Assembly (NCBI RefSeq): GCF_001428895.1
Contig: NZ_LMJA01000003.1
Coordinates: forward strand, 63,560-127,559
Direction of reading: 5' to 3'
Length of the DNA stretch: 64,000 bases
Origin: Mycobacterium sp. Root265
GTDB taxonomy: Bacteria; Actinomycetota; Actinomycetes; Mycobacteriales; Mycobacteriaceae
Position numbers and translations under genes: made by a program. A model generated the notes under the pieces. It saw only the letters and a list, made by a program, of their open reading frames with translations, was not told the DNA's origin and did not search any database. Each line of letters starts with the position of its first letter. Positions within the stretch are counted from its first letter, which is position 1. Positions 1 through 64,000 of this stretch are shown piece after piece.

Positions 1-243
1 GGGGCGCCATCCTGCACCCGCCACGACCACCGTGCCCACGCACTCCAGACCGGGAACACCACCGGGCGGCGGTGGCATCACCCCACGACACTGCAGGATC
101 TCGGCATTGTTGAGCCCGAAGGCATCGACCGCCACCAGTACCTCGCCGGGGGCGGGCTGCGGTATCGGCACCCGCTCGATGCGCAACGGATGCCGTCCGC
201 CCGGGTCGCGAAGGACCGCCGCGGCCATGGTGGGCTCGGTCAT
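1..243 (-). CDS. Zinc-type alcohol dehydrogenase / quinone oxidoreductase, N-terminal part (runs off the window)
   Basis: Reading leftwards from an ATG at 243, the frame gives about 80 residues of a GroES-like N-terminal domain: a short lead, then PQPAPGEVLVAVDAFGLN, then a stretch with PGLECVGTVV. That is the usual start of NAD(P)H-quinone oxidoreductases and zinc alcohol dehydrogenases of the MDR superfamily. The GLNNAEILQCRG segment replaces the zinc-ligand 'CxTD' region, so a quinone-oxidoreductase-type (zinc-free) enzyme is more likely. The nucleotide-binding domain lies outside the window. Its ATG overlaps the stop of the upstream hydrolase (ATGA, 240-243), so the two are probably co-translated. 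Substrate unknown. Confidence 0.8.
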   Translation of the reverse strand, partial: MTEPTMAAAVLRDPGGRHPLRIERVPIPQPAPGEVLVAVDAFGLNNAEILQCRGVMPPPPGGVPGLECVGTVVVAGAGWRP

Positions 244-1049
244 CGCAGCACCACATCAGCGTGGAAATCCACCACCGCCCGGGCGAACTCGCTCGGGCAC
301 GTCTCCGGGCTGGCGATGTCACCGTCGGCCAGTACGTATTGCCTGGCCTGCGGGAAGGCCGCCATGATCCGGTCGTGCCGCGGGTAGGCCCGCGGGTCAC
401 GGGCTGAGGCGACGCACAACACCGGACCCGGATACCGGCCGACGCCGTCCTCGGAGCGATACGCGGCGACTGCGGCGTGCCCGCGGTCGGGATCGGGATG
501 TGCCAGCACGTCCCGCACATAGCGCCCCTGCACGTCGGGATCGGGATGGGCCAGATACTCGGCGCGGCGCTGCCACAGCCGGGCGAGGTGTCCGCCGTCC
601 GGTTCGGTGGCAATATCGTTGAACGGCGGCGCGGTTCGCCGCCGGCGACGCTCGTCCTCGTCGATGAACGGTGTCGATGACAGCACCACTGACAACACGC
701 GTTGCGGTGCCGACACGGCCAGCTCGTAGGCGACGAGCCCGCCGAAATGATGCCCGACCAGATGGGCGCAGGGCACCCGCAGTTCGTCCAGCACATCGAG
801 GACGGCAGCCGCCGCCGACTCGATCGTGTTGTCGGGTAACGCTTGTGAAGCGCCGTAGCCGGGAAGATCGGGTATCACGATGCGATACCCCTCGATCAGG
901 CCGGCGACGGCGCGGAACTCATCCCAGCTACGCGGCGTCTGGTGCAGCAGCACCAGGCAGGGGCCGTCGAGGTGACCGCCCACGGTCACGACGTGCATGC
1001 GCCCGGATCGGGTCTGCACGTACATCGGTGTCGGCTCGGTGCCGCTCAC
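240..1049 (-). CDS. Alpha/beta-hydrolase fold protein lacking the nucleophilic serine
   Basis: A 269-residue alpha/beta-hydrolase fold protein. The start is taken as the GTG at 1049 because GGAGG (1054-1058) lies just upstream; the frame stays open further upstream without such a site. Landmarks are the oxyanion region LLHQTPRSWDEFR (about 34-46), PDLPGYGAS (60-68) and the nucleophile elbow LVGHHFGG (97-104). At the elbow, where the family has G-x-S-x-G, the central residue is His101 instead of Ser. The usual C-terminal catalytic His region reads ADGDIASPET, with no clear His. The protein may therefore be a non-hydrolytic member (lyase, dehalogenase-like or binding protein). It overlaps the downstream oxidoreductase by ATGA and follows the LysR gene by 139 bases. 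Confidence 0.85.
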   Translation of the reverse strand: MSGTEPTPMYVQTRSGRMHVVTVGGHLDGPCLVLLHQTPRSWDEFRAVAGLIEGYRIVIPDLPGYGASQALPDNTIESAAAAVLDVLDELRVPCAHLVGHHFGGLVAYELAVSAPQRVLSVVLSSTPFIDEDERRRRRTAPPFNDIATEPDGGHLARLWQRRAEYLAHPDPDVQGRYVRDVLAHPDPDRGHAAVAAYRSEDGVGRYPGPVLCVASARDPRAYPRHDRIMAAFPQARQYVLADGDIASPETCPSEFARAVVDFHADVVLR

Positions 1050-1142
1050 ATGGCCTCCAATACGGGTCAAGGTCCTTGACTCGATCCAAGACGCGTCCGG
1101 CTTGCGGAGCAAACAGTGAATAGTGCTGCATCACATCGGATT

Positions 1143-1160
1143 AACAGATGCAGTGCATCT
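1143..1160. promoter_or_regulatory. Palindrome upstream of the hydrolase, candidate operator
   Basis: A perfect dyad AGATGCA-g-TGCATCT lies at 1146-1160, about 100 bases upstream of the hydrolase start and in the only sizeable gap of the cluster. Its left part, AACAGATGC (1143-1151), also occurs in the dctP promoter dyad at 5900-5908. A shared regulator, most simply the neighbouring LysR protein, is inferred. Confidence 0.4.
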
Positions 1161-1188
1161 ACGGAAGCGATCGATCCGGGTGGGTGGA

Positions 1189-2112
1189 TCAGCTCGCGCC
1201 GGTCACCACGGTGCGGCACCGTTCGGCGAAGGCCCCGGCGCGGCGACTCATCCGCATGGACTGCAGTGAGGCCACCACCACCCGCAGCGGTCGCACCTCG
1301 TCGGCGAGCGGGACGGCCACCACCCGGCCGCCCGCATAGGTGCTGTCGGTGGCCGGGCGCTGGTGCAGCAGGCTGTAGCCGTGGTCCTGGGCCACCATCG
1401 CGCGCACCGTCTCGTAACTGCTGGAGCGGTACTGCACGTTGGGCTGCAGTCCGCGTTCGGTGAAGACGCCGATGAAGTAATCGCGACTGAAGGGCAGATC
1501 GACCAGGATCATCGGTTCGTCGACCAGGTCGGCGAGTTTTACGCTGTCCTCTCCGGCCAGCCGGTGCGCGGCCGGAAGTGCTGCGTAGGGGTGGATTTCG
1601 GCCAACACGTCGCGATCGATACCGTCACCGAGCGCCAGGTCGTAGGTCAGGGCCACCTCGGCCCGGCCCGATTCCAGGTACTCGCTCACCTCACCGGCGA
1701 CGGCCTCGGTGACGTGCACTTCCAGGCCGGGGTGGTCCCGTTTCAGCCCCGCCAGGATCGACGGGAGGTAGAACGGCGCGATCGGGCTGAAACACACCAC
1801 GTGCAGCGGACCCCAGAATGCCTGCGCCTCACCGGCGATCGATTCCAGCGATTCGGCAAGTGCGGTGAGCGTCTGGCGGGCGCGGAGCAGCAACTCTTTG
1901 CCGGCCGCGGTGAGGATGAGCCCCTTGGCATGCCGCCGGATGAACAGCTGGACGCCCAGCTCCTTCTCCAGGTGGGCGACGGCCGAGGACACCGCCGACT
2001 GCGCGACGTAGAGATCCTCGGCCGCGCGCGTCATGCTTTCCCGCTCGGCGACCCGGATGAAGTAGCGCAGCTGCGTCAGCGAGATGCCGCGCAGCTGGTC
2101 CACCCCGGTCAT
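1189..2112 (-). CDS. LysR-type transcriptional regulator
   Basis: A 307-residue LTTR. The N-terminal winged helix-turn-helix (about residues 11-70) reads ISLTQLRYFIRVAERES, then AAEDLYVAQSAVSSAVAHLE, the standard family pattern. The C-terminal periplasmic-binding-protein-like effector domain follows (about 95-300). The ATG at 2112 is preferred because it overlaps the dctM stop (ATGA, 2109-2112); upstream in-frame sequence is dctM antisense-like and not LTTR. It is the last gene of the TRAP operon and so likely controls it in response to the imported carboxylate. LTTRs usually diverge from their targets, so co-transcription downstream of them is somewhat unusual. Confidence 0.93.
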   Translation of the reverse strand: MTGVDQLRGISLTQLRYFIRVAERESMTRAAEDLYVAQSAVSSAVAHLEKELGVQLFIRRHAKGLILTAAGKELLLRARQTLTALAESLESIAGEAQAFWGPLHVVCFSPIAPFYLPSILAGLKRDHPGLEVHVTEAVAGEVSEYLESGRAEVALTYDLALGDGIDRDVLAEIHPYAALPAAHRLAGEDSVKLADLVDEPMILVDLPFSRDYFIGVFTERGLQPNVQYRSSSYETVRAMVAQDHGYSLLHQRPATDSTYAGGRVVAVPLADEVRPLRVVVASLQSMRMSRRAGAFAERCRTVVTGAS

Positions 2113-3389
2113 GGCCCACCAAGGACCGTCGGCAGCCAGGTCGCCAGCGCCGGGAAGACGATCACCAGGGCGAGCACGCCGACGGTGGCGATGAGGAACG
2201 GGGTGTTGGCGCGCAACACGCCCCACGCGTCCACCTTGGCGATCTTGGCGGCCACCACCAGGGACATCGCCACCGGCGGGGTGACCTGACCGACGATGAC
2301 GGTGAGCACGATGATGACGCCGAAGTACACCGGGTCGATACCGACGGCGAGCATGGTCGGCAGCATCACCGGCATGATCACCGGGATCAGCGGGTCGAAC
2401 AGCATGCCGGCCAGAATGGCCACCACCGTCAGCACCACCACGTAGCCGAGCTGGGCGTCACCGGGCACGATCTGCGTGGCGAATGCGGTGAGCGCCTTGG
2501 GCAGTCCGGCCATCGCGAGCACCGCGCCGAGGGCGACGGAGACACCGACGATCAGCATCACCTCACCGGTCAGGACCGCGGCCTCGATCAGGCACCGGTA
2601 CAGCCGTCGCACCCCGAGGGAGCGGAACACCAGCGACGAAATCAGGATGGCGTAGACGACGGCGAAGGCACCGGACTCGGTCGGGGTGAACACACCGAGG
2701 GTGAGTCCCAGCACCACCAGCAGCGGCACACCGAAAGCCAGGAAGGCGCCACGAAAGGTGCGCCACACCTCGCGCCAGTTGAACGGGATCTTCTCGCCCC
2801 ACCCGTTGCGTTTGGCCTGCACCGCCACCACCACCATGAGCACCACGGTCAAGATGACACCGGGGATGATGCCGGCCAGAAAGAGTGCGCCCAGCGAGGT
2901 TCCGGTGGCCGCGGCGTACAGGATCATCGGTGAGGACGGCGGGATGAGCGGTCCGATGCCCGACGAGGATGCCGTCACGGCCGCGGCATACGGTCCCGGG
3001 TAGCCGTGCTTCTTCATCTGCGGGATGAGCGTGGAACCCGTGCCGGCGAGATCGGCCACCGAGGTGCCGACCATGCCACCGAAGAACAGGCTGGTCGATA
3101 CGTCGACCTGGGCGAGTCCGCCCGGCAGGGATCCGAAAATCGAACGCGCGAAAGCGAATACCCGTTCGGCCACCCCACCGGCGTTCATCACCACACCGGC
3201 GAGGATGAACAGCGGCATGGCCAGCAGCACGAAGCTGCTCATTCCGTCGGTGACCTGTTGCGGGTACTGCAGCATCCAGGAGCCGCCCAGGGTGGCGTAC
3301 ACCGCGACACCACTGGCCATCGCGATGATCAACGGCGTGCCCAGCAGCAGCAGGCCGACGATCACCACCAGGGTGAGAGTCAGGATCAC
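2109..3389 (-). CDS. dctM: TRAP transporter large permease (DctM family)
   Basis: A 426-residue, very hydrophobic protein of the DctM family, the ion-coupled transport subunit of tripartite ATP-independent periplasmic transporters. Family signatures are the N-terminal helix LTLVVIVGLLLLGTPLIIAM, the segment ASSSGIGPLIPPSSPMILY (about 145-165), and the C-terminal IVGQVTPPVAMSLVVAAKI. A dozen or so membrane helices are apparent. The start is the GTG at 3389, with GGAGA upstream and a 4-base GTGA overlap with the dctQ stop. It works with DctQ and the lipoprotein DctP to import a carboxylate; the substrate is not readable from sequence. Confidence 0.95.
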   Translation of the reverse strand: MILTLTLVVIVGLLLLGTPLIIAMASGVAVYATLGGSWMLQYPQQVTDGMSSFVLLAMPLFILAGVVMNAGGVAERVFAFARSIFGSLPGGLAQVDVSTSLFFGGMVGTSVADLAGTGSTLIPQMKKHGYPGPYAAAVTASSSGIGPLIPPSSPMILYAAATGTSLGALFLAGIIPGVILTVVLMVVVAVQAKRNGWGEKIPFNWREVWRTFRGAFLAFGVPLLVVLGLTLGVFTPTESGAFAVVYAILISSLVFRSLGVRRLYRCLIEAAVLTGEVMLIVGVSVALGAVLAMAGLPKALTAFATQIVPGDAQLGYVVVLTVVAILAGMLFDPLIPVIMPVMLPTMLAVGIDPVYFGVIIVLTVIVGQVTPPVAMSLVVAAKIAKVDAWGVLRANTPFLIATVGVLALVIVFPALATWLPTVLGGP

Positions 3390-3964
3390 GATTTCTCCTC
3401 GTCGAGCTGGCGCAGGATCGCCGCTCGGCACCCAGGCAACTGGAACAGCACGATCAGTGCGGCCACGGTCGCCCCGATGGGCAGCGCAGCGATGAAGAAG
3501 CCCTTGGGCAGCCGCAGGTACGGGCTGGGGTCACCCCCGAACTTGGTGACGTACAGGTAGGCGAACCAGGCCAGGTGCAACAGGACCGCGGCGGTCAGCA
3601 GATCGGTGCCCAACTTCAGCCAGGTCTGGATCCGGACCGGCAGCCGGCCGACGAAGGCCCGGATCTCGATGGACTCCCGGCGGCGCACCCCGAGGGTGAA
3701 GCCCAGCATGGTCAGCCACAGCATCATGCCGGTGACCAGTTCCTCGGTCCAGCCCAGCGGGGAGTTGAAGGCGAACCGCATCACCGCGTTGGCGAACAGG
3801 ATCAGGGTGATCGCCGCCAGCAGCGCGGCGCAGAGGACCTCGAGCACCCGGTCGATCACCGTGTGCGTACCCGGATTCGGGTCGACGCCGAAGGTGGAGT
3901 CGAGTTGCATCTCCACGTCGGTCGGTTCGGCGATCGGATGGTGCGTCTCACGTGCAGTGGTCAT
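3386..3964 (-). CDS. dctQ: TRAP transporter small permease (DctQ family)
   Basis: A 192-residue protein with an N-terminal cytoplasmic extension of about 35 residues and four predicted membrane helices. It contains the DctQ hallmark FNSPLGWTEELVTGMMLWLTMLG split around the Trp-Thr-Glu-Glu region, followed by RRRESIEI. It pairs with DctM in the membrane. The ATG at 3964 overlaps the stop of the decarboxylase-like gene (ATGA), and its own stop overlaps the dctM start, so the genes are translationally coupled. Confidence 0.9.
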   Translation of the reverse strand: MTTARETHHPIAEPTDVEMQLDSTFGVDPNPGTHTVIDRVLEVLCAALLAAITLILFANAVMRFAFNSPLGWTEELVTGMMLWLTMLGFTLGVRRRESIEIRAFVGRLPVRIQTWLKLGTDLLTAAVLLHLAWFAYLYVTKFGGDPSPYLRLPKGFFIAALPIGATVAALIVLFQLPGCRAAILRQLDEEKS

Positions 3965-4761
3965 GCGGGGGCTCCCGTCGCGTCAGGGTCCAACCTGTCC
4001 TCCAGCAGCGCCCCGAAGCCCGGTCGCGCCGCCCGCACGCCAGCGATCTGCAGTGCGTACCAGAACGACGCCTGCACCGCGCTGATCACCGGTTTGCCCA
4101 GCTCGGCCTCCAGTGCGGCGATCGCGCCGACGCTGGCGAAGTTCGTGCAGCTGATGAAGACGGCACTCGACTCGTCGGTGTCGGTCTCGACGGCAAGGTC
4201 GAACACCCGCTCCAGCGGTACCTCGGCCAGTTCCTGGTCACTGGTGATGCCCAGACCGACGCTCGTGACGACCGGATGGCCGTTCTCGCCGAAGAACCGG
4301 CTCGCCCGGTCGATCACCTCCTGCCGGTAGGGCGTCACGAGGCTGATCGGCCCGGCGCCGACCGCCTTGAGCGCGGCGATGCTCGCGGTCGAGGTGGTGG
4401 TGCAACGACCGGTGAGCCCGCTCCACTGCTCGAAGTGGCCGACCAGCATGCGATCCCACGCGGTGCCGTGCAGAAACGACGCGCTGGTGCCACCGAAGAC
4501 CAGGACATCCAGTGGCGCCTGGGCCACCAACTCGACGGCGGTCCGCAGCTCGGGCGAGCGCATCATCGCGTCGATACCGTCGACGGTGACGCTGGGCAGC
4601 GTGACCCGGCTGGTGTGGATGGTCGCGCCGGGGGTGGCCATGGCATACATCTCGGCCTCCATCAGCGTGCTGGATGCCATGTACACCAGCCCGATCCGGG
4701 TCGCCGTGTTCAGCGCCCCGAGCGGGAGTCTGGGCCGTGCCCGGTGCTGGGCCGGGGTCAC
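3961..4761 (-). CDS. Arylmalonate decarboxylase-like member of the Asp/Glu racemase superfamily
   Basis: A 266-residue protein. Motif order and length match the arylmalonate decarboxylase (AMDase)/maleate isomerase branch. GTSASF (91-96) carries Gly91 where racemases and maleate isomerase have their first catalytic Cys. Tyr145 lies in VTPYRQ, and the single catalytic-type Cys205 in FISCTNF. The C-terminal ASFWYALQIAG...ARPGFG block also matches AMDase. In Bordetella AMDase the corresponding residues are Gly74-Thr75-Ser76, Tyr126 and Cys188 (recalled from the family), so a cofactor-free decarboxylation of a malonate-type substrate is plausible. The GTG start at 4761 overlaps the dctP stop (GTGA). 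Lying between dctP and dctQ, it probably acts on what the transporter imports. Maleate isomerase is the main alternative, but it needs two cysteines. Confidence 0.85.
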   Translation of the reverse strand: MTPAQHRARPRLPLGALNTATRIGLVYMASSTLMEAEMYAMATPGATIHTSRVTLPSVTVDGIDAMMRSPELRTAVELVAQAPLDVLVFGGTSASFLHGTAWDRMLVGHFEQWSGLTGRCTTTSTASIAALKAVGAGPISLVTPYRQEVIDRASRFFGENGHPVVTSVGLGITSDQELAEVPLERVFDLAVETDTDESSAVFISCTNFASVGAIAALEAELGKPVISAVQASFWYALQIAGVRAARPGFGALLEDRLDPDATGAPA

Positions 4762-5759
4762 TGGCGGTACTCGGCGAGCACCCGGTCGGCGAAGTCGCCG
4801 GGGATCCCCGCGGCGATCTCGTCGCGCACACCGCTGACCGCCTCACTGAGCTGATTCACATCGGCCTCGTTGACCTGCACGCCGGCGCCTTCGAACTTGG
4901 CGATCAGCTGCTCGTCGGCCTCCGCGCCGGCCGTCCTGCTGGTGGCCGCGGCGGCGGTGGCCGCCGTTTCCAGACCCTGCTGAATCTCGGGCGACAGTCC
5001 CTGCCAAGTGTCCTCGTTGACGGTGAGGTAGACCGGGCTGTAGATGTGCGATGTCATCGACAGGTAGGGCTGCTTCTCGTAGAAGGAGAAGGCGTCGATG
5101 ACCTTGAGCGGGTTCTCCTGGCCGTCGAGCACGCCCTGATCGAGCGCGAGGTAGGCCTCACCGATATCGATCTGGGTGGGCGCCGCGCCGAGCGCCTCGA
5201 ACAGCGCGACCCGCGCCGGGTTCCCGGGCACCCGGATCTTCAGGCCGGCCAGATCCGCGGAGGTGACGATGGGCCGCTTGCTGTTGGTGATCTGACGGAA
5301 CCCGTTCTCCCCGAAGCCCAGAACCCTGGCCCCGACCGTCTCGACGAGTGACTCGCTCAGTTCGTCACCGAAGGGTCCGTCCAGGAAACCCGAGACGGTG
5401 TCGCGGTCGGTGAACAGGAAGGGCATGTCCATGATGCCGAAGGTCGGGTCCAGGTTCGCCACCGAGCCGCTGACCGCGGCAATGTCGATCGCGCCGGCGC
5501 GCAGGCCCTGAAGCACGGCCTCCTCGTCGCCGATCGCCCCGCCGCTCTGCACCGTCACCGAGACCGAGTTGCCGAGTTCCTTCTGCACCTCGTCGGCGAA
5601 GGCGAGCAGCATGTCGGCCAGCGGGTCGCCGGCACTGGTCTCCACCGCCAGCGTGAGTGTCGTTGCACCGGAGCTGTTCTCGGTTGAACTCGAGCATCCG
5701 GCCAGCGCAAGTGCAGCGGCCAACCCGGACGCGGCAATCGCCTTCGACAGTGACTTCAT
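4758..5759 (-). CDS. dctP: TRAP transporter substrate-binding lipoprotein (DctP family)
   Basis: A 333-residue DctP-type solute-binding protein. It starts with a lipoprotein signal, MKSLSKAIAASGLAAALALA, ending in the lipobox LAGC with Cys about 23. The family body follows: IGDEEAVLQGLRAGAIDIA, ENGFRQITNSKRPI, DLAGLKIRVPGNP (containing the carboxylate-binding Arg) and LDGQENPL. The ATG at 5759 is chosen because the signal peptide begins there and AGAGGA precedes it. It is the first gene of the operon and ends in a GTGA overlap with the decarboxylase-like gene. It should bind an organic acid outside the membrane and deliver it to DctQM. Confidence 0.93.
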   Translation of the reverse strand: MKSLSKAIAASGLAAALALAGCSSSTENSSGATTLTLAVETSAGDPLADMLLAFADEVQKELGNSVSVTVQSGGAIGDEEAVLQGLRAGAIDIAAVSGSVANLDPTFGIMDMPFLFTDRDTVSGFLDGPFGDELSESLVETVGARVLGFGENGFRQITNSKRPIVTSADLAGLKIRVPGNPARVALFEALGAAPTQIDIGEAYLALDQGVLDGQENPLKVIDAFSFYEKQPYLSMTSHIYSPVYLTVNEDTWQGLSPEIQQGLETAATAAAATSRTAGAEADEQLIAKFEGAGVQVNEADVNQLSEAVSGVRDEIAAGIPGDFADRVLAEYRQ

Positions 5760-5864
5760 CGTTTTCCTCTCATGGGCCCAACGTTTTTCGGGATCGAGTG
5801 TGTTTCCGGGCCGGCGCCGATGCCAACGCGATGGAGTCAAGATTCCGAGTACAGGTGGACCCGC

Positions 5865-5908
5865 GTCAAACAGTCAAAAGCGGCTGCCTGCATCTGTCAA
5901 ACAGATGC
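5865..5908 (-). promoter_or_regulatory. Candidate LysR operator and promoter of the dctP operon
   Basis: A near-perfect dyad GCATCTGTcaaACAGATGC spans 5890-5908 and contains a T-N11-A core typical of LysR sites. The 9-mer GTCAAACAG occurs at 5865-5873 and again at 5896-5904, 31 bases apart (about three helical turns), as expected for paired LTTR recognition and activation sites. On the minus strand the dyad contains TTGACA (5900-5895), a possible -35. The start of dctP is about 105 bases downstream. Functional assignment is inferred. Confidence 0.5.
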
Positions 5909-6162
5909 TACGTAACACGAATTTAACTGCGGCAGAAGATACTTCGGCGTGACATCCGCGTAACGCGGCTGCGGTTCACTACCGGGTTGGGAGCCATCGG
6001 GTGGCCGCCGTTTTCCTGGGAGTTTTCGGGGCCGGCGGAGCGCTGCGCCGCGCCGGTCGGGGTCGGCGCAGCTGAAATCGGGGTGGTGTGATCAAACTCA
6101 TCGCCGGGGTGGGCGCCGCAACTGTGTCCAACACCATGGTGGCGCGGAGCGGAGAAGACATC

Positions 6163-6186
6163 AAAAAGGGCCGCCGCAGCGGCCCT
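6163..6186 (-). terminator. Intrinsic terminator after the MerR gene
   Basis: Arms AGGGCCGC (6167-6174) and GCGGCCCT (6179-6186) form a GC-rich stem with a 4-base loop. On the minus strand the stem is followed by five T (6167-6163). It lies 23 bases past the MerR stop and ends the conserved block. Confidence 0.85.
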
Positions 6187-6208
6187 CTTCGATGTGGTGC
6201 GGCGTATC

Positions 6209-6832
6209 TCAGCCGATTTTGCGGTCGCGGGTCTTACGCCGCGAGGCCAGTTCGTCCTCCGGGGCGGCGATCGATTCGCCGCCGTCGGCACGTTCTCCCG
6301 GGAAGTCGGCGATCGCGCCGGTCAGTTCCCGCATGGCACCCGAGACCGCGATCCCGAACACGCCCTGCCCGCCTTGCAGGAGGTCGACGACCTCTTCGGC
6401 GGAGGTGCACTCGTACACGGTGGTGCCATCGGAGAACAGGGTGATGTTGGCGAGATCCTGCACCCCGCGTTGACGCAGGTGATCCACCGCGACCCGGATG
6501 TTGTGCAGGGAGATACCGGTGTCGAGCAGACGCTTGACGATCTTGAGGACCAGGACGTCCTTGAAGGAGTACAGCCGTTGGCTGCCCGATCCGGCGGCGC
6601 CACGGATCGATGGCACAACCAGCGAGGTGCGCGCCCAGTAGTCGAGCTGCCGATAGGTGATGCCGGCGATCTGGCAGGCGCTCGGTCCGCGGTAGCCGAC
6701 CAGCTCGTCCGGGATCGAGTTGTCCGGGAACAGACCGCCCTGCACGGGTTCGCCGGGTGCGCTGCTCACGGGCGGCGTGGAACCGCCGGCTGAAGACAGA
6801 TCCAACTCCCCCTGATGTGGCGTGTCGCCCAC
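6209..6832 (-). CDS. MerR-family transcriptional regulator (M. tuberculosis Rv1830-like)
   Basis: A 207-residue regulator. After a flexible N-terminus of about 45 residues comes the MerR winged helix: GYRGPSACQIAGITYRQLDY, then WARTSLVVPS and YSFKDVLVLKIVKRLLDTGIS. The C-terminal domain has LFSDGTTVYECTSAEEVVDL. The order of the locus (ftsR, nuclease, this gene) is that of Rv1828-Rv1829-Rv1830. The GTG at 6832 is preferred: AGAGGA lies upstream and the protein then begins VGDTPHQGELDL, while the longer frame would run into the promoter dyad. It has its own promoter region (213-base gap) with a 28-base dyad, suggesting autoregulation. The target genes cannot be read here. Confidence 0.9.
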   Translation of the reverse strand: MGDTPHQGELDLSSAGGSTPPVSSAPGEPVQGGLFPDNSIPDELVGYRGPSACQIAGITYRQLDYWARTSLVVPSIRGAAGSGSQRLYSFKDVLVLKIVKRLLDTGISLHNIRVAVDHLRQRGVQDLANITLFSDGTTVYECTSAEEVVDLLQGGQGVFGIAVSGAMRELTGAIADFPGERADGGESIAAPEDELASRRKTRDRKIG

Positions 6833-6893
6833 AGTCCATCCTCTCGCCGTCGCCCCCGGGCCCGTGACCGTACCCGCGTCACGTCCGAGTTTG

Positions 6894-6921
6894 AATGTGT
6901 CGAGCATACGCTCAACACATT
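6894..6921. promoter_or_regulatory. 28-base imperfect palindrome, candidate MerR operator
   Basis: AATGTGTCGAGCAT (6894-6907) is followed directly by ACGCTCAACACATT (6908-6921). These are inverted repeats matching at 12 of 14 positions. The site lies about 60 bases upstream of the MerR gene start, in the 213-base gap after the nuclease gene. Length and symmetry fit a MerR dimer site; autoregulation is inferred. Confidence 0.55.
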
Positions 6922-7045
6922 GCTGCTACTGCTTGTCGTCGATCAAAATTATGGCTGCCCATTTCCCGTGCGGCTCACACTCGACCCGCGTGTCGAACTC
7001 ACGAGACGCATCCGTGATGTTCGACGTCACGCGGCCGGAGCAGGG

Positions 7046-7540
7046 TCAGGTGGCCTTGAAATCATCGGGTGAGACGCTGTCGAGGAATTCCTTGAACTTC
7101 TCGACCTCGTCCTCGCGGACCGTTCCGTCGGTCTCCTCGTCGGTCTCGTCGGGTATCAGCAGCCCGGCCTCGGCCAGTACCGCTTCCTCGACGTAGATCG
7201 GCACCCCGACGCGCAGCGCGATGGCCACCGAGTCCGAGGGTCTGGCCGAGACCTTGATATCGCGGTCGAAGATCAGGTCGGCGTAGAAGGTGCCCTCCTG
7301 CAGATCGACGATGCGCACCTCTTTGAGCGAATGGCCCAGGGCAGCAATCAGATCCCGGATGAGGTCATGGGTGAGCGGGCGTGGCGCCTCGACACCCTGC
7401 TGTTCCTGCGCGATCGCGGCGGCCTCGGACTGCCCGATCCAGATCGGCAGGTAGCGGTCACCATTCGACTCGCGCAGCAACAGCACCGGCTGATTCTGGG
7501 GTTGCTCCACACGAATACCGACTACCCGAACCTCACCCAT
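7046..7540 (-). CDS. Bifunctional nuclease family protein (DUF151; Rv1829-like)
   Basis: A 164-residue protein of the DUF151 (BFN) family. It opens MGEVRVVGIRVEQPQNQPVL, followed by the family signature LPIWIGQSEAAAIA (31-44), then RPLTHDLI and ARPSDSVAIALRVGVPIYV. The C-terminal 30 residues are acidic. Plant and bacterial relatives show nuclease activity in vitro, but the cellular role in mycobacteria is unsettled. The gene lies between the two MerR genes, 45 bases after ftsR, in the same order as in M. tuberculosis. Confidence 0.92.
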   Translation of the reverse strand: MGEVRVVGIRVEQPQNQPVLLLRESNGDRYLPIWIGQSEAAAIAQEQQGVEAPRPLTHDLIRDLIAALGHSLKEVRIVDLQEGTFYADLIFDRDIKVSARPSDSVAIALRVGVPIYVEEAVLAEAGLLIPDETDEETDGTVREDEVEKFKEFLDSVSPDDFKAT

Positions 7541-7585
7541 CAGCGCCTGCCCTCCGCAACGAAGCCGTCGAGGAAAGTCTAGTCC

Positions 7586-8329
7586 TCAACGATCGAGAAC
7601 GTCTCGCACAGCGGACTTGATCAACGACGTGTGCAAGGTGATCGCCAGCGCCGCCACCTCCCGGGCCAGGTCGTCGGCGCGGTCGCGGGCGCCGGCCTTG
7701 CCCGCGGCCGCCACCGGCCCGGCGATCTGGGCGATCAGATCGGACTGCCGGTCGGCTGCCGACCGGAACGCCCGCAGATGCCGGGGTTCGACACCGTAGT
7801 CGGCCAGCGCCCGCGCGCACTGCGCGATGGTGACCGAATGTTCGTCGAAGAATCCGGCCGGTCCGGGCTTGATGACCCCCGCGGTGACCAGTGCCGCCAG
7901 CAGCGCGTTGTCCACACCCGACCGGGACAGCAGGTCCTCCCGGCTGAGCCGCACCTGTGCCGGTGCCACCGCGTCGGTGCCCGCATGGTCGGTGTCGGCG
8001 CTCGCATCCCCGGTGATCTGGACCAGGCGCGGGACCGTGTACGCGGAGCCGAGCGCAGGCAGTTCGCCGTCGGGTTGGGCGTCGAGTTGGGCCTTGATGA
8101 CCTTCAGCGGCAGATACTGCTCACGCTGCGCGGTCAGGACAAACCGCAGCCGCGCGCAGTCGTAGGCGGTGAACCGGCGATAGCCCGCCGCTGAGCGCTG
8201 CGGGGTGACCAGCCCTTCGGCCTCCAGGAACCGGATCTTCGAGATCGTCACGTCCGGGAAGTCCGGGCGCAGCAGATCCAGAACCGCTCCGATGGACATC
8301 CCGGCGGGCGCCGGTTCGGGCTGGGTCAT
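7586..8329 (-). CDS. ftsR: MerR-family regulator FtsR (Rv1828-like)
   Basis: A 247-residue MerR-type regulator with an N-terminal winged helix: [20 protein letters not shown], then [20 protein letters not shown]. Instead of a metal site, the C-terminal half has a second all-helical effector-like domain (about 120-245). The neighbourhood, directly downstream of garA, matches Rv1828 and the corynebacterial gene ftsR, whose product activates ftsZ in C. glutamicum. Control of cell division is therefore an inference from orthology. The start used is [10 protein letters not shown] at 8329; the in-frame ATG ten codons later (MSIGAV) is also possible. Confidence 0.88.
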
Positions 8330-8355
8330 CTAGTCCTCGCGCGAGCGCTCCGCAG

Positions 8356-8820
8356 TCAGCCTGCGTCGTCGGTCTTCGGCCCGGTCAGGAACACCAGGCG
8401 GAACTTGCCGATCTGCACCTCGTCGCCGTTGGCCAGCACGGCGGAGTCCACCGGCTCACGATTGACGTAGGTGCCGTTGAGGCTACCGACGTCGACCACC
8501 TGGAACTCGCCGGACTCCAGCCGGAACTCGGCGTGCCGACGGCTCACGGTGACGTCATCGAGGAAGATGTCGCTGTCGGGGTGGCGACCGGCCGAGGTGG
8601 TGGCCTGGTCGAGCAGGAAGCGCGAGCCCGCGTTGGGGCCCCGCTTGACGACGAGAAGTGCCGAACCCGCAGGCAGCCCCTCGACGCCCGACACCGAACT
8701 CTCGGTGCCGGTGCTGGCCGGGGCATCCAGTTCATTCAGGAAATCAGCGCGGAAAACCGATGTCGTCTCCACTGTGACTTCATCGGACTGGTCGGCCTGA
8801 AAGTTGCTGTTTTCCGTCAC
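8356..8820 (-). CDS. garA: FHA-domain metabolic regulator GarA
   Basis: A 154-residue protein matching GarA/OdhI. Its N-terminal phosphorylation motif VETTSVF has Thr19-Thr20, corresponding to the PknG/PknB sites Thr21/22 of M. tuberculosis GarA. The C-terminal FHA domain has the conserved GRHPDSD, SRRHAEF and SLNGTYVN blocks (about 75-125). Unphosphorylated GarA inhibits 2-oxoglutarate decarboxylase (KGD) and glutamate dehydrogenase and activates glutamate synthase; phosphorylation makes the FHA domain fold onto its own tail. GTG start at 8820 with AGAGGAG upstream. It is preceded by a 188-base gap that may carry its own promoter. Confidence 0.97.
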   Translation of the reverse strand: MTENSNFQADQSDEVTVETTSVFRADFLNELDAPASTGTESSVSGVEGLPAGSALLVVKRGPNAGSRFLLDQATTSAGRHPDSDIFLDDVTVSRRHAEFRLESGEFQVVDVGSLNGTYVNREPVDSAVLANGDEVQIGKFRLVFLTGPKTDDAG

Positions 8821-9009
8821 CCGCTGCTCCTCTACTGGCTGCTGTGGCGTGCTTGTCCGGCGGCCGGCGCTGGCCCCCCGACCGTCATTGCGTCTTACGA
8901 CGACCGTACCGCGCCGGGCAGGCCATTGGGTCCACCACCGCCGGATCCGGTCACGCAGACTTGCTCACGCTTGTCGCTGATCAACCGATCCGCAAAACCC
9001 TAACAACCC

Positions 9010-9405
9010 CTACTCGGGGAGAATCCCGCGGTAGCCGTCCGCGTCCAAAAGGTCCGGGAGCGGACCGGCGGGCGCGGCGGTCTCGGTCTGCAGTTCGACC
9101 AGCCAGCCGGCCCCGTAGGGATCGGAGTTCACCAGCTCCGGGCTGCCCTCGAGCTCACCGTTGACCGCAACGACTTTCGCGGTGATCGGGGCGTAGAGGT
9201 CCGACAGCGATTTGGTGGATTCCACCTCACCGAACGCATCGCCGGCGGCGACCGCTGCGCCCACATCGGGCAGCTGCACGAACACCACGTCGCCGAGGGC
9301 GGCCTGCGCGTAGTCGGTGATGCCGACCCGCACGGTGTCCTCGCCGGTGCGTCGCACCCATTCGTGCTCGGCGGTGTACTGCAGATCGGACGGGATCTCG
9401 CTCAC
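9010..9405 (-). CDS. gcvH: Glycine cleavage system H protein
   Basis: A 131-residue lipoyl carrier protein. The lipoylation motif EVESTKSLSDLYAP contains Lys65, and the C-terminal NSDPYGAGWLVEL block is complete. It shuttles the aminomethyl group of glycine between the P, T and L proteins. The start is a GTG at 9405 with AAGGAG four bases upstream. As in M. tuberculosis it sits between the second DUF881 gene and garA. The P-protein gene gcvB, which follows the MerR gene in M. tuberculosis, is not found downstream here. Confidence 0.97.
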   Translation of the reverse strand: MSEIPSDLQYTAEHEWVRRTGEDTVRVGITDYAQAALGDVVFVQLPDVGAAVAAGDAFGEVESTKSLSDLYAPITAKVVAVNGELEGSPELVNSDPYGAGWLVELQTETAAPAGPLPDLLDADGYRGILPE

Positions 9406-9436
9406 GGGACTCCTTCGGCGGCGGGACTCGGGCGCA

Positions 9437-10216
9437 CTACTTGACGGGCTGAGCGTATTGGCGAGGTTTCGGTTGCCGCAAGGCGGTCACCTCGACGGAC
9501 TCGGACTGGGTCACCGTCATCGCGCCGCCGACCCGTTTCACGCTGTCCATCGCCCCGCCCGGAATGTTCATCGCGGCCGACAGGGTGGGCGGATCACCAA
9601 TCGCCAGAACCGAATACGGCGACCCGAGCGTGACCCCGTCGATGATCAGAGCGCCCGGCGCGCCGACCACCCAGGTGTCCACGCCCACGCGCACCGCCCC
9701 GCCGGCCCCGCTTCCCCGGATCTCCATGGCCTCGGCGCCCGCGGCCCGCAATTCGTTGATCACATCGAGCATCGTCTCCGGCGACACGCCGCGCGCGTTG
9801 TCCTGGACGTTGATCGTCACGCCCGGGCCGACGGCGGCCACGGCGCCGATCAGGATGGACAGCGCCGCCAGCCTGGCCTGAGCGTTCTCGATGGCCGCCT
9901 GATCGCTGCTGCCGGAAGCCTGCAGTGAGTTCAGGGTCTGCTGCAAATCCGCCACCTCGGTGTTGAGCGCGGCTTCCCGCTGCTGCAGGGAATCCAGCAG
10001 CACCAGCAGGTCGGCCGGCCGTGCGGTCTCCAGCGAATCCCCGGATCCGGTCTGCCGGACCTGGGTGACGATCGCGATGCCGAGCAACATGCACAACAGG
10101 ACGCCGAGAGCGCCGAAGATCCATTGCGACCGGGTCCGGCCGGCCTGCGCCGCGGCATCCTCCGGCAACTCGTGGCGGCCGTGCTCGGGCTGCTCGTCAC
10201 CGTCGTGCTCAGCCAT
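9437..10216 (-). CDS. DUF881 membrane-anchored protein (Rv1825-like)
   Basis: A 259-residue protein: a charged cytoplasmic tail of about 30 residues, one membrane helix (IFGALGVLLCMLLGIAIVTQV), then an extracytoplasmic part. That part has a coiled coil (about 70-115, LLDSLQQREAALNTEVADLQ) and the DUF881 domain with MLDVINELRAAGAEAMEIRG and GSPYSVLAIGDPPTL. The DUF881 / small basic protein / DUF881 triplet is conserved next to cell-division or envelope genes in actinobacteria and firmicutes; its molecular role is not established. It starts 3 bases after the small basic protein gene. Confidence 0.9.
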   Translation of the reverse strand: MAEHDGDEQPEHGRHELPEDAAAQAGRTRSQWIFGALGVLLCMLLGIAIVTQVRQTGSGDSLETARPADLLVLLDSLQQREAALNTEVADLQQTLNSLQASGSSDQAAIENAQARLAALSILIGAVAAVGPGVTINVQDNARGVSPETMLDVINELRAAGAEAMEIRGSGAGGAVRVGVDTWVVGAPGALIIDGVTLGSPYSVLAIGDPPTLSAAMNIPGGAMDSVKRVGGAMTVTQSESVEVTALRQPKPRQYAQPVK

Positions 10217-10219
10217 CTC

Positions 10220-10552
10220 TCACGCCCCGAACAGCCTGCGCCGCAACGCGGCAGCGTTACCGAAGATACGGATGCCGAGCACGACGATGATCGCCGTGGA
10301 CAATTGGGTGCCGACACCGAGCTGGTCGCCCACGTAGACGATGAGCGCGGCCACCAGCACGTTGAAGACGAAGGAGACGACGAACACCTTCGCGTCGAAG
10401 ATCCGCTCGAGATAGGCGCGCAGCCCACCGAACACCGCGTCCAGCGCCGCCACCACGGCGATGGGCAGGTACGGCTGGATCGCCTCGGGCACGCTCGGGT
10501 GGAAGACCAGCCCCAGCACGATGCCGACGACGAGTGCGGCGATGCCGATCAT
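10220..10552 (-). CDS. sbp: Small basic family membrane protein (Rv1824-like)
   Basis: A 110-residue integral membrane protein with three hydrophobic helices: MIGIAALVVGIVLGLVF, LPIAVVAALDAVFGGLRAYL and VVSFVFNVLVAALIVYVGDQ. The family motif LDAVFGGLRA is present and the C-terminus, RRRLFGA, is basic. The start is uncertain. The ATG at 10552 fits the family, but a TTG at 10582 overlapping the upstream stop (TTGA) would add ten residues. It lies between the two DUF881 genes in the standard order and probably forms a membrane complex with them. Confidence 0.88.
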   Translation of the reverse strand: MIGIAALVVGIVLGLVFHPSVPEAIQPYLPIAVVAALDAVFGGLRAYLERIFDAKVFVVSFVFNVLVAALIVYVGDQLGVGTQLSTAIIVVLGIRIFGNAAALRRRLFGA

Positions 10553-10578
10553 GTGTGGATCACACTCAGTCCCATACC

Positions 10579-11487
10579 TCAACGCTCAATCTGTTTGGCG
10601 AAGCGGATCTCTCGTACCGAACCGCCGGGCACGCTCAGCGCCTCGCCGGTACTGACCGTAACCCCCACGCCGTAGGACTGCTGCAGCAACGTGAGGCGCT
10701 GCATCCCGGGACTGCGGTTGAACACGTCCTGCAGGGCGTGTGGCGGCCCCAGCGCGATGACGGCATACGGACTGGTGATCGGGCGGTTGTCGACGAGGAT
10801 GCCGCCGCCGGCCTGCCGGATGGTGACATTGGGACCGATCCGCACCCCGCCGACCGCGATCGCCTCGGCTCCCCCGACCCACAGCGAGTTGACCACCAGC
10901 TGCAGATCTCGGTCCAGGATCGCCTGCTGGCTGCCCGCGACCCGCTGTTTGGACACGTCGGTGAGATCGCGGGACATGCCGGGGTCGGTCACGGTGACCT
11001 CAAGGCCGGGCCCGATCGCGGGGGTGACCGCGGCCTCGAACTCCGCCTCGTCGAGCGCGGCGAGCAGCGCCCGGCCCTGTGCGTCGCCGGCCAGGCGGCT
11101 GCGGCGCTCGGTCTCCACCTCGGCGGCCAGCCCGTCCCTGGTTGCCTCGACGGCGTCGGTGCGGTTCTCGCCGGTCCGCACGCTGTCGGCCAGCACCAGC
11201 TGGGTCTGCCGATTGGCCGGCGCCACCGACTGCGCCTGCGCGGCGGCCACGGCGAACACCACCGCCACGGTCAACCCGGCCAGCAATGTCCAGCCCCCGG
11301 AGCGCAACCGGCCGGCGGGCCGGTCGTGGCGGGCCGACGCGGCGGCCGCGTAACCGGGGTCGAGGTGATCGGAGAGCAGCGAACGTAGCAGCGACGGCAC
11401 CGGGATGCGTTGCGGCGCACCGGCTTCGTGATGGTTGAGTCCGGCCTCGGGGTGATAGCCACCCAGCGAACTCACGGGATCAACCAT
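10579..11487 (-). CDS. DUF881 membrane-anchored protein (Rv1823-like)
   Basis: A 302-residue protein with an N-terminal cytoplasmic region of about 75 residues, one membrane helix (GGWTLLAGLTVAVVFAVAAA) and an extracytoplasmic DUF881 domain. The domain has LVVNSLWVGGAEAIAVGG, then PYAVIALGPPHALQDVF and SVREIRFAKQIER. It is a paralogue of the 259-residue protein on the other side of the small basic protein gene. The ATG at 11487 overlaps the end of pgsA by 8 bases, indicating coupled translation. Confidence 0.9.
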   Translation of the reverse strand: MVDPVSSLGGYHPEAGLNHHEAGAPQRIPVPSLLRSLLSDHLDPGYAAAASARHDRPAGRLRSGGWTLLAGLTVAVVFAVAAAQAQSVAPANRQTQLVLADSVRTGENRTDAVEATRDGLAAEVETERRSRLAGDAQGRALLAALDEAEFEAAVTPAIGPGLEVTVTDPGMSRDLTDVSKQRVAGSQQAILDRDLQLVVNSLWVGGAEAIAVGGVRIGPNVTIRQAGGGILVDNRPITSPYAVIALGPPHALQDVFNRSPGMQRLTLLQQSYGVGVTVSTGEALSVPGGSVREIRFAKQIER

Positions 11488-12100
11488 TTCCGGGTATCCC
11501 CCGGCTCGCCGCGGCGGTGCGGGGCAGTCGCTTGATCACCAGCCCCACCTGCGCCAGGTAGAGCACCGCCGACCACAGGTACAGCGCCATCCCCCAGATC
11601 AGGAACGCCCACCCGATGGCCAGGATCACCCGGCTCCACAGCGCGTCGAACTGGCCCAGCAGCACGAACGGCAGCCCGGACATCAGCGCGAATGTCGCGG
11701 CCTTGCCCAGATAGGTGACCGGCAGCGCGGTGAGCCCACGACTGCGCAGCACCGGCAGCGTCGCGGCCAGCACCACGTCCCGGCCGATCAGCACCGCGAC
11801 GAACCACCACGGCACCACCCCGGCGACGGCCAGGGCCACCGGCGTCACCACCATGTAGATCCGGTCGACGGCCGGGTCGAGAAGCTCCCCGAGTCGCGAG
11901 GACTGATCGGCGACGAGCCGGGCGATCTTGCCGTCCGCCCAATCGGAGAACCCGCTGAACATCAGCACCGCGACCGCCCAACCGATGGCACCGGTGAACA
12001 GCAGATACAGAAAGACCGGCACCAGCAGCAGGCGCAGCACACTCAGCGCATTGGGGATCGTGAAGATCCGATCCCTGCCTTCGCCCCCTGAAGGCTCCAT
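11480..12100 (-). CDS. pgsA2: CDP-alcohol phosphatidyltransferase (PgsA2, Rv1822-like)
   Basis: A 206-residue membrane enzyme. The full CDP-alcohol phosphotransferase signature D-x2-D-G-x2-A-R-x8-G-x3-D-x3-D is visible (DWADGKIAR, then GELLDPAVDR). Multiple helices span the membrane. It transfers a phosphatidyl group from CDP-diacylglycerol to an alcohol, making phosphatidylglycerophosphate or cardiolipin; which of the two is not settled by sequence. The ATG at 12100 lies 10 bases after secA2; an earlier in-frame GTG or ATG would overlap secA2 and is less likely. Confidence 0.9.
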   Translation of the reverse strand: MEPSGGEGRDRIFTIPNALSVLRLLLVPVFLYLLFTGAIGWAVAVLMFSGFSDWADGKIARLVADQSSRLGELLDPAVDRIYMVVTPVALAVAGVVPWWFVAVLIGRDVVLAATLPVLRSRGLTALPVTYLGKAATFALMSGLPFVLLGQFDALWSRVILAIGWAFLIWGMALYLWSAVLYLAQVGLVIKRLPRTAAASRGIPGNG

Positions 12101-12110
12101 GACGGTCAAC

Positions 12111-14468
12111 CTAGCGGAAGACACCCGGCAGGCTCAGCGCCGACATGACGTTGTCGGCCAGCGGGTCGTCGTGAATCATGTACGTCCACGTCGAGGTCGG
12201 GCGAGCCAGCCTGGTCAGGTCCAGGCCGGTCTCGCCGCCGACGATATTGGCGGTGTCGAAGGTCTGCTGGGCCGCCTCGATGGCGTCGGCCGCCAGCGAG
12301 GCGAAGGCGTCGACCGCCATCCGGTGGAACTCGTCGAGCGGGCTCTGGTTGCCCAGTGCGCGCAGGCTGATGCTCTCCCGGATGTCGGCGAGGTACGCCA
12401 GGTGATCGGCCCAGCCCCGGTCCAGGTGATACAGCATGATCAGCCGGCAGATCTCGTCGAGCCGTTCCTCGGAGACCGATTCGGCGATCTGCTCATAGCG
12501 TTTCGGCGAACGTTCCTGCAGCTCTTCGCGCGCCGTGGCGGTGCGCAGCAGGGTGTCGCGGCGGTCGACCAGGATGGCGCGCTGCTGCGCGGTGAGCTGG
12601 TTGTAGCGCCAGGTGTTGGCGTGCAGGTCCAGCGTCTTGCCCTCGGCGACCCGCTGGGCGTGGTCGAGCAGGGTGGCCGCCTTGGTGCTGGTGACCTTGC
12701 CGTCCTCGTCGGTCTGCAACGGCAGCTTGTTGGGTTCCAGGAAGGACACCACCACGTCGTCCTCCCAGCTGGAGAAGAACACCGAGGAACCCGGGTCGCC
12801 CTGGCGGCCGGCGCGGCCGCGCAGCTGGTTGTCCAGCCGCTCGGTGTAGTGCCGTCCGGTGCCGATGACGTGCAGACCGCCCAGCTCGGCGACCTCATCG
12901 TGCTGGGCCTCATCCGAGCCGCCGAGGCGGATGTCAGTACCGCGGCCGGCCATCTGGGTGGACACCGTGACCCGGCCCTGCGCGCCGGCCTCGGCGATCA
13001 CGGCCGCCTCTTCGGCGTCGTTCTTGGCGTTCAGCACCACCGCCGGGATACCGGCCTTCACCAGTCGTTCGTGCAGTTCCTCGGATTCGGCGACATCGCG
13101 GGTGCCGACGAGGATCGGCTGCGACGATGCGTGCACCTCGGTGATGTGCTCGACGATGGCGTCGTTCTTGGCGGCCACCGTGATGTAGACCCGGTCCGAC
13201 TCGTCCTCGCGCATGTTCGGCTTGTTGGACGGGATCGGTGAGACCCCCAGCTTGTAGAACTGGCGCAGCTGCTCGCCGGCGGCCAGCGCGGTACCGGTCA
13301 TCCCGCACACCCGCGGGTACCGGTTGATCAGTGCCTGCACGGTGATGGTGTCGAGCACCTCACCGGTCTCGGTGATGTCAATGCCCTCCTTGGCCTCGAC
13401 CGCCGCCTGCAGGCCGTCGGGCCAGCGCTGCAGCGAGGCGATGCGGCCGCGGGAGGCGTTGATCAGGTGTACGGCGTCGTCGCGGACGATGTAGTGCACA
13501 TCGCGCTCCAGCAGCACATGCGCGTGCAGCGCCACGTTGATCTCGGTGAGCGTGGTGCCGACGTGTTCCTCGGAGTACAGGTCGATCCCGCCGAGGGCCG
13601 CCTCCAGCCGACGCGCACCGGCATCGGTGAGCTGCACGTTGCGGCGGTCGGCGTCGGTCTCGTATTCGGCGTTCTCGCGCAGCTCGCCGACGAGCTTGAT
13701 GATCTCCAGCCGCGGGGTCTCGCGGTGTGAGGTGCCGGCCAGCACCAGCGGGACCAGGGCCTCGTCGACCAGCACCGAGTCGGCCTCGTCGATCAGCGCC
13801 ACGTCCGGGCTGGGTGAGACCAGATCGTCCACCGAGATGACCAACTGATCGCGCAGCACGTCGAAGCCGATCTCGTTGACCGAGCCGTAGGTGACATTGC
13901 AGCCATAGGCCTTGCGGCGCTGCTCGGGCGTCGCGTCGGCGGTGATCCAGCCGACGGTCAGACCGAGCGCCTCCAGCAGGGGGGCCATCCATTCGGCGTC
14001 GCGGCGGGCCAGGTAGTCGTTGACGGAGATGACGTGCACGCTGCGGCCCGCGATGGCGTAGCCGGCCGCCGCGATCGCGCCTGCCAGGGTCTTACCTTCA
14101 CCGGTGGCCATCTCGACCACATCGCCGGCGAGCATGCGCAGCGCCCCGAGCAGCTGGACGTCGAAGGGTCGCAGGGAGATCGACCGGTCGGCCGCTTCCC
14201 GCACGATGGCCAAAAACTGCGGGATATCGCTGGAGTCGGCGAGCTCGTCGAGGTTCAGCAGGCCCGCGGCCTTGCGCAGCTGCTCATCGTCGAGGCCGGC
14301 GGCCTTCTCGTCGAATGTCGACGAGGCGCGGACCTGGGTCATGGAGCGCGCCTGGTCCTTGTCGGTGCTCGCGCCGAGCAGCTTCCAGAATCGGTTGCTC
14401 AACCCGCCTGATTTCGAGCCACCGGACTTGGACGCCTTCGAGGTCTTGGAACTCACAGCCACATTCAT
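12111..14468 (-). CDS. secA2: Accessory Sec system translocase ATPase SecA2
   Basis: A 785-residue ATPase, somewhat shorter than housekeeping SecA (about 900-950) and close to mycobacterial SecA2 (about 800). Walker A is [11 protein letters not shown] and Walker [14 protein letters not shown]. The preprotein-crosslinking region, the [12 protein letters not shown] segment and [15 protein letters not shown] of the second nucleotide-binding domain are all present. The zinc-binding Cys-rich C-terminus of SecA1 is absent, as expected for SecA2. It powers export of a subset of proteins lacking classical signals. First gene of the conserved block; divergent from the transporter genes by 117 bases. 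ilvG, its upstream neighbour in M. tuberculosis, is missing here. Confidence 0.97.
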
Positions 14469-14585
14469 ACGGTACGCGGCAGCGGCACGGTGGCCGCACT
14501 GCCGTGGCGCGGCGCCACGGCACCTACGCTGCGGTAGCTTCCTGCCAACAGCACGCCAACGGCCGGCACCGTCGAACGGACAGAG

Positions 14586-16493
14586 ATGGACACAGCGACG
14601 CTCGGCCCGTCGATCGACTGGAGTACCGAGTTCGGGCGTTCGGCGCGGTGGATCCTCGAAGCGTTCGGTGTCACCGCGGCCTGTCTGGCGATCGTGATCG
14701 CCGTGGCGGCCCGCCGCACCGAGTGGGGCCGTCAGTTCGTCCGCATCACCGGCAGCTTCTTCACCGGCAGGGGCAGCGCGCCGGTGTGGCTGGCCCTGGG
14801 CACCCTGTTGCTCTCGACGATCATCGCGGTCCGGCTCAGCGTGTTGATCAGCTATTACACCAACGACCTGTTCACCTCCCTGCAGATGGCATTTCAGGGC
14901 AGCGGCACCGGCGACGACTCGCTCAAGGCCGATGGCATCTCACATTTCTGGGATGCCCTGCTGGTCTACCTCGTGCTCGCCGTGCTGTTCATGACGCGCT
15001 ACTTCGCCGACCTGTACCTCACCCAGCGCTTCCTGATCCGGTGGCGGCTGTGGCTGACCCGCCACGTCCTCGACGACTGGCTCGCCGGGCACGCCTATTT
15101 CCGTGGCCGGTTCGTCCGCGATGCGGTCGACAACCCCGACCAGCGGATCCAGGCCGACGTCGACATCGTGACCACCGGCTCGGCGGAGGAGAACAATCCG
15201 GCGCACGGCTCCAACCACATCCTGTTGTTCGGCGCGATCGAGTCCATGCTGACGGTCGCCTCGTTCGGGGTCATCCTGTGGAACCTGTCCGGGCCGCTGA
15301 ACCTGCTGGGCATCGTGATCCCGCGGGCGCTGTTCTGGACGGTGATCGTCTACGTGCTGGCCGCCACCGTCGTCGCGTTCTGGATCGGCCGCCCGCTGAT
15401 CCGGTTGAGCTTCCGCAACGAGGTCCGCAACGCCGGCTTCCGGTTCGCGATGATCCGGCTCAAGGAAGCCGCCGCGGGCGTCGGGCTGTACCGGGGAGAG
15501 CCGGCCGAACGACGCGGGCTCGACGAACGTCTGGTCGGGGTGATCGGCAACTACCGGAATTGGCTGAACCGGATGATGCTGTTCCTGGGCTGGAATGTGT
15601 CGATGAGCCAGGCCATCAATCCGCTGCCCTATGTCGTGCAGGCCCAACGGCTGTTCTCCCAGCAGATCTCCTTCGGCGATGTCATGCAGTCGGCCACCGC
15701 GTTCCATGCCATCCATGACGGGCTGTCCTTCTTCCGCACCAGTTACGACGCGTTCGCCGGGTTCCGGGCCGCGCTGATCCGGCTCGACGGACTGCTGGAC
15801 GCCAACCGGCGGGCGCGGGCCATGCCCGGGATCGATTACCTTCCGCCGGCCGATGACGCGGTCCGGCTGCACGGCGTGGAGGTCCGCACCCCGGACGGCC
15901 GCCGGCTGGTCGACAGGCTGAACCTGACGCTGGAAAGCGGGGCCACCCTGTTGGTCACCGGGCCGTCCGGGGTGGGTAAGTCGGTGCTGTTGCAGAGCCT
16001 GGCCGGGTTGTGGCCCTACACGTCCGGTCACGCGCAGTACCCGCTGGACAGCATGTTCATCCCGCAGGTGCCGTATCTGCCGCTGGGGACACTGCGCACG
16101 GTGGTGGCCTATCCGCACGACCGCGCCGGGTTCAGCGATGACGCCATCCAGCGGGTGCTGCTGCAGGTGGCACTGCCGCACCTGGTCCTGCAGCTCGGCG
16201 ACACCCGTGATTGGGCGGCCATCCTGTCCCCCGGTGAACAACAGCGCATCGCGTTCGCCCGGGTGTTGCTGCACCGCCCGCCGCTGGTGTGCCTGGACGA
16301 ATCCACCTCGGCGCTCGACGAGGGCCTCGAGCTCACGCTCTATCAGCTGCTGCAGGCCGAGCTGCCCGGCACCACCGTGGTCAGCGTCAGCCATCGCCGC
16401 ACGGTGCACCGATTCCATGAACACCGGCTCGATCTGCTCGGCGACGGCCGCTGGTCCGACAGCACCCTCCGACCACCTGTCGACAGCTTCTAG
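14586..16493 (+). CDS. bacA: BacA/SbmA-type ABC transporter with fused ATPase (Rv1819c-like), copy 1
   Basis: A 635-residue half-transporter. The N-terminal SbmA/BacA membrane domain (about 20-400) includes the [20 protein letters not shown] entry and the [16 protein letters not shown] segment. The ABC ATPase domain (about 430-630) has Walker A GPSGVGKS, signature LSPGEQQR and Walker [16 protein letters not shown]. tuberculosis Rv1819c imports cobalamin and peptide antibiotics such as bleomycin; the same type of broad hydrophilic uptake is inferred. It is divergent from secA2 and followed after 15 bases by a close paralogue. Weak ribosome site GGACAGAG before the ATG. Confidence 0.92.
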
Positions 16494-16508
16494 GGGTACC
16501 TTGCCCGC

Positions 16509-18443
16509 ATGGAAATGTTCACCACGTCCCTCGACTGGGGCAGTGAGCTCGTCACCTCGCTGATCTGGATCGCCAAGGCGTGGGCGATGGCCGCTTGCGG
16601 CACCCTGGTGGTGCTCTTCCTGCTCGGCAGGTTCACCACCTGGGGCCGCCAGTTCTGGCGTGTCACCGGCGCCTACTTCACCGGCCGCGAGTCGGTGAAG
16701 GCGTGGGCGTGGCTCGGCGCGATCCTGCTGTCGGTGATCTCCGGGGTCCGCCTCGATGTGCTGTTCAGCTTCCAGGGCAACGACATGATGACCGGCGCCC
16801 AGGTGGCAGTGCAGGGCCTGTCCAGTGGTGACGAGGCGGTCCGGCAGTCCGGCGTGGACGGGTTCTGGACGGCGCTGTGGATGTTCGCGCTCCTGGCGAC
16901 CATTCACGTTGCGCGGGTAATGCTCGACCTGTACATGATGCAGCGTTTCATGCTGGCGTGGCGGACCTGGCTGACCGCCCGGCTGACGGCAGATTGGCTC
17001 GACGGCAAGGCCTATTACCGCAGCCGGTTCATCGATGACACCATCGACAACCCGGATCAGCGAATCCAGTCCGATATCGACATCTTCACCACCAACGTCG
17101 GCCCGCTGCCGAATACGCCCAACAACACCAGCGGATCCACCCTGCTGTTCGGCGCCATCTCGGCCGTCGTCTCGGTGATTTCGTTCGCGCTGATTCTGTG
17201 GAACCTGTCCGGCGATCTGGAGCTCTTCGGAGTCACGGTGCCGCGAGCGATGTTCCTGATCGCGTTCGTCTACGTCTTCATCGCCACGATCATCGCGTTC
17301 TGGATCGGCCGCCCGATCATCCGGTTGAGCTTCGACAACGAGAAGTACAACGCCGCGTTCCGTTACGCGCTGGTCCGCCTGCGCGACGCCTCGGAGTCGG
17401 TGGCGTTCTACCGCGGCGAGGTCGCCGAACGGGTGCAGCTACGCAATCGGTTCGAGCCGATCGTGTCGAACTATCAGCGCTTCATCAATCGGTCGGTCGG
17501 GTTCTACGGGTGGAACTTGACCATCAGCCAGATCATCAACCCACTGCCCTGGGTCATCCAGGCGCCGCGGCTGTTCAGCGGGAACATCCAGCTCGGCGAC
17601 GTCTCCCAGACCGGTTCGGCATTCGGCCAGATCCAGGAATCGCTGTCGTTCTTCCGTAACTCCTATGACGCGTTCGCCGGCTGGCGGGCCTCGATCATCC
17701 GTCTGCACGGGCTGGTGATCGCCAACGAGGAAGGCCGCGCCCTCCCCGAACTCAACGTGGAGCCGTGCGGCAGCTGCCCGGTGGAGTTGCACGATATCGA
17801 TGTCCATACCCCCACCGGCGAATGCCTGATCGAGAATCTGAACCTGGAGATGTACCCGGGTGACACGCTGATCGTGACCGGTCAGTCCGGCACCGGTAAG
17901 ACCACGCTGCTGCGCAGCCTCGCCCAGCTGTGGCCGTACACATCGGGCACGCTGCGTTGCCCGGACGGCATCAACGAGACGATGTTCCTGTCCCAGCTGC
18001 CCTACGTGCCGCTGGGTGATCTGCGCGCCGTGGTGTCCTACCCCAAGGGCCCCGACGTGCTCACCGACGCCGAGCTGCAGGTGGCCTTGGACAAGGTGTC
18101 GCTACCGCAGTGCGCAAGACGCCTCGGCGAGCTGGCGGACTGGGCCAAGGTGCTCTCCCCGGGCGAGCAGCAGCGCATCGCCTTCGCCCGGGTGCTGCTG
18201 ACCAAACCGCGGGTGGTGTTCTTCGATGAGGCCACCTCGGCGCTGGACGAGGGCCTGGAGTACACCATGTACGACCTGGTGCGCCGGGAACTCCCGGACA
18301 CCATCCTGGTCAGCGTCACCCACCGCAGCACCGTCGGTCAACACCATGAGCGGCACCTGCACCTGCTCGGCGGCGGCAACTGGATCCTCGGCGATGTCGA
18401 CGATGACATCGACAAGCCCGACAAGGAACCCGAGCCCAGCTAG
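16509..18443 (+). CDS. BacA/SbmA-type ABC transporter with fused ATPase (Rv1819c-like), copy 2
   Basis: A 644-residue paralogue of the preceding gene with the same layout: [20 protein letters not shown], then [15 protein letters not shown]. The ATPase domain has Walker A GQSGTGKT, signature LSPGEQQR and Walker [15 protein letters not shown]. Both copies keep all ATP-site motifs, so neither looks degenerate. A -10-like TACCTT (16497-16502) sits six bases before the ATG with no clear ribosome site, suggesting a separate leaderless transcript. Its stop shares CTAG (18440-18443) with the convergent flavoprotein gene. Whether it is a diverged duplicate or a transferred copy needs a phylogeny. Confidence 0.92.
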
Positions 18444-19939
18444 GCGCTGCGCACGCCCGCGCGTCGCCCTGCGTGGTCTCCCGCCCGCCGCCCGAAAAAG
18501 GACCCCTCGCCCAGCTGCACCCCGCTGGCGTAACCCTTGCCGTCGCGGGCGATGTTGGATGCGCACGCACCGGCGGCGTAGAGCCCGGGGACCGGGCTGC
18601 CGTCGGCGCGCAGCACCTCACCGTCGATCGACACCGTCAGCCCACCCATGGTGAACCCGGAGTACATCGCCACCCCGAGGGTCAGATCGAAGGCTGCCCA
18701 CGGCCCGGTGTCCTGCACGGCGATGTAGTCGGGCTGCTTGTGGAAATCGGGATCGGTTCCGGCCGCGGCGTTCTCGTTGTACCGGGCCAGCGAGGCGGCC
18801 AGCTTGCCTTCCGGGATGCCGAGCGCGGATTCCATTTCGGCGACCGTCTCGAAGCCGTCGATGAACTTGATCAGCGGCATCTCCGGCATCTGCATGTGCG
18901 CCTCGTCGACGATGAGATACGCCGCCTGGTCGGGTTGCTCGAGGACGAACGCCGAGGTCCGCGAATGATAGGAGTCCTCGGCGACGAACCGCTGCCCGTC
19001 CTTGTTGACGATGATGCCGGTCAGCAGGATCTCCGGCGGATAGGCCGCGGCGGTGATGAACAGCTGGTCGAGATTCTTCGCGACGCCGCCGGCCGATACC
19101 CCGAGCCGGATGCCCAGGCCGTCGTCGTTGGGGTTGCCCAGGATGTAGGGCGCCACCATGCCGTGGTGTTTGGTCTTGCGTTCCTGGCCGAGTGCCGGGG
19201 TGTACTGGGCGACCATCTCCGGGTTCATCGCGAACCCACCCGCGGCGATCACCACCGACTTCGCCCTCACCGCACCGGTTTCGGTGAAGTGCTTCCAGTT
19301 CACCCCGACCACGGCACCGTCCTCGACGATGAGGTTGGTGGCGCCGGTCTCGTAGCGGATCTGGACGCCGAGTTCGGCGGCGCGCTTGAGCAGCAGTTCG
19401 ATGACCATGTTGGCTCCACCGAGTTCGCCGGGTACCGGCACCGAGTGACCGCGCGGGGCGGGGGCGGCCTGTTCGATGAACGGCCACACCTTCTCGTTGC
19501 CGGTGTAGGACAGGCCCTCGGTGCCCGGTGGCACCACCACCTTGCCCGGGTAGTAGCTGCGCTCGAACTGAAATCCCAGCGACTCAAGCCAATTGAAGTG
19601 GTCGACGCTGCCTTCGCAGTAGGCGCGGATCTTGTCCAGCTCGGGATCCTCGGTCACCGCGACGAGGTACTCGTACATCGCCTCGGCGGTGTCGGCGTGC
19701 CCGGTGGCCTCCTGTACGGCGGTGCCGCCGCCGAGGTAGAAATGACCGCCGGCCATCGAGGTGGTACCGCCGGCGGCGGCGGCGCGTTCCAGCACCAGCA
19801 CCCGGGCGCCGGCCGCGGCGGCCGATACCGCCGCGCATCCCCCGGCGATGCCGAAACCGACGACCACGACGTCGACCTCGTCGGACCAGTCCGCCGCATC
19901 GGCGACGGTCAGGGTGTCCGGAATCTGCTGCAGTGTCAT
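18440..19939 (-). CDS. FAD-binding dehydrogenase of the 3-ketosteroid-Delta1-dehydrogenase / fumarate reductase type
   Basis: A 499-residue flavoprotein. The N-terminal dinucleotide fold reads [16 protein letters not shown], then [19 protein letters not shown] substrate domain follows, and the C-terminal FAD segment is [20 protein letters not shown]. This architecture is shared by KstD and related steroid or acyl dehydrogenases. It has KstD-like size, but the specific catalytic Tyr pair cannot be assigned by eye, so substrate is open. The ATG at 19939 is used; a GTG at 19948 overlapping the VOC stop (GTGA) is an alternative. It forms an operon with the VOC gene behind a KstR-type box, which supports a role in sterol catabolism. 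Confidence 0.9.
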
Positions 19940-19944
19940 ATCTC

Positions 19945-20439
19945 TCACTTCTGCTCGTTCTTGATGTGGTCGAAGACGGCCTGGATGTCGGCCGGGATGT
20001 GGGCGATCTCGATGAACGGCACGCCGGCGCCGGCGGCGCTGACATAGGCGAAACGCATCCCGCCGGGCATGACGCCCTGCATGACGACCGGTGCGCCGCC
20101 GGCTTGCGCGTCACGCACCGCGGTATCGAACCCGGCCTCGTCGGCGGCGGCCATGCAGATGTGGTGCAGACCGGGTCCGGAGGTGGCCAGAAACTCGGCG
20201 TAGATGCTCTCGCCGTCGACCGGCGCGATCAGCTCGAGCTGTAGGTCGCCGGCATAGCTGAGCGAGATGTCGGCGGTGAAGTCGGCAGGCTCACCGCGGT
20301 GGGTGCAACTGTCCGGGCCGAAGTGGATGCCGGGCATGCGCACCCACTTCTTGGCGCCGAGCAACGCGGTCAGCGTCCGCTCGGTGGTGTCGAGGTCGCG
20401 GGTCACCCAAGCAACCTGGACAGGTGTCTGATTCAGCAT
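19945..20439 (-). CDS. VOC (glyoxalase/bleomycin-resistance) superfamily protein
   Basis: A 164-residue protein with two VOC half-modules. The first opens NQTPVQVAWVTRDLDTTERT, with LQLELIAPVDGES. The second has GPGLHHICMAA, where His plus later Glu (FIEIAH) are metal-ligand-like. It resembles methylmalonyl-CoA epimerase-like and ring-cleavage VOC proteins, but the reaction is unknown. The start is placed at the ATG 20439; a GTG at 20460 would add seven residues. It is first in the operon with the KstD-like flavoprotein and lies 35 bases downstream of the KstR-type box. Confidence 0.85.
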   Translation of the reverse strand: MLNQTPVQVAWVTRDLDTTERTLTALLGAKKWVRMPGIHFGPDSCTHRGEPADFTADISLSYAGDLQLELIAPVDGESIYAEFLATSGPGLHHICMAAADEAGFDTAVRDAQAGGAPVVMQGVMPGGMRFAYVSAAGAGVPFIEIAHIPADIQAVFDHIKNEQK

Positions 20440-20473
20440 CGCCAGTGAGGATATCGCCACCGTGCCACGATGG

Positions 20474-20489
20474 CTAGAACGTGTTCTAG
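20474..20489. promoter_or_regulatory. KstR-type operator
   Basis: CTAGAACGTGTTCTAG is a perfect 7-base dyad around GT and fits the KstR consensus TNNAACNNGTTNNA exactly (20475-20488). It lies 35 bases upstream of the VOC start and overlaps the stop codon of the TetR gene behind it. KstR represses cholesterol-catabolic genes in mycobacteria; membership of this operon in that regulon is inferred. Confidence 0.65.
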
Positions 20490-21202
20490 TTCTGCCCTGT
20501 GTCCGGCCACGATTCGCCGACCGATGAGACCAGCGCCTGCACCAACAACCGGACCTGGCCGTCGAACACCACCTCGGGCGCCGTCAGCGTGTCCGGGCCG
20601 TACTGTCCGAACACCTCCAGGCTGATCGCGCCCACCAGCGTCGCCCACACCAGGAAGCACTGCAGCAGCACGGGGTCACCACCGGCGAAACCGAACTCTT
20701 CTCTCACCCGGCCCAGGTCGTCCGATACCGGTTGCGGCGCAGTACCTTTCGGGTCGGGCACCGCACCGGCACGGATACCGTCGGCGATGGCCGCGAACAG
20801 GGCGCCCACCACCCGGGTGCCGGGGCCGACCGTCAACTCGGCCGGCGCACGATAGCCGGGCACCGGACTGCCGTAGAGCAGCGCCCAGCGCGCCGGCTGC
20901 CCGACGGCCCAGCGGCGCGCGGCGTGCGCCATGGCCACCAACCGCGCCGCCCAGTCGCCGGGCATCGCCTCGGCGGCGGCGTCCACCGCGTCGGCCAGTT
21001 CGGTGTAGGCGTCGATCAGCAACAGGGTCAGCAGATCGTCCCTGCTGGCGACGTAGCGGTACACCGCAGAGGACACCAGGCCGATCTCGCGAGCAATGGC
21101 ACGCAACGACAATCCGGCGGCACCGTCGGTGACCAAATGACGCCGACCCACCTCGATGATCTGCGCCTCGATCCGGTCGCGCGTCTCCTGCCGTTTTCCC
21201 AC
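20486..21202 (-). CDS. TetR-family transcriptional regulator
   Basis: A 238-residue TetR regulator. The N-terminal helix-turn-helix (about 10-55) includes GAAGLSLRAIAREIGLVSSA followed by VYRYVASRDDLLTLLLIDAY. The C-terminal ligand domain carries the WAALLYGSPVPGY-type segment (ARWALLYGSPVPGYRAP) common in mycobacterial members. GTG start at 21202. It diverges from the deazaflavin-dependent reductase gene at 21303, and the 100-base gap has two near-identical 13-base dyads, so it most likely represses itself and that reductase. It is probably not the regulator of the VOC operon behind it, which has a KstR-type box. Confidence 0.92.
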   Translation of the reverse strand: MGKRQETRDRIEAQIIEVGRRHLVTDGAAGLSLRAIAREIGLVSSAVYRYVASRDDLLTLLLIDAYTELADAVDAAAEAMPGDWAARLVAMAHAARRWAVGQPARWALLYGSPVPGYRAPAELTVGPGTRVVGALFAAIADGIRAGAVPDPKGTAPQPVSDDLGRVREEFGFAGGDPVLLQCFLVWATLVGAISLEVFGQYGPDTLTAPEVVFDGQVRLLVQALVSSVGESWPDTGQN

Positions 21203-21223
21203 CGGGTCAGTGTGCCAGAAAAG

Positions 21224-21284
21224 AGAACACTGCTCTTGATTTTGAGCGCCCGGCGTGCCAGGCTTGATTCAAGAGCACTGCTCT
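21224..21284. promoter_or_regulatory. Two 13-base dyads between TetR and reductase genes
   Basis: AGAACACTGCTCT (21224-21236) and AGAGCACTGCTCT (21272-21284) differ at one base; the second is a perfect dyad AGAGCA-c-TGCTCT. They lie 48 bases apart between the divergent starts, where a TetR dimer pair would block both promoters. A further perfect dyad CTTGA-t-TCAAG lies at 21263-21273. Confidence 0.5.
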
Positions 21285-21302
21285 CCAATCGAAGGGAATG
21301 AC

Positions 21303-21743
21303 ATGACCACACGTTATGACCAGCCGAATCGGGCCGCCCGCGCCTTCAATGAGATGATCCGGCAGTTGGCCGAACTGGGTATCGGAATCGCCGGCAGCCG
21401 GGCGCTGCGGGTGCGGGGGCGGACCACGGGTCAGTGGCGGTCGGTGGTGGTCAACGTGCTCACCGTCGACGGCCGCGACTACGTCGTCTCACCGCGCGGG
21501 AACACTCAGTGGGTGCGCAATGCGCGGGCCGCGGGAAGCGTGCAGACCGGCCCGCGCTGGCACCGGCGCCAGGTGGCTATCCGGGAGGTCCCCGATGCGG
21601 CCAAGCCGGAGCTGATCCGCCGCTATCTGGACAGGTGGTACTGGGAGATCAAGGGTCACTCGGGCGGGTTGACGCCCGTATCGACCGACTCTGAGGTGAA
21701 GGAGATCGCCGCTTCGATCCCGGTGTTCGAACTGGCAGGCTGA
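21303..21743 (+). CDS. Deazaflavin (F420)-dependent nitroreductase-family protein (DUF385 / Ddn-like)
   Basis: A 146-residue protein of the split beta-barrel flavin/deazaflavin oxidoreductase class abundant in mycobacteria. Signatures are LRVRGRTTGQWRSVVVNVL, then YVVSPRGNTQWVRNARAAG (the F420-binding region) and the terminal PVFEL. Such proteins reduce quinones, nitro compounds or coumarin-like substrates with F420H2. The ATG at 21303 has AAGGGA upstream. Its last 88 bases overlap antisense with the convergent protease gene. Likely controlled by the divergent TetR. Confidence 0.9.
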   Translation: MTTRYDQPNRAARAFNEMIRQLAELGIGIAGSRALRVRGRTTGQWRSVVVNVLTVDGRDYVVSPRGNTQWVRNARAAGSVQTGPRWHRRQVAIREVPDAAKPELIRRYLDRWYWEIKGHSGGLTPVSTDSEVKEIAASIPVFELAG

Positions 21744-22402
21744 GTCGCGACGGCCTCGCGGATCCGCTGGCCGGTGGACTGCCAGGACACCGCGGTCGGG
21801 GCGCCGCCCCAGGTGCTGTTGAACAATCCGACGATCGCCGCCCGGCCGTCCGGGGTGAGCGTGTAGACGGGGCCGCCCGAGTCGCCCTTCTGACTGACGA
21901 CACCGTTGCCCATGGTGAACCAGCCGTTGTTGACCGCCGCGACGGTGCCACAGCTCTCACCGGTGACGACGCCGAAGTGGCAGACCTGCTGTCCGGGCTG
22001 ACTCACCGCCAGCGCCTCGTCGATGACGAGTGCGCGCCCGCCCGGCAGCACCGGGTTGACCTGGACATCGTCGGCCAGGGTGATGGCACCCCAGTCGGCG
22101 ATCTGGTGATCGCCGGTGACCGTTGCGCCGTCGGGGGTGTTGTCGTCGAACAATGCCATCGCACCGATGACATGACCGGCCTTGTCGGTGACGGGTCCGT
22201 CGCCCCGGCAGTGCCCGGCGGTGAAGGCGGCCCGCGCCACCGGATCGACGAATCCCAGCGTGCACAGGGTGCTGCCCTGCCGGATTTCCATCCCGGGATA
22301 CACAGTCACTCCCGGTTCGGCGGTGGCCGCGGGCGCGACGGCCAGAGCCATCACCGCTGCCGGCGCCGCCGCCATCAGTCCCAGGAACAGGCGTGCACGC
22401 AT
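21656..22402 (-). CDS. Secreted chymotrypsin-like (S1) serine protease
   Basis: A 248-residue protein with a Sec signal peptide (MRARLFLGLMAAAPAAVMAL, ending ATAEP). The catalytic triad reads as His in FTAGHC, Asp in IADWGAI and Ser in KGDSGGPVY. Two Cys pairs (CTLGF...AGHC, CHFGV...ESC) fit the disulphides of the family. Mature size is that of secreted actinobacterial S1 proteases. The last 29 residues after REAVATQ have no protease character and are encoded opposite the reductase C-terminus, so the stop may have been lost and the tail acquired. The ATG at 22402 begins the signal peptide. Confidence 0.9.
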   Translation of the reverse strand: MRARLFLGLMAAAPAAVMALAVAPAATAEPGVTVYPGMEIRQGSTLCTLGFVDPVARAAFTAGHCRGDGPVTDKAGHVIGAMALFDDNTPDGATVTGDHQIADWGAITLADDVQVNPVLPGGRALVIDEALAVSQPGQQVCHFGVVTGESCGTVAAVNNGWFTMGNGVVSQKGDSGGPVYTLTPDGRAAIVGLFNSTWGGAPTAVSWQSTGQRIREAVATQPASSNTGIEAAISFTSESVDTGVNPPE

Positions 22403-22528
22403 CGAGCCCTCCGATCCTCCACCCCACACAGGAATCGACGCTACCGGGGTGCTGTGGAGTGAATCGGATAACGGATCGATCTCGTTACATCACAGGTCTC
22501 ATAACAACTCGCGTGTCACAACAGCAAC

Positions 22529-22557
22529 AAAAGCCCGGCCCCGTAGAGGGGCCGGGC
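22529..22557 (-). terminator. Intrinsic terminator after the LysM-lectin gene
   Basis: Perfect 10-base arms GCCCGGCCCC (22533-22542) and GGGGCCGGGC (22548-22557) with a 5-base loop. On the minus strand the stem is followed by TTTT (22532-22529). It lies 20 bases past the stop of the LysM-lectin gene. Confidence 0.88.
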
Positions 22558-22577
22558 CGATGTTTCTGCGATCGGAA

Positions 22578-23216
22578 CTACGGAATCGTGAGCACCTGAC
22601 CCGGGTGGATCAGGTCCGGATTGGCCACACCGCTGGCGTCGGCAATGCGCTGATACTGATTTCCGTCGCCGTAGAAGCGCTCCGAGATCGCCCACAACGT
22701 GTCCCCGGAGACCACCGTGTAGGTGCGTGGGGCCGGCGGCGGCGGTGGAGGAGGAGGCGGGGGCGGTGGTGCCGCAGGCTCGGCGGCCGGTTGCGGCGCG
22801 GGCTCCTCGGCGGCGGCGAGCTCGACCTCGGGCTCGGCGGCCGGCGCGGCGGGCGGCGGTGTCGCCGGCGCCGGCGGAGCTTCGGTCGTCTCCGTACCCG
22901 AGGCCCAGGCCACCCCGTCGAAGCCATAGAGCACCAGGTTGCGGTCATCCTGGATGATCAGCCGGACATCCTTGGCGCCCTTGGTGTCGGTGTGCCAGAC
23001 CGGCTTGTCGGGTGTGTAGAGCACGAAGTTGCCGTCCTCCTGCACCTCGGCCCGGACCACGTTCTGGCCGTTGGTCTCCGTGGACCACACTGCGGTGTCG
23101 CCGCTGTAGAGCACCAGGTTGCCGTCGTCCTGCAGGACCACGCGGTAGGCCCCGTTCTTGGACGTCAGCGACTCCCCCTGTGCGAGCTTGCCGCCCTTCT
23201 GAAGTCTGTCGCTCAT
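22578..23216 (-). CDS. Bulb-type (beta-prism II) lectin plus LysM domain protein
   Basis: A 212-residue protein. Residues about 5-110 are a monocot-mannose-binding-type lectin with three repeats carrying the QxDxNxVxY sugar site: LQDDGNLVLY, VQEDGNFVLY and IQDDRNLVLY. A Pro/Ala/Glu-rich linker with a run of 12 prolines follows (about 115-165). A C-terminal LysM domain ends the protein (YTVVSGDTLWAISERFYGDG, then LIHPGQVLTIP). Mannose- and peptidoglycan-binding are inferred from the domains. No signal peptide is seen at the chosen ATG (23216, GGGGAG upstream), so export, if any, would be unconventional. Followed by a strong terminator, so monocistronic at the 3' end. Confidence 0.9.
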   Translation of the reverse strand: MSDRLQKGGKLAQGESLTSKNGAYRVVLQDDGNLVLYSGDTAVWSTETNGQNVVRAEVQEDGNFVLYTPDKPVWHTDTKGAKDVRLIIQDDRNLVLYGFDGVAWASGTETTEAPPAPATPPPAAPAAEPEVELAAAEEPAPQPAAEPAAPPPPPPPPPPPPAPRTYTVVSGDTLWAISERFYGDGNQYQRIADASGVANPDLIHPGQVLTIP

Positions 23217-23328
23217 GTCGCTCTCCCCTTTCGACAGTTGATGTGCCGAGCCTAACGACCGTGGGGGCTGCGGTGTCCGGTTCTGCTCGCCCGAAGCAGA
23301 ACAATCGGCGAACATCGGGTGCGAGCGG

Positions 23329-24735
23329 TCAGGAGTCGAAGCCCAGACCCAGCTTGTCCAGGGTCTTCAACAGCACATTGCGTTTGCCCGCGGAGTGGTC
23401 GGCACGATCCAGCGACCACCGGGTGGCCTGAATCCCGGCGCTGGCAACCGGTTCCGGCGGGAACGGCAGCGGCCGCTTGCGGACCATCTCCAACTCGGTG
23501 CGCGGTGTCGTTGACCCGTCGAGCAGATCCAGGCAGACGTCGGCCGCGAACCGCGTGGCTCCGACCCCGAGCCCGGTGAATCCGTTGACGTAAGCGACCC
23601 GGCCACGGTGCGCGGTCCCCCAGTGCGCACAGAATCGGGTGTTGGTGTCGATGGCGCCCGCCCAGCGGTGGCTGAACCGGATGTCGTCGAGTTGCGGGAA
23701 GGTGATGAAGAAATGCTCGGCCAGCTTGCGGTAGGTCTGCTGCCGGTCCTCGTACACCGCATCCACCCGGCGCCCGACGTAGTAGACGGCGTCATACCCG
23801 CCCCACACCACGCGGTTGTCGTCGGTGAGCCGGTAGTAGTGGAACTGGTTCGCGCAGTCCCCGACGCCCTGCCGGTTCCGCCAGCCGATCCGGTCGAGCT
23901 GGTCGTCTGTCAGTGGCTCGGTCGCCAGCACATAGTCATATACCGGCACTGTGTACCAACGGTTTCGGCGCACCAGGCTCGGATACACGTTGGTCGCCAG
24001 CACGACCTGTTTGGCGTTCACCACCGCCGTCTCGGCGCCGACCCGCACACCGCTGCCCGACGACTGCACCGAGACTGCGCGGGTGTGCTCGTGGATGTGC
24101 ACGCCGGCCTCCCGGCAGGCCCGCGCCAGCTCGACCGCGAGCTTGGCCGGGTGCACGATCGCACAGGTGTTGGGCTCGAACAGTCCCGCCCGGTAGGTCG
24201 GTGACGCGACCTCCGCACGCACCTGCTCCTGATCCAGGAACCGGCCCTCCCCCGCGGCCGCGGACTCGGCCAGCCAGTCGACCTGATGTGGTTCGGTGGC
24301 CACCGACAACATGCCGGTCCGCCGCCATTCCGCGTCCAGGTCGAGCCGCTCGATATCGGCGGCCATACCATCGAGGTTCTCCAGGCCCATCGCCTGCAGG
24401 GTGTCGAACTCGTCGGCCCAGCGCGACTTTCCGTTCTCGGCGCCATGGGTCAGGCTGGCGTCGACGAACCCGCCGTTGCGCCCGGACGCCGCCCAGCCGA
24501 TCCGGTTCGCCTCGATCAGCACGATCTTGCGGTCCGGGTTGCGCTCGGCGGCGTGCAGGGCCGCCCACAGGCCGGTGTAGCCGCCGCCGATCACCAGCAG
24601 GTCGCAGCTCACCGCCCCGGTCAGCGCGGGATGCTCGGGCCGCTGGATGTCGAGCCACATCGGCGCGAACGTGCTTGCGGCAAGCGAACGTTCGACGAGC
24701 GCGGGGTCGACGTGGGCGTCGAAAACGGTCTTCAC
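23329..24735 (-). CDS. FAD-dependent amino-acid/amine oxidoreductase (DAO superfamily)
   Basis: A 468-residue flavoenzyme. The N-terminal dinucleotide fold reads CDLLVIGGGYTGLWAALHAA, with LIEANRIGWAASGRNGGFVD. The DAO fold continues, with the C-terminal GRVAYVNGFTGLGVGATRFA segment. It resembles gamma-glutamylputrescine oxidase/glycine-oxidase-like proteins (W-G-G-Y-D and N-Q-F-H-Y motifs in the middle). It probably oxidises a secondary amine or polyamine derivative with O2; substrate unknown. ATG start at 24735. It lies downstream of the sterol-desaturase-type gene on the same strand with a 41-base gap. Confidence 0.9.
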   Translation of the reverse strand: MKTVFDAHVDPALVERSLAASTFAPMWLDIQRPEHPALTGAVSCDLLVIGGGYTGLWAALHAAERNPDRKIVLIEANRIGWAASGRNGGFVDASLTHGAENGKSRWADEFDTLQAMGLENLDGMAADIERLDLDAEWRRTGMLSVATEPHQVDWLAESAAAGEGRFLDQEQVRAEVASPTYRAGLFEPNTCAIVHPAKLAVELARACREAGVHIHEHTRAVSVQSSGSGVRVGAETAVVNAKQVVLATNVYPSLVRRNRWYTVPVYDYVLATEPLTDDQLDRIGWRNRQGVGDCANQFHYYRLTDDNRVVWGGYDAVYYVGRRVDAVYEDRQQTYRKLAEHFFITFPQLDDIRFSHRWAGAIDTNTRFCAHWGTAHRGRVAYVNGFTGLGVGATRFAADVCLDLLDGSTTPRTELEMVRKRPLPFPPEPVASAGIQATRWSLDRADHSAGKRNVLLKTLDKLGLGFDS

Positions 24736-24776
24736 ATCATGAGACTACGGGGTCCACCCGTGTTTGCGAGCAGACT

Positions 24777-25697
24777 TCAGCCCGCGCTGCGGGACACCGA
24801 GCGCGCGGCCTCGCGCGGTGCCCAACCGGGCGGCCCGAACGCGTAGCCGAACCTGTCCCGCCAGCGCTTTGCGGCCCGGACATCCCGGCCGATCGCCACG
24901 TATTCGTGAGTCTGCAGTTTCCAGATGTTGAAGGTGTCGACCTGTTTGGTCAGCCCGTAGTGCGGCCGGAACAACTCGTCCTGGTAGGTCCCGAAGATCC
25001 TGTCCCACAGGATGAAGATGCCCGCGTAGTTCTTGTCCAGATACTCGGGATCCATGCCGTGGTGCACCCGGTGATGCGACGGGGTGTTGAACACGAATTC
25101 GACCGGCCGCCAGAGCCGGTCGATCCGCTCGGTGTGCACCCAGAACTGGTAGATCAGATTGACCGAGAAGCTCGCGAACACCATCCACGGCGGAACCCCG
25201 AGCAGCGGCAGCGGAATCCACATCAGGATCTCACCGCTGTTGTTCCACTTCTGCCGTAGCGCGGTGGCGAAGTTGAAGTATTGACTGGAGTGGTGGGCCT
25301 GATGTGTCGCCCAGATGAGGCGGACCCGGTGCGCGGTGCGGTGATACGCGTAGAACAGCAGATCCACACCGACGAGCGCGATCAGCCAGGTGTACCACTG
25401 GTCCGAGGGTAGATGCCACGGTGCCACGTAGGCGAAGATCGCGGCATAACCCAAGAGCGCCAACAGTTTCCAACCGGCGGTGGTGGCCACCGAGACCAGG
25501 CCCATGGACAGGCTCGCCCACGCGTCGCGGCGATGATAGGACCCGGCCGGGCTGCGGTCGGCGGGCTCGAGGTGGGCGAGCTTGCGTGCCGCGGTCCACT
25601 CCAGCACCAATAGCAGCAGGAAGAACGGGATGGCGAACAGCACCGGGTCGCGCATCTGCGGGGGCAGCGCGTCGAGCACCCCCAGCAACGCGTCCAT
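24777..25697 (-). CDS. Sterol desaturase / fatty acid hydroxylase superfamily membrane protein
   Basis: A 306-residue integral membrane di-iron enzyme. The His clusters are HRTAHR (about 127-132), HQAHHSS (about 141-147) and HHRVHHG (about 210-216). Together with membrane helices on each side they give the eight-His pattern of the family. Such enzymes hydroxylate or desaturate lipids or sterols. The ATG at 25697 begins before the first helix; the ribosome site is weak. It lies 41 bases upstream of the FAD oxidoreductase and 60 bases downstream of the carboxylesterase, all on one strand. Confidence 0.9.
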   Translation of the reverse strand: MDALLGVLDALPPQMRDPVLFAIPFFLLLLVLEWTAARKLAHLEPADRSPAGSYHRRDAWASLSMGLVSVATTAGWKLLALLGYAAIFAYVAPWHLPSDQWYTWLIALVGVDLLFYAYHRTAHRVRLIWATHQAHHSSQYFNFATALRQKWNNSGEILMWIPLPLLGVPPWMVFASFSVNLIYQFWVHTERIDRLWRPVEFVFNTPSHHRVHHGMDPEYLDKNYAGIFILWDRIFGTYQDELFRPHYGLTKQVDTFNIWKLQTHEYVAIGRDVRAAKRWRDRFGYAFGPPGWAPREAARSVSRSAG

Positions 25698-25757
25698 GGC
25701 GGTGAGCCTAACTTCTTCGGTCGGCCGCTGAGGCCGGTCCGCTGACAACCAGAACGG

Positions 25758-27308
<1,551 letters not shown>

Positions 27309-27335
27309 GTTCTGTCCTACCTTCCGTTGTTCCAC

Positions 27336-27351
27336 GGTACGCATGCGTTCC
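27336..27351. promoter_or_regulatory. Palindrome between carboxylesterase and monooxygenase genes
   Basis: GGTACGCATGCGTTCC is a dyad with a perfect 10-base core ACGCATGCGT and two mismatching flank positions. It sits 28 bases before the carboxylesterase start, between divergent genes. A binding site for an unlinked regulator is inferred. Confidence 0.35.
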
Positions 27352-27440
27352 AGCGGGTGTGCAGACCTGGCGGAAGTACATACATTCGTGCTGCTCAGAA
27401 CCCTCGGCGCGGGACGGCGGCGACCGTACCGTCGTGCGCC

Positions 27441-28694
27441 ATGGCCATCGATATCGCTGAAACCACCTCCTCGATCCCACTGCTGAATACCCCCGAAGCG
27501 GCCCTCGCCGCAGCCGCCGCGGTGGCGGCCGAGCTGGCCGTCGGCGCCGCCGAACGCGAGCGCACCGACACCTCGCTGCTGCCGCAGCTTCGGCTGGTCG
27601 CCGAGGCCGGACTGCTCGCTGTTCCGGTTCCCGCCGCGCACGGCGGGCCCGGCCTGCCCGCCTCGGTCCAGGTCGAGGTGCTGCGCCGGCTCTCCCGCGG
27701 TGACGGTGCCCTCGGCCAGTTGCTGCTGGCCCATTTCGTGGTGTCCCAGGCGATCGGCGGACTCGGCGTCGACCAGCAGCCCGCGCCGCGCATCTACGGC
27801 GACATCCTGGCCGGCGGCCAGCTCGGCAATGCCACCGCCGAACGGGGTACCGCCAGCGCGCTGGACCGCAAGACCAGCATCACCCGCCGCGAGGACGGCC
27901 GCTGGGAACTCAACGGCGTGAAGTACTACGCCACCGGCACATTGGGCGCCCAGTGGATCGCGGTGGCCGCGGCCATCACCGACAAGCCGGGCGAGACGGC
28001 CACCGTCTTCATCCGGCCGGATCAGCCGGGCGTCACCCTGGATCTGGAGAAGTGGTCGGCATTCGGGCAGCGCGGGACCAAAAGTGGTGCGGTCCGGCTC
28101 GACGCCGTGGTGGTCGACGACGATCTGGTCATCGAGGAGGGGCCCGCCCCCGACCCGGTGGACGGCCCGCCCAGCGTGCTCGGCGCCTATGACCAGGCTC
28201 TGCACGCCGCGATCGACATCGGCATCGCGCGCGCCGCGCTGGAGGACGGCGCCGAGTTCGTGCGCACCAGGTCCCGGCCGTGGAAGGAAGCACTCAACGC
28301 CGGTATCGAACGCGCCGACCAGGAACCCCACATCGTGCGTCGCTTCGGTGAGCTGACGGCCCGGCTGTACGCGCTGGAGGCGCTGCTGGCCCGCGGCGCG
28401 TCGCTGGTCGACGAGGGTCAGGCCGCCGAGGAGCTGTCCCGGGATGCGGCGGCCGAGGCCAGCCTCACCGTCGCCGCGGCCAAGGCGCTGGCACAGGAGT
28501 TCGGCGTCGAGATCGCCAGTGGCATCTTCGAACTCACCGGCACATCGGGCACCGACGGCGAGGTGAACCTGGACCGGCACTGGCGCAATGTGCGCACCCA
28601 TTCCTTGCACGATCCGGCCCGCTGGAAGTACGTGCACCTGGGCAACCACACTCTGCACGGCACCCGCCCGCCGCGTCTCGGTCTGGTCCTCTAG
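27441..28694 (+). CDS. Acyl-CoA-dehydrogenase-fold flavin monooxygenase of the SfnB/DszC type
   Basis: A 417-residue protein with the acyl-CoA dehydrogenase fold. The C-terminal signature DRHWRNVRTHSLHDPARWKY, followed by VHLGNHTLHG, is that of SfnB, DszC and related FMNH2-dependent monooxygenases rather than of true acyl-CoA dehydrogenases. SfnB-type enzymes serve sulfur acquisition from sulfones. The ATG at 27441 follows a -10-like TACCGT by eight bases, so a leaderless transcript is possible. It is followed after 11 bases by a MetE-like gene, an unusual pairing that suggests organosulfur metabolism. No flavin reductase is adjacent. Confidence 0.88.
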   Translation: MAIDIAETTSSIPLLNTPEAALAAAAAVAAELAVGAAERERTDTSLLPQLRLVAEAGLLAVPVPAAHGGPGLPASVQVEVLRRLSRGDGALGQLLLAHFVVSQAIGGLGVDQQPAPRIYGDILAGGQLGNATAERGTASALDRKTSITRREDGRWELNGVKYYATGTLGAQWIAVAAAITDKPGETATVFIRPDQPGVTLDLEKWSAFGQRGTKSGAVRLDAVVVDDDLVIEEGPAPDPVDGPPSVLGAYDQALHAAIDIGIARAALEDGAEFVRTRSRPWKEALNAGIERADQEPHIVRRFGELTARLYALEALLARGASLVDEGQAAEELSRDAAAEASLTVAAAKALAQEFGVEIASGIFELTGTSGTDGEVNLDRHWRNVRTHSLHDPARWKYVHLGNHTLHGTRPPRLGLVL

Positions 28695-28705
28695 AAAGGC
28701 GAATC

Positions 28706-29779
28706 ATGGGATACCAGAACAGTTTCTACCTGACCGGCAGCATCAACCAGCCGACCGTCGAGGAGGCGTTCCGGTTCGTCGGGACACGTCTGCAACCCGC
28801 GGTGAAGCGGGTGCCCGACGGGGAGCCCGGCGAGCGCGCCAACTGGGTACTGACCCAGACCCCGCACTTCCTGGAGAACCCGACGCTGGATGTGGTGGAC
28901 AAGGACGGCCGCGCGCTGGCGCGGCTGAAACCCGGCACCACCGGCGCCGACGTCCGGTTCCCCGCCTTCGATTACGCCGATCACGCGATCGCCTCGTACG
29001 CGCTGTTCCGCGCCGCCCGCCAACGCGGTGAGCTGGCACCGGATTCGAAGTTCCTGGTGTCGATCCCGACGCCGTTCAACGCGGTCAACTTCTTCGTCGA
29101 GTTCGAGTCACAGGTCGAGGTGGCCCGCGCCTACGAGGTGCCACTGCGCGACAGTGTCGAGGCCATCCAGTCCGCGATCCCCCACGAGGATCTGGTGATC
29201 CAGTGGGATCTCCCGGTCGAAGACGCCACCGTCGAAGGCTGGTTTCCCAACCCGTACAAGGATTTCGAGGAGATCTACGAGGTGACCGCGCGCCCAGCCT
29301 CCTGGGTGCACGACGACGTCGAACTGACCTTCCACCTCTGCTACGGCGATTCCAAGTTCGGGGCGTCCCCGTTCATGGGTGACCCACCGGACGACGAAGC
29401 CGCCGCGCGTGGCGGACGGCACATCTACCCACGCGACGCGTCGACGATCGTGGCGGTGTCCAACGGTCTGTCCCGGCATGTCCCCCGCCGCATCGACGCC
29501 ATCCAGGCAGCCACGGTGACGGCCTGGAACCGGTTGGCGCACTGGCAGCCGTTGGCGAACCTGGCCATCGAGCCGGACACCGAGTTCTACCTCGGGCTGC
29601 TGCACGCCGAGGACGGCGCCGCCGGCGCCCGGTACCGGGCGGCGCTGGCCGCCAAGTTCCTTCCGGAGTTCGGTATCTCGACCGAGTGCGGGCTGGGCAG
29701 ACATTCCGCCGAGCAACTCGATCAGGTGGTGTCCGCGGTCGACGAACTGTTCGAGGCCCGGCAGACCGCGCTGGCCTGA
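28706..29779 (+). CDS. UROD/MetE-like barrel protein with methionine-synthase zinc ligands
   Basis: A 357-residue protein of the UROD/MetE-like barrel class. Residues FHLCYGD (about 212-218) give the His-x-Cys pair of the cobalamin-independent methionine synthase zinc site, and STECGLGR near the C-terminus gives the third Cys. The N-terminal half of full MetE is missing, so this is a core-MetE-type protein. Zinc-dependent transfer of a methyl or alkyl group to or from a thiol is inferred; the substrate is unknown. GAAAGGC precedes the ATG. The operon with an SfnB/DszC-like monooxygenase suggests use of an organosulfur compound. Confidence 0.82.
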   Translation: MGYQNSFYLTGSINQPTVEEAFRFVGTRLQPAVKRVPDGEPGERANWVLTQTPHFLENPTLDVVDKDGRALARLKPGTTGADVRFPAFDYADHAIASYALFRAARQRGELAPDSKFLVSIPTPFNAVNFFVEFESQVEVARAYEVPLRDSVEAIQSAIPHEDLVIQWDLPVEDATVEGWFPNPYKDFEEIYEVTARPASWVHDDVELTFHLCYGDSKFGASPFMGDPPDDEAAARGGRHIYPRDASTIVAVSNGLSRHVPRRIDAIQAATVTAWNRLAHWQPLANLAIEPDTEFYLGLLHAEDGAAGARYRAALAAKFLPEFGISTECGLGRHSAEQLDQVVSAVDELFEARQTALA

Positions 29780-29798
29780 TCGCGGCTAGGCTGCCGCG

Positions 29799-30140
29799 AT
29801 GCGTAAGTGGGTGCTGCTGAGCGCGGCGATCGCCACCGAAGTCACCGGCACCCTGTCCCTGCGGGCATCCCAGGACCACTCCGCCTGGCTGGCCGTCGTG
29901 GTGGTCGGGTATGTCTCGTCCTTCATCTTGATGGCGGCGGTGCTGCGCGCCGGCATGCCGGTCGGCGTGGCCTATGGCATCTGGGGCGCCATCGGCACCG
30001 CGGTCACCGCGGCCGCCGCGTCGGTGATCTTCGGTGAGGCCTTCACCTGGTCCCTGGCGGGCGGTATCGCGCTGATCATCGCCGGGGTGCTGCTCGTCGA
30101 GTTCGGTTCGCACGAACGCGCACCGGAGGTGCCCGCATGA
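29799..30140 (+). CDS. Small multidrug resistance (SMR) family transporter subunit A
   Basis: A 113-residue protein with four membrane helices. The essential membrane glutamate is present (IATEVTGTLSLRAS, Glu14), with the MPVGVAYGIWGAIG signature. SMR proteins exchange protons for cationic drugs or guanidinium-type metabolites. The ATG at 29799 is six bases after a -10-like TAGGCT, consistent with a leaderless start. It overlaps the second SMR gene by ATGA, the layout of heteromeric SMR pairs such as EbrAB or MdtIJ. Confidence 0.92.
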   Translation: MRKWVLLSAAIATEVTGTLSLRASQDHSAWLAVVVVGYVSSFILMAAVLRAGMPVGVAYGIWGAIGTAVTAAAASVIFGEAFTWSLAGGIALIIAGVLLVEFGSHERAPEVPA

Positions 30141-30460
30141 TGTGGCTGGCGCTGGCCGGGGCGATCGGCATGGAGGTGCTGGCGACGCTGTCCCTGCGCG
30201 CCTCCGACGGATTCCGCCGCCGGAAATGGATCGTGCCGGTGGCCGCCGGCTATCTCGTGTCCTTCTATCTGTTGTGGCTGTCGCTGTCGCTCGGCATGCC
30301 GGTCGGGGTCGCCTACGGCATCTGGACCGCGTGCGGGGTGGCGCTGGTGGCCGTCGCCGCGCGATTCCTGTTCCGCGATCCGTTGACCTGGCGGATGCTG
30401 GCCGGGATCGGGTTGATCATCGCCGGGGTCCTCACGATCGAGATGGGTGGCGTCCACTGA
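30137..30460 (+). CDS. Small multidrug resistance (SMR) family transporter subunit B
   Basis: A 107-residue, four-helix SMR protein with the conserved glutamate (IGMEVLATLSLRAS, Glu13) and MPVGVAYGIWTACG. GGAGGTG precedes the ATG at 30137, which overlaps the stop of the first subunit. The two subunits probably form an antiparallel heterodimer. Its 3' end overlaps the convergent MFS gene by 29 bases. Confidence 0.92.
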   Translation: MMWLALAGAIGMEVLATLSLRASDGFRRRKWIVPVAAGYLVSFYLLWLSLSLGMPVGVAYGIWTACGVALVAVAARFLFRDPLTWRMLAGIGLIIAGVLTIEMGGVH

Positions 30461-31631
30461 GCACACCGGGGAAGCAGGCGAGCAACGCAACCAGCACCCC
30501 CGCCGCCGGAACCAGCAGCAGCCCGGCCCGCAGCCCGGCGGCGTCGGCGATCAATCCCACCACCGGCGGGGACGCCACGAATCCCAGGCGCATCAACCAG
30601 GCCACCGCGGTCAGCCCCGTCCCGGGACGCAAACCCGGCAACCGGTCGGCGCCGTGCATGGCTGCCGGCACCAGGGTGGCGACCCCCAGGCCCACCGCGG
30701 CGAATCCCGCGATGGTGCCCGGCACGCTCGGAAAGGCCAGCGCCGCACCCATCCCGGCGGCGATGACCAGACCGCCGGACAGCGTCACGGCGCGTTCCCC
30801 GAACCGGTCCACCAGTCGGTCGCCGGTCAGCCTGCCGATGAACATGCACCCCATCAGCGCCACGTAGCCGAGCACCGCGACCGCCCCCGGCGCCCCGACA
30901 CCGTCGCGCATGTAGAGCGTGGCCCAGGTGCTGCCGGCATCCTCGATCACCGCGCCGGCGATGGCCATCGCGATCAGCGCCGCCAGCACGGCGTAGACGG
31001 CATAACCCGCCCGCAAGACCGTCCCGGTCTCCTGCGTGCCGTCCTCGACACGGTCGGGCCCGGGCAGCAGGAACGGATACGCGGTGAGCGCCACCGCCGC
31101 GAAGAGCGCCGCCGAGATCGCCAGATGTGTTCCCCGGTCGATGTGCAGGGCGATGGCCCCCGCTCCCATCAGCCCGCCCAGAATCGCGCCGGCCGCCCAC
31201 ACCGCATGCAGGGAGTTGATGATGGAGCGCCCGTAGCGCTGCTGGACCCGCAGACCGTGCGCGTTCTGGGCCACATCGGTGACCGCATCGCAGGCCCCGC
31301 CGAGGAAGAGGGCGGCCGCCAGCACGATCGGGCCGCCGGCATAGCCGGCAACCACCAGCAGCAGAGCCAACAGCACCGTCGAGCTCACCGCGGCGCGGGC
31401 CGAACCGAACCGGCGGATGACCACGCCCGCGGCGAGTCCGGCGACCAGCGCACCGGCCGGGAAGGCCGCCGCGACGGCACCGTAGGCGGCATTGGTCAGC
31501 GCCAGATCGGTCTTGATCTCGGGATACCGGGGCAACAGGTTCGCGAACACCGCTCCGTTGGTGAGGAACAGGGCGCTCACCGCGATCCTGGCCCGCCGGT
31601 CCTGCACGGGGTCGATCCGTCCGGAAACCAT
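30432..31631 (-). CDS. Major facilitator superfamily transporter
   Basis: A 399-residue protein with about 12 membrane helices. The first helix region reads RIAVSALFLTNGAVFANLLP. The segment after helix 2, GVVIRRFGSARAAV, is the loop-2/3 motif A variant of the FucP/YbjJ-like branch. YbjJ-like members have an unknown or sugar-related substrate. The ATG at 31631 is used; further upstream the frame overlaps malQ. Divergent from malQ across 66 bases and convergent with the SMR pair. Confidence 0.88.
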   Translation of the reverse strand: MVSGRIDPVQDRRARIAVSALFLTNGAVFANLLPRYPEIKTDLALTNAAYGAVAAAFPAGALVAGLAAGVVIRRFGSARAAVSSTVLLALLLVVAGYAGGPIVLAAALFLGGACDAVTDVAQNAHGLRVQQRYGRSIINSLHAVWAAGAILGGLMGAGAIALHIDRGTHLAISAALFAAVALTAYPFLLPGPDRVEDGTQETGTVLRAGYAVYAVLAALIAMAIAGAVIEDAGSTWATLYMRDGVGAPGAVAVLGYVALMGCMFIGRLTGDRLVDRFGERAVTLSGGLVIAAGMGAALAFPSVPGTIAGFAAVGLGVATLVPAAMHGADRLPGLRPGTGLTAVAWLMRLGFVASPPVVGLIADAAGLRAGLLLVPAAGVLVALLACFPGVLSGRHPSRS

Positions 31632-31697
31632 GCCCGCCGACAGTACTGGTCGCTGGGCGGACAGCGATGCGCCGACGGATCCGGCAAGATTGCGGGC

Positions 31698-33818
31698 ATG
31701 ACCGAACTGGCCGATCTCGCACAGCTGTACGGGGTGGCGACCGATTTCATCGACTGGCGCGGGCGCAGCGTCCCGGTCCCGGAGCACACCCTGGTCGGCG
31801 TGCTGGCGTCGCTCGGCGTGCCGGCGGGCGGCCCGGCCGAACGCGACGAGGCCCGCCGCAACCACGAGCGTGAGCACTGGGGTTTCACCCTGCCCCCGAC
31901 CGTCGTCGCCCGCTCCGGCACCGCGTCCTCTTTCTGGGTGCACGTCACCCACGGCGACCCGGTCGGACTGTGGATCCGGCTGGAGGACGGCTCGGTACGC
32001 GCCGGGCTTCGGCAGCTCGAAAACAACCGGCCGCCATTCGATTTGGACGGCAGGCTGATCGGCGAGGCCACCTTCGAACTCCCTGCGGATCTACCTCCGG
32101 GATACCACCGGTTGCACGCCCAGACCGGTCAGCTCGACATCAGCACCACCCTGATCGTCTGCCCCGCCACACTGGCCGCGCCGGCCACCCGGCAGTGGGG
32201 CCTGGCCGCTCAGCTGTACAGTGTCACGTCCGATAATTCTTGGGGCACAGGCGATCTCACCGACCTGACCGATCTTGCGGTGTGGTCGGCGGCCCGGCAC
32301 GGCGCGGGCTTCATCCTGGTCAACCCACTGCACGCCGCCGCCCCGGTCGCACCGATGGAACCCTCGCCCTACCTGCCGACCTCCCGACGGTTCGTCAACC
32401 CGCTCTATCTGCGTGTCGAGGCGGTCCCCGAATACGTCCATCTGCGCAAGCGTGGGCCGCTGCGCAAGGCGCGCGCCGACCTCGCCGCCCGCGCGCGCCG
32501 GCAGGACGGGATCGACCGTGACGCCGCCTGGAAGGTCAAGAGAGCCGCGCTCAAGCAGCTGTACCGGGTGCCGCGCTCGGCGGGCCGCGAGCTCGCCTAC
32601 GCCGCCTTCCGGGACCGCGAGGGACGCAGCCTCGACGACTTCGCCACCTGGTGCGCGCTGGCCGAGGTGCACGGCGCCGACTGGCACGGCTGGCCTCAGC
32701 CGTTGACCCATCCGGACGGTCCCGCGGTCGCGGAGTTCGCCGCCACACATGCCGAGGCCGTGGACTTCCACCGCTGGCTGCAGTGGCTGCTCGACGACCA
32801 GTTGACCGCCGCCCAGGCCACCGCGATCCAGGCCGGGATGTCGCTGGGCATCATGCACGACCTGGCTGTCGGGGTGGACCCCGACGGCGCCGATGCGTGG
32901 GCGCTGCAGGACGTGCTCGCGCTCGGGGTCAGCGCCGGGGCGCCGCCGGACGAGTACAACCAACTCGGCCAGAACTGGTCGCAGCCCCCGTGGCGCCCCG
33001 ATCAGCTGCAGAAGTCCGGGTACGCACCGTTCCGCGCGCTGGTCGCCGCGGTGCTGCGGCACGCCGGCGGCGTCCGCATCGACCACATCATCGGGCTGTT
33101 CCGGCTGTGGTGGATCCCCGAAGGCGCCCCGCCGACCGAGGGCACCTACGTGCGCTACGACCACGACGCGCTGATCGGCATCGTGGCATTGGAGGCCATG
33201 CGCGCCGGTGCGGTCGTGGTCGGTGAGGATCTCGGCACTGTCGAGCCGTGGGTGCGGGACTACCTGAGCGATCGCGGACTGTTCGGCACCTCCATCCTGT
33301 GGTTCGAGCGGGACCGCGAGTGGGGGCAGCCGGACAAGCCGCTGCCCGCCGAACGGTGGCGGGAGGCCTGCCTGTCCTCGGTGACCACTCACGATCTGCC
33401 GCCGACGGCCGGATATCTGGCCGGCGAGCACATCCGGCTCCGGGAGGAACTTGGTCTGCTGACCCGGCCGGCCGAGGAGGAACTGGCCGCCGACCGCGCC
33501 GAACAGGCGGCCTGGCTGGCGGAGCTGCAACGGCTCGGGCTGGTCGGCGCGGACCCCGATATCGACGAGATCGTCCGCGGCCTGTACGCCTTCCTGGGCC
33601 GGACCCCATCCAAGCTGCTGGCTCTGGCACTGCCTGACGCGGTGGGAGATGTCCGCGCCCAGAATCAGCCGGGCACCACCGATGAGTACCCGAACTGGCG
33701 GGTGCCGCTGGCCGGGCCGGACGGCCGCCGGCTGCGGATCGAGGACATCTTCGGCGATCCACGGGCCAACGCGCTGGCTGAAGTAATGAAATCCCAGGTA
33801 CGGACGATGGAGACGTGA
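31698..33818 (+). CDS. malQ: 4-alpha-glucanotransferase (amylomaltase)
   Basis: A 706-residue GH77 enzyme of the longer actinobacterial type. It has an N-terminal extension of about 170 residues before the catalytic barrel (WGLAAQLYSV, then SWGTGDL). Active-site segments are GGVRIDHIIGLFRLW (nucleophile Asp), VVGEDLGTVEPWV (acid/base Glu) and TTHDLPPTAGYL. It transfers alpha-1,4-glucan segments, in glycogen/maltodextrin and methylglucose polymer metabolism. The ATG at 31698 lies seven bases after a weak -10-like CAAGAT with no clear ribosome site. Confidence 0.95.
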   Translation: MTELADLAQLYGVATDFIDWRGRSVPVPEHTLVGVLASLGVPAGGPAERDEARRNHEREHWGFTLPPTVVARSGTASSFWVHVTHGDPVGLWIRLEDGSVRAGLRQLENNRPPFDLDGRLIGEATFELPADLPPGYHRLHAQTGQLDISTTLIVCPATLAAPATRQWGLAAQLYSVTSDNSWGTGDLTDLTDLAVWSAARHGAGFILVNPLHAAAPVAPMEPSPYLPTSRRFVNPLYLRVEAVPEYVHLRKRGPLRKARADLAARARRQDGIDRDAAWKVKRAALKQLYRVPRSAGRELAYAAFRDREGRSLDDFATWCALAEVHGADWHGWPQPLTHPDGPAVAEFAATHAEAVDFHRWLQWLLDDQLTAAQATAIQAGMSLGIMHDLAVGVDPDGADAWALQDVLALGVSAGAPPDEYNQLGQNWSQPPWRPDQLQKSGYAPFRALVAAVLRHAGGVRIDHIIGLFRLWWIPEGAPPTEGTYVRYDHDALIGIVALEAMRAGAVVVGEDLGTVEPWVRDYLSDRGLFGTSILWFERDREWGQPDKPLPAERWREACLSSVTTHDLPPTAGYLAGEHIRLREELGLLTRPAEEELAADRAEQAAWLAELQRLGLVGADPDIDEIVRGLYAFLGRTPSKLLALALPDAVGDVRAQNQPGTTDEYPNWRVPLAGPDGRRLRIEDIFGDPRANALAEVMKSQVRTMET

Positions 33819-33882
33819 CTGGAGTTTCTACAGGTGTGGTTCTGCGATATGTTCGCAGCGCACCGCGACACCCGGAGGGCAC

Positions 33883-34323
33883 GTGAACAAGAAACTGATC
33901 GCGTTAGGGCTCGGCACCAGCGCCGCAGCACTGGCGGCTCTGATCACGGCCGGCACCGCCAGCTCGGATCCCGCTGCGGAAAGCCCCTACAACGTCGTGG
34001 GCGAACCCTACGGCCGCGCGGTCCAGATCCTGGCCGGCGCCGGTATGAAGGCCACCTTCGGCGGTGCCGTCGGCAGCGACATGCAGCAGAGCCTGTGCGT
34101 CGTGGAGAAGCAGAAGTTCACCAGCAACGGGCGCGTGCAGCTGATGCTGAACTGCACTCAGGCGGCCTTCGACGAGGCCGGGCTGAACAGGTCGAGCGGT
34201 TCAGGTCCCGGCGGGCGCACCATCGGCGCCAACGGCATCACCACCGTGACGCCCACTCCGGTGCCGCCTCCCGGGGCAGGGGTTCCGACCTCGCCCGCAC
34301 CCGTGCCTCCGCCGGTGGGCTGA
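33883..34323 (+). CDS. Secreted PASTA-like domain protein
   Basis: A 146-residue exported protein. Signal peptide residues 1-27 (MNKKLIALGLGTSAAALAAL, ending TASSDP) are followed by a single PASTA-like unit: YNVVGEPYGRAVQILAGAGM, then KATFGG. The unit ends in a Cys pair (SLCVVEKQ...LMLNC). The tail is Pro-rich. GGAGGG precedes the GTG start. PASTA domains bind muropeptides on Ser/Thr kinases; here the unit is free and secreted, directly upstream of a kinase gene that lacks PASTA repeats. A sensor-partner role is inferred. Confidence 0.82.
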   Translation: MNKKLIALGLGTSAAALAALITAGTASSDPAAESPYNVVGEPYGRAVQILAGAGMKATFGGAVGSDMQQSLCVVEKQKFTSNGRVQLMLNCTQAAFDEAGLNRSSGSGPGGRTIGANGITTVTPTPVPPPGAGVPTSPAPVPPPVG

Positions 34324-34345
34324 GTCCACGCTTTAGTATTCGCCC

Positions 34346-35755
34346 ATGCCATTGGCAGCTGGGACCGACTTTGCCGGGTATTCCGTTGTCCGCTGCCTGG
34401 GTACCGGGGGGATGGGTGAGGTCTACCTCGCCCAGCACCCCCGCCTCCCCCGCCAGGACGCGCTGAAGGTTCTGCGCGCCGGGGTCTCGGCCGATGACGA
34501 GTACCGGCAGCGGTTCGAACGCGAAGCCGATATTGCCGCGACGCTGTGGCATCCCCACATCGTCGGCGTGCACGACCGTGGTGAACACGACGGCCAGCTG
34601 TGGATCGCGATGGACTACGTGCCCGGCACCGATACCGCCCGGTTCGTGCGGGAGCATCACCCCAAAGGTCTGCCCGCACAGCACGTCGGCGAGATCGTCA
34701 GCGCGGTGGCCGATGCGCTGGACTATGCGCATCAGCGCGGTCTGCTGCACCGCGACGTCAAACCCGCCAACATCCTGCTCTCCGACACGCAGTCCGCGGG
34801 TCACCGGATCCTGCTGGCCGACTTCGGCATTGCCCGGTGGTCCGATGACGTCAGCGGACTGACGGCCACCAACATGACGGTCGGCACGGTGTCCTATGCC
34901 GCGCCCGAACAACTGATGGGCAACACGGTGGACGGCCGTGCCGATCAGTACGCGCTGGCCGCCACCGCCTACGAACTGCTCACCGGCAGGCCGCCGTTCC
35001 AGAACTCCAACCCGGCGGTGGTCATCAGCCAGCACCTGTCGGCGCTGCCGCCGGCCATCGGGGATCACCGCCCCGAGTTGGCGCACCTGGACCCGGTGTT
35101 CGCCAAGGCGCTGGCCAAGGACCCCGCCGACAGGTTCGACCGGTGCGCCGATTTCGCGCGGGCGCTCGTCCATCAGCTCGAAGGCGACACGCTCGGGCTG
35201 ACCCAGACCGCCGCAGCGAGCGCACCGGGGGCGCAGGCCGGTCGGTCACGCGCCACGATGGCGATCATGGCCGTACTCGCGGTGTTGCTGTGCGTTGCCG
35301 TGGCGGCGGCCGTCTTCGAGCTCAACCGCGCCGACGACGAGGAGCGCCCCACCGCCGCGCCGACACCGTCGTCGACCGCCCGTCCCGCAGCGCCGGTGCC
35401 ATCCGCGGCACCGTCCACCACGGCACCGGTCACCACGACGCCGGTCACCGCGACGTCGGGCACCGCGGCCGCGACGACTCCGCCGGTGGTCATCGGCGCC
35501 GACTGCCTGCCGGAGGGCAGCACCGCGGTCACCGCCTCGGGTGCGTCGGCCTATTGCTCATCGATCCAGGACACCGACGCCACCGTCTGGTCGCTGACGC
35601 CCGGCGCGGTGCCGATCCCGACGGTGACGACCGATCCCGCCGAGGAACCGTTGCCGGCCGCCGAGGAACCGCCGGTGCGGGTGTGCATGCAGCAGACCGG
35701 ACAGACCCGCCGGGAGTGCCGTGAGCAGATCCTCCGGAGCAACGGGATGCCGTGA
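34346..35755 (+). CDS. Transmembrane serine/threonine protein kinase
   Basis: A 469-residue Pkn-type kinase. The N-terminal catalytic domain (about 12-275) has [11 protein letters not shown], Lys41, [17 protein letters not shown] and the APEQ motif, all intact. One membrane helix follows ([20 protein letters not shown]), then a Thr/Pro-rich stalk. The small extracytoplasmic domain has four Cys (ADCLPEG, AYCSS, VRVCMQQ, RRECRE). The closest layout is PknF/PknI-like rather than PknB. The ATG is six bases after a -10 TAGTAT (34334-34339), the leaderless pattern. A secreted PASTA-like protein lies 22 bases upstream. Confidence 0.93.
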
Positions 35756-35756
35756 G

Positions 35757-36227
35757 CTACTCGCGGTGACCCAACTCCTGCAGCAGTAGATCCAGTAGCG
35801 GCCGTTGGCCTTTCAGCAGCTTTTCGCGCGCCTCCACCACCCCGAACCAGCCGACCCGGTCCAGTTCCGGATACTCCCGGAACTTCCCGGACCCTCGGGG
35901 CCATTCCAGGGTGAACGTGTTGCTGACCGCGTCGCGGATGTCCAGATCGGCCTCGACCGCGAACACCGTGACCACCTTGCCGCTGGGCTGCCGCAGCGGT
36001 GCGAACGCAATGGGCGGACCCTCCGGTGGTGCCAGGCCGACCTCCTCGGCGAACTCCCGCCGGGCCGCCGCCCACGGGTCCTCGGTGTCGTCGTATTCGC
36101 CCTTGGGGATGGTCCACGCCCCGTCGTCCTTGCGGGCCCAGAACGGACCGCCCGGATGGCCGATGAGCACCTCGGGAATGCCTTCGATGATGCGGTACAC
36201 CAACAGCCCTGCACTCAATCGCGGCAT
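35757..36227 (-). CDS. NUDIX hydrolase
   Basis: A 156-residue protein with a complete Nudix box, G-x5-E-x7-REF-x-EEVG-L (GEYDDTEDPWAAARREF, then AEEVGL), at about 54-76. It follows DGAWTIPKGE. The family removes the nucleoside diphosphate part from varied substrates; the WTIPKGE lead is common in a group acting on dinucleoside polyphosphates or oxidised nucleotides. The ATG at 36227 starts at MPRLSAGLLVYR. Convergent with the kinase gene one base away. Confidence 0.9.
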   Translation of the reverse strand: MPRLSAGLLVYRIIEGIPEVLIGHPGGPFWARKDDGAWTIPKGEYDDTEDPWAAARREFAEEVGLAPPEGPPIAFAPLRQPSGKVVTVFAVEADLDIRDAVSNTFTLEWPRGSGKFREYPELDRVGWFGVVEAREKLLKGQRPLLDLLLQELGHRE

Positions 36228-36339
36228 ACCGCAGGTTAATACGTCGTGAACGTCACATGTCAAGCGTTGTGCGCCCGCGGAATTTAGCGCCACCGCCGCC
36301 GGTTGAACACGGCATAGCACCGAAAGAAGGCAGTAGTCC

Positions 36340-36627
36340 ATGAGGGCAAGAGGTTTCAGGACCCCGCGCACACGCGCACACATCGGTACCGCGCTCGGAG
36401 TAGCGCTGGCAGGTCTGTCGATCGGACTCGCCGCCCCCGCATCCGCCGCCCCGGAAGGGCCGGATTACCTCGACGAAACCCCGGTTGAGCAGCAAAGTCA
36501 GGGCAGTGTCGTGATCGTCGACCGGTTGGGTCCGGTTCAGTTGAACCGGAGCAGGGTCTCGGGTGTCGGACCCGGACTCGCTCCGCTGGAGCTGAACAGG
36601 TCCATCCTTCTCCTCGACGCCGGCTGA
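36340..36627 (+). CDS. Small secreted protein with repeated LNRS motif
   Basis: A 95-residue protein with an Arg-rich signal peptide (cleavage after PASAAP). The mature peptide of about 55 residues contains two similar units, GPVQLNRSRVSG and APLELNRSILL, and no Cys. No family is recognised. The signal peptide, a purine-rich site GAAAGAAGG upstream and the codon pattern support a real gene. It lies 66 bases before the SGNH hydrolase on the same strand. Confidence 0.7.
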   Translation: MRARGFRTPRTRAHIGTALGVALAGLSIGLAAPASAAPEGPDYLDETPVEQQSQGSVVIVDRLGPVQLNRSRVSGVGPGLAPLELNRSILLLDAG

Positions 36628-36680
36628 CCACACGGTGTGGCCCAGCACACACCGCACCGCACGGAACCCGTTCTGCCCAT

Positions 36681-36686
36681 TACAGT
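36681..36686 (+). promoter_or_regulatory. Putative -10 of a leaderless promoter
   Basis: TACAGT (36681-36686) matches TANNNT and lies exactly seven bases before the GTG at 36694. There is no ribosome site in between, so transcription starting at the GTG is likely. Confidence 0.45.
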
Positions 36687-36693
36687 CTGCACC

Positions 36694-37488
36694 GTGGCCG
36701 ACCACCGGTACCGCAGATACGTGGCTGTGGGCGACAGTCAAACCGAAGGACTCTGGGACGTCGATGATTCGGGAACCCTGATCGGGTTCGCCGACCGGTT
36801 GGCCCGGATGATCGACGCGCATTACCCAGGGCTCGGCTACGCCAATCTCGCCGTCCGCGGTAAGCGGGTGCGCGATGTGCTGGACGTGCAGCTGCCACAA
36901 GCCCTGTCGATGCAGCCGGACCTCATCACCGTCTGCGTCGGGATGAACGACGTGACCCGTCCGGGCCGCAAGTTCCGGCAGGCACTCGAAGATCTCGACG
37001 AATTACACCGACAACTGGCGTCTTCGGGCGCCACCGTCGTGACGACGACGTTCCCCGACATCACCCGCATCCTGCCGGCCGGGCGGCTACTGGTGTCGCG
37101 GGTGCTGGAGATCAACGATGTCATCCGCACCGCGGCGGCCGACCACGACTTCCGGCTCGTCGATCTGTACTACGCGGAATCCATGACCGATCCCGACGTG
37201 TGGAGCCCGGACCGGGTGCACGGTTCACGCAGCGGTCATCTGCTCTTCGCCGCGGCGGCCGCCGAGGCACTGGGTTTGCCTGGCAGCAACCATGATTGGT
37301 CGCTGGCCGGGGCGGGTGTCACAGAACACCAGGCTTTCCGGTCACGCATGTACTCACAGCTGCTGTGGACGCAGAACATGTTCATGCCGTGGATCTGGCG
37401 GCATCTGCGCGGGCGCGGCGCCGGGCACGGCCGGGTGCCGCGCCACCCCGAACTCGCCCCGGTGTCGGCGCGCACGGAAGCCCAATAA
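36694..37488 (+). CDS. SGNH/GDSL-type hydrolase
   Basis: A 264-residue SGNH hydrolase. Block I is VAVGDSQTEG (Ser about 14), block III is VCVGMNDVT, and block V is DRVHGSRSGH with the Asp-x-x-His pair, so the catalytic set is complete. No signal peptide. Members are lipases or esterases and acyl-transfer enzymes; substrate unknown. The GTG at 36694 is preferred because of the leaderless -10 in front; an upstream in-frame extension would have no promoter or ribosome site. Confidence 0.88.
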   Translation: MADHRYRRYVAVGDSQTEGLWDVDDSGTLIGFADRLARMIDAHYPGLGYANLAVRGKRVRDVLDVQLPQALSMQPDLITVCVGMNDVTRPGRKFRQALEDLDELHRQLASSGATVVTTTFPDITRILPAGRLLVSRVLEINDVIRTAAADHDFRLVDLYYAESMTDPDVWSPDRVHGSRSGHLLFAAAAAEALGLPGSNHDWSLAGAGVTEHQAFRSRMYSQLLWTQNMFMPWIWRHLRGRGAGHGRVPRHPELAPVSARTEAQ

Positions 37489-37489
37489 C

Positions 37490-37537
37490 GCGCTGGGCGC
37501 TCAGAAGTCCGATGATGCGCTACGCACTCAGAAGCCC
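37490..37537. repeat. Pair of 21-base direct repeats at a convergent gene end
   Basis: The 21 bases at 37490-37510 and 37517-37537 match at 17 positions, both containing CTCAGAAG. The second copy holds the stop codon of the DUF732 gene (minus strand), and the first carries a matching stop triplet further on. A local duplication at the gene end is inferred. Confidence 0.5.
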
Positions 37538-37887
37538 AGTACGTCGATCCCGAACACCTTGCCGTCACCGATGCCGGCGACCGCGGCCGGGCAGAACGCC
37601 GAGATCGCGAGTCCGGTGAACATGGTGGCCGGTCCCAGCGGCATGCCCGCGGAATCGGCGACCCTGGCGGCGACGTCGGCGACGTTCTGACCGGGTTCGG
37701 ACAGCATCGGGCACACCGACTGCCCCAACGCGGCGTTGTCGACCATGTTCGGAGCGGTCACACCGGCCTGGTCGACGGCGTTCAGGAAGCTGTCCGTGAC
37801 GGAGTCCGCGCCGGCCGGCGCGGCAACGGCCAGTGCAGCGGTCGCCGCGGTCATGGTGGACAGCAGGCAAAGCGAAATACGGCGCAT
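37528..37887 (-). CDS. Secreted DUF732 family protein
   Basis: A 119-residue protein with a signal peptide (MRRISLCLLSTMTAATAALA, cleavage near PAGADS). The DUF732 domain follows, with FLNAVDQAGVT and two conserved Cys (SVCPML, SAFCPAA). DUF732 proteins are small mycobacterial secreted proteins of unknown function. A -10 TAGAAT (37901-37896, minus strand) lies eight bases before the ATG, so the mRNA may be leaderless. Confidence 0.85.
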   Translation of the reverse strand: MRRISLCLLSTMTAATAALAVAAPAGADSVTDSFLNAVDQAGVTAPNMVDNAALGQSVCPMLSEPGQNVADVAARVADSAGMPLGPATMFTGLAISAFCPAAVAGIGDGKVFGIDVLGF

Positions 37888-37907
37888 GGGCGGCAATTCT
37901 ACGGTGC

Positions 37908-38501
37908 TCAGATCCCGGCCCAGCCCGCGTCGATCTGCGCGGCCACATCGATGATCCTGGCCTGTCGTGCGCCCGGGCTGTCGATCTCGCCCACCACGTG
38001 CGCGGCGATGAAACGTTTGATCTCGGCGTCGACACCGGCGAGCACCCGCAGCGCCTCGGCCCGCAGCGTGCCCGAGGTCACGTGAATCGAGATGTCCTTG
38101 GAGCCCGGCTTGTCCACGTCGATGATCAGCAGCAGCGGGGTGGCCGCCCGCGCCGTCGCCTGCAGGGCGATCTCGCCGAACACCATGAAGCGCGGCCGGT
38201 CGATCCGCAGGTCGATCACCATGTTGATCTCCAGCGGGATACGGATGTCGAAGGTGATGGCCTGACCGACGTGCCGGGTCACCCGGGGCGCCTGGATGCG
38301 CACGCGGGCGGTGACCTTGGCGATCCCGCCGGGCCCTTGGGCCATCGGCCCCATCTCGAACTCGTCACCGGCGATCGCGCCGATCGCGTCCGCGACACGC
38401 TTCTCGGAGACCGCGACCTCGAAGAAGCGGCGGCCGAACTCCTCGTAACTCAGGTCCTGCGGTGCGTTGTCGGCAGCAGACCCGGGGGAAGAACTGTCCA
38501 T
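37908..38501 (-). CDS. Conserved hypothetical protein, possible lipid-binding beta-barrel
   Basis: A 197-residue protein without signal peptide or membrane helix. The body alternates hydrophobic and polar residues (ITFDIRIPLEINMVIDLRID, then RPRFMVFGEIALQ), as in long beta-strands. The C-terminus is helical. No recognised family. It starts 16 bases after the ketosteroid-isomerase-like gene and is probably in the same operon. The ATG at 38501 has GGTGG upstream; a GTG at 38513 is possible. Confidence 0.7.
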   Translation of the reverse strand: MDSSSPGSAADNAPQDLSYEEFGRRFFEVAVSEKRVADAIGAIAGDEFEMGPMAQGPGGIAKVTARVRIQAPRVTRHVGQAITFDIRIPLEINMVIDLRIDRPRFMVFGEIALQATARAATPLLLIIDVDKPGSKDISIHVTSGTLRAEALRVLAGVDAEIKRFIAAHVVGEIDSPGARQARIIDVAAQIDAGWAGI

Positions 38502-38517
38502 GGTGGATACCACCGTC

Positions 38518-39363
38518 TCATGTCACCGGGTCGCTGCGATCCCCCGCCTGCGCTTTGTCACCGGCCTCGACGAACAGTCGCAGCCGCTGCACCCGGGTCG
38601 GTCGCGATGCCACATCGGCGATCAGCACCGCGTCACCGCCGGGCCCGGTGACGCTCACGGCGACGTGCCGTCCCGCCACGACCGTGGTGCGTCGTCGCGT
38701 ACCGGCCAGTGCCGCGACGAGTTCGGTCGGCTTGAGCCGGTCCTCGTCGCCCGAAGTGATGTCGGCGTCGGGCCCCAGCACCCGCTTCACCGCGACCTCG
38801 TTGCCTGCGCAGGCGTCGTCGATCAGCTGCGCGATGTGGCGTTTGCCGCGCACGCCGACGCCCACCGCCCCGGACATGAACCCGGCCGCCCCCGACGGCC
38901 CCTGGTTGGTCAGCAGTGCCCGGGTCAGCTGCAGTGCGGCAGGTACCGCGGCGGGGCCGTTGCGGGCGAACTGCCACGCCATCGCCGGTAGCTCCCAATA
39001 CGCCTGCAACCGGGAGATGAGCAGTTCGTCGGGGCTCCCGGCCGATTGCACGTCGTAACGCAGGATCGCCGGGATGTGCATTGTCACCGCGGCACCCATC
39101 GACACCTCGAGCACCAGGTCACGCAGCACGGTGGCACCGCGCACGATGTCGATGCCGCGGTGGAAGGTGATGTCCCGCGGGCCGATGAAGGTGTTGTAGA
39201 ACCGCTCGATCTCGGCATGCCCGACATGAGGACGCGAACCGACCGGATCCTGGACCTTCCCGTCGCCGGTGAACAGCCCGACCCAGCCGGCCCGGTCGTG
39301 TGCACCGGCGGCTGCGGGCGAGCGCTCCACGGTTGCCAGAACCGCACCTCGTGTTATGGACAT
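38518..39363 (-). CDS. SnoaL/ketosteroid-isomerase-like domain protein
   Basis: A 281-residue protein. The first about 150 residues form an NTF2-like fold (HDRAGWVGLFTGDGKVQDPV, then GHAEIERFYNTFIGPRDITF). The C-terminal half has a second region ending SRPTRVQRLRLFVEAG, which resembles the last strands of another NTF2-like unit. Duplicated SnoaL-like proteins bind or isomerise polyketide or steroid-type ligands. ATG at 39363. Divergent from the 118-residue conserved gene; operon with the downstream hypothetical. Confidence 0.78.
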   Translation of the reverse strand: MSITRGAVLATVERSPAAAGAHDRAGWVGLFTGDGKVQDPVGSRPHVGHAEIERFYNTFIGPRDITFHRGIDIVRGATVLRDLVLEVSMGAAVTMHIPAILRYDVQSAGSPDELLISRLQAYWELPAMAWQFARNGPAAVPAALQLTRALLTNQGPSGAAGFMSGAVGVGVRGKRHIAQLIDDACAGNEVAVKRVLGPDADITSGDEDRLKPTELVAALAGTRRRTTVVAGRHVAVSVTGPGGDAVLIADVASRPTRVQRLRLFVEAGDKAQAGDRSDPVT

Positions 39364-39400
39364 ATCCTTGGGTACCACCCCTGCGTGAAGGAGGACGGCG

Positions 39401-39757
39401 ATGAGCCAGAACGGGCCGTTCGGCATCGACCCAGAAGAGTTTGACAGGCTTGCCCGCGAAGCCGGCGAGGGGCTGCGCGACGCGCTGGACCGGTTCGGCA
39501 AGCGGGCGGGCTGGGCCACCCTGATCGATCAGTTCACCAGCCAGGCCCAGCCGGTCCGGCCCGAGACCACCGGTGACACCGGCGACGGGGTGTGGGCGAT
39601 CTACAGCGTCGATGCCGCGGGCGGCGCCCGCATCGAAGAGGTCTACCCGAGCGAGCTGGACGCGCTGCGGGCCAACAAGAACAACACCGATCCGTCCCGC
39701 CGTGTGCGTTTCCTGCCCTACGGGATCGCGGTCAGTGTGCTCGACGCGCCCGAATAG
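39401..39757 (+). CDS. Conserved hypothetical cytoplasmic protein
   Basis: A 118-residue protein with a helical N-terminus (DPEEFDRLAREAGEGLRDAL) and a compact C-terminal part (GVWAIYSVDAAGGARIEEVY, RVRFLPYGIAVSVL). No family is recognised. A strong ribosome site GAAGGAGGAC precedes the ATG, giving good support for translation. It diverges from the SnoaL-like gene across 37 bases. Confidence 0.75.
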   Translation: MSQNGPFGIDPEEFDRLAREAGEGLRDALDRFGKRAGWATLIDQFTSQAQPVRPETTGDTGDGVWAIYSVDAAGGARIEEVYPSELDALRANKNNTDPSRRVRFLPYGIAVSVLDAPE

Positions 39758-39825
39758 CCCCGCGCTGAGCGTCGACACCATTAAACTTTGCCGCGGTACG
39801 GGCACGACCTGGCAAAGGGTGGGAC

Positions 39826-40230
39826 ATGATTCGTGAATTGACGGTTGCTGTATCGATCGCGGCCGCCGCGCTGAGCTTTGCCGCGCCTGCCGCAGCCGAT
39901 GACGAGTCGGGCCGCTACCCGACCGATGTGCCCGGAATGAACTATCACGCCGCGCTCGGTGCGCCGTGCGACAACACTCAGCTGTTCACCTTCGGGCGCG
40001 GCCGCGGTGGTCAGGCGATGAAGTGCAGCTGGATTCCCAACCAGTGGCCGCCGGTGTACACCGGGTTCTGGACGATCTCCTATCCGCTGCACGGTGTGCA
40101 GGAGACGGGCGCTCCCTGCTCGGTGGCCAAGGGCGCAGCACAGACACCCGACGGTCGCCCGATGCTCTGCCTGGGCGCGCAGGGCTGGCAGCCCGGCGTA
40201 CTGACCGGTGACGGGTTCTTCCCGGCCTGA
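39826..40230 (+). CDS. Small secreted protein with paired cysteines
   Basis: A 134-residue protein. Signal peptide MIRELTVAVSIAAAALSFAA is cleaved near PAAADDE. The mature part has four Cys (GAPCDN, MKCSW, GAPCSV, MLCLG), probably two disulphides, and is rich in Trp/Pro/Gly. The pattern is common in mycobacterial secreted hypotheticals. GGTGGG precedes the ATG. Function unknown. Confidence 0.78.
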   Translation: MIRELTVAVSIAAAALSFAAPAAADDESGRYPTDVPGMNYHAALGAPCDNTQLFTFGRGRGGQAMKCSWIPNQWPPVYTGFWTISYPLHGVQETGAPCSVAKGAAQTPDGRPMLCLGAQGWQPGVLTGDGFFPA

Positions 40231-40239
40231 GTCGGCGGC

Positions 40240-41403
40240 TCAGCTCTCGACCGGCACGAGGGAGCTCAGCGGACCGAATCGAGGTCCGGTGTCCCCGAGC
40301 TGTGACTGACGTGCCAGCAACAGCCCGTGATCGGCCAGCTCCACCTGATGCGCCCGCCGTTGTGATTCCCAGCGCTCGAGCGCGTCGGCTCGTCCGCCGC
40401 GGGCGGACCCGAGGGCGTCGGCCAGCGCAGCCGCGTCACCGAATGCCTTGGACGTCCCGGACGCGGTATGTGGCCGCACGGTGCCCGCGGCGTCGCCGAT
40501 GAGAACAACACGGTCACCGAGCATCGGTCCTCCCGGCATGTCGTACACCGGCTGCATGAAGACCGTCGAATGCCCGACCAGTTCGGCGAACTGCGGCGGC
40601 AGCACAGTGCCCGCCAACGCGCCGAGCCACGCGGTCGTCTCCTCGGTCAGTTCCCCGGCCGGCACGAAATAGTCGTAACGGCGCCCCGTCCGTCCGGTGA
40701 GCAGTCCGGCAAGTGCCGGTTCCTCGACGTTGACGTACCAGACCCAATTCACCCGCCGGTTCCCCGGCGTGGTGTCACCGTCGGCCCCGGGCACCAGGTA
40801 GCAGAGCAGCTGCAGGCCGGGGACACCGAACAGCGTGAACCGCTCGGCGAGCAGGTCGATCAGATCCCGGGGCAGACCGGCCTCGGGTTCCAGACCCCGG
40901 AACGCGACATAGCCCGAAAAGCGTGGCACCCCGGCCACATCCATCGATGTGCGCACCGCCGAACCCACCCCGTCGGCGCCGACGACGAGGGACGAACGCA
41001 CGTGGTGGCCGCCGAAATCGGCGGTCACACCGCCGTCGTCGATCGCTGCCGAGGTGAACGTGCTGTCGAGTTGGTAGGCGCCGTCGGGCAGCGCACGGCG
41101 CAGCGTGTCGAAAAGGGTGTCCCAGGACGTCATCCATTGCGGCGCGCGGTAACTGGTGAGGCTGCCATCGCGGTGCAGCTGCTGGCGTTCCTGCAGCAGC
41201 ACACTCACCGCGGACACCGGGTGGCCGAGCCGCCCGAGTAGGTCCGCGACCTCGGGCTGCATGACGATGCCGGCGCCGCGCGGCTGGGTGCGATCCTTGG
41301 ACCGCTCGTAGACCGTGACGTCGGCGCCGATCGCGCGCAATTCGTGCGCCGCTGCCAGCCCGCCGAGCGAGCCGCCCACGACGGTGATGGTGTCGAATGC
41401 CAT
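40240..41403 (-). CDS. FAD-dependent aromatic-ring monooxygenase
   Basis: A 387-residue class A flavoprotein monooxygenase. It has the GxGxxG-type VVGGSLGGLAAAHELRA, the middle VVGADGVGSAVR (DG motif) and the FAD-ribityl GDRVVLIGDAAGTVRPHTA. Overall pattern resembles 2,6-dihydroxypyridine and salicylate-type hydroxylases. It probably hydroxylates an aromatic or N-heterocyclic acid with NAD(P)H. ATG at 41403. Divergent from the acyl-CoA synthetase across 161 bases that carry two strong dyads, so the two genes are likely regulated together. Confidence 0.9.
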   Translation of the reverse strand: MAFDTITVVGGSLGGLAAAHELRAIGADVTVYERSKDRTQPRGAGIVMQPEVADLLGRLGHPVSAVSVLLQERQQLHRDGSLTSYRAPQWMTSWDTLFDTLRRALPDGAYQLDSTFTSAAIDDGGVTADFGGHHVRSSLVVGADGVGSAVRTSMDVAGVPRFSGYVAFRGLEPEAGLPRDLIDLLAERFTLFGVPGLQLLCYLVPGADGDTTPGNRRVNWVWYVNVEEPALAGLLTGRTGRRYDYFVPAGELTEETTAWLGALAGTVLPPQFAELVGHSTVFMQPVYDMPGGPMLGDRVVLIGDAAGTVRPHTASGTSKAFGDAAALADALGSARGGRADALERWESQRRAHQVELADHGLLLARQSQLGDTGPRFGPLSSLVPVES

Positions 41404-41458
41404 GTCCGTAATCGTGGCACCGGCCGGCGCTGGTGTCGTTCCCGCTGTCAGCAGACTC

Positions 41459-41482
41459 GCTCTACCGGCTGGCCGGTAGAGC
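41459..41482. promoter_or_regulatory. Perfect 24-base palindrome between divergent catabolic genes
   Basis: Arms GCTCTACCGGC (41459-41469) and GCCGGTAGAGC (41472-41482) are exact inverse complements around TG. The site is 56 bases upstream of the monooxygenase start and has no T-run, so an operator is more likely than a terminator. Confidence 0.5.
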
Positions 41483-41526
41483 GACAACATTCCTGGGCTG
41501 AGACAGAAAGCTGACTGACCGATCTC

Positions 41527-41557
41527 GACCATACGCAGAGGTGGCCAATGTATGGTC
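41527..41557 (+). promoter_or_regulatory. Inverted repeat overlapping the acyl-CoA synthetase promoter
   Basis: GACCATAC (41527-41534) and GTATGGTC (41550-41557) are exact inverted repeats 15 bases apart. The right arm contains TATGGT (41551-41556), a -10-like hexamer eight bases before the ATG at 41565. A repressor site over a near-leaderless promoter is inferred. Confidence 0.5.
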
Positions 41558-41564
41558 TGTTGTC

Positions 41565-43229
41565 ATGAGCGGCGTGACCTTCGACCTGTCCTCGGTATTC
41601 CGCACGGTGGCCGGCGCCATCGGCGACCAGACCTTTCTGGTCTGGCGGGATCGCCGATTCAATTATGCGGAATTCGACGCCCGGATCGACGGGTTTGCGC
41701 ACTACTTGGCGTCTGCGGGGCTGGGCTGCCACACCGAGCGCGGCGCCCTCGACGGTCACGAGTCCGGGCAGGACCATCTCGGCATCTATCTGCGCAACGG
41801 CAACGAGTACCTGGAGTCGATGATCGGCGCCTACCGCGCCCGGGTCGCGCCGTTCAACGTGAGCTACCGCTATGTCGAGGAAGAACTCGTCTACCTGCTC
41901 AATGATTCGAAGGCCCGTGCCCTGGTCTACAACGCGGAGTTCGCCCCGCGGGTGGCCGCGATCCGTGAGCGCGTCCCGCATCTGCAGGTGCTGATCCAGG
42001 TTGCCGACGAGTCCGGCAACGACCTGCTGCCCGGCGCCGTGGACTACGAGACGATCCTGGGCACCCCGGCACCGGCCGGCGGACTTCCGGCCGCATCCGG
42101 CGATGACCTCTACATCCTGTACACCGGCGGTACCACCGGCATGCCCAAGGGCGTGCTGTGGCGCCAGCACGACATCTTCCTGTCCTCGATGGGCGGCCGG
42201 CCGTTCGGCAGCGATCAGGCACTGGCCTCCTACGAGGAACTCGCCGAGAAGGCCCGCGCCGGCGGCGGGGCGATGTCGATGCTGATGATCCCCCCGTTCA
42301 TGCACGGCGCCGCACAGTGGGCGGCGTACAACGCGATCACCATGGGCGGGCGCCTGGTCATACCCGACGATGTGGAACGGTTGCGTCCCGCCGAGGTCTT
42401 ACGACTCGCCGAACGTGAACGGGTCCTGACCATTCCGGTCGTCGGTGATGCGGTGGCCCGGCCCCTCGTCGAAGAGATCGAGAAGGGCGACTACGACCTG
42501 TCCGGGCTCTTCACCATCACCAACGGCGGTGCCGCGCTCTCACCGACGGTGCGCGAGCGCATCTTGAGCGCCCTGCCGCACGTGATGCTGCTCGACGCCG
42601 TCGGCGCCTCGGAATCCGGCGCGCAGCTGAGCACCTTCTCCACCGCCGGGGGCGCGACGACCGCGGCCGTGTTCGACGCCCAGTCGGATACCGCGGTGGT
42701 CGCCGAGGACTTCAGCCGGGTGCTGGCACCCGGCGAGGGCGGCGGCTGGCTGGCGCGCCGCGATCTGATCCCGCTGGGCTACCTCGGCGACCCGGACAAG
42801 ACGGCCCGTACCTTCCCCACCATCGACGGGGTGCGCTGGTCGGTTCCGGGTGACCGGGCGAATGTCCTGGAGGACGGACGGATTCATCTGCTGGGCCGAG
42901 ATTCGGTCACCATCAATTCCGGCGGCGAGAAGATCTTCGTCGAGGAGGTGGAGCGCGCCATCGCCGCGCACCCGGCCGTCTACGACGTCGTGGTGGTGGG
43001 CAGGCCGTCCGAACGCTGGGGCTCCGAGGTGGTGGCAGTTGTGCAACTCGCCGAGGGCGCCAGTGCCGACGACGAGGACCTGGCCGCGGTGTGCGGGCAG
43101 TCGGTGGCACGGTACAAGATCCCGAAAGCCTTTGTCCGCCATCCCAAGATCGTGCGCTCACCAGCAGGCAAGGCCGACTACCGGTGGGCCAAGGCGGTGG
43201 CCGCCGGAGAGAGCGTGCCGGCGAGCTGA
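41565..43229 (+). CDS. Acyl-CoA synthetase (FadD type)
   Basis: A 554-residue AMP-forming ligase. The P-loop is LYILYTGGTTGMPKGVLWRQ (about 188-207). The A5 motif is LLDAVGASESGAQ, the A8 hinge LLGRDSVTINSGGEKIFVEE and the A10 lysine SPAGKADY. The WRQ after the P-loop is typical of the FadD19-like (steroid or branched side-chain) branch. It activates a carboxylic acid to its CoA thioester. The ATG at 41565 follows a -10 by eight bases. Divergent from a FAD monooxygenase; both probably serve one degradation route. Confidence 0.92.
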   Translation: MSGVTFDLSSVFRTVAGAIGDQTFLVWRDRRFNYAEFDARIDGFAHYLASAGLGCHTERGALDGHESGQDHLGIYLRNGNEYLESMIGAYRARVAPFNVSYRYVEEELVYLLNDSKARALVYNAEFAPRVAAIRERVPHLQVLIQVADESGNDLLPGAVDYETILGTPAPAGGLPAASGDDLYILYTGGTTGMPKGVLWRQHDIFLSSMGGRPFGSDQALASYEELAEKARAGGGAMSMLMIPPFMHGAAQWAAYNAITMGGRLVIPDDVERLRPAEVLRLAERERVLTIPVVGDAVARPLVEEIEKGDYDLSGLFTITNGGAALSPTVRERILSALPHVMLLDAVGASESGAQLSTFSTAGGATTAAVFDAQSDTAVVAEDFSRVLAPGEGGGWLARRDLIPLGYLGDPDKTARTFPTIDGVRWSVPGDRANVLEDGRIHLLGRDSVTINSGGEKIFVEEVERAIAAHPAVYDVVVVGRPSERWGSEVVAVVQLAEGASADDEDLAAVCGQSVARYKIPKAFVRHPKIVRSPAGKADYRWAKAVAAGESVPAS

Positions 43230-43269
43230 TCGCGGGCCGTCTTTCGCGCCGGCACCGCCCTCACCACAC

Positions 43270-44709
43270 TCAGCCCGCGGGCACCCAGTTTCCGTGGAAG
43301 CCGGCGGGCACCCGGTGCGGCAGTTTGACCGCGGCCATCGGTTCCAGCGTCCGGGCATCCACGATCGCCAGCTCACTGCGGTCGGTCGGCCGGTCGTAGA
43401 CGTAGCCCATCAGCACGCCGTCATCCTCGTCGGCATCCGGAGCGGCCGGGTGAAAGACGAACTCCCCCAGCGACTTGTCCACGCCGAAGGACCGTGCCTG
43501 GCTGCTCCCGCCGACGAAGTCGTGCTTGAGCAGCGTGCCGGTCCCACCGGTACCCTCGCCGACCGCGGGCGCGTAACCGTAGCGGTGCCGCTTACCGACG
43601 AGCCGCTCATCGACGCGCGGGAACTCCTGTCCGCGATCGTCGATCCGCGACTCACGCACCTTGCCGTCGGCGAGGTCTACCGTCCAGCGATCCAGCGTCG
43701 GCAGACCCTCGTTCGGCCCGAGGTGGTCGGTGTCGAACATCTTCGGGTGCCGGATCACGTCGAGCACAACCGTCTCGCCGTCGTCGTAGGCGTTCATCGG
43801 GTGAAAGACGTAGCAAGGCTCCACGTCGAACCAGCGCACGTCGGCGCTGCCGCCGTCCCGCGGCATCACCCCGACCCGGGCGGGGTAGCGCGGGTTCCAC
43901 GAGTAGGGGAACCGGCGGTCGGCGCTCATCCCGGACGGTGTCCTCGCGCTGATCGGGTCGGGGATGCGGACGCGACCGATCAACGCGGACAACAGGAGCC
44001 GCGCCGGCAGCCGAAGCCCGCGGGGCACCGTCATCTCCGCGGCCTGGCGGCCGTCGAAGGTGACCGGTAGGTCGTAGAAGACGACGTGTCGCTCCGTCAG
44101 CGAGAAGTCGTGCATCATCGGGCTGCCCGTGACCTCGATGTCGACGGTGCGTCGCGCCCGGCCGTCGACGCCGATCACCGAGTACTGCACGGTGTTACCG
44201 CGATACATGTTGTAGGACACCGCATGTAGTTCACCGGTGTCCGGGTCGCGCTTCGGGTGTGCGGTGTAGCCACCCGTGATCGTGCCGTCGAAGTCGCAGG
44301 GTCCCACCGTGTCGAGCTCATCGGTCAGCTCGTAGTTCGCGACGCCGCCCTCGACCAGTGCCACCGTCTTGCCGGCATGTCCGATCACGTTGGTGTTGGC
44401 ACCGAGCGCGGAGATCCCGGTGTGCCCGGTGCGCCGCTCCTCACCGAGCATGCGGGCTACGTGCGGGCTGCGGACCCACCGGTTCCGGTACCACTCGGCC
44501 TTGCCGTCGCGGATACGCAGACCGTGCACCATGCCGTCGCCGATGAACCAGTGGTATAGCTCGGGATCGATCTCCCCGATCGGGTTCGGGCCGTTTCGCA
44601 GGTAGCGGCCGTCCAAGAAGTCGGGGATCGTGCCGGACACGTCGAGGTCGGTCAGCGTGACCTCCTCGTCGATCGGCGCGAACGGTCCCTCGAGGTAGCG
44701 GTTGGTCAT
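43270..44709 (-). CDS. Carotenoid oxygenase (carotenoid/stilbene cleavage dioxygenase)
   Basis: A 479-residue beta-propeller dioxygenase. The four iron-ligand histidines are visible in TAHPKRD, MMHDFSLTERH, YVFHPMNAY and PAGFHGNW. The N-terminal FLDGRYLRNGPNP signature is complete. It cleaves a conjugated double bond of carotenoids, apocarotenoids or stilbene-type phenolics with O2. No signal peptide. Divergent from a TetR gene across 66 bases holding two identical 13-base operators, so it is almost surely repressed by that regulator. Confidence 0.93.
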   Translation of the reverse strand: MTNRYLEGPFAPIDEEVTLTDLDVSGTIPDFLDGRYLRNGPNPIGEIDPELYHWFIGDGMVHGLRIRDGKAEWYRNRWVRSPHVARMLGEERRTGHTGISALGANTNVIGHAGKTVALVEGGVANYELTDELDTVGPCDFDGTITGGYTAHPKRDPDTGELHAVSYNMYRGNTVQYSVIGVDGRARRTVDIEVTGSPMMHDFSLTERHVVFYDLPVTFDGRQAAEMTVPRGLRLPARLLLSALIGRVRIPDPISARTPSGMSADRRFPYSWNPRYPARVGVMPRDGGSADVRWFDVEPCYVFHPMNAYDDGETVVLDVIRHPKMFDTDHLGPNEGLPTLDRWTVDLADGKVRESRIDDRGQEFPRVDERLVGKRHRYGYAPAVGEGTGGTGTLLKHDFVGGSSQARSFGVDKSLGEFVFHPAAPDADEDDGVLMGYVYDRPTDRSELAIVDARTLEPMAAVKLPHRVPAGFHGNWVPAG

Positions 44710-44721
44710 GTCAAGACCTCC

Positions 44722-44760
44722 ATAACAGCGTTATTGATTCCCCCGTTATAACAGCGTTAT
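44722..44760. promoter_or_regulatory. Twin operators for the TetR regulator
   Basis: ATAACAGCGTTAT, a dyad ATAAC-agc-GTTAT, occurs at 44722-44734 and again, identical, at 44748-44760. The copies are 26 bases apart, between the divergent carotenoid oxygenase and TetR genes. The first copy is 13 bases from the oxygenase start, the second 16 bases from the TetR start. Confidence 0.7.
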
Positions 44761-44775
44761 GGCAGGATCGCAAGA

Positions 44776-45438
44776 GTGAGTGATGTCAGGGAACGGTTGA
44801 TCGAGGGCGGTATGCGAATACTCGAGCGCGACGGGTTGCAGGCACTGAGCGTCCGCAGCCTTGCCGCCGAGGTGGGAACCTCGACGATGGCCGTGTACAC
44901 CCACTTCGGCGGGATGACCGGCGTCATCGACGCGCTGGCCGACGAGGCGTTCGCGCGGTTCACCCGGGTCTTGACCGATGCCGAGCAGACCGACGATCCG
45001 GTCCGCGACTTCTTCGTCATGGGTGCGGCCTACCGAGCATTCGCTCTCGCGAACCCGCAGCGTTACCAGCTGATCTTCGGCACCACGTCTCCGGCGTCGG
45101 TGGTCGGTCAGCGCACCGACGTCACCAGCACCGGAAGTGCCAACGATCGTGCCGAGCAGGCGGAATCCTTTGAGGCACTGCGACATGCCGTTCGCCGGAT
45201 GATCGCATCGGGCCGCATCCGCGACGACGGTGAACTGAATGTCGCGGGCCGGCTCTGGAGCCTCGTTCACGGCGCGGTGATGCTCGAGCTGGCCGGCTTC
45301 TTCGGTCACGAGGGCCACGGCCTCACGCATGTCCTCGCACCGTTGACGGTCGATTGCGTCGTCGGGATGGGCGACGCACGGGCCGACACGGTCCAGTCAC
45401 TTGCCTCGGCAGGCGAGGTGCTCGCCCGCTCGCGCTGA
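44776..45438 (+). CDS. TetR-family regulator of the carotenoid oxygenase
   Basis: A 220-residue TetR regulator. The helix-turn-helix (about 5-50) is DGLQALSVRSLAAEVGTSTM, then AVYTHFGGMTGVIDALADEA. The C-terminal domain has FALANPQRYQLIFGT, the TetR_C_13 (WHG)-type segment common in mycobacteria. GTG start at 44776. It shares an intergenic region with the carotenoid oxygenase and two identical dyads lie between, so autorepression plus control of the oxygenase is likely; the ligand may be an apocarotenoid or aromatic. Confidence 0.92.
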   Translation: MSDVRERLIEGGMRILERDGLQALSVRSLAAEVGTSTMAVYTHFGGMTGVIDALADEAFARFTRVLTDAEQTDDPVRDFFVMGAAYRAFALANPQRYQLIFGTTSPASVVGQRTDVTSTGSANDRAEQAESFEALRHAVRRMIASGRIRDDGELNVAGRLWSLVHGAVMLELAGFFGHEGHGLTHVLAPLTVDCVVGMGDARADTVQSLASAGEVLARSR

Positions 45439-45443
45439 CGCGT

Positions 45444-45467
45444 CGCACCGCCGCCTCCGGCGGTGCG
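45444..45467. terminator. Bidirectional stem-loop terminator between convergent genes
   Basis: Perfect arms CGCACCGCCG (45444-45453) and CGGCGGTGCG (45458-45467) with a 4-base loop, between the TetR stop (45438) and the SRPBCC stop (45475). There is no T-run, as in many mycobacterial terminators. Confidence 0.6.
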
Positions 45468-45474
45468 GCGCCAA

Positions 45475-45915
45475 CTAGGCGAAGTACCTTCGGATCCCGG
45501 CCAGCATCGCGGCGTGCGCGGCGACCGCCTGCCGCGCGGTGTACCCGGTCAGCGGCCACGGCGCGCTGATGCTCAGCCGCTCGGTCAACCGGGTGCCCTC
45601 GTCGACCTCGTCGAAAGACACCCTGCCGCGCAACCGCACCCGCGGAAACTGCCGAGCCTCGGTCCAGACCTCGCCCACGACCGGCACATGCAACGTCGCG
45701 GTATAGGTGACCGGTAAGCTGCTGCGGCCGAATGGGATTCGGTCCTGCACCCGATAATCCGACACATAGCCGTCGGGTCCGACGGTGCGCGCGGTGCGCT
45801 GCACGGCGACGATCAGCGGGTGCAGCGCACGGAGGTTGTCGAGGTCGACGTAGAAGTCGCGGACGACGTCCGGCGCGGCCGGAATGACCTCACTGATCGT
45901 GCGCTGAGCACTCAC
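45475..45915 (-). CDS. SRPBCC (polyketide cyclase/START-like) family protein
   Basis: A 146-residue SRPBCC protein. The start VIPAAPDVVRDFYVDLDNLR and the end WPLTGYTARQAVAAHAAMLA fit the helix-grip fold with its C-terminal helix. Such proteins bind hydrophobic ligands or act as cyclases. The GTG at 45915 overlaps the methyltransferase stop (GTGA), so the two are coupled. Function unknown. Confidence 0.85.
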   Translation of the reverse strand: MSAQRTISEVIPAAPDVVRDFYVDLDNLRALHPLIVAVQRTARTVGPDGYVSDYRVQDRIPFGRSSLPVTYTATLHVPVVGEVWTEARQFPRVRLRGRVSFDEVDEGTRLTERLSISAPWPLTGYTARQAVAAHAAMLAGIRRYFA

Positions 45916-46829
45916 CCGAGTGTGGCGCTGACGTAGACGACGTCACCGAACGACGACAAGCCCTCGGCCGACGGCGGCAGCCCGTAGTCGGCGAACAGTT
46001 CCGAGCCTTTTCGCAGCGCAGTTGCCCAGCCCCGGCCGGCCAGGTAGCTGGCCGCCTCGGTCCGCTCACCGGCGTAGAACAGTTCCGCCACGTCCACCTC
46101 GTCCCCGAGGTCCATGCCCTTGGCCTGCCATTCCTGCTGGGTGGCGCGCATACGTTCGCTCATCTCCTGCAGATCCTCGACGCTGACCGTCGGGGTGTTC
46201 TCGGTGGCGATCATGCTGCCGGGGGCACTCAGCTCGGTGATGTTGTCCAGCAGGCGATCCTGCGCCTCGGGCGGAAGGTAGATGAGCAGGCCCTCGGCCA
46301 GCCAGGCCGTCGGCCGGTCGGTCGCGTAGCCGGCGGCACGCAGCGCGGCGGGCCAGTCATCACGCAGGTCGACGGCGATCGGGCGGTGCTCGGCGCCGGG
46401 CACCGCGCCCAGGTCGGCGAGCGTACGCGTCTTGAACGTGATGACATCGGTCTGATCCAGTTCGTAGACCGTCGCATCAGCAGGCCAGGGCAGCCGGTAG
46501 GCGCGAGCATCCAGACCGGAGGCAAGGATCACGAACTGGCGGATGCCGGCCGCCAGTGCCCCGGTGACGAATTCGTCGAACCAGCGGGTGCGGGCCGCGA
46601 TGCCGTCGGCCATGCGTACCGCGTCGGCGGGAACCTCGTCACCGGATTCACCGCGGGCGTGTCGGATGTAGGTGGGCACGCCCACCGCCGACACCAGCGC
46701 TTCGGCGTACGGGTCGTTCACTCCCGCCGTGCCGGACCGGGTCGCGATGGCCCGCTGCATGGCCACCACGGTGGCCGTCACGCCAACGCTCGAGGCCAGA
46801 TCCCAGGTGTCGTTGTCCGTTCGTCCCAT
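45912..46829 (-). CDS. SAM-dependent methyltransferase, TIGR00027 family
   Basis: A 305-residue methyltransferase of the mycobacterial leucine-carboxyl-methyltransferase-like group. Signatures are MQRAIATRS, NDPYAEAL, RTRWFDEF, QFVILASGLDARAYRLPWP (SAM loop) and WLAEGLLIYLPPEAQDRLLD. The family is greatly expanded in mycobacteria and its substrates are mostly unknown. A -10-like TAGACT lies eight bases before the ATG on the minus strand. Coupled to the SRPBCC gene; a pair for modifying a hydrophobic acid is conceivable but not shown. Confidence 0.93.
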   Translation of the reverse strand: MGRTDNDTWDLASSVGVTATVVAMQRAIATRSGTAGVNDPYAEALVSAVGVPTYIRHARGESGDEVPADAVRMADGIAARTRWFDEFVTGALAAGIRQFVILASGLDARAYRLPWPADATVYELDQTDVITFKTRTLADLGAVPGAEHRPIAVDLRDDWPAALRAAGYATDRPTAWLAEGLLIYLPPEAQDRLLDNITELSAPGSMIATENTPTVSVEDLQEMSERMRATQQEWQAKGMDLGDEVDVAELFYAGERTEAASYLAGRGWATALRKGSELFADYGLPPSAEGLSSFGDVVYVSATLG

Positions 46830-46855
46830 AGTTAGACAGTCTACGCTTCATCGCG

Positions 46856-47464
46856 TCACGCCTCGGGCGGGCCGACACTGGACATCACCAACTGCAGGAA
46901 GGTCCGGTACAGATCCTCGCCGTCGAGGTGACTGGCCAGCGTGACACCGTCGTTGGTGGCCAGCAGTACCCGGGCCAGCGGCTCGGCCGGAATCTTCAAC
47001 GAGCCGCCCAGTCGCGCAACGCCTTTGGAGATGTACTCGGCCAGTGAGCGCACCGTCTCGCGACGCTGCACGGCCACTCGATCGCGCGCGGCGGGGTTGC
47101 GCAGCAAGAACAGGGTGAACTCGTGGTTCAGCGCGGCGGCCTGTTGTGCGTCGGTGGCACCGCTGAGCACCCGCCAACGTTCGGCGAAGCCTTCCACATC
47201 GATATCGGCGAACCGGTCGAAGGATTCCATCACATCGGCGAACCCGTCGAGGAAGCGCTGGCGGTGCCGCTCGATCACCGCGAGGAACAGTTCGTCCTTG
47301 CCGCCGAACTGCGCATAGATCGCACCGCGGGTGTAGCCGGCCGCCTCGGCGATGTCCTCCAGCGAACCCGCGTACCCACGGCCGGCGAAGATCTTCTCGG
47401 CCGCATCGAGCAGCACCGTGCGGGTCTGCTCCATGCGCCGCTCTCTGGTCCAGCGCTCGGTCAT
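46856..47464 (-). CDS. TetR-family regulator divergent from the Rieske oxygenase operon
   Basis: A 202-residue TetR regulator. The helix-turn-helix (about 12-55) has FAGRGYAGSLEDIAEAAGYT and RGAIYAQFGGKDELFLAVIE. The C-terminal domain is of the TetR_C_39-like AcrR type. The start is the ATG at 47464 (MTERWTRERR). It lies divergent to the Rieske operon; the 138-base gap has a promoter-overlapping dyad. It most likely represses that operon and responds to its substrate. Confidence 0.92.
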   Translation of the reverse strand: MTERWTRERRMEQTRTVLLDAAEKIFAGRGYAGSLEDIAEAAGYTRGAIYAQFGGKDELFLAVIERHRQRFLDGFADVMESFDRFADIDVEGFAERWRVLSGATDAQQAAALNHEFTLFLLRNPAARDRVAVQRRETVRSLAEYISKGVARLGGSLKIPAEPLARVLLATNDGVTLASHLDGEDLYRTFLQLVMSSVGPPEA

Positions 47465-47493
47465 CGCCCCATTCTCGCAAACATCAATCTCAA

Positions 47494-47529
47494 ATACACC
47501 CTTGTATCTGAAATTCATCTCTGTATTAT
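47494..47529 (+). promoter_or_regulatory. Promoter and overlapping dyad of the Rieske oxygenase operon
   Basis: TTGTAT (47502-47507) and TATTAT (47524-47529) are 16 bases apart and make a good SigA-type promoter. The -35 lies in the dyad ATACA-ccct-TGTAT (47494-47507), so a repressor there would block transcription. A second small dyad, GTGAC-tgcc-GTCAC, is at 47531-47544, near the expected start point. Confidence 0.55.
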
Positions 47530-47602
47530 CGTGACTGCCGTCACAGCCCCGACGCCGCCGTCGCGTCTTCCGCGAACACCCGCCCGCAGAAGGGAACCCT
47601 CG

Positions 47603-48958
47603 ATGTCCATCGATTCCGCACAAACCGCCCGCCCAGGTGAATGGGTCGACTCCGACGGCCTGAGCCCCGACGATGCGAGCGCGCTGTTCCGTATGCAGAT
47701 CCCGACCGACCGCTACACCTCGAAGGACTTCGTGAACCGGGAGCGCGAGGCCATCTGGATGCGGGTCTGGCAGATCGTCGGCCGCGTCGACGAGCTGGAG
47801 AAGACCGGGGACTTCAAGGAGTACCGCATCTTCGACCAGTCCTTTGTGGTGATGCGCGGAAATGACGGCGCGCTACGGGGATTCGTCAACGCCTGTCGGC
47901 ACCGCGGGAACCCGCTGTTCAGCGGACAGGGACACGCGAAACAACGCATCGTCTGCCAGTACCATCTGTGGTCCTACGACCAGCAGGGAAAGCTGCGCGG
48001 CTGTTCCAAACCCGAGATCGACAAGGACGACTACGGCCTGCTGGAGGTCCCGGTGGACACCTTTGCCGGTTTCGTCTTCCTCAACCCCGACCCCAACGCG
48101 GCGCCGCTGCGAGATTTCTTGGGCGAGGACGTCATCCGCATCCTGGAGCCCTACCACCTCGACCAGATGACCACCGTGCTCAACGTGCGGGAGGCCCTGG
48201 ACTGCAACTGGAAGGTGGTGATGGACGCCTTCGAGGAGGGTTACCACGTCTCCGGGATCCACCCACAGCTGCTGCGGGTCCTGGTCATCGACCCCAGCAA
48301 GGTGAAGTACCGCTTCCTGGACAAACACAGCATCGCCGTCGCCCCGTTCGAGGTCGCCCACGTCGAGGGCATGGGACCGGAGAAGCAGGTCGAGGGCATC
48401 ATGGAGCTCCCCGAAACCTTCCCGGGAGTGGTGCGGGTGCTCCCCCGGTTCACCGAACTGGTCGACGAAAACCGCACCGCCGACGGCACTCTGGTGTTCC
48501 CCGAGGATGTCACCGGACGCACCCTGCTACAGCAGGCCACCCGCGACACCCTGTCCCGCGACGGACTCGACGTGGACGGACTGACCGACGCACAGATGAG
48601 CGACAACCACGGCTGGGTGCTGTTCCCGAACTTCTTCATGACCATCCGGGCCGGTGAGGCGACCATCATCATGTCCACCCCGCACCCCGACGGCGACCCG
48701 AACCGCTGCATCTGGCACATCACCAGCTTCATGTGGCTGCCCGAGGAGCACCGCAAGGCGTTCGCGGCGGACCTCATCGATGTCCAGGAACCGGGCAGCT
48801 TCAAGTATTTCGAAGCGCTGCAACAGGATTACGAACAGATGCCCCGCCAGCAGATGGGCCTGCGCAACGCCCGCCTGGACCATATGGCGCTGGTCAACGA
48901 GGAAGTGGTCATCGCGCACTATCACTCCGTCATCGACCGCTACCTGGCGGCCGTCTGA
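47603..48958 (+). CDS. Rieske non-heme iron oxygenase, large (alpha) subunit
   Basis: A 451-residue ring-hydroxylating-type oxygenase. The Rieske cluster ligands are Cys98-x-His100 (ACRHRGN) and Cys118-x2-His121 (VCQYHLWSY). The mononuclear iron site is FEEGYHVSGIHPQ with His215 and His220. The catalytic C-terminal domain ends HYHSVIDRYLAAV. AGAAGGG precedes the ATG at 47603. It needs electrons from a ferredoxin/reductase not encoded nearby. First gene of a five-gene operon; its stop overlaps the next start (TGATG). An aromatic or polycyclic (possibly steroid-like) substrate is likely. Confidence 0.95.
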   Translation: MSIDSAQTARPGEWVDSDGLSPDDASALFRMQIPTDRYTSKDFVNREREAIWMRVWQIVGRVDELEKTGDFKEYRIFDQSFVVMRGNDGALRGFVNACRHRGNPLFSGQGHAKQRIVCQYHLWSYDQQGKLRGCSKPEIDKDDYGLLEVPVDTFAGFVFLNPDPNAAPLRDFLGEDVIRILEPYHLDQMTTVLNVREALDCNWKVVMDAFEEGYHVSGIHPQLLRVLVIDPSKVKYRFLDKHSIAVAPFEVAHVEGMGPEKQVEGIMELPETFPGVVRVLPRFTELVDENRTADGTLVFPEDVTGRTLLQQATRDTLSRDGLDVDGLTDAQMSDNHGWVLFPNFFMTIRAGEATIIMSTPHPDGDPNRCIWHITSFMWLPEEHRKAFAADLIDVQEPGSFKYFEALQQDYEQMPRQQMGLRNARLDHMALVNEEVVIAHYHSVIDRYLAAV

Positions 48959-49380
48959 TGCCCGAACTCGCCGAGCTCCTCACCCGGCACACCGGGCGCA
49001 GCCGCACCGTGCTGGAATACGCCGCCACCACCGGCCGCCTCGTGGGTGAGGCAAAGACGCCGGGTTTCACCGAGACCGGCTGGGCACCGTTGGCCGACCT
49101 GGTCGACACCGAGAACTTCCTGCGCGTCGGTGCTTTCAAGGAGGAGATGGACTGGGCCGGCTACACCGCCTTCCTCACCGGCTGGGCGACCACCTCCGAA
49201 TGGGAGTGCACGTTCAAACGCATCACCGAACACGACGACCTGGTGTTCCTGGAACTCGAAGAGCGCAGTGTCGTCGGCGATTTCCGTAGCGTGGTGAATT
49301 CGCTGTCGGTCTATCAGTTCAGCGATGACGGCCGGATCCGCCGTCTCGACCTGTACCTGCAGATGGCGCTGCCTTCGTGA
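48958..49380 (+). CDS. SnoaL-like (NTF2-fold) protein
   Basis: A 140-residue protein. The second half, ECTFKRITEHDDLVFLELEE followed by VNSLSVYQFSDDGRIRRLDL, has the last strands of an NTF2-like fold. Such small proteins act as cyclases, isomerases, hydratases or as beta subunits of oxygenases. The beta subunits of Rieske dioxygenases share this fold, but their length is usually 160-190. The ATG at 48958 overlaps the Rieske stop, so the gene is translationally coupled. Confidence 0.82.
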   Translation: MPELAELLTRHTGRSRTVLEYAATTGRLVGEAKTPGFTETGWAPLADLVDTENFLRVGAFKEEMDWAGYTAFLTGWATTSEWECTFKRITEHDDLVFLELEERSVVGDFRSVVNSLSVYQFSDDGRIRRLDLYLQMALPS

Positions 49381-49997
49381 CCGAGACACCGCGTATGGCG
49401 CCGCTGGCCCCCGATCAATGGGGCGACCCCGAATACGCCGCGTTCGGCGCGCTGCTCGGCTTGCCCGCCGACAAGGTGCCCAGGGCAGGTTCCGGAGAGC
49501 CCTACGACCCGCTGAACTTCGACATCATCGGGATGCTGGCCCGCCACCCCGAGATGGCCCGGTTGTTCCTGCAGTTCAACGGTTTCCTGCTGCAGCGCGG
49601 AGAACTGCCGGCACGGCTGCGTGAACTGATCATCCTGCGGGTCGCGCACCGGCACCGCTCGGCGTTCGAATGGGGCCAGCACGTCAGGTTGGGTGCCGCC
49701 GTCGGGATCACCGACGACGATGTCAGCGCACTGGCCGAGGGCAATGACGGGTTCGACGGCACAGACCGACTGGTGCTCGACGCCGTCGACGAGGTGATCG
49801 CCGACGGGAAGGCGCACTGGCCGACCTGGCAGCGGCTCGTCGGCGAACTGGGCGAACACGCCGCGATGGAGGTCATCTTCCTGATCGGCACCTACACCCT
49901 GACCGCGATGGCCTTCGGTACCTGGGGCTTACAAGCCAAACCGGGCAGCGCACCGCTGCCGACGGACTCGACCACGACAGAGGAGCAAGCGCAGTGA
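49377..49997 (+). CDS. Carboxymuconolactone decarboxylase / AhpD-like family protein
   Basis: A 206-residue protein of the CMD family. The core is LPARLRELIILRVAHRHRSA, then FEWGQHVRLG, with the His of the EWxxH motif. The redox Cys pair of AhpD (ExxxCxxC) is absent, so it is closer to carboxymuconolactone decarboxylases. A gamma-lactone decarboxylation or isomerisation is inferred. The GTG overlaps the previous stop (GTGA, 49377-49380) and its own stop overlaps the next start. Confidence 0.88.
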   Translation: MTETPRMAPLAPDQWGDPEYAAFGALLGLPADKVPRAGSGEPYDPLNFDIIGMLARHPEMARLFLQFNGFLLQRGELPARLRELIILRVAHRHRSAFEWGQHVRLGAAVGITDDDVSALAEGNDGFDGTDRLVLDAVDEVIADGKAHWPTWQRLVGELGEHAAMEVIFLIGTYTLTAMAFGTWGLQAKPGSAPLPTDSTTTEEQAQ

Positions 49998-50518
49998 ACC
50001 TGGAAGAGCGTATCGCCAAGCACCGCCGGATGGCCGAGAGCTACCGCGACAAGTACGTGCTGCAGAAGGTCGCCGACGGCGAGAGCTATGACGAGTGGGA
50101 GTTCACCGACGATGCGGTCTACACCTCCCCCTACTTCGTCGCCGACCAGGAACTGGTGCTCAAAGATGTGGCGACACACTGGGATACCGCGGCCACCGTG
50201 GAAGCCAAGGCCTACGGCATCACCTTCCCGGACTGGAAGCCCGTCGACTACAAGGTCTGGCCCGCCGAGAACGGCTTCGTGATGCGCTACCGCTGGCAGG
50301 GCACGAACGTCAACGACGGCAAGGTGATGGGCTTCTACTCGATCAGTTTCGTCGACACCAACGACGACGCCCAGATCACCCACTGGTCCACCTACGTCAA
50401 CGACGAGGAATACGGCCCGTTCCTGGAGGCCGCCATCGGGGCGCGCGGACCGTTCCACGGGGATTCCTACATGCAGGCGCTGGCACAGCATTTCGAGAAA
50501 CACGGACTGAGCTTCTAG
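49994..50518 (+). CDS. SnoaL-like / dehydratase-type protein of unknown function
   Basis: A 174-residue protein without signal peptide. The segment ESYDEWEFTDDAVYTSPYFV, followed by WPAENGFVMRYRWQGTNVND and ITHWSTYVNDEEYGPFLEAA, is compatible with an NTF2-like fold, which is only inferred. It could be the small partner of the oxygenase, or an isomerase. GTG start at 49994 with GAGGAG upstream and a GTGA overlap with the CMD-like gene. Seven bases before the P450 gene. Confidence 0.75.
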   Translation: MNLEERIAKHRRMAESYRDKYVLQKVADGESYDEWEFTDDAVYTSPYFVADQELVLKDVATHWDTAATVEAKAYGITFPDWKPVDYKVWPAENGFVMRYRWQGTNVNDGKVMGFYSISFVDTNDDAQITHWSTYVNDEEYGPFLEAAIGARGPFHGDSYMQALAQHFEKHGLSF

Positions 50519-50525
50519 GGAGCCG

Positions 50526-51731
50526 ATGATGACGACCAGCGCCACCGACAAGGTGTATTACGACCCGTGGGATGCGGACCTGAATGCGAACCCGTACCCG
50601 ATGTTCAAGCGTTTCCGCGACGAAGCGCCGCTGTACCACAACGAGACCCACGACTTCTATGCCGTCAGCCGCTTCGAGGACGTGAACCGGGCGCTGGTGG
50701 ATCACGCCACGTTCAGCTCGGCACGCGGCGCGGTGCTGGAAATCATCAAGGCGGGCATCGAGATTCCGGCGGGCACCCTGATCTTCGAGGACCCGCCGAT
50801 CCACGATATCCACCGCAACCTGCTGTCGCGGGCCTTCACGCCCCGCAAGATCAACGCGCTGGAACCCAGGGTGCGCGAGTTCACCGCGCGGTGCCTGGAT
50901 CCGCTGGTCGGTGGCGACCGGTTCGATTTCGTCAAGGATCTCGGCGCCGTGATGCCGCTGCGCGTCGTCAGCGCGCTGTTCGGTATTCCGGAGGACTACC
51001 AGAATCGTGTGCTGGCCGACGGCGACAAGTATGTGCGCACCGAGCGCGGCGCCCAGATGACCGACAACCCCGACGGTCCGATCACCGACGGCGAGTTCTT
51101 CGCCGAGTTCGTCGACTGGCGGATCGCCCACCCGGCCGACGATCTCACCACCGAACTGCTGAACGCCGAGTTCACCGACGAGACGGGCACCACCCGCAAG
51201 CTGCGCCGCGAGGAGCTGCTGCTGTTCATGTCCGTTGTCGCGGTAGCCGGGTCGGAGACCACCACCCGCCTGATCGGCTGGGCGGGCAAGCTGCTGTCGG
51301 AACACCCCGATCAGCGCCGGAAGCTGGTCGCCGATCGATCGCTGGTACCCGGTGCGGTCGAGGAGGTCCTGCGGTTCGAGCCGCCGGCGCTGCAGGCCGC
51401 CCGCTACGTCACCCGCGATGCCGAATTCCAGGGCTCGACGGTGCCCGAGGGAAGCGCGATCATCCTGTTGATCGGTGCGGCCAACCGCGACGAGCGCCGG
51501 TTCGGGGAGGACGCGGAGCGGTTCGATGTCACCCGGTCACCACGCCAGCACCTGTCGTTCGGCGTCGGGGCGCACTACTGCCTGGGCAATGCCCTGGCGC
51601 GCATCGAGGGCCGGATTGCCTTGAACGAGATCATGAATCGTTTTCCCGACTGGGAGGTCGATCTCGATGCCGCGGTGTTCTCCTCGGCTTCGGTGGTCCG
51701 CGGCTGGGACAGCATGCCCGCGCGGGTCTGA
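50526..51731 (+). CDS. Cytochrome P450
   Basis: A 401-residue soluble P450. The I-helix reads VVAVAGSETTTRLIGW, the K-helix ExxR lies in EEVLRFEPPA, and the heme-binding loop is HLSFGVGAHYCLGNALARI with Cys352. All essential motifs are intact. The I-helix has Gly-Ser-Glu-Thr where many P450s have Ala-Gly-x-Asp/Glu-Thr, still a normal variant. It is the last gene of the Rieske operon; the ATG at 50526 is used (another follows at 50529). It gives the operon a second oxygenase, needing its own redox partners from elsewhere. Confidence 0.95.
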   Translation: MMTTSATDKVYYDPWDADLNANPYPMFKRFRDEAPLYHNETHDFYAVSRFEDVNRALVDHATFSSARGAVLEIIKAGIEIPAGTLIFEDPPIHDIHRNLLSRAFTPRKINALEPRVREFTARCLDPLVGGDRFDFVKDLGAVMPLRVVSALFGIPEDYQNRVLADGDKYVRTERGAQMTDNPDGPITDGEFFAEFVDWRIAHPADDLTTELLNAEFTDETGTTRKLRREELLLFMSVVAVAGSETTTRLIGWAGKLLSEHPDQRRKLVADRSLVPGAVEEVLRFEPPALQAARYVTRDAEFQGSTVPEGSAIILLIGAANRDERRFGEDAERFDVTRSPRQHLSFGVGAHYCLGNALARIEGRIALNEIMNRFPDWEVDLDAAVFSSASVVRGWDSMPARV

Positions 51732-51738
51732 CCTGTTG

Positions 51739-52926
51739 TCAGGGTAGGGCGCCCAGCACCGGGTCGACCGGCGGGGCGGGCGGCGGCAGGTGCTCGACCG
51801 GAGCCGCAAGCGCCTCCGGGGCCGGCGCGACGACCGCCGGCGGCGGCGGGGCCGGCACGAACGGCGGTGCCAACCAGAACGGTGGCGGCGGCGCGACCGG
51901 TGCGGGCGGAAGAACCTCCGGCGCGGCCACCGGTGCCGCAGCCGGTGCGGGCTGCTCCGGCACGACGAGCGGCGCCGCGGGAACCGGAGTCGCGTCGGGG
52001 GCGGGCAGTTGCGGTGCCGCGAGCGGCTCGGCGCTCACCGGCGGCGCCACCGGGACCGACAGTTCGTCGGGGACCGACGGTTCGACGGGCACGGACGGTT
52101 CGGCCACCGGCTGGGGTTGCGGCAGGGCCAGCTGTACCGGCGGTGCGCTCACCTCGGCAAGGGTGGGCGTCGGCTCCGGGACCGCGGCCATCGGCTGCGC
52201 CGGCGGCTGCTGCGGTACCACCTGGGTGGTCTGCGCTGTCGGTGCCGAGGTGCTGCCGGCCAGCGCCGCTTCGGTGGGCTGTGTTTCGGTTCCGACGAAC
52301 TGCGAACCGACCGCGAACAGGGCGACCACCGCGGTCACCGCTGCCGCCGACACCAGACGGGCGCCCGATACCGCCGGGGTCCACTCGGGAACCCAATTCC
52401 GGCGGGCACGCTCCACCAGGACAGGTTCGGCCGGCGCGGCGTCGGTGACGACGGCCTGCGCGGCGTCATAAGCCGGTGTCTGCCCCGCATCGGGCCCACA
52501 GATCACGTCGTGTTCGACGAACGCCGTCTCGCCCTCGGCATCGGTCTCGGTGTCGTCGGCGAGCATCCCGGCCAGCAGGCCGCAGAGGTCCGTCCGCTCG
52601 ACCCGGTCGGCGGGTGGCACGTCGCTGTCCAGCGGTGTGACCTGACGGACCGAGCGCACATCGGGGCAGCCCGCGGTTCGCAGTTCCGCGAGCAGGGTGA
52701 TGACCTGTTCCTCGACGTCCTGACTCCAGCAGACCCCGATCGAGTCGATCCGCCGGCCGCTGCTCGCGGCGATGGATTGAGCGCCGCGGACGGCGGCAAG
52801 ACAGCGGGGTACCAGGTCATCGAGACTGCGGACGCCGAATTTGTCGTCGTCGACGGGCGCGGTGCCTTCGACGAGTACCCAGCCGACACCGGCTGCTGTC
52901 ACCGACAGTCCAAGTACGGTCTCCAC
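51739..52926 (-). CDS. Proline-rich single-pass membrane protein of a mycobacterial hypothetical family
   Basis: A 395-residue protein in three parts. An N-terminal domain (about 1-150, VLGLSVTAAGVGWVLVEGTA, with LDDLVPRCLAAVRGA) resembles the actin-like ATPase start seen in mycobacterial DUF7159-type proteins. One membrane helix follows (VSAAAVTAVVALFAVGSQFV), then about 180 residues rich in Pro/Ala/Val. The tail probably spans the cell wall. Function unknown. GTG at 52926. Seven bases from the convergent P450 gene. Confidence 0.8.
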   Translation of the reverse strand: METVLGLSVTAAGVGWVLVEGTAPVDDDKFGVRSLDDLVPRCLAAVRGAQSIAASSGRRIDSIGVCWSQDVEEQVITLLAELRTAGCPDVRSVRQVTPLDSDVPPADRVERTDLCGLLAGMLADDTETDAEGETAFVEHDVICGPDAGQTPAYDAAQAVVTDAAPAEPVLVERARRNWVPEWTPAVSGARLVSAAAVTAVVALFAVGSQFVGTETQPTEAALAGSTSAPTAQTTQVVPQQPPAQPMAAVPEPTPTLAEVSAPPVQLALPQPQPVAEPSVPVEPSVPDELSVPVAPPVSAEPLAAPQLPAPDATPVPAAPLVVPEQPAPAAAPVAAPEVLPPAPVAPPPPFWLAPPFVPAPPPPAVVAPAPEALAAPVEHLPPPAPPVDPVLGALP

Positions 52927-53149
52927 CCTCGGTTCCGACTCCTGTCCCGGGTCTGGTGCTGGTCGCGGACGAGCCTAGTTTGCTCGTTCACACTCGGCAT
53001 CTCGGCGAAACCGCCGTTTTCACGGCTGTGTATCCGCTTATCGGAAGTGCCACCGGCAGTGTTACCAGGTGGAGCACCGTCCGCGGCGGGTGATCGCGGT
53101 GCCCGATGTGGCGATACTCATTCACCGAGAATTCATCTTCTGCGTTCGG
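52927..53149. other. Intergenic region between the proline-rich protein and the ABC permease
   Basis: 223 bases with no gene. The minus-strand hexamer TAGGCT (52977-52972) could be the -10 for the proline-rich protein. No terminator with a T-run was seen after the permease gene. Confidence 0.5.
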
Positions 53150-53914
53150 CTACCTGCGCACCGCCACCATCCGGTGTTCGACGACCCCGAAGATGCCGTC
53201 ACTGAGCTTGCCCAGCACCGCCAGCAGCACGATCGACAGCAGCATCACGTCGGTCCGCCCGGTGTTCTGACTGTCGATGAGCAGAAAGCCGAGACCCTTC
53301 GAGGACGCGATGAGCTCCGCCGCGACCAGGAACAGCCAGGCGTTGGCGAGCCCGAGCCGCAGCCCGTTCACCAGCGTCGGCGCCGCCGCAGGCAACAACA
53401 CCGTCAGCAACAGCGCGGGGCCGCGGCGGCCGTAGGCCCGCCCGACCTCGACGAGTTGCGGATCCACGTGCGACAGCGCCGACGCGGTCGTGGTGTAGAC
53501 GGGGAAGAAGGCGCCGATCGCGATCAGCAGGACCTTCGGCTCCTCACCGATCCCGAACCACAGCAGCAGCAGCGGCACCCACGCCAGCGACGGCACGGTG
53601 CGCAGCGCCGCGACGGTCGGCCCGAACAGTCGTTGCACGCTCACCGACAGTCCGACCAGCGAACCCAGAGCCAGCCCGGCGAGTGCCCCGGACAGATAGC
53701 CGACGACCACCCTGGACAGGCTGGTGCCCAGGTGCGTCCACAGCTCGCCGCGGCTGATGAGCTCGCGCCACGCGCTCACCACATCGGCGGGCGGCGGTAG
53801 CTGGCCGGCCGAGAAGACCCCGCCCGCCACCGCGAGCTGCCACACCACCAGCACGGCGATCGGCACGATCAGCCCCACCAACGCCGCCGGGGCGCGGCGC
53901 AGCGTTGCGGTCAG
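53150..53914 (-). CDS. ABC transporter permease (SsuC/TauC type)
   Basis: A permease of about 254 residues with five to six membrane helices. The EAA loop is VEVGRAYGRRGPALLLTVLL, followed by PAAAPTLVNGLRLGLANAWL, typical of sulfonate, taurine or nitrate permeases. The start is problematic. No ATG or GTG precedes the first helix in frame; a CTG at 53914 overlapping the previous stop (CTGA) gives a normal length, and a TTG at 53881 is the alternative. Works with the binding protein and ATPase next door. Confidence 0.88.
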   Translation of the reverse strand: MTATLRRAPAALVGLIVPIAVLVVWQLAVAGGVFSAGQLPPPADVVSAWRELISRGELWTHLGTSLSRVVVGYLSGALAGLALGSLVGLSVSVQRLFGPTVAALRTVPSLAWVPLLLLWFGIGEEPKVLLIAIGAFFPVYTTTASALSHVDPQLVEVGRAYGRRGPALLLTVLLPAAAPTLVNGLRLGLANAWLFLVAAELIASSKGLGFLLIDSQNTGRTDVMLLSIVLLAVLGKLSDGIFGVVEHRMVAVRR

Positions 53915-54879
53915 CTTGCGGACTGCTGGGCGAACTTCGGTTCGATCAGTGTCTCCAGGGCCTGCTGTCCCGCTTCCTCGGACTTGATGTCGCCGTCGCC
54001 CACCGCGATCGGCAGGATGACCGTCAACACGTCGATCTGGGCCTGCCCCGGTGTCGGATCGACCTTCAGATCCGTGCGCTTCAGCACTTCGCCCGCCACG
54101 CTCGGCGAGATCTTCGCTTCCCGCGCCAGCAGTTCCGTCAACTCGTTCGGGTGCGCGATAGCCCATGCGCGGGCCTCCTCATAGACGTCGACGACGGATT
54201 GCACGGCCTCGGGGTTGCCGGAGATGAAGTCCTCGCGGGCATTGAGCGTGCCGTAGCTGTTGAAGTCGGGGTTGCGGTAGAGCAGCCGCGAACCGGACTC
54301 CTGCACCGTCTGCGCGATGAACGGGTCCAGGCCCGACCAGGCGTCGACGTCACCGCGCTCCAGGGCCGTCTTCCCGTCGGCGTGCTGCAGGTTGACGATC
54401 TCCACATCGCTGCGGGACAGCCCGGCCGCCTTCAGCGACTGCAACAGGAAGTAGTACGGGTCGGTGCCCTTGGTCACCGCGATCTTCTTACCGCGCAGTG
54501 CGGCGACGGTCGTGATCGGTGAATCCTTGGCCACCACCAACGCCGCCCATTCGGGCTTGCTGTAGATGTCGACGACCTTGATCGGGGTGCCGTTGGCGCG
54601 GGCCACCAGCGCGGCCGCCCCGGCGGTGGAACCGAGATCCAGCGCGTCCGAGCGCAGCGCCTCGTTGGCCTTGTTGCTGCCCGCCGACAGCACCCAGGTC
54701 ACGTTGTAGCCCTGGTTCTCCAGCAGTTTCTGGTCGCGGATGACCAGGCTCAGCGGGTTGTAGTACGCATAGTCGAGTCGGATGTCCTTCGCGGTGTCCG
54801 CACCGTCACCGGAGCCGCACGCCGAGGCCGTCCAGGCCAGACCGGCGATCACCAGGGCTATCAGCCCGCGAGCCTTCAT
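53911..54879 (-). CDS. ABC transporter substrate-binding protein (SsuA/TauA type)
   Basis: A 322-residue lipoprotein-like binding protein. The signal peptide MKARGLIALVIAGLAWTASA is followed by Cys21 (weak lipobox ASAC). The family body includes DYAYYNPLSLVIRDQKLLEN, LRGKKIAVTKGTDPYYFLLQ and GDVDAWSGLDPFIAQTVQES. These match aliphatic sulfonate/nitrate/taurine binding proteins. The substrate is not certain; an alkanesulfonate is the usual call. The ATG overlaps the ATPase stop (ATGA). Confidence 0.92.
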   Translation of the reverse strand: MKARGLIALVIAGLAWTASACGSGDGADTAKDIRLDYAYYNPLSLVIRDQKLLENQGYNVTWVLSAGSNKANEALRSDALDLGSTAGAAALVARANGTPIKVVDIYSKPEWAALVVAKDSPITTVAALRGKKIAVTKGTDPYYFLLQSLKAAGLSRSDVEIVNLQHADGKTALERGDVDAWSGLDPFIAQTVQESGSRLLYRNPDFNSYGTLNAREDFISGNPEAVQSVVDVYEEARAWAIAHPNELTELLAREAKISPSVAGEVLKRTDLKVDPTPGQAQIDVLTVILPIAVGDGDIKSEEAGQQALETLIEPKFAQQSAS

Positions 54880-55688
54880 GCCGAAATTTCCTTCCGAGGG
54901 TGGTTTTCCGGGTCGTCGGCCGTGCGCCGCGGCAGCCCGAGTTCGTCGAGCAGGGTGATGCGCAACGCCGCCAGCTCCGGATCGGCGCGATCGCGTGGCT
55001 TGGTGATCGAGACATCGTGTGTCGCAGCGATTCCCGCCGCACCCGAGGCGTCGACGCGCAGGATGAGGACCCGATCGGCGAGGATCAGTGCTTCATCGAC
55101 GTCGTGGGTGACCAGCAGTGTGGTGATACCCGCCGTCTGCTGCACCTCGTCGAGCAGATCCTGCATCCGCAGCCGGGTCAGCGCGTCCAGCGCGGCCAGC
55201 GGCTCGTCGAGCAACAGCACGCCAGGTGTGCGCGCGAGCGCGCGGGCCAGTCCGGCCCGCTGAGCCATGCCGCCGGAGACCTGCCGGGGCCGGTACCCGG
55301 CGAAACCCCGGAGCCCGACGACGTCGAGCCAGTGCGCCACCAGCTCGTCACCTTCGGCGCGGGAGGTGCCCGCGGGCAGTCCGTAGGCGACATTGCCCGC
55401 CAGCGTGCGCCACGGCAGCAGACGCGGTTCCTGGAACACCACGGCGCAGCGCGGATCGATACCGCGCACCGGTTTTCCGTTGATGTCGATATGACCTTCG
55501 GTCGGCTCGTCGAGCCCGGCGATCAACCTCAGGAGAGTGGACTTGCCGCTACCGGATGCGCCGAGGAAGGCGACGACCTCGCCGGGGGCGATCTCGATGT
55601 CGATATCGCGAAGAACGGTGCGCTCGCCGAACACCTTGCCGACACCGCGCAGCGAAACGCCCGCCGGCATCGGTGTAGTCGACGTCAC
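54876..55688 (-). CDS. ABC transporter ATP-binding protein (SsuB/TauB type)
   Basis: A 270-residue ATPase. Walker A is LGASGSGKSTLLRLIAG, the Q-loop VVFQEPRLLPWRT, the signature VSGGMAQRAGLARALA and Walker B LLLDEPLAALD; the H-loop His is in VTHDVDEAL. The RLLPW segment after the Q-loop is the hallmark of the nitrate/sulfonate/taurine group. First gene of the operon, GTG start at 55688; 54 bases downstream of the TetR gene. Confidence 0.94.
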   Translation of the reverse strand: MTSTTPMPAGVSLRGVGKVFGERTVLRDIDIEIAPGEVVAFLGASGSGKSTLLRLIAGLDEPTEGHIDINGKPVRGIDPRCAVVFQEPRLLPWRTLAGNVAYGLPAGTSRAEGDELVAHWLDVVGLRGFAGYRPRQVSGGMAQRAGLARALARTPGVLLLDEPLAALDALTRLRMQDLLDEVQQTAGITTLLVTHDVDEALILADRVLILRVDASGAAGIAATHDVSITKPRDRADPELAALRITLLDELGLPRRTADDPENHPRKEISA

Positions 55689-55742
55689 TGCTGCAATGTA
55701 GGGAGCCCGACCGGGTCGGACAAGGTTTGCGCGCAGCGTGAT

Positions 55743-56399
55743 TCAAACGGTCGTCGGCCGGCGCCGCTGCCGGCGCTCCCCGATCGCCGCGAACTGACCC
55801 TTCAAGCCCTCGATGAACGCAGTGAGGGCGAGTTCGAAACTCGCCGTGTCGATTTCACTGGCCTTACCACGCAGCAGGTGCGCCTGATCCATGTGCGGGT
55901 AGCGGTCGCGATAGACCTGGACGTCGTCGACGAATCCGCGCGAGAACGAACCGACGGTCGAGCCCAGCACCAGCGACCGGGTGGCCGCACCGATCAGCGT
56001 CGCCTCGCGCGGGGGCCAGCCCGCGCGCACCAGACCACCGTGGACCGAATCCGCGATGCGCAGACTCTCATCGCGCTGGCCGGGACCGCCGGCCAGGAAG
56101 GGCACCATGTTCGGGTGCGAGACCAGCGCCGCGCGGTAGGAACGCGCCCAGGCGGCCAGGGCGACCTCCCAGTCCTCGTCGGCGTCGAAGGCCGACGTGT
56201 CCACCGCGGTGACGATCTGGCTGGCGACGTCGTCGAGCACGTCGTCCTTGGTCGGGTAGTGCTTGTACAACGAGGCGGCCTGTACACCGAGTTCGGCGGC
56301 GAGTTTGCGCATGGACAGCTCGCCGAGACCGGCGCGGTCGATGATCAGCAGTGCGCTGTCGCGGATGCGCTCGCGACTGAGCAGGCGTGGTCTTCCCAC
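55743..56399 (-). CDS. TetR-family regulator (TetR_C subfamily)
   Basis: A 218-residue regulator starting VGRPRLLSRERIRDSALLII. Helix-turn-helix (about 8-55): LSMRKLAAELGVQAASLYKH, then YPTKDDVLDDV. The C-terminal domain, with SFSRGFVDDVQVYRDRYPHM, belongs to the TetR class proper. GTG start at 56399. Divergent from the acyl-CoA dehydrogenase gene with a promoter-overlapping dyad between; also upstream of the ABC operon on the same strand, which it could influence. Confidence 0.92.
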   Translation of the reverse strand: MGRPRLLSRERIRDSALLIIDRAGLGELSMRKLAAELGVQAASLYKHYPTKDDVLDDVASQIVTAVDTSAFDADEDWEVALAAWARSYRAALVSHPNMVPFLAGGPGQRDESLRIADSVHGGLVRAGWPPREATLIGAATRSLVLGSTVGSFSRGFVDDVQVYRDRYPHMDQAHLLRGKASEIDTASFELALTAFIEGLKGQFAAIGERRQRRRPTTV

Positions 56400-56438
56400 C
56401 TGTTCCCCACCTCCCCCGCGATTGCCTAAGTAAACGAC

Positions 56439-56467
56439 GTTAGCTTATAGTGGTGTCAAAAGCTAAC
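56439..56467 (+). promoter_or_regulatory. Inverted repeat over the acyl-CoA dehydrogenase promoter
   Basis: GTTAGCTT (56439-56446) and AAGCTAAC (56460-56467) are exact inverted repeats 13 bases apart. TATAGT (56446-56451), a -10-like hexamer, lies in the spacer, with TTGCCT (56422-56427) 18 bases upstream. A binding site for the divergent TetR is inferred. Confidence 0.55.
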
Positions 56468-56491
56468 ACTGTTCGCTAAGGAGAGCCACTG

Positions 56492-57649
56492 ATGCAGAGG
56501 ACCGTCTACAACCAGGAGCACGAAGACTTCCGCGCGATGATCCGGGATTTCATCGCCTCCGAGGTCGTCCCGGTGTACGACGAGTGGTTCGAAGCCGGTA
56601 TTGCGCCCCGCGACTTCTATTACAAGCTCGGCGAATTGGGCATCTTCGGTATCGAGATCCCCACCGAGTACGGCGGCTCCGGTATCGATTCCTACAAGTT
56701 CCAGGCCATCGTCACCGAGGAACTGTCCCGGGCCGCGGTGTCCTTCGGCGGGTCCAGCGTGCACATCGGGTTGTGCCTGCCCTACCTCAAGGCGCTGGCC
56801 ACCGAGGAGCAGAAACAGCGCTGGTACCCCGGCATGATGTCCGGCGAGATCATGTTCGCCATCGCCATGACCGAGCCCGGAACCGGGTCCGACCTGGCCG
56901 GGATGCGCACCACCGCAAAGCCTTCCGGCGACGGCACGCAATACGTCCTGAACGGCTCCAAGACGTTCATCACCGGCGGTGTGCACGCCGACCGCGTCAT
57001 CGTCTGTGCCCGCACCGCCGCCCCGCGTGAGGACGACCGCCGCTACGGCATCTCGCTGCTGGTGGTCGACACCAAGTCCGCCGGCTACGAGGTGGGCCGC
57101 AAGCTCGACAAGCTGGGCCTGCGGACATCCGATACCGCCGAGCTCAACTTCGTCGATGTCAAGGTGCCCGTCGAGGACGTCCTGGGTGAACTGCACATGG
57201 GTTTCTCGTATCTGGGCCAGAATCTGCCCCGCGAGCGGCTGGCCATCGCGGTCGGCTCCTACGCCCAGGCCAAGGCCGCTGTCGCCTTCGCCGCGCAGTA
57301 CACCAAGGACCGCACCGTGTTCGGGAAGCCGGTCGCGGCGTTCCAGAACACCAAGTTCGAACTGGCGGCCTGCAAGGCCGATGTCGATGCGGCCGAGGCC
57401 GTCGTGGACCGTGCCATGGAAGCCCACGATCGTGACGAGCTGACACCCGCCGATGCGGCCGCGGCGAAGCTGTTCTGCACCGATATCGCCGCCAAGGTCA
57501 TCGACCGCTGCCTGCAGTTGCACGGCGGCTACGGCTATATCAACGAGTACCCCATCGCGCGGCTCTACGCCGACAACCGGGTGAGCCGCATCTACGGCGG
57601 CACCAGCGAGGTGATGAAGATGATCATCGCCAAGGACATGGGACTCTAG
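56492..57649 (+). CDS. Acyl-CoA dehydrogenase
   Basis: A 385-residue flavoenzyme. FAD/substrate signatures are AIAMTEPGTGSDLAGMRTTA (about 130-150), GSKTFITGG, and the C-terminal QLHGGYGYINEYPIARLYAD with RIYGGTSEVMKMII. The medium/short-chain catalytic Glu (YEGT) is replaced by Gly (YGGT). By alignment with isovaleryl-/long-chain-type enzymes, the Glu in RERLAIAVG could be the base. It dehydrogenates an acyl-CoA, substrate unknown. AAGGAG precedes the ATG. Likely repressed by the divergent TetR. Confidence 0.93.
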   Translation: MQRTVYNQEHEDFRAMIRDFIASEVVPVYDEWFEAGIAPRDFYYKLGELGIFGIEIPTEYGGSGIDSYKFQAIVTEELSRAAVSFGGSSVHIGLCLPYLKALATEEQKQRWYPGMMSGEIMFAIAMTEPGTGSDLAGMRTTAKPSGDGTQYVLNGSKTFITGGVHADRVIVCARTAAPREDDRRYGISLLVVDTKSAGYEVGRKLDKLGLRTSDTAELNFVDVKVPVEDVLGELHMGFSYLGQNLPRERLAIAVGSYAQAKAAVAFAAQYTKDRTVFGKPVAAFQNTKFELAACKADVDAAEAVVDRAMEAHDRDELTPADAAAAKLFCTDIAAKVIDRCLQLHGGYGYINEYPIARLYADNRVSRIYGGTSEVMKMIIAKDMGL

Positions 57650-57749
57650 CCCGGGGCGCTGTTACCGGCGTCACAATCGAGGGTTCGCCCCATCAGCGTC
57701 ACAGTTGGGCAGCAACCCCAAAAGCGTTGCCCTGTGGTGCACTTGGGCC

Positions 57750-59000
57750 ATGATCACGGTGCCGGAGCATGACCAGGTCGAGGTGGCGGACGAGGGCGCC
57801 CTCAACGACCCGAAAGAGCCGCCGTACCGGGCCGCGGGCGCTGTCCTGCTCGTGATCGTCTTGCTGGTGTTCGGGATGACATGGGCGCTGTTCCGCGGAT
57901 ACTTCGACACCAACGTCACGCTCGTCCTGATGGCCGAGCGTGCCGGGCTGTCCATGGATCCCGGTTCCAAGGTGACGTTCAACGGTGTCCCGATCGGGCG
58001 GCTGGTGTCCGCCGGCGTGGTGAGCGATGGTCGACAAGCCAGGGCAAAGTTGCTGCTGGACGTCAAACCCCGGTATCTGCCGCTCATCCCGGCCAATGTG
58101 GACGCCCAGTTGCGCGCGACAACGGTGTTCGGCAACAAGTACATCTCGTTTCTGTCGCCGGCGAATCCCTCCGAGGACAGACTGCGGCCGGGCGCGGTGA
58201 TCGATGCCTCGGCGACCACCACCGAGTTCAACACCGTGTTCGAGACCATCATGGGCATCGCCCAGCATGTCGACCCGGTCAAACTGAACCAGACCTTGAC
58301 GGCGGCAGCGCAGGCACTCAACGGGCTGGGTGACAGCTTCGGTCGGGCCCTGGTCGACGGGCATGACATCCTGGGTGAGATCAACCCCCGTATGCCGCAA
58401 ATCCACCGCGACACAGCAGGTTTGGCCGATCTTTCCGCGGCGTACGCCGACTCGGCCGCGGAGCTTTTCGACGGGCTCGATCATGCCGCGGTCACCGCGC
58501 GCACGCTCAACGCCGAACGGCACACGGTGGATCAGGCCCTGATGTCGGCGGTGGGTTTCGCCGACACCGCCTCCGACGTATTCGAACGCGGCGGCCCCTT
58601 CCTGGTGCGCGGCGCCCAGGATCTGCTGCCGACAAGCGCTTTACTGGATTACTACAGTCCCGAATTGTTGTGCACCCTGCGCAACTACAGCGATGTAGCA
58701 CCCCGATTCGCCGAAATGCTCGGCGGTAACGGCTACTCGCTCAGGCTGCGGAATGAGTTGGTGGGCGCGGGCAATCGCTACGTGTACCCGGACAATCTTC
58801 CGCGGGTGAACGCGCGGGGCGGGCCCGGCGGGCGTCCGGGATGCTGGCAGCCGATCACCCGGGATCTGTTCCCGATGCCGTATCTGGTGATGGACACCGG
58901 CGCCAGCATCGCGCCGTACAACCACCTGGAGATCGGACAGCCGCTGACCGCCGAATACGTCTGGGGGCGGCAGGTCGGTGAGGACACCATCAATCCGTAG
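57750..59000 (+). CDS. Orphan Mce-family (MlaD domain) protein
   Basis: A 416-residue protein. A cytoplasmic tail of about 30 residues precedes one membrane helix (AAGAVLLVIVLLVFGMTWAL). The MlaD/Mce domain follows (VTLVLMAERAGLSMDPGSKV, then TFNGVPIGRLV, LRATTVFGNKYISFL). The helical Mce region follows (about 160-300) and the end has LTAEYVWGRQVGEDTINP. Mce proteins shuttle lipids across the envelope, normally six genes per operon with two YrbE permeases. This one stands alone. ATG at 57750; no ribosome site. Confidence 0.92.
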   Translation: MITVPEHDQVEVADEGALNDPKEPPYRAAGAVLLVIVLLVFGMTWALFRGYFDTNVTLVLMAERAGLSMDPGSKVTFNGVPIGRLVSAGVVSDGRQARAKLLLDVKPRYLPLIPANVDAQLRATTVFGNKYISFLSPANPSEDRLRPGAVIDASATTTEFNTVFETIMGIAQHVDPVKLNQTLTAAAQALNGLGDSFGRALVDGHDILGEINPRMPQIHRDTAGLADLSAAYADSAAELFDGLDHAAVTARTLNAERHTVDQALMSAVGFADTASDVFERGGPFLVRGAQDLLPTSALLDYYSPELLCTLRNYSDVAPRFAEMLGGNGYSLRLRNELVGAGNRYVYPDNLPRVNARGGPGGRPGCWQPITRDLFPMPYLVMDTGASIAPYNHLEIGQPLTAEYVWGRQVGEDTINP

Positions 59001-59005
59001 GACGG

Positions 59006-59272
59006 CTATGCCTTACCGGTACGCTCCCGGTGCTTGCACCCCGGCCAGCAGCAGGGCCGGCGCTGGCCCTCCTCGAGCTCTTCCTGGGTCCGCCGGATGC
59101 GACGTTCCCGGGTCTTCTCCTGCTTGGCATCCTCGACCCAGCAGATGAATTCGTTGCGGGCCAGCGGTGTGATGTCCTTCCACGCCGTCAGCGCCGTGTC
59201 GTTGGCCAGCAGGGCGGTGCGCAGATCCGCGGGCATCTTGTGCACCACCCCGCCGGGAATCCGCTCGCTCAC
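59006..59272 (-). CDS. YdeI/OmpD-associated family protein, small
   Basis: An 88-residue protein. DLRTALLANDTALTAWKDIT, followed by PLARNEFICWVEDAKQEKTR and RERRIRRTQEELEEG, is the C-terminal YdeI/OmpD-associated domain. Its end carries a Cys cluster (RRPCCWPGCKHRE) that could bind metal. Function unknown, though the family is linked to peptide-stress protection. GTG at 59272, convergent with the Mce gene. Confidence 0.82.
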   Translation of the reverse strand: MSERIPGGVVHKMPADLRTALLANDTALTAWKDITPLARNEFICWVEDAKQEKTRERRIRRTQEELEEGQRRPCCWPGCKHRERTGKA

Positions 59273-59293
59273 GAGCTCAGGATAACCCTGGCC

Positions 59294-61654
59294 TCAGCGC
59301 CCGAACCCGGCATTGCGCAGCGCGTCGGCCATCGATCCGCTGGGCGCCGCCGTCTCCCGGCGGCCGGAATTTTTGGCGCGGTTCTGGTTGCGCTGCGGGT
59401 TGCCGCCGCGGTTCTGCTCGGGCGTAGGTTTCCCGGACTGCTTCGGCTTGCCGGCACCGGGAGTGTCGTTGAGCCGCAACGACAATCCGATCCGCTGGCG
59501 GTCGACGTCGACCTCGAGCACCTTCACCTTGACCACCTGGCCCGATTTCACCACCTCATGCGGGTCGGAGACGAAGCGATCCGACATCGCCGACACGTGC
59601 ACCAGGCCGTCCTGGTGCACGCCCACGTCGACGAAGGCGCCGAAGGCCGCCACGTTGGTGACCACGCCCTCCAGCACCATGCCCACTTTGAGGTCGGCCA
59701 CCTTCTCCACCCCGGCGGCGAAGGTCGCGGTGGAGAAGGCCGGGCGCGGGTCGCGTCCCGGCTTCTCCAGTTCGGCGAGGATGTCGGTGACGGTGGGGAT
59801 ACCGAACCGTTCGTCGGCGACCTCGGCGGGCTTGATGGTGCGCAGCGTGCGCTCGTTGCCGATGAGTTCGGCCAGTGTGATGTTCGAACGGTCCAGGATC
59901 CGCCGGACCACCGGGTAGGCCTCGGGATGCACACCGGAGGCGTCCAGCGGGTCGTCACCGCCGGTGATCCGCAGGAATCCGGCGCACTGTTCAAATGCCT
60001 TGGGGCCCAGACGGGGAACTTTCAGCAGCGCACTGCGGTTGCGGAACGGGCCGGTGTTCTCCCGGTGCGTGACGATGGCCTCGGCCAGCGAATCCGTCAC
60101 CCCCGACACCCGGGCCAGCAGCGGTACCGAGGCGGTGTTGAGATCGACCCCGACGGCGTTCACGGCGTCCTCGACGACGGCGTTGAGGCTGCGCGCCAGG
60201 GTTCCCGGCGTCACGTCGTGCTGGTACTGGCCGACACCGATCGACTTGGGCTCGATCTTCACCAGTTCGGCCAGCGGGTCCTGCAAGCGGCGCGCGATCG
60301 ACACCGCGCCGCGCAGCGTGACATCGAGTTGCGGCAGCTCGTGTGCGGCGTAGGCCGAGGCGGAGTACACCGAGGCGCCGGCCTCGCTGACCATCGCCTT
60401 GATCGGTGCGTTCGCGCCGGCGGACCGGATATCGGCGATGAGTTCGGCGGCCAGTGCGTCGGTCTCCCGTGACGCCGTCCCGTTGCCGACCGCGATCAGC
60501 TCGACACCGTGCCGGGCGACCAGCGCGGCCAGCGTGGCTTTGGCGGTGTCCCATTGCTTCTGCGGCTGATGCGGGAAGATCGCGCAGGTGTCGACGACCT
60601 TGCCAGTGCTGTCCACCACCGCCACCTTGACGCCGGTCCGGAATCCCGGATCCAGGCCCAGCGTGGTGCGGGTGCCCGCGGGGGCCGCCAGCAGCAGGTC
60701 TTTCAGGTTGCGGGCGAACACAGCGACCGCGTCCACTTCCGCGCGCTGGCGCAGCCGGATGCGGGCGTCGACGGCAGCCGAGATCATCAGCTTGGTGCGC
60801 CAGGCCAGCCGCACCGTGGTGGCCAGCCAGGTGGTGGCCGCCGCCCCGGCGGTCATGTCGATGCCGAGGCTGCGCGCGATGCGGGCCTGGTAGGCCAGCT
60901 CGTCGCCGCCGTCGAAGTTCAGTGCCAGGATCTGTTCCTTCTCACCGCGCATCACCGCGAGCACCCGGTGCGACGGCATCTTCTCCAACGGCTCGGCGAA
61001 CTCGAAGTAGTCGCGGAACTTCTGTCCCGCAGGGCTTTTGGCCGCCTCTTCGGACCACGGGGCGGTCTTGAGCGTACCGTCGTTCCAGAACGTGGCCCGC
61101 ACCTCGCCGACCAGTTCGGCGTCCTCGGCGGCGCGTTCGATCAGGATGTGCCGGGCACCGTCGAGCGCGGCGGCCGCATCGGTGACCTCTTCGCCGAGGA
61201 ATTCGGCGGCGGCGGCTTCGGGCGCCAGGGTCGGGTCGGCCAGCAGCCGGTCGGCCAGCGGCTCCAGACCGGCCTCGCGGGCGATCTGCGCCTTGGTGCG
61301 CCGCTTGGGCTTGTAGGGCAGGTAGATGTCCTCGATACGGGCCTTGGTGTCGGCCGCCCGCAGTGCCGCGCGCAGCTCGTCGGTGAGCTTGCCCTGTTCT
61401 TCGATGGAGGCCAGCACGGCGTCGCGGCGTTGATCCATCTCGCGCAGGTAGGCCAGCCGTTCCTCCAGCAGACGCAGCTGCCCGTCATCGAGGCTGCCGG
61501 TCACCTCCTTGCGGTACCGCGCGATGAACGGCACCGTCGACCCCTCGTCGAGCAGTCGCACAGCGGCGGCCACCTGCCCCTCGGCCACGGCCAGTTCCGC
61601 AGCGAGACGGGCGTTTACAGATGTGATGGTCCCCACGGGTGCGCTCGAAGTCAC
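59294..61654 (-). CDS. tex: Tex family RNA-binding transcription accessory protein
   Basis: A 786-residue Tex protein. The N-terminal helical part has STVPFIARYRKEVTGSLDDG. The YqgF-like domain has TTLGLDPGFRTGVKVAVVD, the helix-hairpin-helix VPLLARVSGVTDSLAEAIVT, and the S1 domain GMVLEGVVTNVAAFGAFVDV with GLVHVSAMSDRFV (about 640-710). The C-terminus is basic and Asn/Gln-rich. It binds nucleic acids and affects transcription. GTG start at 61654. Confidence 0.96.
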   Translation of the reverse strand: MTSSAPVGTITSVNARLAAELAVAEGQVAAAVRLLDEGSTVPFIARYRKEVTGSLDDGQLRLLEERLAYLREMDQRRDAVLASIEEQGKLTDELRAALRAADTKARIEDIYLPYKPKRRTKAQIAREAGLEPLADRLLADPTLAPEAAAAEFLGEEVTDAAAALDGARHILIERAAEDAELVGEVRATFWNDGTLKTAPWSEEAAKSPAGQKFRDYFEFAEPLEKMPSHRVLAVMRGEKEQILALNFDGGDELAYQARIARSLGIDMTAGAAATTWLATTVRLAWRTKLMISAAVDARIRLRQRAEVDAVAVFARNLKDLLLAAPAGTRTTLGLDPGFRTGVKVAVVDSTGKVVDTCAIFPHQPQKQWDTAKATLAALVARHGVELIAVGNGTASRETDALAAELIADIRSAGANAPIKAMVSEAGASVYSASAYAAHELPQLDVTLRGAVSIARRLQDPLAELVKIEPKSIGVGQYQHDVTPGTLARSLNAVVEDAVNAVGVDLNTASVPLLARVSGVTDSLAEAIVTHRENTGPFRNRSALLKVPRLGPKAFEQCAGFLRITGGDDPLDASGVHPEAYPVVRRILDRSNITLAELIGNERTLRTIKPAEVADERFGIPTVTDILAELEKPGRDPRPAFSTATFAAGVEKVADLKVGMVLEGVVTNVAAFGAFVDVGVHQDGLVHVSAMSDRFVSDPHEVVKSGQVVKVKVLEVDVDRQRIGLSLRLNDTPGAGKPKQSGKPTPEQNRGGNPQRNQNRAKNSGRRETAAPSGSMADALRNAGFGR

Positions 61655-61663
61655 CCGGAGACC

Positions 61664-62980
61664 CTACCGAACGTCCCTGACACCGGCGCAGGCACGCGCC
61701 GCCAGTACCGCCACCAGGAAGCAGGCCAGCGGCACCCAGCCGTCGGCGCCGGCCAGACCGTTCTTGGCGACCAGCAGCATCGCCACCCCGGCCAGGCAGA
61801 CCAGCGCGCCGGCCACCGTCGAGCGGGCACCGGTGGCGCCCACCGCGTCGTCCCACCACGGCAGCCTGCGGTGCTCCAGCGGGGACAGCAGCAGGAACGT
61901 CGCGAGCATCACGACCGCGAACACCACCGCGCGCAGGGCGAGCAGTGCCCAGAAGTTCGGGGCGTGCACATCCCAGGCGTCCAGGCCGAACGCATTGAGC
62001 GTGAACGCCGCGACCGCGATGGCCGGGATGTGCCAGAGGTAGAGCGTCATCGCTCCCCCGTTGCCGACGGCGACGACGTACCAGACCCGCGGACGTTCGG
62101 CGAGTCGCTCCACGATCCCGGCGATGGCCACGAAGACACCCGACATCCAGATGCAGTGCACCGCCAGCAGCACGGTCGGCGGTGACACGTTGGACACCCC
62201 GTCGGTGCTGCCGTTGGTGACCAGCGAGACCTCGTAGGGCCCGTACACCACGAGCAGCACCTGGGCCGCGAGGGCCACGGCGGCGGCGAGTAGCGCCACC
62301 CGCGGCCGGATCAGGCGCCGGGCATACCCGACGCCGACGACGACCGGGATGAGCCAGACGATGACGAAGTTCAGCACCCCGGCCTCGGCGGATCCGACCG
62401 CGAAGCGCACCTGGTCGATCAGCGCGGCGGCAACCACCAGCGCGCCGATCACCGCCGCGTACGCGCCCGGGCTACGCAGCCGGGTCAGGGCCGGCACGAA
62501 GGCGATGACCACCAGGTAGACGCCGAGGAACCACAGCAGGGCCACGCACTCGCGGCCGAGCCGGTCGGCGGATTCCGCGCCGAGCGTCATCCGCGCCACC
62601 AGCAGCGCCGCCGACCAGAACGCCAGGTACCAGAACACCGGCCGGCACAACCGCTGGGTCCGGCTGACCAGCCAGCTGCCCCAGGCCTTGCCGGCCGCCG
62701 AACCGTCGGGATGCCAGCCGTAGGCGCCTGCGGCACCGCCCGCGAAGAAGAACAGCGGCATCACCTGCACGACCCAGGTGATCGGCGACAGCTCGGGAAG
62801 CTCACCGAGGATGTTCCCGATGCGCAGGCCGTGTTCGTTGACGGTGGCCAGCAGCAGCGCGCAATGACCGAACATGACGGTCACCAGGGCGGACAGCCGG
62901 GCCACATCGATGGCGCGGTCGCGGCCGGGCGCGGGGTTGGCGACACTGTCGCGCGCGGGAAGCAGATTGGCGAACGGCAT
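61664..62980 (-). CDS. Acyltransferase 3 family membrane protein
   Basis: A 438-residue protein with about ten membrane helices. The N-terminal RDRAIDVARLSALVTVMFGH, then VVQVMPLFFFAGGAAGA, is the start of the acyltransferase-3 (OafA/NolL-like) fold. His in MFGH may be the catalytic His. C-terminal TLYLWHIPAIAV is also a family mark. It transfers acyl groups to sugars or lipids of the envelope. ATG at 62980, nine bases from tex at the other end. Confidence 0.85.
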   Translation of the reverse strand: MPFANLLPARDSVANPAPGRDRAIDVARLSALVTVMFGHCALLLATVNEHGLRIGNILGELPELSPITWVVQVMPLFFFAGGAAGAYGWHPDGSAAGKAWGSWLVSRTQRLCRPVFWYLAFWSAALLVARMTLGAESADRLGRECVALLWFLGVYLVVIAFVPALTRLRSPGAYAAVIGALVVAAALIDQVRFAVGSAEAGVLNFVIVWLIPVVVGVGYARRLIRPRVALLAAAVALAAQVLLVVYGPYEVSLVTNGSTDGVSNVSPPTVLLAVHCIWMSGVFVAIAGIVERLAERPRVWYVVAVGNGGAMTLYLWHIPAIAVAAFTLNAFGLDAWDVHAPNFWALLALRAVVFAVVMLATFLLLSPLEHRRLPWWDDAVGATGARSTVAGALVCLAGVAMLLVAKNGLAGADGWVPLACFLVAVLAARACAGVRDVR

Positions 62981-63071
62981 GGCTACAGCGTGCCCGACCA
63001 GGGTCGCGGGTGCGATGAGTAGGACTACCCGACTTCCGGCGGGCTGAGGCGTAGCCACTCGGGGAGGGTCA

Positions 63072-63713
63072 TCACGCCTTGTTGTCGACCAGCGCCTCGA
63101 TGCGCTTGAGCGCGTCCTCGGCGGCGGTGGCGACGTCGATACCGCCGGCGGCACCGCAGCTGGTGGTTTCGATGGCGGCGTTGTGGGCGGCGACGAACAG
63201 GTTGTCGCAGTTCCAGTCGGCGGCCCGCAGCGACCACAGCACCGCGCCCTCGGGTGCGGCCTGCTCCGCCGCCGCCAGACGGAACGTGTAGGTGCGGCCG
63301 TACATCGTGGTCACGGTGATCGGGGTGTCGCGGCAGGCGTCGATCGTGCCGCGCGCCGCGGTCAGCGCGTCCTGTGCCGAGAAGTCGGACGGCATCACCG
63401 CGACCATCTCCTCGACCACGGCTTCGATCCCGCCGACGTCGGTCGACCAGTGCCCGCCATCGCGGGCCTCCGGCTCGTGGTCGACGATGAACGGCGGATC
63501 GACCTCGCGGGCCACTCCGGCGCAGCGTTCCGGTTCGACGGTGGCGAACAGGTTGCCGTCCTTGTTGAAGATCTCCGGGCTCAGCAGGTCGCCGACCTGA
63601 AGCGGGGAGATCGGCCCCACCTGGGGCGCGGGCCGGGCCTGCGGATCGTCGATCGGCCGGGTGCAGCCCGCGACGGCCAGCACCAGGACCGCCGCCACCC
63701 ACCATTTCGCCAC
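63072..63713 (-). CDS. Sensor-domain (PknH-type) lipoprotein
   Basis: A 213-residue lipoprotein. The signal peptide VAKWWVAAVLVLAVAGC ends in lipobox VAGC (Cys17). The extracytoplasmic domain with paired Cys (PERCAGV, DACRDT, WNCDN, TSCGAA) has the PknH sensor-domain pattern seen in LpqQ/LpqA-type mycobacterial lipoproteins. The GTG at 63713 is seven bases after TAAACT (63726-63721, minus strand), the leaderless pattern. Divergent from the next gene. Function unknown. Confidence 0.85.
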   Translation of the reverse strand: MAKWWVAAVLVLAVAGCTRPIDDPQARPAPQVGPISPLQVGDLLSPEIFNKDGNLFATVEPERCAGVAREVDPPFIVDHEPEARDGGHWSTDVGGIEAVVEEMVAVMPSDFSAQDALTAARGTIDACRDTPITVTTMYGRTYTFRLAAAEQAAPEGAVLWSLRAADWNCDNLFVAAHNAAIETTSCGAAGGIDVATAAEDALKRIEALVDNKA

Positions 63714-63770
63714 GGCAGCAAGTTTAGGGAAGCGCCGACCCTGTCGGGCCGGACCGCTAGCGTCGCGCCC

Positions 63771-64000
63771 ATGCCCCTGCGGAACCGGGTCACCCCGGAC
63801 GGCCGGATCATCGCGGCCGCAGCGCGCGGCACGATGATGGGCAACCGCGGCATCCTGCACGACGAGCACCGCCGAATCGTGCGGACCCACAAGAACATCG
63901 CGTGGCTGATCTGCCGGCTCGAGTTCAACGGGCGCCGCCGCGCGGTGATGAGCCCGGGGACCTACACCGAATTGTTCTTCCTCGACGAGGCGGTCGCGCT
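63771..64000 (+). CDS. Conserved hypothetical protein, N-terminal part (runs off the window)
   Basis: 76 codons are visible from the ATG at 63771. The sequence RVTPDGRIIAAAARGTMMGN, then HKNIAWLICRLEFNGRRRAV, is unlike any family I recognise with certainty. A -10-like TAGCGT (63758-63763) lies seven bases before the ATG, so the transcript is likely leaderless. Divergent from the sensor lipoprotein. Confidence 0.75.
   Translation, partial: MPLRNRVTPDGRIIAAAARGTMMGNRGILHDEHRRIVRTHKNIAWLICRLEFNGRRRAVMSPGTYTELFFLDEAVA

Follow-up and report, generated by a model that had tools for sequence, protein, structure and literature searches.

A five-gene operon and a divergent regulatory gene lie at positions 46856–51731 of the window, the 64,000-nucleotide stretch of Mycobacterium sp. 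Root265 that was analysed, as confirmed by the ORF coordinates and Pfam matches. The TetR-family regulator (202 aa, 46856–47464, minus strand) is read away from the operon and belongs to TetR_N (PF00440, 56.3 bits, cut-off 24). On the plus strand, a Rieske non-haem iron oxygenase (451 aa, 47603–48958) is followed by a SnoaL-like protein (SnoaL1, 140 aa, 48958–49380), a CMD-like protein (206 aa, 49377–49997), a further SnoaL-like protein (SnoaL2, 174 aa, 49994–50518) and a cytochrome P450 (401 aa, 50526–51731). The junctions from which an earlier note had read a coupled operon under a divergent TetR are all present (TGATG between Rieske and SnoaL1, GTGA at both ends of the CMD-like gene, and a 7-base gap before the P450), and the same note was correct that the operon includes neither ferredoxin nor reductase. 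The CMD-like gene has an alternative ATG start at 49395, and the P450 gene has a second ATG at 50529, which would give a protein of 400 aa. Terminator-like sites number three, where 2.7 would be expected, and each of them falls within a gene. A plasmid origin was rejected, as the Rieske protein had no match in a plasmid collection at E 1e-60 and the GC content of the operon is similar to that of the remainder of the window.

Recurrence of the gene set and its surroundings

The earlier note had suggested searching for the same gene set in other genomes, and it is found there: in 20/80 related loci, the Rieske, P450, CMD-like and both small-protein genes share a strand and fit within 8 kb, which rules out a chance collection of genes. 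Some loci represent the same genome under two names, and counts were taken from the 80 named loci (L013–L092) where possible; genes outside the window were called with a home-made codon-score caller, and their starts are approximate. The set recurs, as implied, but is less fixed than that note had it, with the P450 missing after SnoaL2 in four close relatives, so that it may be a dispensable step, and Rieske–SnoaL1 missing from the operon of one relative (G224). In several species SnoaL2–P450 stands apart as a unit that has a TetR of its own. At 75% identity or above, orthologues of the P450 are present in 37 sampled genomes of the genus; 27 of these also carry the Rieske gene, compared with 103 of 347 sampled genomes overall (about three in ten; hypergeometric 9.5e-9, relatedness ignored); in 18 of these 27 the two genes are no more than 40 kb apart.

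Nor is the proposed reading of the set as a nearly complete oxidative route supported, as clusters in four other genomes carry further pathway-type genes, namely SDR, TauD, reductase, amidohydrolase and, mostly, aldehyde dehydrogenase genes; relatives of these are present in Root265 on another contig. A PaaE/GbcB-like reductase candidate lies outside the operon, at G000:C26:371014-372024, and is 59% identical to a reductase clustered with the Rieske gene in G231. This candidate is unlinked to the operon and adjoins other Rieske genes, which it could serve. The TauD, ABC importer and other neighbours differ between lineages, and the substrate may therefore differ between them as well.

The divergent promoter and its operator boxes

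The intergenic region contains an operator dyad, TCAAATACA-CCCT-TGTATCTGA (47490–47511), that is kept in relatives. Within it, the core of box 1, ATACA-N4-TGTAT (47494–47507), covers the −35-like hexamer of a plus-strand promoter read by eye (47502–47529), which comprises TTGTAT (47502–47507), 16 nt and TATTAT (47524–47529). The dyad claimed to lie over the −35 is real and conserved. The accompanying claim of a SigA-type promoter stands by eye, at 8/12 consensus positions, but not in a consensus scan of 46700–52000, which returned no promoter-like site (0.5 expected in shuffles). A generic inverted-repeat finder, at its settings, gave no pair at the promoter, where the dyad is nonetheless evident to the eye and from its conservation. 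A second operator box, ATTCATCTCTGTAT (47513–47526), matches 9/10 core positions and follows box 1 by 19 bp, and a third conserved box, GTGACTGCCGTCAC (47531–47544), lies directly 3′ of the −10-like hexamer. Its pattern, GTGA-N6-TCAC, is CRP-like in its consensus.

The exact box 1 core is single copy in the Root265 genome. Across the 81 Rieske loci used for residue and operator counts, it occurs within 700 bp upstream of the Rieske gene at 42 of the 55 loci with a TetR gene, compared with 0 of the 26 without (Fisher 7e-12, relatedness ignored); the other 13 of the 55 have no exact box upstream of Rieske. Because all 26 loci lacking the TetR gene also lack the exact operator, the regulatory account is limited to TetR-bearing lineages. 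When 18 whole genomes (about 107 Mb) were searched, the exact first box was found at 25 sites and the reversed-pattern control at none, which together with the conservation rules out a chance palindrome. Manual placement assigned 19 of these sites to Rieske promoters, four to SnoaL2 promoters, one to the TetR-CMD-SnoaL2-P450 operon of G224 and one elsewhere; the exact box is absent from the whole G143 genome. In the 11 regions examined around the SnoaL2 unit, it lies upstream of the unit in six and is missing from five. Where two exact boxes occur, their spacing is 19 in 15/15 pairs. The half-sites of the third box are identical across eight aligned sequences, the window included, and the box was found in 45/81 Rieske promoter regions (five scrambled palindromes together gave one match), lying 36–37 or 17–18 bp after an exact box in 43/46 pairings.

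From its position, we infer that the TetR protein is a repressor rather than an activator, and it probably binds the palindromic operator in the divergent promoter. In a tree of 68 homologues, the window TetR falls outside a clade formed by 10 TetR proteins whose genes are divergent from SnoaL2, and support for its deeper position is weak. Published motifs include the TetR motifs of PMC4482099 and, for the phytosterol regulon in Mycobacterium sp. VKM Ac-1817D, Motif X (PMC6593523); both are given as figure logos.

Properties of the encoded proteins

The oxygenase contains Rieske (PF00355, 64.2 bits) and Ring_hydroxyl_A (PF00848, 77.4 bits) domains, as do the alpha3beta3 dioxygenases of the naphthalene and biphenyl type, and its residues C98, H100, C118, H121, E212, H215, H220 and D409 are invariant in 81/81 homologues. 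The bridging residue, Glu212, aligns with Glu in the CntA stretch E-C-Y-H and with an Asp in the dioxygenase 2ckf. The role of the CntA bridging residue E205 is treated in PMC7948474, and the cysteine pair around the first iron-ligand His of CntA in PMC10952381; the counterparts of that pair (Cys206/Cys209) are Gly213 in 81/81 and Val or Ile216 in 81/81. The nearest relatives in the PDB and NCBIfam are the carnitine (CntA/CntB) and glycine betaine (GbcA/GbcB) monooxygenases, CntA being the best PDB match and GbcA the best NCBIfam match; none of the 34 PDB matches is named KshA, the steroid 9-alpha-hydroxylase. Neither small protein of the operon matches the beta-subunit family PF00866 at E 0.1, and across the genome no protein exceeds its cut-off, the one match below it lying on another contig. 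As the bridging Glu is invariant and no beta subunit is recognisable, the Rieske protein resembles the CntA/GbcA monooxygenases more than the aromatic dioxygenases.

The description of the two small proteins as SnoaL-like holds for their predicted models, which have the NTF2/SnoaL alpha+beta barrel fold of SnoaL, ketosteroid isomerase and limonene epoxide hydrolase (6–18% identity among the matches listed), but not at the Pfam cut-offs: SnoaL1 matches SnoaL_2 at 17.7 bits, below the cut-off of 27, and SnoaL2 matches no Pfam SnoaL model. No ring-hydroxylating beta subunit is among the 50 structure matches listed for either, although either protein may still resemble one in structure. The CMD-like protein belongs to the gamma-carboxymuconolactone decarboxylase/AhpD family (PF02627, 46.2 bits, cut-off 23) and matches the gamma-CMD structure 2af7 weakly (E 0.027). 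AhpD-type peroxidases of the family carry a redox CxxC; this motif is present in 0/21 aligned CMD-like proteins, which have Ser95 and Phe or Glu98 instead of the cysteines, with E83, S95 and H102 invariant. The hallmarks of P450s are a haem-binding FxxGxHxCxG and an I-helix AGxET, found here as FGVGAHYCLGNALA (FGVGAHYCLG) and AGSETT, respectively, and the Pfam score is 101 bits (PF00067). Its best solved match, over residues 17–400, is CYP130 of Mycobacterium tuberculosis; the two are distinct proteins and their settings differ.

A probable inducible oxidation operon and competing readings

We favor the reading, to which we give a probability of about 0.7, that the locus is an inducible oxidation operon of soil mycobacteria, for catabolism or detoxification of a small molecule, belonging to one TetR regulon. 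The view that the Rieske and P450 enzymes are oxygenases of one regulon is supported by the operator sequence, as the same box stands before the Rieske unit and also, in 6/11 regions, ahead of the SnoaL2 unit. A TetR dimer bound across the promoter at the two boxes, which are spaced by 19 bp, would block transcription of both its own gene and the operon until a ligand, either the substrate or an early product, released it; the CRP-like palindrome may add further control. Judging from the bridging Glu and the lack of a beta subunit, the Rieske enzyme would be a monooxygenase catalyzing hydroxylation or dealkylation, with electrons probably supplied by a PaaE/GbcB-like reductase whose gene lies in another part of the genome, and the P450 would add another hydroxylation, one separable from the first step. 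Intermediates may be isomerised, hydrated or cyclised by the two NTF2-fold pocket proteins, although SnoaL1 could alternatively be a partner of the Rieske enzyme, and the CMD-like protein, having no redox CxxC, may catalyze a decarboxylation- or lyase-type step. Routes for abscisic acid, steroids or terpenoids were also considered and are unsupported guesses.

The aromatic or polycyclic substrate named in the earlier note is not supported. In a rival reading of this kind, the Rieske protein would be a classical aromatic ring-hydroxylating dioxygenase with one NTF2-fold protein as a divergent beta subunit, opening an aromatic or PAH route. The PF00355 and PF00848 matches fit this, beta subunits of such dioxygenases share an NTF2-like fold, and SnoaL1 is a nearly constant neighbor of Rieske (76/80 loci). 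Nevertheless, we consider it very unlikely given the Glu rather than Asp bridge (81/81), the lack of a recognised Ring_hydroxyl_B partner, with a single sub-threshold match genome-wide, and the lack of an adjacent ferredoxin or of any ring-cleavage dioxygenase among the 10 neighbors scanned. N-demethylation or cleavage of a quaternary amine or betaine, or turnover of another small polar substrate, is suggested by the best matches to CntA and GbcA, with which the protein shares its bridging Glu and lack of a recognised beta subunit, and by GbcB/PaaE-like reductases in related gene clusters. A binding-protein family also lies near Rieske in five loci (Peripla_BP_6 in four of five scanned); Rhodococcus L056 adds a permease gene and two ATPase genes of branched-chain-amino-acid type, and L055 has a permease gene. 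Those five loci, however, belong to Rhodococcus, Williamsia and Actinomadura and none is mycobacterial; the GbcA equivalog score is 120.9 bits against a cut-off of 670, the CntA cysteine pair is missing, there is no reductase beside Rieske, and P450, SnoaL-like and CMD-like genes are unexpected in such a route. We judge this reading quite unlikely.

That the genes instead tailor a secondary metabolite or cell lipid would suit the frequency of SnoaL/NTF2 proteins and P450s in biosynthesis and the AMP-binding ligase and methyltransferase genes near the operon. It is highly improbable considering that no PKS, NRPS or terpene synthase was found among the 10 neighbors scanned, that Rieske and SnoaL1 are kept across the loci viewed but their neighbors are not, and that related clusters carry aldehyde dehydrogenase, amidohydrolase and ABC importer genes. 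Finally, Rieske–SnoaL1–CMD and SnoaL2–P450 might perform unrelated jobs and share a promoter by chance in this clade, as the separate units with different TetRs, the four relatives without the P450 and the G224 operon could indicate; the same operator box at both units in several genomes, and their co-occurrence above expectation and mostly in proximity (18/27), make this unlikely.

Returning to the single TetR regulon, both the genes and their DNA switch recur in many related bacteria and are apparently undescribed, since literature searches on the gene set found no described pathway among the matches listed, in line with the earlier note and despite the frequency of the Rieske gene in the genus. 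More doubtful is the extended proposal of an undescribed oxidation regulon, widespread in environmental mycobacteria and with a three-box promoter, in which Rieske and the NTF2-fold SnoaL1, with no classical beta subunit, would form a two-component catalytic unit, a Rieske architecture between alpha3 and alpha3beta3. The system would show the role of a bridging-Glu Rieske enzyme outside the betaine group, and the promoter array provides a sharp, cheap handle, as Root265 has a single TetR, a single exact operator copy and one operon of this kind, so that the inducer, and thus the substrate class, should be findable by a reporter screen.

A recurrent gene set around the Rieske gene

The reading of positions 46856–51731 as a single operon (Rieske oxygenase, small SnoaL-like protein 1, CMD-like protein, small SnoaL-like protein 2 and P450 genes, beside a divergent TetR gene) was confirmed, and the same set was sought in other genomes, a check suggested in the earlier note. 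One genome per species was searched, and the best 80 of 109 confirmed Rieske relatives were kept; this Rieske gene is present in 103 of 347 genomes sampled from the genus. Within 8 kb of the Rieske gene, the 80 loci carry SnoaL1 (76), SnoaL2 (55), TetR (54), a second P450 family (33; 31% identical to the window P450 in the single pair compared), CMD (30) and SDR (28) genes, and the window-type P450 in six. Rieske, SnoaL1, SnoaL2, either P450 family and either of two CMD families lie on one strand within 8 kb in 20/80 loci, and nine loci share a tight downstream order of SnoaL2, SnoaL1, the other-family P450, SDR and CMD. The gene set therefore recurs, and the window represents one variant of it, with a different P450 and without the SDR. 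A literature search for this gene set found no described pathway.

Operator boxes and a shared regulon

The promoter dyad proposed earlier was also borne out: TCAAATACA-CCCT-TGTATCTGA (47490–47511) contains the core ATACA-N4-TGTAT, and a second box (47513) matches 9/10 core positions. The exact core lies ≤700 bp upstream of the Rieske gene in 42 of 81 loci (the 80 plus the window), comprising 42/55 loci with a TetR gene versus 0/26 without (Fisher 7e-12, relatedness ignored). Only five of the 63 exact sites in these loci are not upstream of Rieske (four before SnoaL2, one before a TetR gene), and pairs of exact boxes upstream of Rieske are spaced by 19 bp in 15/15 cases. Extending the count to 99 loci, a few of them duplicates, gives 78 exact sites, 65 upstream of Rieske and two within genes; eight scrambled palindromes gave three sites in total in the same loci, two upstream of Rieske.

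Eighteen whole genomes (about 107 Mb; 17 of the 18 that have P450 and Rieske genes within 40 kb of each other, plus G224) yielded 25 exact sites, against none for the reversed pattern. By comparison of positions, 19 belong to Rieske promoters, four to SnoaL2 promoters and one to the G224 operon; the sole site outside the system (G249:C1:6000770 = L165:4271) is flanked by two genes that do not match the cluster gene set. The only exact site in the window genome is that of this operon, and a scan of genome G143 found none. SnoaL2 upstream regions contain the exact box in 6/11 cases and lack it in five, one of which (L141) lies within an operon. Given exact boxes at both the Rieske and the SnoaL2 promoters, we conclude that the two units probably form one regulon, which is now better defined than the earlier sequence-only note could make it.

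A third palindrome, GTGA-N6-TCAC (47531–47544), apparently similar to the CRP consensus, closely follows the −10-like hexamer in the promoter of the Rieske gene; the hexamers are by-eye readings, and the promoter scan gave none. It occurs in 45/81 Rieske promoter regions, all 45 in loci with a TetR gene, against one match for five scrambled versions together, and the 11 regions upstream of SnoaL2 showed none. Among 46 pairings with an exact box, it follows the box by 36–37 bp in 26 and by 17–18 bp in 17, and lies elsewhere in three.

Variants of the operon

The window order of Rieske, SnoaL1, CMD, SnoaL2 and P450 is also found exactly in L015/G145, L018/G279, G034, G222 and G341. In other species (L033, L043, L045, L052, L131, L132, L137 and L140) SnoaL2–P450 stands apart as a unit that has a divergent TetR gene to itself, adjoining Rieske–SnoaL1 or standing up to about 14 kb away, with SnoaL2 83–93% and P450 77–88% identical to the window proteins. 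In the tree, the TetRs encoded divergently from SnoaL2 group in a single clade (10 rows, support 100/97), with the window TetR outside it. In L033 the gene order is colinear (Rieske, SnoaL1, CMD, inward TetR, SnoaL2, P450), so that the window operon could have originated by loss of such an inner TetR gene and its promoter. The G224 operon retains TetR (96%), CMD (82%), SnoaL2 (90%) and P450 (90%) without Rieske–SnoaL1; a 67% identical Rieske gene lies about 1 Mb away.

No P450 follows SnoaL2 in L013, L014, L016 and L017. In L013 (10926–11001; M. frederiksbergense LB 501T) the P450 is deleted: the 76 nt directly 3′ of SnoaL2 match the window, the sequence of the first P450 codons remains, and the match restarts at window position 51730. 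In L014 it restarts near 51715, and L016 and L017 showed no match to the P450 or the sequence downstream. In these loci the P450 is thus either dispensable to the remaining genes or substituted by a paralogue. The window genome has a further P450 (G000:C27:2358-3521), 65% identical to that of the operon.

Several neighbouring genes were also observed. An RPE65-family (carotenoid-cleavage type) oxygenase gene and a divergent TetR-family gene (43270–44709, 44776–45438) adjoin the operon. At 45475–46829 an SRPBCC (Polyketide_cyc2) gene and an LCM-type methyltransferase gene overlap head-to-tail; their homologues adjoin TetR in L166, L170 and L171. ABC importer genes lie 3′ of the operon (53150–55688; permease and ATPase from ORF reading, NMT1-like binding protein from Pfam). 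A conserved trio (AveC-like, GvpN-like ATPase, VWA) lies close to the Rieske gene in L018, L043, L048 and L052, its families scanned in L052 only.

Enzymes and candidate redox partners

Rieske residues C98, H100, C118, H121, E212, H215, H220 and D409 are invariant (81/81). In the alignment, E212 falls on the bridging Glu of the carnitine monooxygenase CntA, whereas the dioxygenase 2ckf has Asp at this place; an excerpt of PMC7948474 assigns CntA E205 to electron carriage between subunits. The CntA Cys pair described in an excerpt of PMC10952381 is absent from the window protein, and no PF00866 beta subunit scored over cut-off in the window genome. On these features we read the enzyme as a putative monooxygenase acting like CntA and GbcA (glycine betaine monooxygenase), yet do not place it in their group. 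None of the 21 aligned CMD-like sequences contains CxxC, making an AhpD-like redox role unlikely. In the P450 the usual motifs are present, and CYP130 is its best solved match. The aromatic substrate envisaged in the earlier note was not supported; its statement that redox partners are missing holds for the operon itself, and a candidate reductase was located on contig C26.

In four genomes (G177, G278, G231 and G331) the stretch from P450 to Rieske spans 12–15 kb and includes another Rieske gene in two copies, with a small-protein gene after each, together with amidohydrolase, MarR, PaaE/GbcB-like reductase, SDR, TauD, another CMD, the second P450, DUF1330 and, in 3/4, aldehyde dehydrogenase genes (families scanned in G231, the others assigned by clustering). 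Relatives of these genes in the window genome offer a candidate answer for the missing redox partners: C26 (about 367–378 kb) carries two Rieske–small-protein pairs, amidohydrolase, MarR, reductase, SDR, TauD and ALDH, and C27 (about 2–11 kb) the second P450 and DUF1330. Each of the two other Rieske genes in the C26 cluster (G000:C26:367562-378234 = L156) is followed by a protein of 103–111 aa; proteins of this kind are found across 16 loci, with 21 genes in each of two clusters, and a homologue scanned in L131 had no Pfam match. In the Rhodococcus locus L056 the set runs on into TauD, SDR and branched-chain-amino-acid-type ABC importer genes, an arrangement that hints at a polar substrate in this locus.
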